Source of the DNA: an uncultured Zetaproteobacteria bacterium
Lineage (GTDB): Bacteria > Pseudomonadota > Zetaproteobacteria > Mariprofundales > Mariprofundaceae
Reading direction: 5' to 3'
Assembly (NCBI GenBank): GCA_947311495.1
Contig: CAMZLG010000079.1
Location: 1 to 42,230 of the forward strand
DNA length: 42,230 bases
The notes below the pieces were generated by a model that saw only the letters and a list, made by a program, of their open reading frames with translations, made no database searches and was not told the origin of the DNA. The position numbers and the translations under genes were made by a program. Shown here piece after piece: positions 1 through 42,230 of the stretch; within the stretch, counting starts at the first letter, position 1, and each line of letters starts with the position of its first letter.

Positions 1-932
1 AGTGGATTGTGCCCACCAATGTTGACCAAACTTCCACCAATAAACACCACATCAGCAATGGTATATAATGATACAAGCACACCCATAGCATCAATGAGTA
101 TCACATCTTCATGCCCTGTTCGTTCATCTGCATATCGCGTGTAGCTAAATCCATGCTCATCTAATAATTGGGCAACATCTGCAAAACGTTCAGGATGACG
201 CGGTACAATCACGGTTAACAAATTGGACTGTTTTTGCTTCCAAGTGGTTAGCTGTTCTAAAATTTGTGTCTCTTCATTGTCATGGGTGCTGGCGATAATT
301 AAAATAGGGCGCTTGCCAGTGGGGTCAATCCATTGGCGAACTTGGGTTGCATCAATATCGGGTGTTTGCACGGCAAATTTTAAATTACCCACGGTTTTAA
401 TCTTGTGTTTAGCGACACCCATGGCTTCCAGGCGGTCAGCATCAACCGCGCTTTGCGCAAGGAATAATGACACAGGGTTTAACCAACGCGACCAAAGTTT
501 GCGTGTTTTGTAATACTTGGGAAATGAGCGGTCGGATATGCGCGTATTCACACCAACAACAGGTACGTTTTGTTTTTTACAGGCTTTGAGCATACCCGGC
601 CAAAATTCGGTTTCATTTAATAAAAGTAGGCTGGGTTGCAAATGTTTAACGAAACGCGCCATCAAAAAAGGTAAATCCCAAGGGAGCCAACTTTTGCTGA
701 TTTTATCTTTAAATAATCGCTCAGCATGGGCGTAACCTGTTCGGGTGACAACGGTTAAGTGAACCTGCTTTTTAGCGTCCAAAAGTTTGTTGATTAGTGG
801 TGCGACTGATGCAACTTCACCCATGGAACAGGCATGAACCCAAACCGTGTCTTTTTGTACAGAAGGACGCTGAAACGTCATATGTTGTTGCCACTTGGAG
901 GCTCGCATACTATATATAGTGTTCCTTGTCAT
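1..932 (-). CDS. waaA: 3-deoxy-D-manno-octulosonic acid (Kdo) transferase, partial (C-terminus beyond left edge)
   Basis: WaaA/KdtA transfers Kdo from CMP-Kdo onto lipid A precursor at the inner membrane during lipopolysaccharide synthesis. About 310 residues can be read from the minus strand and the frame stays open to the left edge. Visible family marks are HACSMGEV near residue 35-42 with the catalytic-type Glu, NETEFWPG, the second-domain segment IASTHDNEE, VPRHPERF, and GGSLVNIGGHNP at the edge, which is the CMP-Kdo binding region. Full-length members have about 420 residues, so roughly 110 are missing. From the ATG at 932 the protein lacks the usual hydrophobic N-terminal anchor. A short upstream frame starting at an ATG near 979 (MALVSKLYQG...) runs into a TGA at the same place and would join if one A were added to the A5 run. 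A start-site difference or a frameshift is therefore possible. Identity is certain; the exact start is not. Confidence 0.9.
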   Translation of the reverse strand, partial: MTRNTIYSMRASKWQQHMTFQRPSVQKDTVWVHACSMGEVASVAPLINKLLDAKKQVHLTVVTRTGYAHAERLFKDKISKSWLPWDLPFLMARFVKHLQPSLLLLNETEFWPGMLKACKKQNVPVVGVNTRISDRSFPKYYKTRKLWSRWLNPVSLFLAQSAVDADRLEAMGVAKHKIKTVGNLKFAVQTPDIDATQVRQWIDPTGKRPILIIASTHDNEETQILEQLTTWKQKQSNLLTVIVPRHPERFADVAQLLDEHGFSYTRYADERTGHEDVILIDAMGVLVSLYTIADVVFIGGSLVNIGGHNP

Positions 933-1083
933 TTTTGTATGAAAACATAACCCTGATATAGCTTTGAAACAAGTGCCATTGTTTTTTTATCACACTTCAA
1001 CCACACCAACCATTGACATGCGCTTATCCCCAACTAACGCTCAAGTGATGGCAATGCCATAATAAATAAAGGGAAAGGGGCGT

Positions 1084-1947
1084 ATGATGCAGTTAAAAAG
1101 AAACCTGGAGACACCAAAAAATAGGGGAGAACATTATTCTTCATTGGATATTACCTATGAAGATGAATATGAGTTGGCATGGTATAGAATGAATGCGCAT
1201 CCAAGACCGTGTTTTACACCAGAGGTTGTCCAAAATATTCAAGACTGGTTTGATGGTATTATGTCTGGGAAGAATAGTCGCTCAGAAAGCTTAAAGTACC
1301 TTGTGATGGGTTCATCCATATCGAATGTATTCTGTCTAGGTGGCGATTTACATCTATTTTTAGATTTAATTCGTTCTAAAAATAGAGAGAGTATCTACAA
1401 ATATGATGAGGCATGTATTAGAGCGATGTATCAAATACATACTGATTTGAATAGAGATATAACTACGATTGCGCTTGTTCAAGGTGATGCTTTAGGTGGT
1501 GGATTTGAAGGTGTATTGGCGAATGATATTATTATCGCTGAGAAAAGTGCAAAAATGGGGCTTCCTGATATTTTGTTTAATCTATTCCCTGGTGCAGGTG
1601 CATATAGTTTTTTATCTCGAAAAATAGGTATGGTTGAAGCAGAACGTATGGTTTTGGGCGGTAAGTTATACAGTGCAGAAGAAATGTATAATTTGGGCGT
1701 GGTTGATATTTTAGTGGATGATGGAGAAGGTGAACAAGCAGTTTATGACTATATCAAAAAAGAGAATAGACAGAGAAATGGAAGAAGAGCTTTTAGAAAA
1801 ACAAAAAGGTTGAATAACCCAGTGACTTTGGATGAACTACTGATGGGTGCAGATATTTGGGCAGACACAGCTATGAAGCTTGAGAAAAAAGATTTGCGCA
1901 TGATGGAACGCTTGGTTAAGCGGCAGTCTGCTAAATCTGCAAGCTAA
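1084..1947 (+). CDS. rpfF: RpfF-like DSF synthase (crotonase superfamily)
   Basis: RpfF makes cis-2-unsaturated fatty-acid signals (diffusible signal factor, DSF) from acyl-ACP by combined dehydratase and thioesterase activity. The 287-residue protein matches the family along its length: FCLGGDLHLF near 83-92, ALVQGDALGGGFE at 130-142, GLPDILFNLFPGAGAYSF at 159-176, LYSAEEMYNLGVVD, and the C-terminal IWADTAMKL...MMERLVKRQS. Catalytic Glu142 (Glu141 in Xanthomonas) is present. The residue equivalent to the second catalytic Glu161 is Asp162 here, a conservative but notable change. There are two adjacent ATGs at 1084 and 1087; the AAAGGGG at 1074-1080 is spaced better for the second. The gene converges with rpfC with only five bases between the stops, as in Xanthomonas, which supports the functional pairing. 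No acyl-CoA ligase rpfB is visible beside it. Confidence 0.9.
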   Translation: MMQLKRNLETPKNRGEHYSSLDITYEDEYELAWYRMNAHPRPCFTPEVVQNIQDWFDGIMSGKNSRSESLKYLVMGSSISNVFCLGGDLHLFLDLIRSKNRESIYKYDEACIRAMYQIHTDLNRDITTIALVQGDALGGGFEGVLANDIIIAEKSAKMGLPDILFNLFPGAGAYSFLSRKIGMVEAERMVLGGKLYSAEEMYNLGVVDILVDDGEGEQAVYDYIKKENRQRNGRRAFRKTKRLNNPVTLDELLMGADIWADTAMKLEKKDLRMMERLVKRQSAKSAS

Positions 1948-1952
1948 GTTAG

Positions 1953-4469
1953 CTACTCTGGTGTAGCACCCTTACATTTGTTGAGATAGAGGGTTAGTTC
2001 TTGCCTACAAGCTTGCACTGCTTGATGAATATCAGTGGTGCAAGCATTCATGGTTGCCTTATCGATGTTAGACAAGGCTTCTACTCTTTCACAAGCAAAT
2101 TGAACGGCAATACATCCAAGCATACCTGATGCCCCTTTAAGGCTATGAATAACTTGTAAGAAAGTTTGGGTATCACCCTGTTGCGAAGCTAATTGAAGCT
2201 TGGTTAGTTTTTCTTCAGTATGCCCCAAGAACCTTTCAATAAGACCTTCGGTAAACCCGTCTCGGCGACTCATGCTTTGGAGTTTATCAAGCACGTTTAC
2301 ATCAATATGTTGCCAAGATGTTGCTTGTGCATGGGTTTGTTGCATGTGTTTGATTGGTTGTGATGAATTTTTAGGTTGAATGAGTTTATCAATGGCTTGT
2401 GCGAGTTTTTCATGTTCAATCGGTTTGGTGAGATATGCATCAGCACCCGCATCCAAACATTCGTTGATATTGACCGAAGTAGCATCGGCAGAAAGCATAG
2501 CCATGGGTAAATGGCGATTTGTTTCAAGGAAACGATAAGCTTTGAGTACATCCAAACCAGACATGTTTGGCATATTGATGTCCAAGAGTGCCAAATCAAA
2601 ATCATGCTCCGTATCCAGTGCATCCAATGCCAATTCCCCATCTTCAACTAAGGTGATGCGGTGGCCCATAATTTCGATAAATTCACGGATAACGATTTGA
2701 TTTACTTCATTATCTTCAGCCACCAAAATATGTAGCCCTGATGTTTGGTTTTGTTGTTTGGCTGCAATAGAGGGCAGGTTGTGCTGTTGAGTTTGACCGA
2801 TGCATATTTCATGCAACACGTTAAAAAGCAGTGATTCATTTAGGGGTAAAGAAAGCACATCGGCAAAACCTAGCTCAATGAGTTTATTCATAGTGATTGT
2901 ATCAAAGTATTCACCCACCAAAATAAATGAAATCAGTTCAATGTTTGCATCATTTTTGGCGCTTTTGATAAATTGTTCGGCAGACATGCCCAGCTTATCC
3001 GATTCAACGATAACAACATGAAATTCTTGTTGTGATAATTGATGGAATAAATCCAACACATGATTTGCAGTGCTAAGTGTTTGCCCCCAGCGCTGAATAG
3101 GTGTGGTAAATTGAGGTAAAGTATCTTCTTTTAATAAGGTGAGCACGTGTATGTCTGAAAAAGATGCTGCTTTTGCGATTTTTTCTTTGTCTGCTTTTTC
3201 TTGGCACTCTAAGGGTAATTCAAACCAAAATTCTGAACCTTCGCCTTCTTTACTTTCTAAGCCAATTTCACCACCCATCAACGACACAAGCTCTTTGGAA
3301 ATGGTTGTGCCTAGCCCTGTGCCACCATATTGACGTGTGGTTGAAACATCTGCTTGGGTGAAGCTCTCGAATATTTTGGCTTGCTCGCTTTCTGACAGAC
3401 CAATGCCCGTGTCAAAAATACGAAAGCGAAGCCAACAGGTAATACCATCCATGTCTTGTTCAGGAAGCTCTACATGCACACGCACACTGCCATGTTCGGT
3501 AAACTTTAAAGCGTTGCTGATAAAATTAATCAGCACTTGTCGGATATGTAGCTCATCCCCTTTGAGCCTAAAGGGTACATCGTCATTCACATGCGAAGAA
3601 AGCTTTAAACTTTTTTTCTTCGCTTGAGGTAAAAACGTTTGTATGGTGGTGTTGATAAGTATATGCAAATCAAATGTTTTAATTTCTTGTGTTTGTTTGC
3701 CAGCCTCAATTTTTGAAATATCTAATACATCATTAATCAAGGCGAGCAAGGTATGCCCTGAAGACTGAATAAGTTGTGCATAGCCATTTTGTTTCTTATT
3801 GAGTTTGGTCATGGAAAGTAATTCGCTTGCACCAATAATCCCATTGAGTGGGGTACGAAGCTCATGACTCATATTGGCAAGGAACTGCGATTTAGCTTGG
3901 TTGGCTTGTTCGGCTACTTGAATTGCTTGATGTAAGTTTTTCACAAGTTTAGCCATAAATAATGGAACGGCTAAAATGATTACATAGTTTCCTATAGTTG
4001 TATGTAAATGTTGTAACCAGTAAGGATTATAAGCTATAACACAGGAAAACCCGATAACGACTAGTATGGTGGTTAGATAAGTGTATTGAATACCATACCT
4101 AAATCCAAAGCCTGTGATAATCCATAAAAAAATACCAACGAACAAGGTACCTTCTTCTCCATTTGCGTAATATAGACAAATGGAAACGGTGCTTACATCT
4201 GCAATTGCCATTAAAGCCCTACGTAAGTGATTTGTATCAGGGGATAAAGTTGACCAAATAAGAAATGATATTGCTGTAATAAGGTATATAGAAGAAACTG
4301 TAAAAAGTATGCTGTTTTCAGAGTTGAAGAAGTAGATGAATATAGCAATAACAATAAAAAGGCGAGTAAGTGATTGTGACCACTCAGGACTTGCTTTTGC
4401 AAGTTGGATTTGGGAAATAAAGTTCTTCTTTTGCACAGTTATTCGGCAAGCATAACATGAGAAATGCAC
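1953..4469 (-). CDS. rpfC: RpfC-like hybrid sensor histidine kinase (DSF receptor) with receiver and HPt domains
   Basis: RpfC is the membrane sensor for DSF and, in Xanthomonas, also restrains RpfF by direct binding. The 838 residues show an N-terminal region with about five hydrophobic segments (35-175). It contains RpfC-like stretches [11 protein letters not shown] and NPYW...ILAVPLF. Then come HisKA with [12 protein letters not shown] (His202), an HATPase (N-box NALKF 319-323, DTGIG, GGTGLGT), a degenerate receiver (about 438-557), a canonical receiver (578-697, ALLDINMP with Asp630, TKP), and a C-terminal HPt (His775 in [11 protein letters not shown]). Xanthomonas RpfC has one receiver and about 726 residues, so the extra pseudo-receiver explains the added length. 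In it the acceptor position reads VIVES, with no Asp. The start is a GTG at 4469 with AGGA just upstream; a second GTG is 11 codons inside. The usual output partner RpfG (HD-GYP) is not in the window. Confidence 0.88.
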
Positions 4470-4611
4470 CCATTCCTACCACTAATATAAGAAATGATAA
4501 GGTTTTTGCATGGTAATAATCTGTTATTCATAAGTGTGATAGCCCAATCGTTGCATTTGTTTTTATGTGTCATAAAAGCAAGCAATTTAGCTGCCATAAA
4601 GCGTTAAGTGG

Positions 4612-5166
4612 TTAAAACATACCCAATTGTAACTTGGCTTCATCACTCATCATCGCTCTGTCCCATGGCGGTTCAAACACGAGTTCAACATGCACATCTG
4701 TTACATTTTCAACGTCCAATGTTTTGGCGCGTACATCATCCACAATAAATGGCCCCATGCCGCAACCTGGTGCGGTTAAGGTCATGGTGATGTCTACGTT
4801 ATTACCACCTTCATCGGTGTCCACAATATGCACATCATAAACCAAACCTAAGTTGACAATATCTACGGGAATTTCAGGGTCATACACCGTTTTGAGCGCA
4901 TCCCAAACTGCACTCTCTTCTACAGGACCTTTGGCAGTTTTGACTTCTTCTTTGGCTTCAGATTTATCATCATCACCAAAACCAAGCGCATCCGCATCTT
5001 TGCCTTCCACGCGGGCAAGGTTGCCATTGACTGATACGGTATACGTGCCGCCAAGCTCTTGGGTGATGGCAACTTGCGCACCTTCAGGGATAATCACAGG
5101 TGTGCCAAGTGGAATTAAAATTGCATCAATATCACGATTGGTTGTAATCATTTGACCAGTTGCCAT
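4612..5166 (-). CDS. sufT: SufT, MIP18/DUF59-domain Fe-S assembly protein
   Basis: SufT proteins help mature iron-sulfur proteins; the exact step is not settled for bacterial members. The 184-residue protein has an N-terminal family-specific region (about 1-65, containing PLGTPVIIPEG), an acidic and lysine-rich linker (about 66-84), and a C-terminal DUF59/MIP18 domain (about 86-180). The domain contains DPEIPVDIVNLGLVYDV, the TLTAPGCGMG segment with the conserved cysteine, and VFEPPWDRAMMSDEAK. It is the last gene of the SUF operon, starting three bases after the sufU stop, so co-expression is very likely. No clear terminator hairpin was found in the 142 bases after its stop. Confidence 0.93.
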   Translation of the reverse strand: MATGQMITTNRDIDAILIPLGTPVIIPEGAQVAITQELGGTYTVSVNGNLARVEGKDADALGFGDDDKSEAKEEVKTAKGPVEESAVWDALKTVYDPEIPVDIVNLGLVYDVHIVDTDEGGNNVDITMTLTAPGCGMGPFIVDDVRAKTLDVENVTDVHVELVFEPPWDRAMMSDEAKLQLGMF

Positions 5167-5169
5167 GCT

Positions 5170-5625
5170 TTACTCCGTTTTCGCTGGTTCGCCAGCATCT
5201 TCAATCGCAGATTTGACGGTATGCCAACATAATGTGGCACATTTGATACGCGATGGAAATTCTTTTACTCCTGCAAGCACAGCAAGTTTACCCAACACAT
5301 CTTCATCGGGTTCATCATCCATATCAGCGGTTGCCATATCATGAAATGCGCCAAATAATGCGTTAAATGCATCCACGGTTTTACCTTTGAGCACTTGGGT
5401 CATTAATGATGCTGAAGCTGTTGAAATCGAGCAGCCTTGCCCTTCAAACTTCACATCTTCAATGATGTTGTCATCGTTAATTTGCAGGTACACATGCAGT
5501 TGGTCGCCACATAACGGGTTAAAACCTTCAGCATCGTGGCTGCATGGCTCTAATTTGCCAAAATTGCGCGGCGCTTTGGTGTGGTCGATAATCACTTCTT
5601 TGTATAAATCGCCTAAACTAAACAT
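5170..5625 (-). CDS. sufU: SufU-type iron-sulfur scaffold or sulfur-transfer protein
   Basis: This NifU-N/IscU-fold protein either builds Fe-S clusters or accepts sulfur from SufS as a zinc protein. The ORF runs to an ATG at 5646. The internal ATG at 5625 gives the normal family N-terminus MFSLGDLYKEVIIDH and has GAGAG at better spacing, so it is preferred. In the longer numbering the conserved ligands are Cys46 and Asp48 (NPLCGD), Cys72 (GQGCSIS) and Cys136 (IKCATLCWHT). The spacing between the second and third cysteines (64 residues) is that of SufU, longer than in IscU. It sits directly downstream of sufS, its usual partner, separated by a stretch holding two inverted GC-rich hairpin repeats. 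Confidence 0.92.
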   Translation of the reverse strand: MFSLGDLYKEVIIDHTKAPRNFGKLEPCSHDAEGFNPLCGDQLHVYLQINDDNIIEDVKFEGQGCSISTASASLMTQVLKGKTVDAFNALFGAFHDMATADMDDEPDEDVLGKLAVLAGVKEFPSRIKCATLCWHTVKSAIEDAGEPAKTE

Positions 5626-5649
5626 TTCTTCTCTCTTTTGTTCCATTTC

Positions 5650-5745
5650 CCCTCTCCCTTTGAAGGGAGAGGGCTAGGGTGAGGGTTGTTACCATATTAA
5701 AACCATCACCCCTCATCCCACCCTTCTCCCCTCAAGGGTAGAAGG
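5650..5745. repeat. Pair of inverted REP/BIME-like hairpin repeats between sufS and sufU
   Basis: Copy 1 (5650 to about 5686) starts with a near-perfect palindrome, CCCTCTCCCTT/AAGGGAGAGGG, followed by CTAGGGTGAGGG. Copy 2 (about 5701-5745) is the same unit in the opposite orientation and more diverged: stem CCTTCT.CCCT/AGGG.AGAAGG with one mismatch, next to CACCCCTCATCCCACC. Two head-to-head units of this kind form a bacterial interspersed mosaic-like element. Placement inside an operon suggests a possible effect on mRNA stability or on relative sufS and sufU expression; that part is inference. Confidence 0.75.
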
Positions 5746-5758
5746 AGCCAAACCTTCA

Positions 5759-6973
5759 CTATGCAAACATATCCCGTGCTTTTTCAAGTGCAGCAAACAA
5801 CGCATCCACTTCAGCTTCAGTGTTGTAAATCGAAAATGAAGCGCGAGCCGTGGCAGGCACTTTATAAAACTGCATCACAGGCATGGCACAGTGATGCCCA
5901 GCGCGAATTGCTACACCTTCACGGTCTAGAATCGTACCCAAATCATGCGGATGCACACCGTCCAAAACAAAGGAAAGCACACATGCTTTATGTTTTGCCG
6001 TACCAATCTGGCGCAAACCTTCAAAACTTTGAGCCTTTTTAGTGGCGTAAGCTAGCAATTCTTTTTCACGTTTTTCAATGGCTTCAAAACCGATGTTGGA
6101 TATATACTTTAAGGCTTCACCAAAACCAATCACACCTGCGATATTGGGTGTACCTGCCTCAAATTTATGTGGTAACTCGTTGTATTGGGTTTTCTCAAAG
6201 GTCACCATCAAAATCATGTCACCACCACCTTGATACGGTGGCATAGCATTCAACAATTCCTCTTTGGCAATCAATACGCCCACACCTGTTGGACCATACA
6301 TTTTATGCGCGGATGTGGCATAAAAATCAATATCCAAAGCTTGCAAGTCTGTTGCGATGTGAGCGGCAGCTTGTGCGCCATCAATCAATACTTTGGCTCC
6401 AACTTTGTGTGCTTGCTCAATCATTTCAGCAATCGGATTAATCGTACCCAAAGCATTGGACATGTGAACGATGCCAACAAGCTTAGTGCGTTCGTTCAAT
6501 AGTTCGGCATAGGCAGTCAAATCAAGCTCGCCCGCTTCATTCATGGGAATGACTTTAAGCACAGCGCCTGTGCGTTCACACAACATTTGCCAAGGCACGA
6601 TATTAGAATGATGTTCCATGTGTGTAATCAGGATTTCATCACCCTTGCCGATGTTTGCGCCACCCCACGATGATGCGACAAGGTTGATGCTTTCGGTGGT
6701 GCCACGGGTGAAAATTACTTCTTTGGTCGATTTGGCATTGAAGAAATCACGAATGGTTTTACGCGCTGCTTCATAATCTTTGGTGGCGCGTTCTGAAAGA
6801 GAATGCACACCTCTATGGATATTGGAATTATCCTTTTCGTAGTAATGTTTGATCTTATCAATCACACATTGCGGCTTTTGTGTGGTTGCCGCATTATCCA
6901 AATAGACCAGTGGATGCCCAAATACTTCTTGGTGTAGGGTGGGGAAGTCATTGCGAATGTTGTCTATATTCAT
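5759..6973 (-). CDS. sufS: Cysteine desulfurase SufS (group II)
   Basis: SufS is a PLP enzyme that takes sulfur from cysteine to give alanine and an enzyme persulfide for Fe-S cluster assembly. The 404-residue length is standard. Visible features are YLDNAATTQKP near 24-34, RGTTESINLVA at 90-100, THMEHHSN (PLP-stacking His), DGAQAAAH, the PLP-binding lysine in SAHKMYGPTG (Lys224), and the catalytic cysteine in RAGHHCAMP (Cys362). The short loop around that cysteine is typical of group II enzymes. The gene overlaps the sufD stop by four bases (ATGA type), indicating translational coupling. Its sulfur acceptor is presumably the downstream SufU, since no sufE lies in the operon. Confidence 0.97.
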   Translation of the reverse strand: MNIDNIRNDFPTLHQEVFGHPLVYLDNAATTQKPQCVIDKIKHYYEKDNSNIHRGVHSLSERATKDYEAARKTIRDFFNAKSTKEVIFTRGTTESINLVASSWGGANIGKGDEILITHMEHHSNIVPWQMLCERTGAVLKVIPMNEAGELDLTAYAELLNERTKLVGIVHMSNALGTINPIAEMIEQAHKVGAKVLIDGAQAAAHIATDLQALDIDFYATSAHKMYGPTGVGVLIAKEELLNAMPPYQGGGDMILMVTFEKTQYNELPHKFEAGTPNIAGVIGFGEALKYISNIGFEAIEKREKELLAYATKKAQSFEGLRQIGTAKHKACVLSFVLDGVHPHDLGTILDREGVAIRAGHHCAMPVMQFYKVPATARASFSIYNTEAEVDALFAALEKARDMFA

Positions 6974-8217
6974 GAACCTAACATTTCCTCCAAATTATCG
7001 CCGTGTGGCAATTTGGCAAATGCAGCCTTTTCCACATAACTGCGCACCGTTTGATTGCTCATCGCCACCAACACTTCATCAGCAAAAGCGAAGGTTAATA
7101 ATTCTTGCGCTGCTTCTGCTGAAATACCACGCGAGCGAAGATAAAACAGTTGTTTATCATCAAGCTGACCAATGGTTGCACCGTGGGCGCATTTCACATC
7201 ATCATTATAAATTTCAAGTTCAGGTTTGGTGTCGATTTCAGCATGTTTGGATAATAAAATATTACCATTGCTCATGTTGGAATCGGTCTTAACCGCACCT
7301 TCATGTACCATCACTTTACCATTAAACACACCATGCGAACGCCCATCAAGCACAGTGCGATAAAGCTCGCGGCTGGTGCAATGCGGGGCTTTATGGTCGA
7401 TGCGGGTATGATGATCGGCATGTTGCCTTCCGCCCAACACAAATAAACCGTTCAAGTCGCAAGATGCGCCTTCACCGTGTAAATTGACCACCAAATCCGT
7501 GCGCGATAATGCTGCGCCAAGTTCTACACCATGAAAGGTGTAGCTTGAACCTTTGCATTGTTTGACCTGCACACGCGCTACATGTGATTGTTTGTCGCCT
7601 TCTTGTTGAATGCGGCTGTGCTCTAAATGTGCTTCGGCTTTGAGTGCGACAAAGCTGCATGAGTTGCTCAGCGCTTTGTTATCACCTGCGCTGATAAAGT
7701 GTTCAATAATTTCAGCTTGTGCATGTTGACCAATCATAAAACTATGGCGAACTACATTGCTTTGGTTGCTGATATGCAAGATATACAAAGGTTTGGTCAA
7801 AATCGCATTGTCTGCCAAAATAATCACAGAACCATCACTGGCTTTGGCAGCATTATAGGCATTAAAGCCATTCATCAATGGCGCTTGGGTGTCCACAGTG
7901 AATAGCTTGGCAATGCCTTTGGCATCTTCACCCACACTGTTTTTCTCCAACTCAGCCAAAGATAGAATGCTCACACCTTCAGGTAAATCTGATTCGGCCT
8001 CGGCAAACATGCCATTGATAAAGACCATGCGGTAAGCATCAAGCCCATTGATGCCCATATCTTTGATGTGAATGTTTTCGTCTATTGGTGTTGGCTGCAA
8101 TAAATCTTTAAGGCGCGAAGCATCGGTGTATTTCCAATCTTCATCGCGCAAGGTGGGTAAACCAAGTTTTTCAAACAGGTTTAGGGCATCTTGTCGGGTT
8201 TGTTCGATAACACTCAT
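6970..8217 (-). CDS. sufD: SufD, Fe-S cluster assembly scaffold subunit
   Basis: SufD pairs with SufB and the ATPase SufC in the SufBC2D scaffold complex. The C-terminal half shows the SufBD beta-helix core: [15 protein letters not shown] near 270-285, [21 protein letters not shown], and the end segment [24 protein letters not shown]. The ORF could start at 8235, but the ATG at 8217 ([10 protein letters not shown]) makes a four-base ATGA overlap with the sufC stop and gives a normal N-terminus, so it is preferred (415 residues). The conserved His and Cys near the C-terminus (KCAHG) correspond to the SufD residues linked to cluster assembly. Co-transcribed with sufC and sufS. Confidence 0.96.
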
Positions 8218-8960
8218 TTGTTTTCTTTCACCCAATCATAACCATGTTCTTCAAGTTCAAGTGCTAATGATTTATCACCTGTTTTTTGAATCATACCATC
8301 CGCCAAGACATGCACAAAATCAGGTTCGATATAGTCGAGCAGGCGTTGGTAATGGGTAATCATCACCATCGCTCTGTCGGGTGAGCGTAATTTATTCACA
8401 CCACCAGCCACAATGCGAAGGGCATCAATATCCAAACCAGAATCGGTTTCATCCAATAAGGCTAACGATGGTTCAAGCACTGCCATTTGGAAAATTTCGT
8501 TGCGTTTTTTCTCACCACCAGAGAAACCTTCATTCACAGAGCGGCTTAGGAAAGATGGGTCAAGCTCAACCAATTTGGCTTTTTCCTTGACGGTTTGCAT
8601 AAAATCAAAGGCATCCAACTCTTCCAAACCTTGATGTTTGCGCTTGGCATTCACGCCAGCTTTGAGCAGGTAAGTATTATTCACACCTGGAATTTCAACG
8701 GGATATTGAAACGCAAGGAATACACCCGCCCAAGCCCGCTCTTCAGGGCTCATTTCGAGCAAGTCATCATTTTTGTAGGTAATCGAACCTGATGTGATTT
8801 CGTAACCATCGCGCCCAGCAATCACATTGGATAATGTGGACTTGCCTGCACCATTGGGCCCCATGATGGCATGAACTTCACCTGCATTGATGGTGAGGTT
8901 CAAACCTTTAAGAATTTTCTTGCCGTCAACGGAGACGTGTAAATCTTTAACTTCTAACAT
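8214..8960 (-). CDS. sufC: SufC, Fe-S assembly ABC-type ATPase
   Basis: SufC is the soluble ABC ATPase that drives conformational change in SufB-SufD during cluster assembly. The 248-residue protein shows Walker [10 protein letters not shown] (Lys40), the Q-loop region [11 protein letters not shown], the SufC-type signature [16 protein letters not shown], Walker [16 protein letters not shown] and the switch histidine in MITHYQRLL. All motifs are intact. It is separated from sufB by the inserted GxxExxY gene, whereas sufB and sufC are normally adjacent. It therefore depends on readthrough of the insertion or on a promoter within it. Confidence 0.97.
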
Positions 8961-8980
8961 TATTTATTTCCTCTTTTAGT

Positions 8981-9006
8981 AACCACAAAGGCACAAAGAC
9001 ACAAAG
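8981..9006. repeat. Left copy of 26-bp inverted repeat flanking the GxxExxY gene
   Basis: The sequence begins AACCACAAAG and continues with two further CACAAAG units. It is the reverse complement of 9395-9420 with one mismatch (G for A at the eleventh base). The repeat itself has a 7-8 base periodicity (ACACAAAG). Together the two copies bracket the GxxExxY reading frame almost exactly. Confidence 0.9.
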
Positions 9007-9009
9007 TTT

Positions 9010-9432
9010 TCATAATATTACTCGCTTGATACCATCTTTGATTCTTGCAGTATTGAAATTGATTAATAGACCAAGGCGGTTATTGGTCAGCTTGAGGTAG
9101 GTCAATAGTTGCGCTTGATGTACATTCGTGATGTGTTCTACGGCTTTAAGCTCTATTACAAGTTGTTTATCCACCCAAATATCAAGACGTAAACCTGCTT
9201 CTAAAGTGATACCATCGTAAACAACAGGCAAAGATACTTGTTTCTGAAATGAAACCTTCCGTTTTTTCAACTCATAACAAAGACATGTTTCATAAACAGA
9301 CTCCAATAGACCTGCCCCAAGCGTTTGGTGTACAGCAAACGCAGCATCAACCACCTGACGCGCAAGTTCATTCAACTCAGGATTAATGTTTTCTCTTTGT
9401 GTCTTTGTGTCTTTGTGGTTTGTATTTATCAT
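9010..9432 (-). CDS. GxxExxY family protein (PD-(D/E)XK nuclease-like), inserted in the suf operon
   Basis: The 140-residue protein has the family hallmark GAGLLESVYE (GxxExxY) near residues 40-49. A nuclease-like core follows, with LRLDIWVDKQLVIELKAV (D...ExK pattern, about 80-97), then HQAQLLTYLKL and GLLINFN. The family is widespread, usually without genomic context, and its biological role is unknown. Asp and ExK are the residues expected of the PD-(D/E)XK fold. The ATG at 9432 immediately follows the sufB stop, and the first codons read through the right inverted repeat (NHKDTKTQR), so the repeat supplies the protein N-terminus. There is no good ribosome binding site, so translation may be coupled to sufB. 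It has no known Fe-S role; its position and flanks suggest a mobile passenger. Confidence 0.88.
   Translation of the reverse strand: MINTNHKDTKTQRENINPELNELARQVVDAAFAVHQTLGAGLLESVYETCLCYELKKRKVSFQKQVSLPVVYDGITLEAGLRLDIWVDKQLVIELKAVEHITNVHQAQLLTYLKLTNNRLGLLINFNTARIKDGIKRVIL
9395..9420. repeat. Right copy of 26-bp inverted repeat flanking the GxxExxY gene
   Basis: Inverted partner of 8981-9006, with 25 of 26 positions matching. It overlaps codons 5-13 of the GxxExxY reading frame, which start 12 bases outside the repeat. No obvious short target-site duplication is visible next to the two copies. Confidence 0.9.
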
Positions 9433-10890
9433 CTACCCAACCGAACCTTCAAGGCTCACTTCCATCAAACGGTTGGCTTCCACAGCAAATTCCATGGGTA
9501 GCTCATCAAACACATCCTTGCAGAATCCGTTCACAATCATATTCACCGCATCTTCTTCAGAAAGCCCGCGTTGCTGACAATAAAACAACTGGTCTTCACC
9601 GATTTTGGAAGTGGTAGCTTCATGTTCCAGAGTTGCTGTTGCATTTTTCACTTCCACATAAGGGAAGGTATGCGCACCGCACTTATCACCCAGTAATAAT
9701 GAATCACATTGGGTGAAGTTTCGTGCATTGTCAGCATTTTTACCCATGCGCACCAAACCGCGATACGATTGTTGCGCTTTGCCTGCGGAAATACCTTTGG
9801 AGATGATGGTAGATTTGGTGTTTTTACCCAAATGAATCATCTTTGTTCCCGTATCGGCTTGCTGACAGTTGGTAGTAACGGCGACGGAGAAAAACTTGCC
9901 CACCGAATCATCGCCGCGCAGAACGCAGCTTGGATATTTCCAGGTAATCGCAGAGCCTGTTTCCACTTGTGTCCAGCTCACTTTGGAGCGGTCACCACGG
10001 CAATCGGCACGTTTGGTCACGAAGTTGTAAATACCACCCACGCCATTTTCATCACCGGGATACCAGTTTTGCACGGTAGCATATTTGATTTCCGCATCAT
10101 CCAAGGCAACCAACTCCACCACGGCTGCATGAAGTTGATTTTCATCGCGCATGGGAGCAGTACACCCTTCAAGATAGGATACATGCGAACCTTCATCGGC
10201 GATAATCAAAGTGCGTTCAAATTGACCGGTGTTCAAAGCATTGATACGGAAATATGTCGATAATTCCATGGGGCAACGCACACCTTTGGGGATGTACACA
10301 AACGAACCATCAGTGAACACGGCAGAGTTTAAGGCTGCAAAGAAATTGTCACCTTGGGGGACAACTGTGCCGAGGTATTTTTGTACCAATTCAGGATAAT
10401 CATGCACGGCTTCAGAGATGGGGCAGAAAATCACGCCTGCATCTTTGAGTTTTCCCTTAAACGTGGTGGCAACAGATACCGAATCAAACACGGCATCCAC
10501 GGCGATATTTTTTACGCCAGCTAAAAACTCTTGCTCACGCAAAGGAATGCCTAACTTGTCGTAGGTTTCCAGCAGCTTAGGGTCAACCTCATCCAAACTG
10601 TCAGGACCACTATCCGCAGGTTTTGGCGCTGAATAATAAGAGATAGATTGATAATCTGTGGGTGTGTAGTCCACGGCTGCCCATGTTGGCTCTTCCATGG
10701 TTAACCAATGGCGATACGCTTCCAAACGCCAGTCTAGCAACCATTGTGGCTCATCTTTTTTAGCAGAAATATGGCGAATGGTGTCTTCATTGAGACCAGG
10801 GGGTAGGGTGTCCGAATCAATGTCGGTGACAAAACCTGCGTCATATTCGCGTTTTTCTAAATCGTGTTGTATTTCTTCGTTTGTTGCCAT
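9433..10890 (-). CDS. sufB: SufB, Fe-S cluster assembly scaffold subunit
   Basis: SufB is the cluster-carrying subunit of SufBC2D. The 485-residue length is normal. Diagnostic stretches are [79 protein letters not shown], and the C-terminal catalytic segment [23 protein letters not shown], with the conserved Glu/His and C-terminal Cys. It follows the regulator gene by three bases, so the regulator and sufB are certainly one transcript. The next gene downstream is the inserted GxxExxY frame, not sufC. Confidence 0.97.
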
Positions 10891-10893
10891 CGG

Positions 10894-11361
10894 TTATTTT
10901 GCTCCACTTTCTATACGAATTGGCACCACTTTTTTCATGGTAAAGATGGGTGTAAAGCCTTCATCAACCATGTCTTTTAAACTTATATTTTGCAGGGCAT
11001 CACATACCGCTTGGTTAATTTTTAACCAGTTGGTGCGCGTGCCGCAGACATGGGCTTGTTCGCAAGCCCTGTTGCCCGCTTCCTCACAACCTGTGAGTGC
11101 AATATCGCCTTCAATGCTGCGAATCAAATCGCGTACGCTGATGTCGGATGCATCATGCATCAGTTTGTAACCACCATTAATGCCGCGCACGGATTCAACA
11201 AGCTCTGCTGAAATTAATGTGGTCATCACTTTACGCACGGTAGGCTGAGGAATATGGGTTACTTCGGCCAAATCGGGCGCGCGCTGAACCTCACCATCGC
11301 TTTTGGCAAGCTCAGACATCAACAACACACCATAATCAGTCATTTTCGATAAACGAAGCAC
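10894..11361 (-). CDS. Rrf2-family regulator of the SUF operon (IscR/SufR type)
   Basis: Rrf2 regulators bind an Fe-S cluster and adjust cluster-assembly gene expression to demand. The N-terminal winged helix reads LRLSKMTDYGVLLM...RAPDLAEVTHIPQPTVRKVM, followed by VRGINGGYKL. Three cluster-type cysteines occur at about 92, 100 and 106 of the preferred frame (GCEEAGNRACEQAHVC), close to the IscR pattern. This arrangement fits the proteobacterial SUF-specific regulator subfamily. The open frame begins with a GTG at 11376. The GTG at 11361 gives the standard VLRLSK start and follows AAGGTGG at about 11 bases, so it is preferred, though not certain. As first gene of the operon it probably autoregulates. 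Confidence 0.9.
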   Translation of the reverse strand: MLRLSKMTDYGVLLMSELAKSDGEVQRAPDLAEVTHIPQPTVRKVMTTLISAELVESVRGINGGYKLMHDASDISVRDLIRSIEGDIALTGCEEAGNRACEQAHVCGTRTNWLKINQAVCDALQNISLKDMVDEGFTPIFTMKKVVPIRIESGAK

Positions 11362-11397
11362 GTGCAGTTCAACCACCTTGAATTTTTAAAGTGGAGC

Positions 11398-11426
11398 AGT
11401 TTAGTCATGTTTAAAAAATAGGACAA
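11398..11426 (-). promoter_or_regulatory. Candidate sigma-70 promoter of the SUF operon
   Basis: On the minus strand TTGTCC and TAAACT are separated by 17 bases. Each hexamer matches four of six consensus positions, and the -10 box ends about 37 bases before the preferred GTG. No clear IscR-type dyad was recognised. This is a visual match only. Confidence 0.35.
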
Positions 11427-11532
11427 GTAAATAATCTCATGTTTAGAATAAGGGATTAGTTGAAAGTGATAAATTTGGCAGTTGTGCAAGAGTTGTATAA
11501 GCTAGTGCATATCTCATCAAACGGAGGCGAGC

Positions 11533-12708
11533 ATGTTAAAAGGTAAAATGGTGATAGGACAATCGGGTGGACCAACAGCGGTCATCAATCAATCTTTGGT
11601 GGGTGCGATTTTAGCAGCACGCAAACAAGAAACGATTACAGGTATCTTAGGCGCAAAACATGGCTTAAAAGGTATCATGGAAGAAGACTTTATTGATTTG
11701 ACAACGCAATCGGTAGCGCAACTTGAAGAAGTGGCAACTACACCTGCGGCAGCATTGGGTTCGGTGCGTCTCAAACCAGGCAAAGTAGAATGTGAGAAAG
11801 TATTTGAAGTATTCAAAAAGAATGATGTGCGTTTCTTCTTTTATATTGGCGGTAATGATTCAGCGGAGACTGCATATATTATTTCTGAAATGGCAAAAGA
11901 AGCCAATTATGATTTTTGCACCATCCATATCCCTAAAACCATTGATAATGATTTAAGAGTTACCGATCACTGCCCAGGTTTTGCTTCGGCGGCTAAGTTT
12001 GTAGCTTTAGCATTTATGGGTGATGACAGGGATAATAAAGCTTTGTCGGGTGTAAAAATTAATGTGGTGATGGGGCGCGATGCTGGGTTTTTAACCGCAG
12101 CATCAGCATTAGCGCGTCAAGGCGATGGCGATGGTCCGCATTTGATTTATCTGCCTGAGACAACCTTTAATGTTGCACAGTTTCAAGCTGATGTGGCAGC
12201 ACAAGTGGAGCAACATGGGCGTTGTGTGATTGCCGTATCTGAAGGTATTGTGGATGCGGAAGGTCATCCGATTGCAACCACGGGCGAAAAAGATTCGCAT
12301 GGTAATTTGCAACTTTCAGGAACGGGAGCTTTGGGTGACACATTATCGGGGCTGGTGAAGAAAGCTTTGCCAGAAGGGGCAAGAGTGCGTGCGGATACAT
12401 TTGGTTATTTGCAACGCAGCTTCCCTGCGATTGTGTCCGATGTGGATAGCAAAGAAGCTCGGGATGTGGGCGAGTTTGCGGTGAATCATGCAATATCATC
12501 GGCAGAAAATGGTTCTGTTGCCATCAAACGCGAAAGCAGCAACCCTTATTCAAGCAGTTATTTTGTCACACCACTCTCCACCGTGGCACGCGAAGCGACT
12601 TCCATGAAAGATGAGTATATCAATAGCGCAGGCAATGATGTCACCCAAGCTTGGTTGGATTATGTGGCACCGTTGGTTGGCGATTTGCCGAAAATGGGTC
12701 GTTTGTGA
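11533..12708 (+). CDS. pfp: Pyrophosphate-type 6-phosphofructokinase
   Basis: The enzyme interconverts fructose 6-phosphate and fructose 1,6-bisphosphate, probably with pyrophosphate, allowing a reversible glycolytic step. The 391-residue protein starts with GQSGGPTAVINQSL near 9-22. The phosphoryl-donor site reads GGND at 106-109, where Asp in place of Gly is the known marker for PPi specificity. The catalytic loop PKTIDND at 134-140 carries the Lys also typical of PPi enzymes. Further marks are MGRDAGFLTAASAL and the C-terminal GYLQRSFPA. A GGAGG-type site (ACGGAGGCGAGC) precedes the ATG at good spacing. Donor specificity is inferred from the motif. The next gene overlaps its stop by four bases. 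Confidence 0.92.
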   Translation: MLKGKMVIGQSGGPTAVINQSLVGAILAARKQETITGILGAKHGLKGIMEEDFIDLTTQSVAQLEEVATTPAAALGSVRLKPGKVECEKVFEVFKKNDVRFFFYIGGNDSAETAYIISEMAKEANYDFCTIHIPKTIDNDLRVTDHCPGFASAAKFVALAFMGDDRDNKALSGVKINVVMGRDAGFLTAASALARQGDGDGPHLIYLPETTFNVAQFQADVAAQVEQHGRCVIAVSEGIVDAEGHPIATTGEKDSHGNLQLSGTGALGDTLSGLVKKALPEGARVRADTFGYLQRSFPAIVSDVDSKEARDVGEFAVNHAISSAENGSVAIKRESSNPYSSSYFVTPLSTVAREATSMKDEYINSAGNDVTQAWLDYVAPLVGDLPKMGRL

Positions 12709-13142
12709 AATTATTCTTTGCCTTAGGGCTATTCTGTATATTGCTTACATATTCATCGATAAGTTATGCTTTGGGACCAAGACTTGTTTATGTCGAGCCT
12801 TCATCAAGTTTGAGTGATTCAGGAGGGTCTTTACTTGGTCGCTATTTGTATTTGGGTGTGATTTTTGCAGATGACAACCCGCAAGGGTTTGGTGGCGCAA
12901 CCATCAAGTTGGGCTGGGGGAAAACTGGGAAAAAGTTGAATGTTGGGTATATGACAGGAAGCCGAGCCATGTCGATTGAGGCTGGGTTTTCTTATATTAA
13001 ACAAGATGATGATGCCACATTGTTTATCAATCCTGAGCATAAAGGTTATGCGTTAGAAGCGGCATTTCGTTTGACTGCATTTTCGGTCATTGGCGTGTTT
13101 GCTAAAGAAAATACATCTGTTGAATTAGGGATTGGATTCTAA
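12705..13142 (+). CDS. Small exported protein, possible outer-membrane beta structure
   Basis: Not recognised as a named family. The frame begins upstream inside pfp, but the GTG at 12705 overlaps the pfp stop (GTGA) and gives a clean signal peptide: Lys, then the hydrophobic run LFFALGLFCILLTY, with cleavage likely near SYA-LG. The mature part (about 120 residues) has alternating polar and hydrophobic strands (LGRYLYLGVIF, GATIKLGWG, LNVGYMTGSRAMSIEAGFSYI, YALEAAFRLTAFSVIGVF, SVELGIGF) and ends in Phe, as outer-membrane barrels often do. It is short for a barrel, perhaps six to eight strands. Translational coupling to pfp is likely, though a functional link is not apparent. A strong terminator follows at once. 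Confidence 0.7.
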   Translation: MKLFFALGLFCILLTYSSISYALGPRLVYVEPSSSLSDSGGSLLGRYLYLGVIFADDNPQGFGGATIKLGWGKTGKKLNVGYMTGSRAMSIEAGFSYIKQDDDATLFINPEHKGYALEAAFRLTAFSVIGVFAKENTSVELGIGF

Positions 13143-13149
13143 AAAATAA

Positions 13150-13188
13150 AAAGGCTGCACTATTTTCATAGGCAGCCTTTCGTTTGTT
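13150..13188 (+). terminator. Rho-independent terminator after the pfp unit
   Basis: Perfect 9-bp stem AAAGGCTGC (13150-13158) with GCAGCCTTT (13172-13180), a 13-base loop and a T-rich tail. It lies between two convergent genes. The A-rich run on its left side could also let it end the accC transcript from the other direction. Confidence 0.85.
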
Positions 13189-13199
13189 TCGAATGACGG

Positions 13200-14549
13200 T
13201 TAATCAATCATTTGTTTAAGCCAACGCTCCAAGAAATGAATATTAAAATCAGCTTTTTGGAAACCAGGGTTGGCTAACAATCGTTTGTGCAGCTCCTGAT
13301 TTGTGGTGATGCCAATAATCGCAAGTTCATCAATCGCGCGCTGCATACGGCGGATACATTTTTTCCTGTCCCTTGCATGGGTAATCACCTTAGCAATCAT
13401 AGAATCATAATGTGGCGGAATGCTGTAACCCGTATAAACGGCTGAATCCACACGCACACTGCGACCACCCGGTGCATGGTACAGGGTAATTTTCCCTGGA
13501 GAAGGTGTAAACTTAAATGGATGTTCCGCATTGATGCGGCATTCAATCGCATGTCCTTTCATTTTGATGTCTTTTTGTTTGAAGGCAAGCTTCTCACCCG
13601 CAGCTACACGGATTTGCCACTCAATCAAGTCCACACCTGTAATCCATTCTGTTACAGGATGCTCCACTTGGATTCGTGTATTCATTTCCATGAAATAAAA
13701 GGATTGGTCTGGATTGAGCAAAAACTCAATCGTGCCAGCACCTTCATAGTTGACAGCCGCAGCCGCAGCAACACCTGCTTTGCAAATCGCTTTGCGCGTT
13801 TCCTCACTGATGGAAGGGCTTGGCGCTTCTTCTAAAACCTTTTGATTATTACGCTGAATAGAGCATTCGCGCTCAAACAAGTGAACGATGTTACCATGTC
13901 CATCACCCAGCACCTGCACCTCGATATGACGTGGTTCTTCCAAGAATTGCTCGATAAACACAGTGTCATCACCAAAGACTGTGCCTGCTTCAGACTGGCA
14001 GAGACTAAAGGCAGAAGGCAATGAAGGTTCGGCGCGAACAATTTTCATGCCGCGTCCACCGCCACCTGATGCCGCCTTAATAATTAAAGGGAAGCCACAA
14101 TCCTTCGCCACTTCCTTGGCTTCTTCAACTGTACGCACTGCACCAGGAGAGCCATATACCAAAGGTACACCAGCTTCAGTCATGCGCTGTTTGGCTTTAA
14201 CTTTATCACCCATCACACGCATAGATTCAGGTGTGGGACCAATCCATGTGTAGCCAGACTCAATGACAATTTCTGCAAACTCAGCATTTTCTGCCAAGAA
14301 GCCGTAACCTGGATGAATCGCAGCTACATCGGTTAACGATGCGGCTGCCATAATAGCGGGAATATTTAGATAAGAATGTGTGCTGACCGCAGGACCAACG
14401 CATACGGATTCATCGGCAAGGCGGGTATGCATAGCATCCTTATCAGCCTCTGAATAAATAGCGACAGTTTCAATGCCCAGTTCTTTACACGCACGAATAA
14501 TGCGAACAGCAATTTCGCCTCGGTTGGCGACAAGTATTTTATGAAACAT
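13200..14549 (-). CDS. accC: Biotin carboxylase subunit of acetyl-CoA carboxylase
   Basis: AccC uses ATP and bicarbonate to carboxylate the biotin on AccB, the first step of fatty-acid synthesis. From the ATG at 14549 (MFHKILVANRGEIAVRI) the protein has 449 residues, the same as E. coli AccC; the longer frame to 14600 is not needed. Visible are the ATP-grasp region KAASGGGGRGMK, EEPRHIEVQVLGD, the active-site stretch RECSIQRNNQKVLEEAPSP, MEMNTRIQVEHPVTE and GHAIECRINAE. AAGGG precedes the start. It follows accB by ten bases in the operon TPR gene, aroQ, accB, accC. The convergent terminator at 13150 may end this operon as well. Confidence 0.97.
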   Translation of the reverse strand: MFHKILVANRGEIAVRIIRACKELGIETVAIYSEADKDAMHTRLADESVCVGPAVSTHSYLNIPAIMAAASLTDVAAIHPGYGFLAENAEFAEIVIESGYTWIGPTPESMRVMGDKVKAKQRMTEAGVPLVYGSPGAVRTVEEAKEVAKDCGFPLIIKAASGGGGRGMKIVRAEPSLPSAFSLCQSEAGTVFGDDTVFIEQFLEEPRHIEVQVLGDGHGNIVHLFERECSIQRNNQKVLEEAPSPSISEETRKAICKAGVAAAAAVNYEGAGTIEFLLNPDQSFYFMEMNTRIQVEHPVTEWITGVDLIEWQIRVAAGEKLAFKQKDIKMKGHAIECRINAEHPFKFTPSPGKITLYHAPGGRSVRVDSAVYTGYSIPPHYDSMIAKVITHARDRKKCIRRMQRAIDELAIIGITTNQELHKRLLANPGFQKADFNIHFLERWLKQMID

Positions 14550-14559
14550 ATTCTTACCC

Positions 14560-15024
14560 TTACGCTGGTGTAATGACGAACAAAGGCTGACCATATTCAA
14601 GCGGCTCTGCGTTTTTCACCAATACTTTTTCAACTGTGCCATCATATTCCGCTTCAATTTCATTCATCAGTTTCATGGCTTCAACAATGCACAACACATC
14701 ACCTTTCTTCACTGAAGTACCCGCTGATACAAAGGGGTCATCATCAGGCGAAGATGCGGCATAAAAGGTGCCGACCATGGGTGAAGTGACCACATTTTCA
14801 GTGTCTTCTTCAACAGGTGGAGCTTCAGCAGCAGTAGCTTGCTGTGCAGGTGCCGCCATTACGGGAGCAGCTGCCATCATTGCAGGTTGTTGTGCCATCA
14901 TAGGTGCTGCCGCCATGCCTTGGCGGGAAATGCGCACTGTGCTTTCGCCTTCTGTGACTTCGATTTCTGTAACATCGCTTTGCTGAACCAAGCGAATAAG
15001 TTTACGAATTTCTGAAATATCCAT
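14560..15024 (-). CDS. accB: Biotin carboxyl carrier protein of acetyl-CoA carboxylase
   Basis: AccB carries biotin between the carboxylase and carboxyltransferase halves of acetyl-CoA carboxylase. The N-terminal part (1-36) is MDISEIRKLIRLVQQSDVTEIEV...STVRISR. A Met/Ala/Pro/Gln-rich linker (about 37-70) follows, then the biotinyl domain (about 78-154) with SPMVGTFYAA, the EAMKLMNE site (biotinyl-Lys118) and LEYGQPLFVI. Length 154 is normal. The biotin ligase for it is encoded at 33598-34335 in this window. It lies between aroQ and accC, a common proteobacterial order. Confidence 0.96.
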   Translation of the reverse strand: MDISEIRKLIRLVQQSDVTEIEVTEGESTVRISRQGMAAAPMMAQQPAMMAAAPVMAAPAQQATAAEAPPVEEDTENVVTSPMVGTFYAASSPDDDPFVSAGTSVKKGDVLCIVEAMKLMNEIEAEYDGTVEKVLVKNAEPLEYGQPLFVITPA

Positions 15025-15041
15025 TCTGTTCTCCTAGAAAA

Positions 15042-15488
15042 TTATGATTTTGATTGTGTTAAATAATGGTGCAGCCCGCGAAGGGCAAGGTTGTAGGATT
15101 GTGCGCCAAAGCCAGCAATCACACCCATTGCCATGTCCACCATCATGGATTTGTGTCTAAATTCTTCACGTTTGTGAATATTGGACAAATGCACTTCCAC
15201 AAACGGCACTTTGACTGCCAACAAAGCATCTCGAATCGCCACACTGGTATGGGTGTATGCAGCAGGGTTAATAATTAAAGCATCGGCATCCAAATGTTGG
15301 ATTTTATCAACAATTTCACCTTCGTGATTGCTTTGGAAGCTTGTGATTTGAACATTTAATTCATCACCCAATTGGATAATGGATTCATCAATATCAATCA
15401 GAGTTTGACTGCCATAATGCCCTGGCTCGCGTGTGCCAAGCATGTTGAGGTTGGGGCCGTGTATGATTTGAATATGTAAATTGCTCAT
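15042..15488 (-). CDS. aroQ: Type II 3-dehydroquinate dehydratase
   Basis: AroQ dehydrates 3-dehydroquinate to 3-dehydroshikimate in the shikimate pathway. The 148-residue protein has [19 protein letters not shown] at the N-terminus with the catalytic-type Tyr, [31 protein letters not shown] with the catalytic His region, and [18 protein letters not shown]. The ATG at 15488 overlaps the stop of the upstream TPR gene (ATGA), so it is preferred over the in-frame ATG at 15503. Length and motifs fit the small dodecameric type II enzyme. Its position ahead of accB-accC is conserved in many proteobacteria. Confidence 0.96.
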
Positions 15489-15949
15489 GTGGTTGATGTC
15501 CATGTTTGTTGTAGAGCGATTAGCTCTTTATCATTTGGCGATTCAAGCAGAAGTTCAGCAAGCATATTAAGCGCTGCACCCGCTTCATCTTGCGCCCAAA
15601 GCAGCTTTGCCATGCGTTTGGATGATGGTAAGTCTGATTGGAGTTCAATATCAGTTTCTTGGATAAGTAAGGTGCGTTTTAAGCACTCACGCGCCTCTTC
15701 TTTTTCCCCTTTGCGATTTAGGACGGCAGCAAGGATATGCCAAGGCTCAGGCTCCGCGGGGGCAAACTCTAAAACTTCGCGTAAAAGCTGCTCGGCAAGG
15801 GCAAGGTTTTTGTTTTCCACGGCTTCTTTGGCTTCCTTTAAACCTTCTTTCACACCCAACCAAATTCTAGGTTTTGGTGCGTTAGGGTTTCTAGAATTTG
15901 AGCTTGGTGCACCCAAACCTTCCATATTATCTGAAGAAGCTGCTAACAT
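15485..15949 (-). CDS. TPR-repeat protein, first gene of the aroQ-accBC operon
   Basis: Unnamed soluble protein of about 154 residues from the ATG at 15949 ([13 protein letters not shown]). The frame stays open to 16048 but that extension is low-complexity and lies in an AT-rich promoter-like region. Helical repeat signatures run from about 35 to 140: [57 protein letters not shown] and a weaker C-terminal repeat. TPR proteins usually mediate protein-protein contacts. No partner or enzymatic motif can be named from the sequence. Overlap with aroQ implies coupled translation. Confidence 0.75.
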
Positions 15950-16065
15950 GCGGCTTATAGTACGCAGGAAACAAATTAGGGTCAAATCAAAAAATACAAA
16001 GATAAGCCTATTTTTGTTACTTTTTACGTAAAAAATGATAAAAAACACAAAAAAGGTTAAATTTT

Positions 16066-16263
16066 ATGGAAATTTTACTTAATGGTGAGAAAATGGATGT
16101 TTCGGCAAAAACCATTTCAGATTTGATTATAGAGCTAGGCTTAGAGACACGCATGTTGGCAGTGGAGCGCAATTTAGAAGTGATTTCCAAGAGTGCATAC
16201 GATTCAACTGCATTGAAAGAAAATGACCGCATCGAAATCGTACACATGATTGGCGGCGGCTGA
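16066..16263 (+). CDS. thiS: ThiS sulfur carrier protein
   Basis: ThiS is the ubiquitin-like carrier whose C-terminal thiocarboxylate donates sulfur for the thiazole of thiamine. The 65-residue protein begins [12 protein letters not shown], contains [13 protein letters not shown], and ends VHMIGGG, giving the required Gly-Gly terminus. AAAAAAGGTT lies upstream at usable spacing. It is eight bases ahead of thiG, and both are surely co-transcribed. No TPP riboswitch was recognised in the short AT-rich leader, so regulation is not evident. The adenylating enzyme ThiF and the glycine or tyrosine lyase are not in the window. Confidence 0.95.
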
Positions 16264-16271
16264 GGATAAAT

Positions 16272-17051
16272 ATGAGTAACGATACATTTAAAGTAGGTAC
16301 ATACGAATTTACATCACGTTTAATCGTGGGTTCGGGCAAGTATAAAGATTTTGAGACCACCAAGCTGGCGACTGAAGCATCGGAAGCTGAGATGATTACG
16401 GTTGCGGTGCGTCGTGTGAATATTACCGAAGCAGGTAAAGAAAATTTACTTGATTATATCGATCCAAAAAAATACACCATTTTGCCCAATACCGCAGGTT
16501 GTTTTAATGCTGAAGACGCTATTCGCACCCTAAGACTGGCAAGGGAAGCTGGTGGCTGGGATTTGGTAAAACTCGAAGTCTTGGGTGATACCCAAACGCT
16601 TTATCCCAATGTGGTGGAAACCATCAAAGCTGCCGAAGTGTTGGTCAAAGAAGGTTTTCAAGTCATGGTCTATACCAATGATGACCCGATTGTTGCGACC
16701 AAACTTGAAGATGTGGGTTGCGTGGCTGTGATGCCATTGGGCAACCCGATTGGTTCAGGGCGTGGGCTTGCTAACCCGTTTAACATCCGCGTGATTAAAG
16801 AGCGGGCGAATGTACCCATCGTTGTTGATGCAGGCATCGGCACGGCTTCTGATGCTGCTAAAGCTTTAGAGTTAGGCGCTGATGCTGCTTTAATTAATAC
16901 AGCCATTGCTGAAGCTAAAGATGAATGTTTGATGGCAGAAGCCATGCGTGATGCGGTGCGCTCTGGGCGCAAAGCGTTTCTTGCAGGTAGAATGCCTAAG
17001 CGGTCATTTGCCAGTGCGTCATCACCCACAGAAGGCTATATCTGGGATTAA
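16272..17051 (+). CDS. thiG: Thiazole synthase
   Basis: ThiG condenses deoxyxylulose phosphate, dehydroglycine and ThiS thiocarboxylate into the thiazole phosphate of thiamine. The 259-residue TIM-barrel protein has [18 protein letters not shown] near 13-30, [30 protein letters not shown], the Schiff-base lysine in [61 protein letters not shown] and a typical C-terminus. A GGATAA precedes the ATG. It is the last gene of this two-gene unit, and two compact hairpins follow its stop. Confidence 0.97.
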
Positions 17052-17059
17052 TGACTTAT

Positions 17060-17112
17060 CTGACGCGCACTAACTGCGTCAGGATTGTTTGCGCATAGAA
17101 CTTGCTATGCGC
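17060..17112. repeat. Two tandem intergenic hairpins downstream of thiG
   Basis: Hairpin 1: CTGACGC (17060-17066) pairs with GCGTCAG (17076-17082), loop nine bases. Hairpin 2: GCGCATAG (17091-17098) pairs perfectly with CTATGCGC (17105-17112), loop six bases. Neither is followed by a T run, so a classic terminator is doubtful. They could be a degenerate REP-like unit, a 3'-end stabiliser for thiSG mRNA, or a Rho-linked end. The rest of 17113-17248 shows nothing recognisable. Confidence 0.55.
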
Positions 17113-17248
17113 TGCACAACCTTCCTTGTTATTGTCGCCCCAGCTAAGCCATTAAAGTTTTGGTTGTTTTGTAGGGTATACTCACCAACTGTACGCTAAC
17201 AGCTTGCAAGCATGGGTAAGTGAAGGTCGCGGCAACGCTTTTAGACGA

Positions 17249-18145
17249 TTATATTTGATATTGATAGTTGCTGCCCTTAAACCACTGCCCTAAAAATTTA
17301 GTCATTTCACGGATTCGGGCGTTGTAAGCTGTATCAGCATGGCAAACGATCCAAAATTCAAGGGGTTCAAGTGGCAACCAGTCTAAGATTTGTTCCAGTT
17401 CAGGGTAATGTTGGGCAAGTCCAATATGTGTACCGACAATGCCACCATCAAAACGTGCAAGGTTAATTTGAGCGGGCAAGCTATCAGTACGCAAGTTAAA
17501 ATCAGTTTGTAACAGATTGAATCCCATACGTTTAGCCGCATCAACAAATGTTGTATCTCTGTCAAAACCAATCAATGTATGTTGGCGAAAATCTTTAGGT
17601 GATTGTGGCACGCCATGGTCTTCAATATAATTTTTTGAGGCAAAAAAACCCAATGGCAGGTTATCCAAGCGGCGGGCAACCAAATCAGGCTGCGTAGGTC
17701 GATACATTCTTAAAGCAATGTCGGCATCACGTTTGTTTAGGTTGGTGCTTTGATTGGTAATCTCTAATTCAATATGAACTTTAGGGTGCTTTGCCCTAAA
17801 TGCACTTAGGGCAGGCGGTAGTAAATATATACCAACAATTTCATTGGCGCTGATACGAATATCACCTTCTAACTCTTCAGAAAACCCTGAAACTTGACGC
17901 AAGAATAAATCAGATGCCTCTTCCATGTTGCTTGCAGCTTCCAAGAGTTGCTCGCCAACTTCGGTTAAGGTTAATCCTTTGGTGGTGCGCTGAAACAATT
18001 GTAGTTTGGTTTGATGTTCAAGCATTTGAATATTTCGGCTTAATGTGGGCTGCGAAACACCGAGGCTAATCGCTGCTTTGGATAAGCTGCCATCCTTTGC
18101 AGTTTGCCTAAAGCTACGAATCAAATCCCATGATATACTATTCAT
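17249..18145 (-). CDS. LysR-family transcriptional regulator
   Basis: The N-terminal helix-turn-helix is MNSISWDLIRSFRQTAKDGSLSKAAISLGVSQPTLSRNIQMLEHQ, followed by the LysR linker (about 60-90) and an effector-binding domain (about 90-298). The ATG at 18145 gives the usual family start; the open frame continues to 18184 without need. The protein is of the type that often controls a divergent neighbour, and the gene at 18239 is divergent with 93 bases between the starts. Three inverted repeats lie in that interval (listed separately). The co-inducer is unknown. Confidence 0.92.
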   Translation of the reverse strand: MNSISWDLIRSFRQTAKDGSLSKAAISLGVSQPTLSRNIQMLEHQTKLQLFQRTTKGLTLTEVGEQLLEAASNMEEASDLFLRQVSGFSEELEGDIRISANEIVGIYLLPPALSAFRAKHPKVHIELEITNQSTNLNKRDADIALRMYRPTQPDLVARRLDNLPLGFFASKNYIEDHGVPQSPKDFRQHTLIGFDRDTTFVDAAKRMGFNLLQTDFNLRTDSLPAQINLARFDGGIVGTHIGLAQHYPELEQILDWLPLEPLEFWIVCHADTAYNARIREMTKFLGQWFKGSNYQYQI

Positions 18146-18154
18146 ATATGAATA
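18139..18154. promoter_or_regulatory. Perfect 16-bp palindrome over the LysR gene start codon
   Basis: TATTCATATATGAATA is fully self-complementary, and its CAT at 18143-18145 is the LysR gene start codon read from the other strand. It could be an autoregulatory operator or an RNA hairpin hiding the start. AT-rich palindromes also arise by chance. Confidence 0.4.
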
Positions 18155-18184
18155 CCCATTCCTGATATAATGACGTTCCTGCAA

Positions 18185-18218
18185 AGATAGAGAATATCTA
18201 AGATTGCGCTATTCGCAA
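18185..18218. promoter_or_regulatory. Two 15-bp dyads in the divergent LysR/oxidoreductase promoter region
   Basis: AGATA-GAGAA-TATCT (18185-18199) and TTGCG-CTATT-CGCAA (18204-18218) each have five-base arms around a five-base spacer, with centres 19 bases apart. The second contains T-N11-A with inverted arms (TGCG...CGCA), the form of a LysR recognition site. It lies about 20 bases before the start of the divergent gene. Confidence 0.5.
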
Positions 18219-18238
18219 GTCATGAAAAGGAGACAATC

Positions 18239-19171
18239 ATGAAAAAAGTATTGATTTTGGGTATTACAGGCACATTTGGTAAACATGTTGCGCAAGCTTT
18301 GGAAGGTAAAGGCTGGAAAATTAAAGCCATGGTGCGGGATGTGACAAAGTTATCTGCTCAGTTTGAAGATGTGGAAGTGGTGCAGGGTGATGCGAGTAAT
18401 TATGATGATGTAAAGCAAGCAGCAAAGGGTGTGACGATATTGGTGTATGGGGTAAACCCAGCCAATTATGATTGGGAGAACAAAGCATTACCTTGGCTAG
18501 ATGTGAGTGCGCGTGTAGCAGAAGAGCAGGGTTTGACCATTGTTTTTCCAGGAAACATCTATAATTATAACCCTGATAATCATTCGCTAGTCCATGAGCT
18601 GAGCAAACAATCACCCATGTCGAGTCGTGGAGAAATTCGTCAGCACATGGAGTTTCGATTGCAGCGTGCAGCAGAACATGGTGCCAAGGTTTTAATACTT
18701 AGAATGGGTGACTTTATTGCGGCTAAACCATCACAGTCTTGGTTGCCAAGACTACTTAGCGAAAAGAAAAAGAAAGTGATACTTAGCTCGCCTGGTTCAA
18801 AGGATATTAAACATGCATGGGCTTATGTGCCTGATGCAGCCGCAACGGTTGCTTTGTTGGTTGAAAAAATTGATAAACTTCCTGCTTTTAGTGTATTTCA
18901 TTTCAAAGGTTATTCGCTTAGTTTACAAGACATGGCAGGTATTATCGCAGAACAAACAGGTAAACCCGTGCAAATAAAACCTTTGGCATGGTGGTTTCTT
19001 TCTATGTTACGCCCTTTCCTTACTGCCATTCAAGGTGTATTTGAAATGCGCTATTTGTGGCAGAAAGAAATACTTTTGGATGATAGCAAACTTCGCCGCA
19101 CAATTGGCGATGTACCCTACACAAAGGTTGGGCAAGCATTGATGGACTCTAGTTTGATTACATCAGAGTAA
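18239..19171 (+). CDS. NAD(P)-binding Rossmann protein (atypical SDR / NmrA-like)
   Basis: A 310-residue protein with the nucleotide-binding motif GITGTFGKHVAQAL (GxxGxxG, residues 8-21), MVRDVTKL typical of NAD(P) selectivity, VVQGDASNYDDV, and an NmrA/epimerase-like layout. The usual SDR catalytic YxxxK is not obvious; in its expected region the protein has IRQHMEFRLQRAA. The C-terminal part contains a short hydrophobic stretch AWWFLSMLRPFLTAI. Family members range from sugar-nucleotide epimerases to redox sensors, so the substrate is not assigned. AAAGGAGA lies just ahead of the ATG. It is probably controlled by the divergent LysR regulator. Confidence 0.8.
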   Translation: MKKVLILGITGTFGKHVAQALEGKGWKIKAMVRDVTKLSAQFEDVEVVQGDASNYDDVKQAAKGVTILVYGVNPANYDWENKALPWLDVSARVAEEQGLTIVFPGNIYNYNPDNHSLVHELSKQSPMSSRGEIRQHMEFRLQRAAEHGAKVLILRMGDFIAAKPSQSWLPRLLSEKKKKVILSSPGSKDIKHAWAYVPDAAATVALLVEKIDKLPAFSVFHFKGYSLSLQDMAGIIAEQTGKPVQIKPLAWWFLSMLRPFLTAIQGVFEMRYLWQKEILLDDSKLRRTIGDVPYTKVGQALMDSSLITSE

Positions 19172-19175
19172 ATAA

Positions 19176-19691
19176 TTATTTCTGTTTACGAAGTAGAATG
19201 TTGCAAGCACCACCACCGCTTTGTGTGGAGGGGATAGCGATGAGGACATGGCTGGAAAACGAACCATATTCTAACCATCGGTAAGTCAAATCTTTGAGCA
19301 CGGATTTACCTTCTTGGGAATGCCTGCCTTGCCCATGAATGATGCTCAGGTATCGCTCGCCATGATGAATGGTTTGGCTGATGAATTGTTGCATGGCTTG
19401 TTCGGCTTGGGTTTGGGTTAGCCCGTGCAAGTCCAGTTCATGTTGGATGTTCATTTGCGCAAGTTTTTTAACATCTTTGGCGGAAACGCTGTCGGCTTTG
19501 AGTTCGTAGGTGTTAATGCGTTGCACACTAAGTCTGGCATGATGTTGTGATGCTGTGGTATGAAGCTCTTTGTCTTCAAGTCGATTGATAATGTCGTGTT
19601 TATTTGTTTTTTTGGGTTGAACGCGGCTTTCTTTTTTAATGGGTTGCACTTTATCACCCATCATTTGGGCAAATAAGTCATCCTCACTCAT
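19176..19691 (-). CDS. Smr-domain protein
   Basis: The C-terminal Smr domain (about 85-170) carries the diagnostic HELDLHGLTQTQAEQAM (DLHG near 90-93), YLSIIHGQGRHSQEGKSVLKDL with the HGxG motif, and the ending IPSTQSGGGACNILLRK. The N-terminal 80 residues are polar and probably flexible. Smr domains act as nucleases on nucleic acids, in bacteria for example in cleavage of mRNA at collided ribosomes or DNA-related tasks; the target of this short stand-alone form is not known. The start overlaps the gpsA stop by eight bases, placing it last in the lnt-gpsA-smr unit. Confidence 0.9.
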   Translation of the reverse strand: MSEDDLFAQMMGDKVQPIKKESRVQPKKTNKHDIINRLEDKELHTTASQHHARLSVQRINTYELKADSVSAKDVKKLAQMNIQHELDLHGLTQTQAEQAMQQFISQTIHHGERYLSIIHGQGRHSQEGKSVLKDLTYRWLEYGSFSSHVLIAIPSTQSGGGACNILLRKQK

Positions 19692-20682
19692 CGCGTTGGG
19701 GTCGTTCCATCAAGGTTTGCAATGCTTTTTTCGGCGATGTTTCACCTTGAAGCACAGCGTACACCATGTTTGAAATTGGCATTTCGATATGCTGTTTTTC
19801 AGCGAGTTTAATCGCAGCGGTGGCTGTTTTTTCACCTTCGACCACTTGCCCAACATATTCTCTAGCCTTTTCAACACTCAAACCCGATGCCAAAGCCATG
19901 CCCATTTTGCGATTGCGCGACAAGCTGCCTGTGCAAGTGAGTAATAAGTCTCCAAGCCCTGACAAACCCGACATGGTTTCAGGTTGCCCACCACATGCTA
20001 CGGTGAGCCTTGATATTTCAGCAATACCTCGCGTGACCAAGGCGGCAAGTGCATTGTGACCCAAGTGCATACCTTCAGCCATGCCAGCGGCAATGGCAAT
20101 CACGTTTTTCAATGCGCCACCAAGCGCAACACCAACCAAATCGGTGCTGGTATAAACCCTGAAATTGCCGTCTTCAAAAATCGCAGATACACGTTTTGCC
20201 AAGTCGGCATCATTGGCGGCAAGCGTAATGGCGGTGGGTTTACCCGTTGCCACTTCTGCGGCAAAGGATGGTCCTGATAAAAGTAGGGTGCGTTCCACAC
20301 CAACAAAACGAATCAGCAGTTCATCAACCCGCTCCAAAGAATCGGGATTGATACCTTTATTGGCAGCAATGATGGGATGGTTGTAATCGCGTAGGCGAAT
20401 CAATGCAGTTTCCGCAGCCGAGCAGGGAAGCCCAAGCACTGTGGCAAAAGATTGCTCTAAAAGCGCTGGTAAATCGGGATGCTCCTGCCCTATGGCGTTT
20501 AGGGAATTGGGGAAAGGCATACCTTGCAAATATCGCGCATTTTCACGCTCAGTATTAAGCTTATCGGCAGTGGTTTGGTTGCGAGTGATTAAGTCAACTG
20601 GGCGACCATGTTTGGCAAGTACCATGGCTAAAGCCGTGCCCCAAGAGCCCGCGCCCCAAACCGTTATCCGTTGCTTATTCAT
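19684..20682 (-). CDS. gpsA: Glycerol-3-phosphate dehydrogenase [NAD(P)+]
   Basis: GpsA reduces dihydroxyacetone phosphate to sn-glycerol 3-phosphate for phospholipid synthesis. The 332-residue protein has the N-terminal dinucleotide motif VWGAGSWGTALAMVLAKHG (8-26), AANKGINPDSLERVDE, LSGPSFAAEVATGKPTAITLA, LGGALKNVIAIAAGMAEGMHLGHNALAALVTRG with the catalytic Lys, and SGLGDLLLTCTGSLSRNRKMG. Length and motifs are standard. Its ATG overlaps the lnt stop by four bases, joining lipoprotein maturation and phospholipid precursor synthesis in one transcript. Confidence 0.97.
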   Translation of the reverse strand: MNKQRITVWGAGSWGTALAMVLAKHGRPVDLITRNQTTADKLNTERENARYLQGMPFPNSLNAIGQEHPDLPALLEQSFATVLGLPCSAAETALIRLRDYNHPIIAANKGINPDSLERVDELLIRFVGVERTLLLSGPSFAAEVATGKPTAITLAANDADLAKRVSAIFEDGNFRVYTSTDLVGVALGGALKNVIAIAAGMAEGMHLGHNALAALVTRGIAEISRLTVACGGQPETMSGLSGLGDLLLTCTGSLSRNRKMGMALASGLSVEKAREYVGQVVEGEKTATAAIKLAEKQHIEMPISNMVYAVLQGETSPKKALQTLMERPQRDE

Positions 20683-22160
20683 ATAAACCTCTCCCTGCGA
20701 AACAATTGAAACACTGCCATGCCAAGGATGATGAAGGCAAGGCTAAGGATAGGTGTGTCGCCCCATTTCTGATATAAGGTTTGATGAGAAAGCGGCTCAT
20801 ATTTGCCACGCACTACACCTTCTTCCCACCACGGCATGGTGGCTGTAACCCTTCCATCAGGCGCAATCACAGCAGACACACCTGAATTGGCAGCACGAAG
20901 TACATAACGCCCATTTTCAATGGCACGGACTTGCGAGGCTTGGAAATGTTGCCATGCCGCAGGGCTTTTGCCGTACCAAGTATCATTGGTAATCACGAGC
21001 AAGACATTGGCACCATGACGCACGCGATTAAATGATTCTTCGGGAAACAATGATTCATAACAAATGATGGAGCCAAGCTTTTGCTGTTTACCACGCTTGT
21101 CGGTCATGGTGAGCAGCCCATCATCAGTTGCGGGATGGTAGTCGGATAATCCGGGCACAATTTTACCCAAAAAAGGAAGCCATGACGGCACATATTCACC
21201 AAAAGGCACAAGGTGATGTTTGCCAACAAAGGGGCGTGCATCGCTATCATTTTGAAACAGAAACATGCCACTTTGTGGCTTACCATTATCGCCAATGTTC
21301 AAGCTGCCAAAAGCCAGCGCACCTTGCCAGCCATCACTTTTTTCTTTGAGCCAAGTATCCCAGTTGGGGTTACGCAATAAATACATGGGCACTGCCGCTT
21401 CGGACCAAACAATCAAATCAGCATCTTTGGCTTGCTCCGATAACAACACCAATTTGAACATAATATCACGCACATATTGCGCATCCCACTTGTGGTCTTG
21501 TAAGACAACAGGCTGCACCAAAGCAACGGTGTGGCTGGGTGAAGTGGGCACATCAATGGGCGGAGCTGCAAAGATAAGCACACCTGATGCAGCAAGAGCA
21601 AGTATAGCATGTTTACGTTTGCCTTGTTCCAAAAGCTGCATCAATGCAGCAACGATGAATAAAATGAAAAAGGTCATGCCATAGCTGCCGATTACACTTA
21701 ACCACGATGATGCAGGTGTATCCACACTGATGTTGGCAATGGCTGTCCATGGTAAGCCTGTAAACACAAAGCTACGCAACCATTCTTCAAGCACACCGAG
21801 CGCAGGAAAAAGCCATAAAACATCTAATTTATGTTGGTGAAGTTTGCAGAAAAACCATGCCCAAAATAGAATGAACAGGGTGAACATAAATGCAAGAGTC
21901 ACCACCACACCTAGTCCTGCGATATAGGGAAGATGACCATAGATTTGTATGGTATCGGCAAGCCACCAACCACCAAAACCAAACCAGCCAAATCCAAATG
22001 CACCACCCAGTTTAAGTGGGTGTTTAGGGTATTGCATCAAGAGATGTAGCCAGCCTGCAAAAGCAATAAAGGCTAACCACCAGTGGTTGAATGGTGAGAA
22101 AGCATAAGGCATAGCAGAGCCAAACAACAAAGCTAAAAATATGGTAAACTTATGATTCAT
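20679..22160 (-). CDS. lnt: Apolipoprotein N-acyltransferase
   Basis: Lnt adds the third acyl chain to the N-terminal Cys of lipoproteins in the inner membrane. The 493-residue protein has about six N-terminal hydrophobic segments (5-200), a periplasmic nitrilase-like domain (about 210-465) and a last membrane helix (ILSLAFIILGMAVFQLF). The catalytic triad is visible: Glu254 in IVWSEAAVP, Lys314 in GKHHLVPFGEY and Cys367 in SIICYESLFPE. The WYGKSPAAWQHFQ and RAANSGVSAVI segments are also typical. It is the first gene of the lnt-gpsA-smr unit. It fits with the several predicted lipoproteins encoded further right. Confidence 0.97.
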   Translation of the reverse strand: MNHKFTIFLALLFGSAMPYAFSPFNHWWLAFIAFAGWLHLLMQYPKHPLKLGGAFGFGWFGFGGWWLADTIQIYGHLPYIAGLGVVVTLAFMFTLFILFWAWFFCKLHQHKLDVLWLFPALGVLEEWLRSFVFTGLPWTAIANISVDTPASSWLSVIGSYGMTFFILFIVAALMQLLEQGKRKHAILALAASGVLIFAAPPIDVPTSPSHTVALVQPVVLQDHKWDAQYVRDIMFKLVLLSEQAKDADLIVWSEAAVPMYLLRNPNWDTWLKEKSDGWQGALAFGSLNIGDNGKPQSGMFLFQNDSDARPFVGKHHLVPFGEYVPSWLPFLGKIVPGLSDYHPATDDGLLTMTDKRGKQQKLGSIICYESLFPEESFNRVRHGANVLLVITNDTWYGKSPAAWQHFQASQVRAIENGRYVLRAANSGVSAVIAPDGRVTATMPWWEEGVVRGKYEPLSHQTLYQKWGDTPILSLAFIILGMAVFQLFRRERFI

Positions 22161-22217
22161 AGGCGTAACTTAGCATTAATACTATGGTATTTCATGGATT
22201 AGGTTAAACTTTCAATT

Positions 22218-23021
22218 ATGGATACGATATTGTGGATATTTCCCTACCTTGGTTTAGGGCTGGTCGTCGGCTTTTTTGCTGGTTTATTGGGTATTGGTGG
22301 GGGTGGTATTATGGTCCCGCTGCTGACCATGATATTTATGGTGCAGGGTTTTGATGCCGCACAACTGGTACATATGGCATTAGGCACATCCATGGCATCC
22401 ATCGTGCTCACGGCTATGTCCAGCGCATACAACCATCACAAACATGGGGCAGTGCGTTGGGATGTTTGGAAGCAGATGGCACTTGGTTTATTGTTAGGCA
22501 CATTCATTCTATCTTTCTTTACATCATATTTGCCACGCACATTTCTTGCTATCTTTTTTAGTGTGTTTATGACCTATGTGGCGATTCAAATGTTTCTTAA
22601 TATCAAACCCAAACCGCACCGCACCTTACCGAGTAAACCTGGGCTAGGGTTTGTCGGTTTTGGTATTGGTGGTATATCGGCATTGGTGGCAATTGGAGGG
22701 GGCACGATGAGTGTGCCGTTTCTGACATGGTGCAATGTTAAAATTCAACATGCCATTGCCACGTCTGCAGCACTTGGTGTACCAATTGCAGTGGCAGGTG
22801 CTGTGGGCTATGCCATTGCTGGTTGGGGTGAACAAGGATTACCCGCATACTGCGTGGGTTATGTGTATTTGCCTGCTGTGGTGCTTATTTCTCTGGTTAG
22901 CATATTTACCGTGCCATTTGGTGTGCGGTTGTCGCACCGATTACCTGTGGGTTTACTGAAAAAAGTATTTGCTGTGATTTTATTGCTGCTTGCAATCAAG
23001 ATGCTGGATATTGTGTTCTAA
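22218..23021 (+). CDS. TauE/SafE-family membrane permease (probable sulfite or anion exporter)
   Basis: A 267-residue membrane protein with seven to eight hydrophobic segments. The family duplication is clear: the first half has GLVVGFFAGLLGIGGGGIMVPLLTMIF (about 13-39) and the second repeats it as GFGIGGISALVAIGGGTMSVPFLTWCN (about 150-176). Members move sulfite, sulfonates or other small anions; the substrate here is unknown. The gene stands alone, divergent from lnt with 57 bases between starts. The 195 bases after it contain only AT-rich sequence leading to the next gene. Confidence 0.9.
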   Translation: MDTILWIFPYLGLGLVVGFFAGLLGIGGGGIMVPLLTMIFMVQGFDAAQLVHMALGTSMASIVLTAMSSAYNHHKHGAVRWDVWKQMALGLLLGTFILSFFTSYLPRTFLAIFFSVFMTYVAIQMFLNIKPKPHRTLPSKPGLGFVGFGIGGISALVAIGGGTMSVPFLTWCNVKIQHAIATSAALGVPIAVAGAVGYAIAGWGEQGLPAYCVGYVYLPAVVLISLVSIFTVPFGVRLSHRLPVGLLKKVFAVILLLLAIKMLDIVF

Positions 23022-23216
23022 ATATTAAATAAGGCTTATATTTCTTTGGTTGCGCTTTGACGGTAAAGCCGCATAGTGCAGCATCCTCAAAGTCGAGAAC
23101 TATCGGCTGGTTGTGTTAGGTCATCACTGAAATCTAACGTCTTTTGGAAAATAAATCGGAACAAATCGCACCCGCTGGTCAGTGACTTGAAGTTTGGGTG
23201 TAATTTATAATTAAAC

Positions 23217-24497
23217 ATGACATTTCAAGAACTTGGGCTCTCTAAAGAGCTTCTTCAAGCTGTAACCAATTCAGGCTACACCACGCCGACACCTGTGCAG
23301 GCGAATGCAATCCCTGCCGTTTTAAATGGTGATGATGTATTGGCTGGTGCGCAAACCGGCACAGGCAAAACAGCAGGTTTTACGCTGCCTATGTTGCATT
23401 TGTTGCAACCCAAAGCAGGCAAAACCAAACATATTCGCGCTTTGGTGCTTACACCCACCCGCGAACTTGCGGCACAAATTGGCGAAAGCGTGGAGACCTA
23501 TGGCAAACATTTGCCGCTTCGCTCGACTGTAGTATTTGGCGGCGTGGGCATTAACCCGCAAATTGCCAAGTTAAGACGCGGCGTTGATATTTTGGTGGCA
23601 ACACCGGGTCGTTTGTTGGACTTGATTAATCAAGGTAAAGCAGATTTGTCGCAAATTGAATTTTTTGTTTTGGACGAAGCAGACCGCATGTTGGATATGG
23701 GCTTCATCCATGATATTCGTAAAGTATTGAAATTATTGCCTAAGAAACGTCAAAATCTGTTATTTTCAGCGACATTCTCCAATGAAATCAAGAAGCTTGC
23801 CAGCGGGTTTTTGCATAACCCAACGTATATCGAAGTGGCGCGCAATGAGACTTCGCATCAAGTGACGCAAGTGGTCTACCCTGTGAACAAATCGCAGAAA
23901 CGGGCATTGTTATCCAAGTTGATTTCCGAAGGTGATTGGCGACAAGTGTTGGTGTTTACCAAAACCAAACATGGCGCAAACCGCTTAACCAAACAATTGG
24001 AAACTGATGGTATCGGTGCAGCAGCGATTCATGGCAATAAAAGCCAAACAGCGCGTACCAAAGCTTTGGCAGGTTTTAAGGATGGCTCTATTCGGGTGCT
24101 GGTCGCCACAGATATTGCAGCGCGCGGTCTAGACATCGATCAATTACCGCATGTGGTCAACTATGAGTTGCCCAATGTGCCAGAAGATTATGTGCATCGT
24201 ATTGGGCGCACAGGCAGGGCGGGTAACACGGGCGAAGCCATGTCTTTGGTCAGCATTGATGAAGAAAAACTATTGCGCGGTATTGAACGGTTGATTAAGA
24301 AAGACATTCCCAAAGCTACGATTGAAGGGTTTGAGGCGACTGAAAAGTTATCCGATTTACCCAAAGAAAAACCGCAACGTGGGCGAAACGGTGGTCAAAA
24401 CCGTGGACACAGTAGCCGCCCACAAAATAGCAATCGTCGTTCACAAGGGCAAAAAAGCGGTGGTGGTCAACGCCGCTCACAAGGTAGAGGGCGCTAG
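23217..24497 (+). CDS. rhlE: DEAD-box RNA helicase, RhlE-like
   Basis: The 426-residue protein carries the DEAD-box set in order: Q motif ([14 protein letters not shown]...TPTPVQ), [10 protein letters not shown] (Lys51), PTRELAAQ (81-88), [17 protein letters not shown] (DEAD 154-157), [28 protein letters not shown] and [10 protein letters not shown]. The tail (about 375-426) is rich in Arg, Gly, Gln and Ser, typical of RNA-contact tails. RhlE-type helicases unwind RNA duplexes during ribosome maturation or RNA decay. Among bacterial DEAD paralogues RhlE fits best, but the symbol is a subfamily inference. No strong Shine-Dalgarno sequence precedes the ATG. Confidence 0.9.
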
Positions 24498-24512
24498 CCT
24501 TCTATTTTATCA

Positions 24513-24552
24513 CAGGTGAGTGAAAGTAAACAGTAGTGTTCACTTGTTTTCA
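24513..24552. terminator. Weak convergent terminator candidate between the helicase gene and tonB
   Basis: AGTGAA (24519-24524) pairs with TTCACT (24539-24544), extendable by G-T pairs, and is followed by TTTT on the plus side. The stem is short and interrupted, so this is tentative. Confidence 0.3.
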
Positions 24553-24558
24553 TCTTAT

Positions 24559-25191
24559 TTAACGAAGGCGAAAACGGATCGGTATACGTAACAAAACGGG
24601 TACAGGCTTTCCGTTGGTGTTGGCTGGAATAAGCGATGAAGCTTTGACTGCGGCAATGGCTGCTGCATCAAACAACTCACCTGCGGATTGAAGCACTTCA
24701 ACACTGCGTACCTTGCCTGTGGCATCAACCAAGGCTTCGATTAGAACAGTGCCTTCTTTACCCTGCTGTTTCATGGCAGGGGGGTAAACAGGTGATGAAC
24801 GATGAACAAACCTTGGCAAACTTGAAACCTCAAAAATAGGTACAGGTGTCGGCAGCACTTCCTCAACCACTTCTTCGACTTCTTCAGGAATATCTTCAAT
24901 TACTTCTTTGGGTGTTTCAATCGGCTCTTGGATGGTGAGTTCAGGTTTTTTAACCACCTTCTGTTTTAACTTCTTGACCTTTTTCTTAGGCTTGGGTTTC
25001 ACCTTCTTCTGTGGTTCAGGCGGTGTTTCTTTTACCTCCTTCGGCTCTTGCCACGCCATAAAATCCACAGTCAGTATCTTTGGTTCTGCGACAGCGTTTT
25101 TTTTGCTCAAGGTGGTGAGCGAAAGAAACATGGCGAAGGTTATCAGCAAGCCGACACTTATCGCTTGCAACCAAACTTTGGATGTTATCAT
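24559..25191 (-). CDS. tonB: TonB energy-transducing protein
   Basis: TonB spans the periplasm and passes proton-motive energy from ExbB-ExbD to outer-membrane receptors. The 210-residue protein has one N-terminal membrane helix (VWLQAISVGLLITFAMFLSL), a long Pro/Lys then Pro/Glu-rich spacer (about 50-118: KPKPKKKVKK, EDIPEEVEEVVEEVLP), and the C-terminal TonB fold (about 125-210) with SSPVYPPAMKQQGKEGTVLIEALVDATGKVRSVEVLQSAG. The start overlaps the exbD stop by four bases. It is the last gene of the receptor-exbB-exbD-tonB block and so probably a dedicated copy for that receptor. Confidence 0.95.
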   Translation of the reverse strand: MITSKVWLQAISVGLLITFAMFLSLTTLSKKNAVAEPKILTVDFMAWQEPKEVKETPPEPQKKVKPKPKKKVKKLKQKVVKKPELTIQEPIETPKEVIEDIPEEVEEVVEEVLPTPVPIFEVSSLPRFVHRSSPVYPPAMKQQGKEGTVLIEALVDATGKVRSVEVLQSAGELFDAAAIAAVKASSLIPANTNGKPVPVLLRIPIRFRLR

Positions 25192-25619
25192 TTTGACTTA
25201 GGCGCTTCGGAGGCAATACCCACGCGTTTTGCTCCCGCAGATTTGCACGCATCCATCAATGAAATCAGCGATTGGGTGGTGGCATTTTTATCCGCTTTCA
25301 GCATCACTGCCGTATCAGGTGCAGCCGCAAGCTGCTCTTTGACCAAACGCGACACATCAGTGAGCTGCACAGGTTTTTGTTTATACGACACCGAACCATC
25401 TTTATGTAGCTCGAATAACACACGCTTCATTTGCAAAGCTTCAGAAAACTCGGATTCAGGTTTCTCAATGTCCATGCCACGGTTATCAGGAAACACGGTG
25501 GTGACCATAAAAAAGATGAGCAACAAAAAGACCACATCAATCAATGGTGCCATGGTGATTTCAGGTGTTCCCGCCTCAATCTTCGGCGATTGCAGTTGTT
25601 TTTGCCCGATATTAGCCAC
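25188..25619 (-). CDS. exbD: ExbD/TolR-family proton-channel subunit
   Basis: ExbD forms the proton pathway with ExbB. The 143-residue protein has the single membrane helix with the essential aspartate, APLIDVVFLLLIFFMVTTVF (Asp28), and a periplasmic domain with VSYKQKPVQLTDVSRLVKEQLAAAPDTAVMLKADKNATTQSLISLMDACKSAGAKRVGIAS. TolR belongs to the same family; the tonB neighbour and receptor make ExbD the better call. It overlaps exbB by eight bases and tonB by four, so the three are translationally coupled. Confidence 0.94.
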   Translation of the reverse strand: MANIGQKQLQSPKIEAGTPEITMAPLIDVVFLLLIFFMVTTVFPDNRGMDIEKPESEFSEALQMKRVLFELHKDGSVSYKQKPVQLTDVSRLVKEQLAAAPDTAVMLKADKNATTQSLISLMDACKSAGAKRVGIASEAPKSK

Positions 25620-26238
25620 GGCTGCTACCCACGCGGTTAATCACAACCAACAAGCTTTGCTCGGTGCTTGCCAGCAACATCTGTAAGCGTTGTACCAGTA
25701 AGTGATGAAAGAAAATTACAGGGATGGCAATCACCAAACCGCTGGCTGTGGTCAACAATGCCTGCGAGATACCATGCGCCATTTCTTGTGGGTCGCCAGT
25801 GCCGTGTAGGGCAATGACCTCAAACACGTTAATCATACCTGTCACCGTGCCCAAAAGACCGAGCATGGGTAATAATGTGCCAATCACGGCAACGGTGGGA
25901 AGTAAGCCGTTGAACTTGGGCATGAATTCAGAAAGCAGGGTGTTAATTTGTTTGGTTAAATCATCCTCTGTGGTTGCTTCTTGCCAGCGAATTTGGCGAA
26001 GCACACTGCGCACAGGACTTTCACCGCGAACATTCATCTCACCCTGCAAATCCTTGAGCTCAGACACATCAGCATCATGGGCAAAGGTTTGGTCTTTGGC
26101 TGCAAGCTTGAGCCACTTTTGAATTTGAATGGCGCGTTCGATGAGCATAATGATGGCAATGCTGGCGGCAAAGAAAATTACCCACATCACAGGGCCACCT
26201 CTATCCATAAGTCCGTTAAAATCTGTTAAAATGTCCAT
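25612..26238 (-). CDS. exbB: ExbB/TolQ/MotA-family proton-channel subunit
   Basis: ExbB is the pentameric membrane scaffold of the TonB motor. The 208-residue protein has a first membrane helix (GPVMWVIFFAASIAIIMLIERAIQ, about 15-38) and a cytoplasmic stretch. Two further helices contain the family core LPTVAVIGTLLPMLGLLGTVTGMINVFEVIA and ISQALLTTASGLVIAIPVIFFHHLL. Length is close to short ExbB forms without an N-terminal signal extension. It follows the receptor gene by 44 bases on the same strand. The receptor-exbB-exbD-tonB order argues for one transport unit. Confidence 0.94.
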   Translation of the reverse strand: MDILTDFNGLMDRGGPVMWVIFFAASIAIIMLIERAIQIQKWLKLAAKDQTFAHDADVSELKDLQGEMNVRGESPVRSVLRQIRWQEATTEDDLTKQINTLLSEFMPKFNGLLPTVAVIGTLLPMLGLLGTVTGMINVFEVIALHGTGDPQEMAHGISQALLTTASGLVIAIPVIFFHHLLVQRLQMLLASTEQSLLVVINRVGSSRG

Positions 26239-26282
26239 GTATTACTCCTTAATTGTTTGTGTAATTTTCATAAAAAAGTGAA

Positions 26283-28592
26283 TTAGAATTCTGCTTCAAT
26301 GCCAAAGAAGGGTAAGAATAAATCATTGGAAACTTTGGTTGGATTGTTGAAGTTGGAAAAATCATCTTCATAATCGTACCCCGACACATTCTGACGGAAG
26401 GTGACATTTTGAACATCGAAGACGTATTTCATTTTCCATGTGTCGTACAAAACTTCCTTGCTTACCCGCACATCGAGCTTGGCATATAAAGGTAGGCGGT
26501 CGGCATTGTATTCCCCATACACTGGAAGCCAGCGACTTGTTCCTGCTTCCTGAACACGCCCAATAACTTTGGTGTAGGGTAAACCAGAGTGCGCTTGAAA
26601 TTTAAAGCCCCAATCCCAATCAGACCATGAGCCACCAAAGGGTTGACCCCAAACGGCAGTGAGCGTGTGCGGTTGGTCGCCTGCGAACTTTGTTGTTTTC
26701 CCTGTTTGTAAATTTTTGCGCGTTGATTTTGCCCATGAATAACTTAACCAACCCAGTTTGCGTCCTTCATATTTACGTTTGATAAATAAATCAAATCCAT
26801 AAGCTTCACCTTCACCTTTATTGGTATAGTTGGCTGGTGGTACGGGATTGTTGGTGCTGATGACTAAATCCGACATCGGTTTGTGATAAATTTCAGCTTT
26901 AACACTCCAAATATCATTGATTTTTTGCTCCACGCCTAAGATGCGATGTTCTGACCAAATGTATTGAAGTTGAGGATTACCAAAGCCGTCTAAGATTTCA
27001 AAACCTTGTGGCGATTGGAAATAATCACCCCAACTAAATAACCATGTGCGATCCTCGTTTTGTTGGTACTCAGCGGATAGGCGTGGTGATAAAGCATTGA
27101 GACTGGTTTGGGCTTTGCCTATACCATGGTCATACTTGCTGGATGTATGACGCACACCTACAGATGTTTTCCACTTATCATTCCATTGTTGGGTGTGTTT
27201 TATGTATGGCGTGTAAAGTGTTCCGTCAAAGGTGCCATCAACTTTGTGTTTGGTGAGAGAGGTGAAACCACCAGGTGTAGGTGCTTGATTGGATGGTTCA
27301 ACGGCAACATAAAATGATAAAGGCGCATTAAAATGTTGGTAATCTAGCCCTAATTTAATGGAGGTGTCCTTTTCTTCCCAAGTAACAGATGGGAATAAAA
27401 ATGTCGTTGTTGCTTTAAAGTTGCTATAAAAAGGGTCGCCGTAGGGGTCTGTACCAAAATTAACACGCGCAGATGTTTTTTCCACACCCGCCCGAACATG
27501 CTGACTCCACTGCTCATTCCATTGTTTTTTCCAATTGATACCATACGTTTCTGATTGCATATCAAAGTTCAAATCTCCTGCCAGCTGTGGGTCAGTAACG
27601 GTTGCATCTTTGAGTACGGCTCCCAGTTGGTCGCGAGCTTTGAAATATTGTACATCAATGTATCCGTCATTGGTTTCATGGCGATATAAACCTTGTATAT
27701 CGTAGAATTTAGGAACTTGGGTTATTGAATCTTTTGAATCACCTGCTGATAGCTTGGTTAAGGTCTCAGGGGAAAAAACAAGGTCGATATAACTGCGACG
27801 CGCAGCGAGATAAAAACTATCTTTGCCTGACTCACCAATAGGACCTTCAACTAGAAATGAAGACTCGTATGTGCCGATGTGCAGGTTGGTATGAATACGG
27901 TCTGTTTTGGGAGCGCGGAGCTTCACATCAATCACGCCACCCAAAGTATCGCCATACTCCACAGGGAAACCGCCCAGGAACACATTGAAGTCACTAACTA
28001 AGCTTGGGTTAATAACAGATTGAACACCACCCCAGTGATAGAGGTAGCCGAGTGGTAAGCCATCTACCCAATATTGATTATCCTCTGCAGCACTTCCGCG
28101 CATATACACTTGCCCACTACCGCTACCACTAGCAGCAACCACACCGGGCAGAGATTGAAGCACTTTGAGCGGGTCGCCTTGGCTACCTGGTGCATTGCGC
28201 AGCTCTTGGGCAGACAACACAATTTTTGATGTTTTTTCTTGCACACGTTCTTCAACCACTTCCAAGCCTTCAAGTTCGGCAAGGTTGGGTTTGAGATAAA
28301 TTTCAAGCGATGTTGGGTTGCCAGCGATGGTTTGTTCTAAAGTTTGATAGCCTTGATTGAGGATTTTCAAATCATCCAATGTGTTGGCATTGTTGGGTCG
28401 AATAAACTCGAATAAAGCTACGCCGTTGTCATCAGTGATGGTGTAACCATTGTTTTTAAGCACCACAGTTGCACCTTGCACAGGGTCACCAGAGCCTTTT
28501 TGCAGCACAGTAATGCTAAGCCCTTGCGCCAAGGTTGGTGTGCTCAACAAACAAAGACTTAATATAGATAAAGATAAAAATATTTTTTTCAT
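26283..28592 (-). CDS. TonB-dependent outer-membrane receptor with N-terminal carboxypeptidase-regulatory-like domain
   Basis: A 769-residue receptor with signal peptide MKKIFLSLSILSLCLLSTPTLAQ. A carboxypeptidase-D regulatory-like domain follows (about 24-110, GDPVQGATVVLKNNGYTITDDNGVALFEF). Next come the plug (about 120-220: GDPLKVLQSLPGVVAASGSGSGQVYMRGSAAEDNQYWVDG, GGFPVEYGDTLGGVIDVK) and a beta barrel ending in EAEF, with the terminal Phe used for barrel assembly. The substrate is unknown; no siderophore or cobalamin motif is decisive. The extra N-terminal domain is commoner in Bacteroidetes-type receptors and may contact other periplasmic partners. Position between a LytTR regulator and exbBD-tonB suggests regulated, dedicated uptake or signalling. 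Confidence 0.93.
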   Translation of the reverse strand: MKKIFLSLSILSLCLLSTPTLAQGLSITVLQKGSGDPVQGATVVLKNNGYTITDDNGVALFEFIRPNNANTLDDLKILNQGYQTLEQTIAGNPTSLEIYLKPNLAELEGLEVVEERVQEKTSKIVLSAQELRNAPGSQGDPLKVLQSLPGVVAASGSGSGQVYMRGSAAEDNQYWVDGLPLGYLYHWGGVQSVINPSLVSDFNVFLGGFPVEYGDTLGGVIDVKLRAPKTDRIHTNLHIGTYESSFLVEGPIGESGKDSFYLAARRSYIDLVFSPETLTKLSAGDSKDSITQVPKFYDIQGLYRHETNDGYIDVQYFKARDQLGAVLKDATVTDPQLAGDLNFDMQSETYGINWKKQWNEQWSQHVRAGVEKTSARVNFGTDPYGDPFYSNFKATTTFLFPSVTWEEKDTSIKLGLDYQHFNAPLSFYVAVEPSNQAPTPGGFTSLTKHKVDGTFDGTLYTPYIKHTQQWNDKWKTSVGVRHTSSKYDHGIGKAQTSLNALSPRLSAEYQQNEDRTWLFSWGDYFQSPQGFEILDGFGNPQLQYIWSEHRILGVEQKINDIWSVKAEIYHKPMSDLVISTNNPVPPANYTNKGEGEAYGFDLFIKRKYEGRKLGWLSYSWAKSTRKNLQTGKTTKFAGDQPHTLTAVWGQPFGGSWSDWDWGFKFQAHSGLPYTKVIGRVQEAGTSRWLPVYGEYNADRLPLYAKLDVRVSKEVLYDTWKMKYVFDVQNVTFRQNVSGYDYEDDFSNFNNPTKVSNDLFLPFFGIEAEF

Positions 28593-28599
28593 GGTTTCC

Positions 28600-29346
28600 T
28601 CACATTTGTTTGAATAAGTGTTTGTTGGCGCGGCTCACACTTAATTCATCAGGGATGTTTTTTAAAGTTAGCGTCAAAGCAGCATCTGATTCAGCGGCAT
28701 GGTTGACCCACGATACATTGACGATGGTATTGCGGTGAATGCGCCAAAATAATTCAGGGTCTAAACCTTCTTCCAATTCTTTGAGCGATTTGCGAATCAA
28801 ATAACTACCATCTTTGGTGCGCACAGTGGTATATTTATGTTCAAATTTAAAATATGCCACATCATCCACATGCAGCAAGCGAACATCGTCACCATCCAAA
28901 ATACGCAACCATTTTAAACTGGAAGCTTGTTTTTTTTCTGCCAACTGCTGCAAGACAGCTTGCAATGCTTGGGGCTGGGTATCATGTGCTTCTTTTAGGC
29001 GTTGAATGGTTTCTGTTAAACGCTCTTCGCTTACGGGTTTCAGAAGATAATCAACGGCATGGCAGCTAAATGCATCCACGGCGTATTGGTCAAAGGCTGT
29101 GACGAATACGACATGAGTTTTACCAATAACTTGTTTGGCAACATCCATGCCTGAAATGCTGGGCATACGAATGTCCAAAAACACAATATCAGGTTTATGA
29201 ATTTCAATGGCATCCAATGCTTGTTGCCCATTTTCCGCCAAAGCACATATTTCAAGCTCTGGCCAAAGCTTTTGCAAAAGCCGCTTTAAATGTTCGCGCA
29301 AGGGTGCTTCATCATCGGCAATAATGGCTTTAAGCAGGGAACTCAT
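28600..29346 (-). CDS. LytTR-family response regulator
   Basis: The 248-residue protein has a receiver domain (about 5-120) with the acidic pair ADDE, phospho-accepting Asp58 in IVFLDIRMPSISG, Thr in FVTAF and Lys in YLLKPV. The C-terminal LytTR DNA-binding domain (about 145-245) contains YFKFEHKYTTVRTKDGSYLIRKSLKELEE, FWRIHRNTIVN and the end VSRANKHLFKQM. LytTR regulators bind direct repeats upstream of their targets; the receptor gene starting eight bases downstream is the obvious candidate, though both are probably on one transcript. Its start overlaps the stop of its kinase by four bases. Confidence 0.95.
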   Translation of the reverse strand: MSSLLKAIIADDEAPLREHLKRLLQKLWPELEICALAENGQQALDAIEIHKPDIVFLDIRMPSISGMDVAKQVIGKTHVVFVTAFDQYAVDAFSCHAVDYLLKPVSEERLTETIQRLKEAHDTQPQALQAVLQQLAEKKQASSLKWLRILDGDDVRLLHVDDVAYFKFEHKYTTVRTKDGSYLIRKSLKELEEGLDPELFWRIHRNTIVNVSWVNHAAESDAALTLTLKNIPDELSVSRANKHLFKQM

Positions 29347-30398
29347 AATAGATTCACTGGAATTTGGATAGAAGCACGCACACCGCGTTTTCCAAGCTCT
29401 GAAATTTCAAAAATTGCAGCGCCACTGTATAGTGTGTTCAAGCGGTCGCGCACATTGGACAAACCAATGCCTTCACCTTTAAAATCAGCAAAACCAACGC
29501 CACTATCAATCACATCAAGGCAAAGCTTACCATTTTTGAGCATACCTGAGATTTGCAATGTGCCCCCGTTTATTTTGGGCTCTAACCCATGTTTAATGGC
29601 ATTTTCGACTAAAGGTTGCAATAGCATGGGCGGAAAGGGAAGCTTTAAAACAGTGTTGTCTATGATAATATCGAACTCAAAGCGAGTGCCCATTCGGGTT
29701 TTCATAATGCCAAGATAAGAGCGAAGCATATGAATTTCATGAGCCAATAAACAATCTTTACTTCGGCTATGGTCTAATGCTGTGCGTAGGTAGGTGTTCA
29801 CTTCTTCGAGCAAGGAAGATGCGCGCTTGGGTTCAGCTTCAATCAAACTGTGTACTGTGGCTAAGGTGTTGAATAAAAAATGAGGTTCAATTTGGGCTTG
29901 CAAGAGGTTGAGTTGTGCTTGGCTTAGTTGCTTTTCACTCATTTCACTGTGCAGTTGAAGCTCCAAACGTTCGGCATCAGCTTTGGCAACTTTGGCGCGA
30001 GAGTAAAAAACCCACATGATGATGCCACCAAAAAATAAACCCATGGGAAGCGATGCGGCAATAGACACATACAAAATGTCATCGGGTAAGTCTTGATCAG
30101 CGCCTGTTGCCCAAAATGCAAAACGAACACCGAGCAGAGTAGCTAATATTATACTGTTAAGAACAGCTAACCATTGAAACCAAGCATTATAGTTTTTAAG
30201 TAAATAAACGCTTATGCTGCCAAACAAATGGGCGAGAAAACCAATGCTAAAAGAAAAGACAAGGTTATAGATGAAAGGGTCTTCATCGCCTAACAGTGCA
30301 AACAGTATAGGTAAGGTAAGACAGAAAATAAGCGTATAGGACAACACACGCCAAGGGCTGACCGAAGAGGAAGTGAAAATATCCGAAGGTTTCAACAT
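29343..30398 (-). CDS. LytS-type sensor histidine kinase
   Basis: A 351-residue kinase with four to five membrane helices (about 17-135), a coiled-coil-like linker (RLELQLHSEMSEKQLSQAQLNLLQAQ, 144-169), and the His_kinase domain with IEPHFLFNTLATVHSLI (His173). The HATPase has LQPLVENAIKHGLEP, DSGVGF and GIGLSNVRDRL. This is the usual partner of LytTR regulators such as the adjacent one. The stimulus is unknown; there is no large periplasmic sensing domain, so sensing probably happens in the membrane part. It begins four bases after the stop of a small lipoprotein gene. Confidence 0.93.
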   Translation of the reverse strand: MLKPSDIFTSSSVSPWRVLSYTLIFCLTLPILFALLGDEDPFIYNLVFSFSIGFLAHLFGSISVYLLKNYNAWFQWLAVLNSIILATLLGVRFAFWATGADQDLPDDILYVSIAASLPMGLFFGGIIMWVFYSRAKVAKADAERLELQLHSEMSEKQLSQAQLNLLQAQIEPHFLFNTLATVHSLIEAEPKRASSLLEEVNTYLRTALDHSRSKDCLLAHEIHMLRSYLGIMKTRMGTRFEFDIIIDNTVLKLPFPPMLLQPLVENAIKHGLEPKINGGTLQISGMLKNGKLCLDVIDSGVGFADFKGEGIGLSNVRDRLNTLYSGAAIFEISELGKRGVRASIQIPVNLL

Positions 30399-30402
30399 AC
30401 GC

Positions 30403-30756
30403 TTACTGCTTCTCTTGTTGAATGCGCGGAACTATTTGCCACGAACCATGGTTTTTGACCATAATGCGAATGACTTCCCATTCCTCAGTTTCAACATATT
30501 GCCCAATGATAACATTGGCTCGCATGTCTTTGTATATCCCATTTTCAATCATAAAGTTAAGCTGTTTTACCTGTTGGAAAGGACCAAGCTGCCTGCTTGC
30601 TATTTCAAGTTCAGCCTCAGTGTTTTCATCAATGCCTTCAAACATACCAGCTTCAACAGCTTGAAAAACAGCTTGAAGGGATGGGGGTGGAGCTACGTCA
30701 GAACAAGCTGTAAAGCCTAAAGTGATCATGCTAAGTGTGAGTATTATTTTCTTCAT
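30403..30756 (-). CDS. Small putative lipoprotein, paralogue of the 31151-31507 product
   Basis: A 117-residue protein with a lipoprotein-like signal (MKKIILTLSMITLGFTAC, acylated Cys18 expected although Phe at -3 is unusual). No named family was recognised. The mature part shares a pattern with the protein from 31151-31507: QVKQLNFMIENGIYKDMRANVIIG...WEVIRIMVKNHGSWQIVPR here against QLNFVIRSGQYKDSNASAIVV...WDILDLYIEQDGVWTKAPR there. The gene sits four bases before the sensor kinase gene, so it may be an accessory periplasmic component of that signalling system. The function is unknown. Confidence 0.75.
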   Translation of the reverse strand: MKKIILTLSMITLGFTACSDVAPPPSLQAVFQAVEAGMFEGIDENTEAELEIASRQLGPFQQVKQLNFMIENGIYKDMRANVIIGQYVETEEWEVIRIMVKNHGSWQIVPRIQQEKQ

Positions 30757-30921
30757 ATGCTGAAGGTTAGGAGCATCTGTGGCTTATTGAAACAAGGAAG
30801 TGACCAGGTGTTATATTTGTAGATAGATGGTTGAAGAGATGATTAACTTGTTTAAATATAGTAGTGCAAATGTTTGGTTTTAACATATGAACCCCCGCGT
30901 TGTGCTTTTCCATTTTTAACT

Positions 30922-31143
30922 TTATTTTTCATAAGCATCATAGTTTTCATCAACACGATTGATGCAGGCTTGATAATCGTTTATGTTTATTTGCTTTTTG
31001 CAGTTGTCATGCGCCCACCGTTGCCCACTATATAACAACTGTGAATCAAGATTAGAGCAACTTGCGAACAGGCTTATTGTTACAAAGACAAGGAAGATGT
31101 TTGTCTTAAAGCGTGCTGTTTTATTGATTGATGGCTGACGCAT
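30922..31143 (-). CDS. Small putative lipoprotein
   Basis: About 73 residues from the ATG at 31143; the open frame to 31200 would overlap the neighbouring gene and is not needed. A basic N-terminus and hydrophobic run NIFLVFVTISLFASC give a lipoprotein-like signal. The short mature part SNLDSQLLYSGQRWAHDNC...DYQACINRVDENYDAYEK holds two further cysteines that could form a disulfide. No family was recognised. It lies seven bases after the 31151-31507 gene and is likely co-transcribed with it; 165 bases without a gene separate it from the next lipoprotein gene. Confidence 0.6.
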   Translation of the reverse strand: MRQPSINKTARFKTNIFLVFVTISLFASCSNLDSQLLYSGQRWAHDNCKKQININDYQACINRVDENYDAYEK

Positions 31144-31150
31144 GATGTTG

Positions 31151-31507
31151 TTACTTATGTTTTGATTCTGAAGTGCGAGGTGCTTTTGTCCACACGCCAT
31201 CTTGTTCGATATAAAGGTCTAAAATATCCCACGTCTTACTATCATGTTTTTTAACAACAATGGCACTGGCATTTGAATCTTTATATTGACCAGATCGGAT
31301 AACAAAATTTAGCTGATCAATGGCTGAAAACTGTCCATCGTGTGTCCGAGGCAAAGATATTGAGAATTTTGTGTCGTCAGTGAGGTTTTTAAATACTTTA
31401 TGTTGAATCGTTTTTTCCATAGCAGAAATTTGACTGCCAATTGGATTTGCCATCATAAATCCCGATTGCAGAAAGAATACAGACATTAAGACTAGAATTT
31501 TAGACAT
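31151..31507 (-). CDS. Small secreted protein, paralogue of the 30403-30756 product
   Basis: A 118-residue protein with an N-terminal signal (MSKILVLMSVFFLQSGFMMA, cleavage likely near MANP). The C-terminal half repeats the pattern of the lipoprotein from 30403: LNFVIRSGQYKDSNASAIVV, then WDILDLYIEQDGVWTKAPR. Unlike that paralogue it has no lipobox cysteine, so one copy is probably soluble and the other membrane-attached. No known domain was recognised. It heads the minus-strand block that leads into the sensor kinase, receptor and TonB genes. Confidence 0.72.
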   Translation of the reverse strand: MSKILVLMSVFFLQSGFMMANPIGSQISAMEKTIQHKVFKNLTDDTKFSISLPRTHDGQFSAIDQLNFVIRSGQYKDSNASAIVVKKHDSKTWDILDLYIEQDGVWTKAPRTSESKHK

Positions 31508-31593
31508 AAAACACCCCTATGAGACAAACATTAGATGAAAGTTATTTAAAAAGAATAGCGGTGTGACCAAGTGTTCTGTCTACTGATAAACGG

Positions 31594-32166
31594 TCAAAGG
31601 CTTATTTGATTGGTCTGAATATCAGTGTGCAGGTGTTTGATATGGGCAAAAGAGCGGCGAAAATGCGACCAATCCCATTGTTTGCCAGGGTCCCACTTTC
31701 GGGTGGGGGCGATGTCTTGATGTCCGACGATGCGGTGCTTATCAATGATAGGGTATTGGGCGATTAAACTGTGGCAAAGCCTTGCTGTTTCCGTGTATTG
31801 TTGGCGGGTGAAGAGCTGGCGTTCATCACCAATGATTTCAATGCCAATGCTGTAGTCATTGCAGTTGTCCTTGCCTTGCCATGTTGATGTTCCAGCGTGC
31901 CAAGCGCGTTTGCCTGTGGCGACAAATTGGGTGATACTGCCATCTCTAGCCACCGCAAAATGGGCAGAGACTTTTACATCTTTTAAGTCTTTAAAACTTG
32001 GGTGTGCTTGCGTGTCTAAGTTGCCCAAAAAGAAGTCGGTAATATGTGCGGATTCAAACTCGCCATCGGGCAATGAGATGGCATGAAGTACGATTAAATC
32101 AATGGGCATGTTGGGGCGCGCATTAAAGTGTGGCGAGGCAAGAAATTGAATGGGTTTCTTAGCCAT
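31594..32166 (-). CDS. ampD: 1,6-anhydro-N-acetylmuramyl-L-alanine amidase AmpD
   Basis: AmpD cleaves the amide between anhydro-MurNAc and the peptide during cytoplasmic murein recycling. The 190-residue protein has the amidase-2 zinc ligands His28 (LIVLHAIS), His149 and Asp159 (VGHQDIAPTRKWDPG), matching His34, His154 and Asp164 of the E. coli enzyme. It also has VSAHFAVARDGSITQFV, RAWHAGTSTW and DYSIGIEIIGD. There is no signal peptide, in agreement with cytoplasmic AmpD rather than periplasmic AmiD. It is the last gene of the nadC-birA-coaX block. AmpR and AmpG are not in the window. Confidence 0.95.
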   Translation of the reverse strand: MAKKPIQFLASPHFNARPNMPIDLIVLHAISLPDGEFESAHITDFFLGNLDTQAHPSFKDLKDVKVSAHFAVARDGSITQFVATGKRAWHAGTSTWQGKDNCNDYSIGIEIIGDERQLFTRQQYTETARLCHSLIAQYPIIDKHRIVGHQDIAPTRKWDPGKQWDWSHFRRSFAHIKHLHTDIQTNQISL

Positions 32167-32177
32167 GATGGGTCAAC

Positions 32178-32813
32178 TTACATGCCACCCACAAACATGG
32201 CGTTAAACTCATTTTCCGTCATCATCACGGGGTTAATCGCACCCATATCTTGGATGTTTTTCCACAATACTTCGGCTTCACTTTCAGACAATGCAGGAAA
32301 AATAAAGCGGTAGGTCGGGATAATTTTGGTGTCTTGCGTATATTTGTAGGGCTTTTTCAGTGTTTTCAATGCTTCTTGGCGCAGTTGCGCATATTCAGGC
32401 AGATAAAAGCGACCAAGCCCCAACATATATTTACCATCAGCACGGCGTAAAATATCAATGCTATCGATGTTCCATTCTTTAAGTGCTGCTTCGGCTTCGG
32501 TGCGTGAAACAAAGGCGCGGGGGTCATCAAAAACATGCAGTTGCACAGCTTCTTTACGATTAAGGATAATCGGATTCATATTGTTTTCTTTGAATTTGGC
32601 TTGCAGGTCTTCCACGGCTTTTTTCCACACCATACGTTTGGTGAACACGCGCCACTTTTCATTCTCAAGCGCACCCAAGTGCGGTCGCTCTGGAATCCAA
32701 GCGCGCACATCTTGTTGCTCATTCACAATCTGTGGTGGAAACCAAGCATTCCACGCTGCCCAAGCTAAACCGAGTACAATTATGAAACCGACGATGTTTT
32801 TTAGATTTTTCAT
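32178..32813 (-). CDS. Membrane-anchored SPOR-like protein
   Basis: A 211-residue protein with one N-terminal membrane helix (NIVGFIIVLGLAWAAWNAWF) and a periplasmic part. Residues about 85-150 resemble a SPOR domain: VQLHVFDDPRAFVSRTEAEAALKEWNIDSIDILRRADGKYMLGLGRFYLPEYAQLRQEAL, with the alternation of strand and helix that binds denuded septal peptidoglycan. A second, weaker repeat may follow (YRFIFPALSESEAEVLWKNIQDMGAIN). This is a pattern judgement. The start overlaps the coaX stop by four bases; SPOR-type genes next to coaX or birA are seen in other proteobacteria. A role in division or cell-wall binding is inference. Confidence 0.65.
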   Translation of the reverse strand: MKNLKNIVGFIIVLGLAWAAWNAWFPPQIVNEQQDVRAWIPERPHLGALENEKWRVFTKRMVWKKAVEDLQAKFKENNMNPIILNRKEAVQLHVFDDPRAFVSRTEAEAALKEWNIDSIDILRRADGKYMLGLGRFYLPEYAQLRQEALKTLKKPYKYTQDTKIIPTYRFIFPALSESEAEVLWKNIQDMGAINPVMMTENEFNAMFVGGM

Positions 32814-33601
32814 GATTTAAAGTGTTTTTTGGCTAACATCAGTATGCCTTTGAGGGTTAAATAGGGCTCAATATGTTGCACTTTGGGCATATCACTGCTT
32901 AACTTGGCAGCCAAACCACCTGTCGCCACAATCACAGCATTTTGATAACCATCTTCAGCCAATAACCTGTCCATAATGCCATTTAAACCATCCACAGCCG
33001 ACCAATACACCCCTGATTGCATACTGCTTACCGTATCTTTGCCAATCAGCGTATCCACGGGCGCAATGGCAACTTCAGGTAGCTTGGCAGCGCGTTTGGA
33101 TAAGGCTTCAAGGGCAACTTCAATGCCAGGGATAATCAAGCCGCCTGCATAACGCCCGTCGGCTGAAATGACATCAAATGTGGTGGCAGTGCCACAATCC
33201 AACACGATGGCAGGTGCGCCAAAGATTTCGCGGGCAGCAAGTGCATTAACAATTCTATCTGCGCCAACTTCTTTGGGGTTTTTATAATCAATGGCAATAC
33301 CAGTTTTCACGTCTTTATCACCGACAAAGGCAGGGTTTAAGCCGCAAGTTTGCACACAGGCTTCTTTAAGCACTTCATCCAAATGCGGCACAACAGATGC
33401 CACCATGATGCCGCCGAGTGTTTTTGGGTCGTGGTCAAATTGGGAAAACATACCAAACAACTGCCAGCTCAACTCATCGGATGTGAGCTGATGATTGCTT
33501 GAAAGCCGCCAATGCGCCTTCAAATCTTCGCCTTCATACAAGCCAAAGACCATTTGCGTATTGCCCACATCAACACATAAGAAGTGCTGTGGTTTATTCA
33601 T
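32810..33601 (-). CDS. coaX: Type III pantothenate kinase
   Basis: CoaX phosphorylates pantothenate, the first step of coenzyme A synthesis. The 263-residue protein has the N-terminal phosphate motif CVDVGNTQMVFGL (Asp11), KEVGADRIVNALAA with the conserved Asp, AIVLDCGTATTFDVI, and GGLIIPGIEVALEALSKRAAKLP. These are the standard type III motifs (ASKHA fold). The start overlaps the birA stop by four bases. No other pantothenate kinase is visible in the window. Confidence 0.96.
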   Translation of the reverse strand: MNKPQHFLCVDVGNTQMVFGLYEGEDLKAHWRLSSNHQLTSDELSWQLFGMFSQFDHDPKTLGGIMVASVVPHLDEVLKEACVQTCGLNPAFVGDKDVKTGIAIDYKNPKEVGADRIVNALAAREIFGAPAIVLDCGTATTFDVISADGRYAGGLIIPGIEVALEALSKRAAKLPEVAIAPVDTLIGKDTVSSMQSGVYWSAVDGLNGIMDRLLAEDGYQNAVIVATGGLAAKLSSDMPKVQHIEPYLTLKGILMLAKKHFKS

Positions 33602-34335
33602 GTTTGTTTATCCATAATTGAGACATCGCCAGCAATGATACGCTGTTCTTCGCCATTGACCAACAATCGCAGCGCACCATCGTCTGCTAAGCCCAACGCA
33701 ATGCCTTGAATATAGGTGTTGCCGTCATGTACCGAGACTTCCTTGCCTGTGGCAATATGGGCAGTTTCCCAGGCCTGTAAGATAGGTGAGAATCCTTGAT
33801 TTTGCAGTTGAATGAAACGGGTGTCTAAAGCCTCCAACGCGGCTTGAAGTACATCGTCTTTATGGATATAACGGCTGCAATGTTCATTCAAACTGGTGGG
33901 CGGGGTGCGCATGTTTTTATCCCACGTTTGGGGCGATTCAATATTGATGCCCATACCCAATGCCACGGCAAAACCATCATCGGTTTGCTGCATTTCAGTT
34001 AAAATACCGCACACTTTTTTACCTTCAATCAATAAATCATTGGGCCACTTGATGCCAACGTTGGGTGTGAATAATGTAAGCGCATCATGCAGGCTTACGG
34101 CGGTCAAAAGCGACAGTTTGGATATTTCAGAGGCAGGCAAATCAGGGCGCAGCAACACGCTCATGGCAAGGGATTGGTTTAGGGTTTGCCATGTTCTTCC
34201 CAACCTGCCTTTGCCCGCTGTTTGCTCGGCAGTCACCACGACCAAACCCTGCTTTGCACCCATTTTGGCTTGGCGCAACACCTCTTTGTTGGTCGAATCT
34301 AGGCTTTCAAAATGTTGGATGTTGAAATCGAGCAT
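33598..34335 (-). CDS. birA: Biotin--[acetyl-CoA-carboxylase] ligase (no DNA-binding domain)
   Basis: BirA activates biotin with ATP and attaches it to the lysine of AccB. The 245-residue protein has FESLDSTNKEVLR, the biotinyl-AMP loop TAGKGRLGRTWQT, IKWPNDLLIEGKKVCGILTEM, ALGMGINI and a C-terminal SH3-like domain (GIALGLADDGALRLLVNGEEQRIIAGDVS). It begins directly with the catalytic domain and lacks the N-terminal helix-turn-helix of E. coli BirA, so it should not act as a biotin-operon repressor. The natural substrate is the AccB encoded at 14560-15024. It lies between nadC and coaX with minimal spacing. Confidence 0.95.
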   Translation of the reverse strand: MLDFNIQHFESLDSTNKEVLRQAKMGAKQGLVVVTAEQTAGKGRLGRTWQTLNQSLAMSVLLRPDLPASEISKLSLLTAVSLHDALTLFTPNVGIKWPNDLLIEGKKVCGILTEMQQTDDGFAVALGMGINIESPQTWDKNMRTPPTSLNEHCSRYIHKDDVLQAALEALDTRFIQLQNQGFSPILQAWETAHIATGKEVSVHDGNTYIQGIALGLADDGALRLLVNGEEQRIIAGDVSIMDKQT

Positions 34336-34337
34336 GG

Positions 34338-35171
34338 TTAGCTTTGCGATACTCGCATGGATAAATCCAAAGAGGGCGCAGAGTGGGTGATAGCGCCTAC
34401 GGCGATACGGTTGATGCCCGTTTCAGCATAAGCACGTGCATTATCAAGGGTGATATTGCCTGATGCTTCAAGAAGGATAGATGTTGGCACAAGTTCTCGC
34501 GCCTGACTGACAGTTTCGGGGGTCATGTTGTCGAGCAGAATAATATCTGGGCAGGCATGGACGGCTTCAATGACTTCATCCAATGTTTCGCATTCCACTT
34601 CAATCCAAGTGTCGGGTGAAAGCTTTTGGCAAGCGGTAATGGCATCGGTGATGGAGCCTGCTGCAAGAATATGATTTTCTTTGATGAGCATGCCCGATGC
34701 AAGGTTTAATCTATGATTTTTGCCGCCACCATCCAGCACAGCCTGTTTTTCCAACACCCTTAATCCGGGCGTTGTTTTGCGGGTGTCCACAATATCGCAG
34801 TCTGTGCCTTCAAGGGCTGTCACAAACAAGGATGTTGCGCTGGCAATGCCTGATAAATGTTGCATGAAGTTTAAAGCGGTGCGTTCGGCGGATAACAGCA
34901 TACGCATATTCCCCGATAATTCGCAAATGATGTCAGCAGCCTGCACTTTATCGCCATCATGTTTGTGCCAAGTCTGCGAAATGCTTTTATCCATGACTTC
35001 AAACACCTGCTTGGCAATGTTGCACCCAGATAATGTACCGTCTGCTTTGGCAACAATGTTGGCTTTTCCTTGTTGGCTTTCACCAATGGTGGCGCGGGCT
35101 GTCAAATCATTGTATGCCATATCTTCAGCAAGGGTTTGTTCAATGATACTCTGTAATTCGAAATGGTTCAT
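34338..35171 (-). CDS. nadC: Nicotinate-nucleotide pyrophosphorylase (carboxylating)
   Basis: NadC turns quinolinate and PRPP into nicotinate mononucleotide in NAD synthesis. From the ATG at 35171 (MNHFELQSIIEQTLAEDMAYNDLTARAT) it has about 277 residues, the normal size; the frame open to 35345 reads into the neighbouring gene and is rejected. Motifs are LLSAERTALNFMQHLSGIA, DIVDTRKTTPGLRVLEKQAVLDGGGKNHRLNLASGMLIKENHI, DTWIEVECETLDE, DIILLDNMTP and LEASGNITLDNARAYAETGINRIAVGAITHSAP. It is followed by birA two bases after its stop. Confidence 0.97.
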   Translation of the reverse strand: MNHFELQSIIEQTLAEDMAYNDLTARATIGESQQGKANIVAKADGTLSGCNIAKQVFEVMDKSISQTWHKHDGDKVQAADIICELSGNMRMLLSAERTALNFMQHLSGIASATSLFVTALEGTDCDIVDTRKTTPGLRVLEKQAVLDGGGKNHRLNLASGMLIKENHILAAGSITDAITACQKLSPDTWIEVECETLDEVIEAVHACPDIILLDNMTPETVSQARELVPTSILLEASGNITLDNARAYAETGINRIAVGAITHSAPSLDLSMRVSQS

Positions 35172-35179
35172 ATTCTTCC

Positions 35180-35866
35180 TTAAAGTATCCACAATATTAT
35201 ACTCATGCCCAGTGCTGCTAAAGGCATGTTCCAGCCTTGTGCGATAAGTGCGCGAATCATGGATGCAGCAAACCCTGCGATAAGTGTGGCAACAATAAAC
35301 TGTTGCCAGTTGATGCCATGGTAAAGCTGAAGTGCCCAAGCGCAAATCACACTGGAGCTTAAGACCAATATTAAATGCCCAGCCAAGGTTTGAAAGGGAT
35401 TGGTGGATAAACCCAAACGCATACCGCGCCCTAGTTTGTCCAGTATTTCAGCGCCGCTCCATGCAAGGCTTAAACTTAAGCCTACACCAAAACCAAGTTC
35501 AGGGGCTTGATAAAATAAGGATGCTGCAATACTTAAGCTGAGTAATAACGTTAACCATGGTGTTGGTTGCCTGATTTGTTCGGGCGTGGTGTGCCAACAT
35601 AAGCGTAAATGCCGCGAGAAAGCACTGTTTTTGCGAGTGCTTAATGCTATAACCAACACAAAGAGGGATAGTGAGAGCAGTGGCATGGCTGTGTTTTCAT
35701 ATGCTGGCCAGACCAATATCCAAATGGTGAACAGGGGTGGCATATACAAACGGATGGACGAAGGGTTAATACCTTTGCGGGTTAACACCACAGATAACCA
35801 TAAAAATTGGATTAGTCCTATGCCAAACAATGCGGTGAGTAGCATGTCACTATCTGAAATCATCAT
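35180..35866 (-). CDS. Polytopic membrane protein, unassigned
   Basis: About 228 residues with seven or eight hydrophobic segments; the longer frame starts at a TTG (35884), and adjacent ATGs at 35866 and 35863 are more likely. No close family was recognised. The C-terminal half (LAWSGAEILDKLGRGMRLG, NPFQTLAGHLILVLSS, AASMIRALIAQGWNMPLAALGMSII) loosely follows the layout of CTP-dependent polyprenol or phytol kinases and CdsA-like enzymes. Those have GD...GR, K...EG and late E...DN motifs, but here the acidic key residues are missing or shifted. It is therefore either a diverged member or an unrelated protein. It lies eight bases upstream of nadC. Confidence 0.65.
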   Translation of the reverse strand: MMISDSDMLLTALFGIGLIQFLWLSVVLTRKGINPSSIRLYMPPLFTIWILVWPAYENTAMPLLSLSLFVLVIALSTRKNSAFSRHLRLCWHTTPEQIRQPTPWLTLLLSLSIAASLFYQAPELGFGVGLSLSLAWSGAEILDKLGRGMRLGLSTNPFQTLAGHLILVLSSSVICAWALQLYHGINWQQFIVATLIAGFAASMIRALIAQGWNMPLAALGMSIILWIL

Positions 35867-35977
35867 GGACAAACTATTAAACAATCTGAAAGGATGTCGA
35901 TGATTTATTTTGTGTTTGTAAAAACGGATGCATAGACTAAGCTTTCGCTGCTTGGATTTTGAAGGGAGATACAGACC

Positions 35978-37111
35978 ATGACGCGTATTGCAATTCCTGC
36001 TGAAACAGCTGCCAATGAAACCCGTGTGGCAGCAACACCTGAAACCGTTAAAAAGTATATTGCCTTAGGGTGTGAAGTTGTGGTGCAAAAGGGTGCGGGT
36101 GAGGCTGCCTTTTTTACCGATGCGGCTTATCAAGAGGCGGGTGCAAGCCTTGCTGATGATTTTGCCTCTGTGGTTGATGGTGCAAATATTGTGCTTAAAA
36201 TTCAACCGCTTAATAAAGATGAAATGAAGGTTGTTGGCAAAGGTGCTGTGATTGCCTCCCTACATGCGCCCTTTACGAACCCATTATTAAACGATTATGC
36301 CAAGCATGGTTTAACCTCTTTTTGTATGGAAATGATTCCACGCACATCACGCGCACAAAGCATGGATGTGTTGTCATCGCAAGCCAATATTGCAGGTTAT
36401 AAAGCTGTGCTTTTAGCCCTTGAGCATTATCAAAAATTTATGCCTATGCTGATGACAGCTGCAGGCACAGTGCAATCGGCGAAAGTATTGATTATGGGTG
36501 CAGGTGTGGCTGGGCTTCAAGCCATTGCCACGGCACGCCGCTTGGGTGCGATGGTGGAAGCCTTTGATGTTCGCGCTGCTGCCAAAGAACAAGTGGAAAG
36601 TTTGGGTGCGAAATTTGTGGAAGTGCCGCAAGATGAGGATGCAGAAGATGCTGGCGGTTATGCCAAAGAAATGTCGGACGAATACAAGCAAAAACAAGCC
36701 GAACTCATTGCAGAACATGCTGCCAAAGCCGACATTGTGATTACCACGGCATTGATACCAGGCAGACCTGCACCTGTGTTGATTACCGAAGAGACGGTTG
36801 CTAAAATGAAACAAGGCTCGGTGATTGTGGATATGGCAGTGGAAGCGGGCGGCAATTGCCCACTGTCTGAAAAAGATGCGATATACACCAAAGATGGTGT
36901 GACTTTTGTAGGGGTGAGTAATATCCCTGCGACATTGGCAACCGATGCCAGCGCCTTGTATGCGAAGAACATGTTAAACTTTATGGGTTTGATGCTGGAT
37001 AAAGAAACGGGTGATTTAAATATTGACCGCGAAGATGATATTATTCAAGGCTCGCTGCTCTGCATGGATGGCGAGTTTCTAAAACCTGATTTATTGAAAG
37101 GGAGTGCATAA
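35978..37111 (+). CDS. pntAA: Proton-translocating NAD(P) transhydrogenase, subunit alpha-1 (NAD-binding)
   Basis: This is the soluble domain I of the enzyme that uses the proton gradient to reduce NADP with NADH. The 377-residue protein begins [31 protein letters not shown]. It has [28 protein letters not shown], the Rossmann motif [22 protein letters not shown], the [15 protein letters not shown] loop, [14 protein letters not shown] and [16 protein letters not shown]. The alpha subunit is split into PntAA and PntAB, as in Rhodospirillum. GAAGGGAGAT precedes the ATG. The stop overlaps the next start by one base. Confidence 0.96.
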
Positions 37112-37467
37112 TGTGTGGTTCTGGAAATTGTGATTTAACAACGCATGCAGCCATGATGCATGATGCGGCAGCGGGGGGTGCTACGGCTGACCCGATTGTG
37201 ATGTCATTTACGGTGTTTATTTTGGCTATTTTTGTGGGTTATCATGTGGTGTGGAATGTAACACCAGCCTTGCATACGCCATTGATGAGTGTAACCAATT
37301 CATTGTCGAGTATTGTGATTGTGGGTGCAATTATTGCATCAGGGCCGATTGAAATGAATTTGGCAACGGTGTTGGGTTTGATTGCCGTAGGTTTAGCATC
37401 GGTGAATATTTTTGGCGGATTTATGGTCACGCAACGTATGCTTGCGATGTTTAAGAAGCGCGGTTAA
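37111..37467 (+). CDS. pntAB: Transhydrogenase subunit alpha-2 (membrane)
   Basis: A 118-residue membrane subunit with three to four helices: [41 protein letters not shown] and [28 protein letters not shown]. The segments [14 protein letters not shown] and [13 protein letters not shown] are diagnostic for PntAB. With PntB it forms the proton channel. The first eight residues, MCGSGNCD, add two cysteines before a His/Met/Ala-rich stretch ([13 protein letters not shown]); such an extension is not typical and its purpose is unknown. Co-translated with pntAA, ten bases before pntB. Confidence 0.95.
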
Positions 37468-37476
37468 GGGGAAGAT

Positions 37477-38880
37477 ATGTTATCAGCAAATATGACTGAA
37501 TTGGCTTATTTGGTCGCTTCTATTTTAGTAATTTTAGCGCTCAAAGGGTTGTCGTCGCCTGAATCATCGCGCCGTGGCAATATGTTTGGCATGTTGGGCA
37601 TGGGTATTGCTGTGTTTGTGACATTGCAATTGGATGGCATTGAGAATTACACATGGATTGCGGTAGCGATTGGTATTGGTGCTATTATTGGGGGCACAGC
37701 AGCGAAGAAAGTACCGATGACAAGCATGCCAGAAACTGTTGCTTTTATGCATGCACTGGTCGGGCTTGCAGCGGTATTGATTGCCGTATCTGCGTTTTTA
37801 AACCCAGTGGCTTACGGCATTGCAGATGCCAGTGGAGCGATGCATGCAGCAAGTCGCATTGAACTATTTTTAGGCACATTTATTGGCGCGATTACATTCA
37901 CTGCATCCTTGATAGCATTTGGCAAACTCAAAGGGTTTGTGTCAGGCAATCCTGTCACTTTCTCAGGGCAACATTTGCTCAATCTTATTTTAGGTGTGGT
38001 GATGGTAGGTGCAGGTATCATGTTCTGCATGACTGAATCAGCCACAGCATTTTTGGTGATGTTATCCATTGCGCTTGTCTTGGGTGTATTGCTGATTATT
38101 CCGATTGGTGGCGCGGATATGCCTGTGATTGTGTCCATGTTAAACTCGTATTCAGGTTGGGCAGCGGCAGGTATTGGTTTCACATTGGGCAACAATATGC
38201 TGATTGTCGCAGGTGCGCTGGTGGGTTCATCAGGTGCAATTCTTTCGTATATCATGTGCAAAGCGATGAACCGTTCATTGTTTAATGTTTTGCTCGGCGG
38301 TTTTGGTTCGGATACATCTGATTCAGGTTCTCCCACAGCAGAGGTCGGCACGCGACCTGTGCGCTCGGGCGCTGCAGAAGATGCAGCATTTTTGCTTAAA
38401 AATGCACGCAGTGTGGTGATTATTCCGGGGTATGGCTTGGCTGTGGCAAGGGCGCAACATGCACTTAAAGAGTTGGTTGAGGTTTTGCAAGAGCAAGGTG
38501 TGAAAGTACGCTTTGCGATTCACCCTGTGGCAGGGCGTATGCCGGGTCACATGAATGTGTTGTTGGCTGAAGCGGATGTACCTTATGATATTGTGGAAGA
38601 AATGGATGAGATTAATCCAGAATTTTCGGATACCGATGTGGCGCTTGTGATTGGTGCGAATGATGTGGTGAACCCTGCAGCGAAAACGGACAAGTCTAGC
38701 CCCATTTATGGTATGCCCATTTTGGAAGTGACCAAAGCCGAACACGTGTTGGTGATTAAACGCTCATTATCGGTGGGTTATGCAGGTTTGGATAATGATT
38801 TGTTTTACATGGATAAAACCATGATGATTTTTGATGATGCAAAAAAAGCATGCGAGGCTATGCTTCACGCCATCGAATAA
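37477..38880 (+). CDS. pntB: Transhydrogenase subunit beta (membrane domain plus NADP-binding domain)
   Basis: A 467-residue protein with about nine membrane helices (about 5-265) and a C-terminal NADP-binding domain III (about 285-467). Membrane marks include [60 protein letters not shown] and [16 protein letters not shown]. Domain III has [61 protein letters not shown] and [15 protein letters not shown]. All are standard, so a working NADPH-forming pump is expected. It ends the three-gene pnt set. Confidence 0.97.
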
Positions 38881-38904
38881 GTTTTAAGTACGGAGATTGA
38901 ACAT

Positions 38905-39279
38905 ATGAAGACATTAAAAGTAATGGTTGTTGCAGGTATGCTGGCGTTGTTCCCAGTGCAAGCTTCTGCAGGTGATTATGAAGTACAAAACGTTATGGAT
39001 GATGCATTATATGGTGCAGGTGTTGGCGCAATGGTTGGTCTAGGTTTAATGCTGCTTACAGATAAACCCACGAATAATTGGAATTATGTTTCTCGCGGTT
39101 TGGGTATTGGTATTATTGCAGGTGCGGCTTATGGGGTTGCGCGTTCGTCAAAAGCATTTGCTCAAATTGAAGATGGTGAAATTCAATTGGGTATGCCAAC
39201 ACCACAGGTTGCATTTCAAGAAACATCTGTTGGTTTAGGTATGGTTGTTTCAACAGACCTTATCGGTGGTCACTTTTAA
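38905..39279 (+). CDS. Small glycine-rich exported protein
   Basis: A 124-residue protein of no recognised family. It has a clear signal peptide, MKTLKVMVVAGMLALFPVQASA-GD. Two glycine-rich hydrophobic segments follow (YGAGVGAMVGLGLMLLT and SRGLGIGIIAGAAYGVA), resembling glycine-zipper membrane elements, and the C-terminus ends in Phe (TDLIGGHF). GGAGATTGAAC before the ATG supports translation. It is 24 bases after pntB and ahead of a strong terminator, so it is probably the last gene of that transcript. An envelope location is likely; the role is unknown. Confidence 0.72.
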   Translation: MKTLKVMVVAGMLALFPVQASAGDYEVQNVMDDALYGAGVGAMVGLGLMLLTDKPTNNWNYVSRGLGIGIIAGAAYGVARSSKAFAQIEDGEIQLGMPTPQVAFQETSVGLGMVVSTDLIGGHF

Positions 39280-39305
39280 GGAACAGAAAGTAAGGTTTTC
39301 GATTT

Positions 39306-39332
39306 AAGGCATCCGTATTGGGTGCCTTTTTT
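39306..39332 (+). terminator. Rho-independent terminator after the pnt unit
   Basis: Nine-pair stem AAGGCATCC (39306-39314) with GGGTGCCTT (39320-39328), including one G-T pair, a five-base loop GTATT, and a run of six T ending the stem. It directly precedes the end of the convergent cytochrome gene. Confidence 0.9.
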
Positions 39333-39336
39333 ATGA

Positions 39337-39753
39337 CTATTTTAATGTTTTTAGATATTCAATCACAGCGCGGCGATTGTTTTCATCTTGCATGGCTGGA
39401 AGCGTGGGCATCGTTAAACCAAAAGGGTTACTTTCCGCCAAATTTTGAGCAGCAACATCTGTTTTGGCAAGTGCTTCAGGGCTTGTAAGCCAAGTATTTA
39501 TCCATGTTTCATCATGCCGCTCTAATACACCTTGGAGTCCAGACGCACCAATGGTGCTGTATTCATAAGAAATGTTATGACAATGCGAACAGATGTTTGT
39601 AAAAAGCTCTTTACCCCTTTCAAGGCTAGTCTCTTCAACGACTTTTAAAGGTGGCTCGCTGGTGTTTTCTTCAGCAAACAATGGCGTTGCTGTTTGGCTC
39701 AGTGCAATCAATAAAGATGAGGCATATACATACATAGTTATTCTCGGTGACAT
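39337..39753 (-). CDS. Small periplasmic c-type cytochrome
   Basis: A monohaem cytochrome c of about 138 residues from the ATG at 39753 (MSPRITMYVYASS). The frame is open to an ATG at 39777 and another start lies at 39735, so the exact start is uncertain. A signal sequence ends near PLFA-EE. The haem site is NICSHCHNIS (CxxCH), and a distal Met ligand is likely in FGLTMPTLPAM. The end VIEYLKTLK is typical of the last helix of class I cytochromes. It would carry electrons in the periplasm; the partner oxidase or reductase is not in the window. Confidence 0.88.
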   Translation of the reverse strand: MSPRITMYVYASSLLIALSQTATPLFAEENTSEPPLKVVEETSLERGKELFTNICSHCHNISYEYSTIGASGLQGVLERHDETWINTWLTSPEALAKTDVAAQNLAESNPFGLTMPTLPAMQDENNRRAVIEYLKTLK

Positions 39754-39793
39754 TTGCTTATCTTTGCCTGAACACATTAAAAAATCAAGCCTT

Positions 39794-40909
39794 CTATGTG
39801 CGGATTAGATATATTGTTTCTTTGGTGAATGCCCACAAGGCACGCCCTACCTGTTTGAGGCGGGTGCGAATAAAGTTACATTTGACGCAACCACCACCAG
39901 CAACTTGAGCTCGAATTTCTTCGCGGGGATAAATGGTTTCACACCAAAATTCAATGCGATGTGACAAGCTTGGTAACATGCGAGAAAATAAACGTTCTGC
40001 CAAATAAGGGATAACCGCATGGTTCATGAACCGTTTGAATAAACGCTTTTCGATAATGCCCATTTTCGGCTTTATGTGTTGCAAAAATTCATCAGTAACA
40101 GGTGCGTCCATATGTTCTTTGGCATAAGATAATGCATAAAAACAAGGGCGTTCAAGCTTGTATTCATGAATACCCTGTAAAACACCTTCCCATAAGCCTT
40201 GTTTTTCCACCTGTTTGGCTAACAAAGCAATATCATACAACCAAATTAGACGTTCAAAAGAGTGCTTGAGTGCGTGAAAACACAAATAAGGCAACATAAC
40301 GCGAGGGTGAACCAGCAGTGCTTTCTCGCCAGCAAGTTTGCCTTCTTTGGCATATTTAAAGAAATCGTCAACATTGAGAGGCGTGATATGTTTCCAAGCT
40401 TGAATCCGCTCTGAACCAATGGGTTCAATGTGTAAATCCAAGGGGATATCACCAAGTTTGAACAGCATAGGGTAGGCATTAATGGGGCGAAAGTGTAAGT
40501 TATTGCCAGCAACCTGTTTTGCCATCATCAAATGCTTCTTATCGAATAAAATATCAATGTCAGTATGGGGGCGCAAGTAAGATTGAGGATATAAAGTTTC
40601 ACTGACCGCGACACCACGCATACAAATAGTGGGAATATTTGCCTCATTGTAAGCGCGAAGAACGCGGCTAGTTGTATTTTTAAGACGTAATGCTTCAGCT
40701 GCAAATATATGTTCATCCATGGGATTTAAGAGCCATGGTTTGACGGTTTCTTTTTGAGCTGTGCTCAAAGATGCCCACAGCACAGGGAACATGGCATCAG
40801 CCTGGGCAAGTGTCCAAAAGTCCGTGTTGGTGAGGGTATGTTCGGGAATATCACCTGCTAAAAGTGCACATGCTGACTCACGATAAGACCAAAAAGAAAG
40901 TGGCTTCAT
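39794..40909 (-). CDS. Nucleotidyltransferase-fold protein (PF14907-like)
   Basis: A 371-residue protein. The N-terminal half has the nucleotidyltransferase core CMRGVAVSETLYPQSYLRPHTDIDILFDKKHL (about 97-126) with the DxD pair Asp117/Asp119. A helical C-terminal region follows, including PYLCFHALKHSFERLIWLYDIALLAKQ. This matches the uncharacterised nucleotidyltransferase family seen near peptide-maturation, lasso-peptide and PqqD/HprK-like gene sets, where its reaction is unknown. The C-terminus has two close cysteines (GGGCVKCNF). It is divergent from the two cysteine-rich genes with 121 bases between starts, so shared regulation with that locus is likely. Confidence 0.8.
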   Translation of the reverse strand: MKPLSFWSYRESACALLAGDIPEHTLTNTDFWTLAQADAMFPVLWASLSTAQKETVKPWLLNPMDEHIFAAEALRLKNTTSRVLRAYNEANIPTICMRGVAVSETLYPQSYLRPHTDIDILFDKKHLMMAKQVAGNNLHFRPINAYPMLFKLGDIPLDLHIEPIGSERIQAWKHITPLNVDDFFKYAKEGKLAGEKALLVHPRVMLPYLCFHALKHSFERLIWLYDIALLAKQVEKQGLWEGVLQGIHEYKLERPCFYALSYAKEHMDAPVTDEFLQHIKPKMGIIEKRLFKRFMNHAVIPYLAERLFSRMLPSLSHRIEFWCETIYPREEIRAQVAGGGCVKCNFIRTRLKQVGRALWAFTKETIYLIRT

Positions 40910-41030
40910 ATCACAACCATACGCAGTATATTTGATAAAATCCAGAGAGTTATGCTATGCTTGCATTTATGGTACAGTTTACAAATTGTGTTTTTTATAA
41001 ATATTTATTGCTCTTGAGGAAAATCTTATC
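40910..41030. promoter_or_regulatory. Divergent promoter region of the cysteine-rich peptide locus
   Basis: 121 AT-rich bases between two divergent starts, the only place where promoters for both sides can lie. Several TATA-like hexamers occur (for example TATAAA near 40996), but no confident -35/-10 pair was identified. The TTGAGGA at 41014-41020 is the likely ribosome binding site for the TTG start at 41031. Confidence 0.35.
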
Positions 41031-41432
41031 TTGAAACAAACAGATAATGTTCGGCGAAAGCTCATTCAAGCTTCTGTGTATATGCCTCCAGTCATACTTG
41101 GCTCAATGGTTGCTACACCTCGTACAGTTATGGGTGCGATTGGTGCAACCAAGGTTTGTAACTTAACAGGTGGTGGTTCTGTTACGATAATCATTTCATC
41201 AGGTACCAATGCCTGTTGTCCGTGTATTCTAGGTGCAGTGAAATACAATGCTAAGAAGTGTGCGAAACAACGTTGTAAATTATCTTGTGGAACGAACTGC
41301 CCACCGGGCGTTATTGCAAAAATAAGATGCAAACAGTTTTGTAAGCTTTGTGGGTTCACACCTGCTGGGTGCAAAAAACCGTGTACGTGTATCCCACACC
41401 CAACAAAACCGGGCAAGTTCAAATGTATTTAG
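41031..41432 (+). CDS. Cysteine-rich protein with twin-arginine-type leader, copy 1
   Basis: A 133-residue protein starting with TTG; no in-frame ATG precedes the leader, and AGGA lies ten bases upstream. Residues 8-35 form the leader: Arg8-Arg9-Lys10, a moderately hydrophobic stretch, then PPVILGSMVATPRTVMG at 19-35. The remainder (about 98 residues) has 15 cysteines, at 43, 62, 63, 65, 77, 82, 86, 90, 100, 104, 107, 114, 118, 120 and 132, with many lysines. No known family was recognised. The leader resembles a Tat signal or a peptide-modification leader. With its neighbour and the radical SAM gene it looks like the substrate of a maturation system; a secreted metal-binding or disulfide-rich protein is the alternative. 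Confidence 0.82.
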   Translation: MKQTDNVRRKLIQASVYMPPVILGSMVATPRTVMGAIGATKVCNLTGGGSVTIIISSGTNACCPCILGAVKYNAKKCAKQRCKLSCGTNCPPGVIAKIRCKQFCKLCGFTPAGCKKPCTCIPHPTKPGKFKCI

Positions 41433-41447
41433 ATGAAGGAGTTTGAT

Positions 41448-41864
41448 ATGGATAAGCAAACAAGTTTGGCAAGAAGGAAACTTTTGAAGGTAGCTGTCTA
41501 CGCTCCCCCAGTCATCCTTGGTTCAATGGTCGCAACACCACGTACGGTGATGGGAATTGGCCCATGGATTCCACCGACTGACCCTATCGGCACAACATTA
41601 AATTGTACGCTCTGGGCAGGTGGGTCAGTGACGATTACGGTTTCTTCGGGTACGAATGCGTGTTGCCCATGTGTGCCAGGGTCAACTGGATTTAATACAA
41701 CAGTGTGCAACCAAAAGCGCTGCGAATTATCCTGTGGTACCAATTGTGCACCAGGCGTTTTAGCGACTGTTCGTTGTAAAGATTTCTGTAGAACGTGTGG
41801 GTTTACAGTAGCAGGTTGTAAGACTCCTTGTACGTGTAATGCGGGAACAGGAGCTTGTCCGTAA
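41448..41864 (+). CDS. Cysteine-rich protein with twin-arginine-type leader, copy 2
   Basis: A 138-residue paralogue of the preceding gene. The ATG at 41448 has AAGGAG six bases upstream and is preferred over the in-frame ATG at 41433. Residues 20-36 are identical to leader residues 19-35 of copy 1, and all nine base differences over those 17 codons are silent. It has 15 cysteines, at 53, 72, 73, 75, 87, 92, 96, 100, 110, 114, 117, 124, 128, 130 and 137; the first 14 have exactly the same spacing as in copy 1. It differs by a Pro-rich insert after the leader (IGPWIPPTDPIG) and fewer lysines. The function is unknown, presumably the same class of substrate. Confidence 0.85.
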   Translation: MDKQTSLARRKLLKVAVYAPPVILGSMVATPRTVMGIGPWIPPTDPIGTTLNCTLWAGGSVTITVSSGTNACCPCVPGSTGFNTTVCNQKRCELSCGTNCAPGVLATVRCKDFCRTCGFTVAGCKTPCTCNAGTGACP

Positions 41865-41884
41865 TTGTTGGTGCTCCTTCGCTA

Positions 41885-42230
41885 ATGCCACAACCACATT
41901 ATATTTTTCTTGAAGACGGGCGTTTTTTACTCGCCGTAACACATGGTTCTGATGATGAAGTCATTGTAATACATCCATTAGATACAGGTAAGCGGTTAAC
42001 ATTAAATGGTCAGTTTGCAGCAGCACTTAAACAGCAACTTCAAAATCTTCCCAGAAAAACAACATGTTTTAACCTTATCGAGAAACAACATCCTTGGTTA
42101 AAAGGTTTGTCAACGGCGCAGTTGTCACCTCATCGGACGGAGAAAATGGTCATTGGTGATGAATTGGGGTTGTTATTTTTAGAAATAACAGACCAATGTA
42201 ACGAGCAATGTATCCATTGTTATGCTTCAT
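41885..42230 (+). CDS. Radical SAM protein, partial (cut by right edge)
   Basis: The frame from the ATG at 41885 stays open for 115 codons to the window end. About 100 residues of N-terminal domain (MPQPHYIFLEDGRFLLAV...) come first. The segment LGLLFLEITDQCNEQCIHCYAS then shows the CxxxCxxC cluster motif (Cys105, Cys109, Cys112) preceded by the usual hydrophobic strand, as in SPASM-type peptide maturases. No good Shine-Dalgarno sequence precedes the ATG, and in-frame TTG or GTA codons further left are possible alternatives. The gene starts 20 bases after the second cysteine-rich gene, so it is very probably in the same operon and a candidate enzyme acting on those proteins. The rest lies outside the window. 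Confidence 0.88.
   Translation, partial: MPQPHYIFLEDGRFLLAVTHGSDDEVIVIHPLDTGKRLTLNGQFAAALKQQLQNLPRKTTCFNLIEKQHPWLKGLSTAQLSPHRTEKMVIGDELGLLFLEITDQCNEQCIHCYAS

Follow-up and report, generated by a model that had tools for sequence, protein, structure and literature searches.

A putative radical SAM-based maturation cassette for cysteine-rich peptides in iron-oxidising Zetaproteobacteria

A small group of genes at the 3' end of the analysed DNA probably encodes a RiPP-type maturation system, so far found only in Zetaproteobacteria. The window, by which we mean the whole stretch of 42,230 nucleotides, corresponds to contig C79 in an assembly of 162 contigs totalling 1.85 Mb, from a genome of the genus Ghiorsea (class Zetaproteobacteria). 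A preliminary description had proposed a peptide-maturation locus here, a proposal that is supported by comparative genomics and by the finding of SPASM, PqqD-like and HprK-like sequences all within the next 2 kb. The locus is considered to be more than a chance arrangement, because its precursor genes evolve with omega values of 0.04-0.08 and its gene order recurs in 30+ genomes. The two cysteine-rich paralogues in the cassette are very likely the substrates of the enzymes encoded beside them.

Organisation and distribution of the cassette

Positions 39794-42230 of the window contain a divergent PF14907-type gene, two cysteine-rich paralogues and the beginning of a radical SAM gene. The divergent gene (39794-40909, minus strand) encodes a nucleotidyltransferase-fold protein (NTP_transf_5) of 371 amino acids, which is predicted to be a tailoring enzyme. 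Precursor A1 (41031-41432, plus strand) has 133 amino acids and appears to start with TTG, preceded by GAGGAA, while the start of precursor A2 (41448-41864, plus strand; 138 amino acids) is most likely the ATG at 41448, with the Shine-Dalgarno sequence AAGGAG at 41436-41441, and not 41433. The radical SAM gene begins with ATG 20 bases after the A2 stop codon (gap 41865-41884), and its first 115 codons occupy 41885-42230 (plus strand), where the contig ends within the gene and 860 bases remain beyond the window. A promoter-like TTGATA-N18-TATGCT (40932-40961, plus strand) lies upstream of the precursors. It is one of five consensus matches in the region, compared with a mean of 3.1 in shuffled sequences, and a site with the same 18-base spacer emerged from nine of the 13 intergenic regions compared in Ghiorsea; no metal-regulator box was recognised in the intergenic alignment. 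An Rfam search of the window gave no matches.

Over its last 114 bases the window agrees base for base with one end of contig C11 from the same genome, and the two contigs were therefore joined. The reading frame of the radical SAM gene is uninterrupted across the join and yields a radical SAM/SPASM protein of 401-411 amino acids, the remainder of which lies on C11 (L003:9055-10026, minus strand). C11 thus supplies the sequence to the right of 42230 that the preliminary description had called for, together with the rest of the operon: a PqqD-like protein of 99 amino acids (L003:8756-9055, minus strand), whose start overlaps the radical SAM stop codon (TGATG), and downstream of it an HprK-like kinase of 291 amino acids (L003:7874-8749, minus strand), after which follows the convergent housekeeping gene nth (L003:7245-7877, plus strand). 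The joined operon accordingly runs from the two precursors through the radical SAM/SPASM, PqqD-like and HprK-like genes, with the PF14907 gene divergent. We accept the join because the same order is unbroken in the Ghiorsea relatives (loci L031, L032, L036-L041 and L044); some of these contigs end before one edge of the full order. The order in the genus is pntB, a small gene, cytochrome c, PF14907, precursor(s), radical SAM, PqqD, HprK, an ATP-grasp gene in some cases, and nth. Beyond the six cassette genes the joined contig and the relatives show nth or the ATP-grasp gene, and the cassette has no transporter, protease or immunity gene.

Of 78 Zetaproteobacteria genomes searched with a radical SAM profile, 37 have an orthologue; among them are 15 of the 16 sampled Ghiorsea and no genome of one well-sampled related genus. 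A precursor profile covering all core types recovered the same 37 of 78 genomes, neither gene being present alone in any of them (Fisher's test 4e-23, which is only descriptive since the genomes are related and the counts are not phylogenetically independent). The paralogues had been inferred to be the substrates, an inference that would have failed if the radical SAM gene were a housekeeping gene conserved without them, or if their homologues occurred mostly without a radical SAM neighbour; neither is the case in the 78 genomes. The kinase occurs in 38 of the 78 genomes, the extra one being a C-terminal partial gene on a contig with an ATP-grasp gene in a 68%-complete genome. Of the 23 genomes with an ATP-grasp gene beside the kinase, 22 carry the radical SAM gene; among genomes without the cassette, the ATP-grasp gene was detected only in the one with the truncated kinase. 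The genome of the window has no such gene. In one genome (G006) transposase-like genes occupy the expected PF14907 site, and the PF14907 gene is retained at a distance of 22 kb, next to an additional precursor and an additional PqqD copy. This layout fits a requirement for PF14907 in trans, with each precursor keeping its own recognition protein.

Outside the class, the radical SAM profile gave one weak match in about 320 other Pseudomonadota (G098, 2e-44) and no further match in 369 genomes of the class to which G098 belongs. The G098 gene was rejected as a relative, as it is accompanied by a second, different radical SAM gene and by no cassette. When 84,980 genomes of bacteria and archaea were scanned for G[TG]NACCPC, a pattern that would miss other core types, 16 loci were confirmed, all in Zetaproteobacteria.

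Precursors and their leader

A1 and A2 are 65% identical. As first reported, they share a common leader, followed by 98 and 102 residues, respectively, with 15 cysteines in each protein. The leaders (RRKLI...YMPPVILG...TVMG in A1, 41031-41135; RRKLLK...YAPPVILG...TVMG in A2, 41448-41555; both plus strand) resemble a Tat signal and carry a YxxPxI motif, and each core contains CCPC, a form of the CxPC motif (41214-41225 in A1, where it is a predicted modification site, and 41661-41672 in A2; plus strand). Compared with their nearest relatives, both genes show strong constraint (for instance, omega = 0.071 for A1 and its orthologue in L031, and 0.040 for A2 against L031). The precursors are thus under purifying selection within Ghiorsea, with dS near saturation.

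In total 41 precursors were collected, some genomes possessing two precursor genes. The regular expression used for this imposed R[RK]x[LFIM][LIVM], a loosely defined spacer and YxPP, and nothing more. Several features that it left free are fixed in all 41, namely R as the second residue, L at +3, the position of Y at precisely +9, and G at +16. Together with the PP, likewise present in all 41, they make the leader near-invariant (RRxLL-x4-YxPPxxxG). The cores contain from 4 to 17 cysteines and fall into four kinds: one with 15 cysteines (Ghiorsea and some others), one with mostly 13, a short form with GSCxPSACQPC and charged tails, and SCAPCFCAPCGRSGEKN. Some are of low complexity with only 4-6 cysteines. 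CxPC is the sole universal feature of the cores (41/41, compared with 5.1/41 expected when cores are shuffled). A conserved leader joined to a variable core is a hallmark of RiPPs, and the criterion of such an arrangement in a small gene beside modifying enzymes is met by the 41 precursors. In the cysteine-rich core types a Ser located six residues ahead of CC is invariant, but it is only a candidate phosphate acceptor; with CxPC as the one element shared by the cores, the phosphorylation site cannot be assigned to any particular core Ser or Thr. Pfam and NCBIfam searches with the precursors gave nothing real even at E 10, a PDB sequence search with a precursor found no match, and the AlphaFold model was uninformative (pLDDT 59).

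The leader sequence YxPPx[I/V/L/M], with M in two of the 41 precursors, fits [Y/W]xxPx[L/V/I/A/F/Y], the motif to which stand-alone recognition proteins bind in the lasso and PQQ pathways (PMC13381572). The same leader has Tat-like features, namely RR in 41/41 followed by 17-26 uncharged residues, after which AFA, AHA, ANA, AEA, AQA or AWA occurs in many genera and VMG in Ghiorsea. AxA-type sites are visible after the leader in most precursors from outside Ghiorsea, TatC is encoded in the genome of the window, and the residue preceding RR is often V or I. Such residues before RR are unusual for Tat, and VMG is a weaker signal-peptidase site than AxA. Judged from its sequence, the leader may double as an RRE-binding motif and a Tat-type signal, and export of the product by Tat is a somewhat favoured inference in the absence of any assay. 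RiPPs with an export signal as their N-terminus are already known, among them the bufferins; the examples considered here are made by MNIO enzymes (PMC12636315, PMC12538549).

Enzymes and their relation to known systems

The divergent gene had been assigned to the PF14907 type with a DxDIL motif, an assignment that holds well above the curated cut-off (1e-32; 114 bits against 31), with a match spanning only residues 30-267. The DxD catalytic motif (HTDIDIL; 40553-40561, minus strand) comprises D117 and D119, both invariant among 14 homologues of at least 42% identity. A C-terminal GCVKCxFIR motif (39866-39892, minus strand), outside the Pfam match, is also invariant in the alignment. This gene adjoins a precursor in every intact cassette.

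The radical SAM protein matches PF04055 (1.4e-23) and PF13186 (1e-4), both above cut-off. Its cluster motif CxxxCxxC (CNEQCIHC; 42197-42220, plus strand), reported earlier along with the 20-base gap and confirmed here by reading the sequence, occurs in every homologue aligned, and GX4C and CX5CX2C are also present. The criterion for sactipeptide and ranthipeptide enzymes, CxxxCxxC plus a SPASM/twitch auxiliary motif, is thereby met, and the best solved relative of the profile is the sactipeptide maturase SkfB (4.8e-16), from which a formation of thioether links may be inferred. Compared with full SPASM domains, its SPASM motif is missing an upstream CX2C and the final Cys, and the chemistry could therefore differ. 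Profile comparison found no RRE fused to the N-terminus. The PqqD-like protein (PF05402, 6.9e-12) has TbiB1 (lasso) and PqqC/D (PQQ) as best solved relatives of its profile, followed by TfuB1. The kinase is TIGR04352-like, with an intact P-loop and with P-loop, His and Asp-Glu conserved, and its AlphaFold model (pLDDT 90) matches the fold of PEPCK and HPr kinase/phosphatase. PDB sequence searches with the kinase and the PF14907 protein gave no match.

Several known systems share parts of this inventory. The LPP systems have in common with it a stand-alone RRE, an HprK-like kinase, a PF14907-type NTP transferase, a YxxPx[V/L] leader motif and a conserved leader with variable C-terminus, in one to three precursors (PMC13381572). 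However, LPP possesses a SipW-like peptidase and an MsbA-like exporter but no radical SAM enzyme, the reverse of the zetaproteobacterial cassette; its cores are not described as cysteine-rich, and it was published as restricted to Bacillota (PMC13381572). The full LPP leader motif YxxPxVLxHQxIxFETxxS is absent from our precursors, which have only the YxxPx[I/V]L part. Ser3 is polyphosphorylated by the LPP kinase. What the NTP transferase does was left unresolved, deletion of the PF14907 homologue causing no detectable change (PMC13381572). Paeninodin-like lasso peptides (PadeK, PsmK/PsmN) likewise have an RRE (B1), an HprK-like kinase, the nucleotidyltransferase-like PsmN and a [Y/W]xxPx[L/I] leader (PMC9266682). 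The pseudomycoidin kinase phosphorylates a Ser, and the presence of hexoses on this phosphate depends on the nucleotidyltransferase-like protein (PMC9266682). Our cassette has a radical SAM/SPASM enzyme instead of the macrolactam synthetase (C) or B2 leader protease, neither of which is present in the cassette, and its precursor cores are much longer.

The sactipeptide maturases SkfB, ThnB and CteB combine, as here, a radical SAM domain with a C-terminal auxiliary-cluster motif, including a CX5CX2C spacing that the auxiliary cluster of ThnB is thought to use. The cassette differs from them in its separate recognition protein, with no RRE detected in the radical SAM protein, in the addition of the kinase and PF14907, and in its Tat-like leader; the curated sactipeptide maturase models stay far below their NCBIfam cut-offs (StsB 73/625 bits, AlbA 64.7/850). 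Bufferins and other signal-peptide RiPPs also have large cysteine-rich precursors with an N-terminal export signal and no dedicated exporter (PMC12636315, PMC12538549), but they use MNIO (DUF692), whereas the cassette uses radical SAM, RRE, kinase and PF14907 and contains no gene for MNIO or its partner enzyme. HPr-rel-A, GeoRSP and SynChlorMet (TIGR04352/04353, TIGR04302/04303 and TIGR04248/04251) resemble it in coupling a PqqD-family protein to an HprK-related kinase or a radical SAM/SPASM enzyme, and all these models score far below curated cut-offs (TIGR04352 51.9/200 bits, TIGR04353 17.2/35). Components of the cassette thus recur in the LPP, sactipeptide, bufferin and paeninodin-like lasso systems, but it fails a testable defining feature in every case. 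The earlier suggestion of an undescribed class remains plausible, as the tested defining features of the sactipeptide models, lasso, LPP, HPr-rel-A and bufferin are not met, and no description of this enzyme combination was found in the literature searched.

Proposed pathway and alternative interpretations

The pathway that we propose starts from two precursors that have their leader in common, which is shown by their conserved coding sequence. The stand-alone PqqD-like protein would bind the leader at Y-x-P-P-x-I-L, inferred from the match to the lasso/PQQ recognition motif, and would present the core to the radical SAM/SPASM enzyme for a radical modification of the cysteines around CxPC, thioether cross-links being the likeliest. 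This chemistry, inferred without biochemistry, stands at about even chances. The HprK-fold kinase may then phosphorylate a core Ser or Thr, which we regard as somewhat more likely than not, and the PF14907 protein may transfer a nucleotidyl or sugar group onto the phosphate; both steps are inferred by analogy with paeninodin, pseudomycoidin and LPP. The finished product is supposed to fold and leave via Tat, with signal peptidase removing the leader, which would explain a cassette without protease or transporter. Its purpose is a guess. On weak inference it could be a conserved extracytoplasmic cysteine-rich peptide handling metal or redox at the cell surface, a role preferred over that of a toxin because of the strong purifying selection and the near-universal presence in the genus.

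The similarity to SkfB, the cysteine-rich cores and the paired precursor genes of some genomes would also suit a classical sactipeptide or ranthipeptide bacteriocin cluster that makes thioether-bridged antimicrobials against competitors. We consider this unlikely: such a cluster is poorly matched by a cassette with no transporter, protease or immunity gene and by sactipeptide maturase models that never reach cut-off, and a single conserved locus in 15/16 sampled Ghiorsea under purifying selection is unlike an arms-race trait. It was this selection on the precursors that caused the bacteriocin interpretation to be downgraded. It is also improbable that the paralogues are merely exported proteins of an ordinary kind, metal-binding or disulfide-rich, which stay unmodified while the enzymes act on an unseen substrate. 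The strict co-occurrence of precursor and radical SAM gene in the same 37/78 genomes, adjacent in every intact cassette, speaks against it, as do the RRE motif in the leader and the stand-alone RRE protein encoded alongside. The leader does resemble a normal Tat signal with signal-peptidase sites, dense cysteines suit metal binding, and the low-complexity cores with 4-6 cysteines also speak for this reading; however, a mere signal peptide needs no invariant, fixed-spacing YxPP over divergent cores.

A pathway like those of PQQ and mycofactocin, in which the precursor would serve only as a scaffold that is sacrificed to yield a small redox cofactor by cleavage at CxPC, appears hardly tenable. 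No PqqB/F/G- or MftE-like peptidase occurs in the cassette, the long cores are strongly conserved in Ghiorsea, the leader terminates in what resembles an export signal, and the kinase and PF14907 are tailoring enzymes of the lasso/LPP type, even though a PqqD-like protein with a radical SAM/SPASM enzyme is the layout of both cofactor pathways and CxPC alone is universal. We tentatively raise the possibility of a separate RiPP class, in which a Tat signal is at the same time the RRE-binding leader, the radical SAM enzyme acts at CxPC, the kinase and PF14907 decorate the product via phosphate, and the role is a conserved one at the cell surface of iron oxidisers.

If true, the system joins radical SAM chemistry, recognition and kinase/nucleotidyltransferase tailoring of the lasso/LPP type, and a signal peptide serving as leader, which have not been reported together before. 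The 41 precursors, with four core types around one motif, would then also offer a substrate set for finding the role of PF14907, a question not resolved by the work on LPP and pseudomycoidin. The carriers of the cassette are deep-sea iron-oxidising bacteria, in which these six genes look suited to modifying and exporting small cysteine-rich proteins. The strictness with which Ghiorsea conserves them points to a physiological function at the surface of these iron-oxidising vent bacteria, not to one in warfare.

Genes neighbouring the cassette

An ATP-grasp protein of 382-399 aa, whose gene is convergent with that of the HprK-like kinase, was observed in 23 of the 78 Zetaproteobacteria genomes surveyed, and the cassette is present in 22 of these 23. 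The gene lies at L037:2600-3751, L038:8880-10028, L039:2585-3733, L040:9056-10204, L044:2428-3591 and L046:8752-9951 (L-numbers denote loci in this genome and its relatives), and its product is probably an optional additional tailoring enzyme of the cassette. In genera outside Ghiorsea, an MFS_1_like transporter is repeatedly found close to the cassette (L046:9948-11114 and 12 further loci); it is a candidate exporter, or its position reflects mere synteny.

Variation and conservation in the cassette proteins

The C-terminal motif GCVKCxFIR (39866-39892) is invariant in all 14 aligned cassette PF14907 proteins and falls beyond the Pfam match, and is possibly a metal site or a contact surface. 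Some precursors possess few Cys residues and long tails that are Ser/Asp/Gly or Lys-rich (L103:6477-7043 and L050:4105-4446), and these tails are plausible targets for phosphorylation at multiple sites.

Other features of the window and assembly

Three minus-strand genes at 26283-30398 possibly form a signalling unit: the first encodes a TonB-dependent receptor, the next a protein of 248 aa and the last a LytS-type histidine kinase. The contig break is located within the radical SAM gene, where 42117-42230 overlaps exactly by 114 bases with C11, a second contig of the same genome; further contig ends in this assembly may be joinable likewise through such overlaps.

Split and divergent cassettes

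In genome G006 the cassette is found in two parts separated by 22 kb (L034 and L035), one composed of PF14907, an A2-type precursor and PqqD, and the other of an A1-type precursor, radical SAM, PqqD and HprK. The latter part is adjoined by IS30-like and ISL3-like transposases (families assigned by eye). Within Ghiorsea, the cassette of genome G001 (L049 and L111) is far more divergent than in sister genomes. Its radical SAM enzyme matches at 1e-124 versus ~1e-205 for theirs, and the divergence of this cassette suggests its replacement through transfer.
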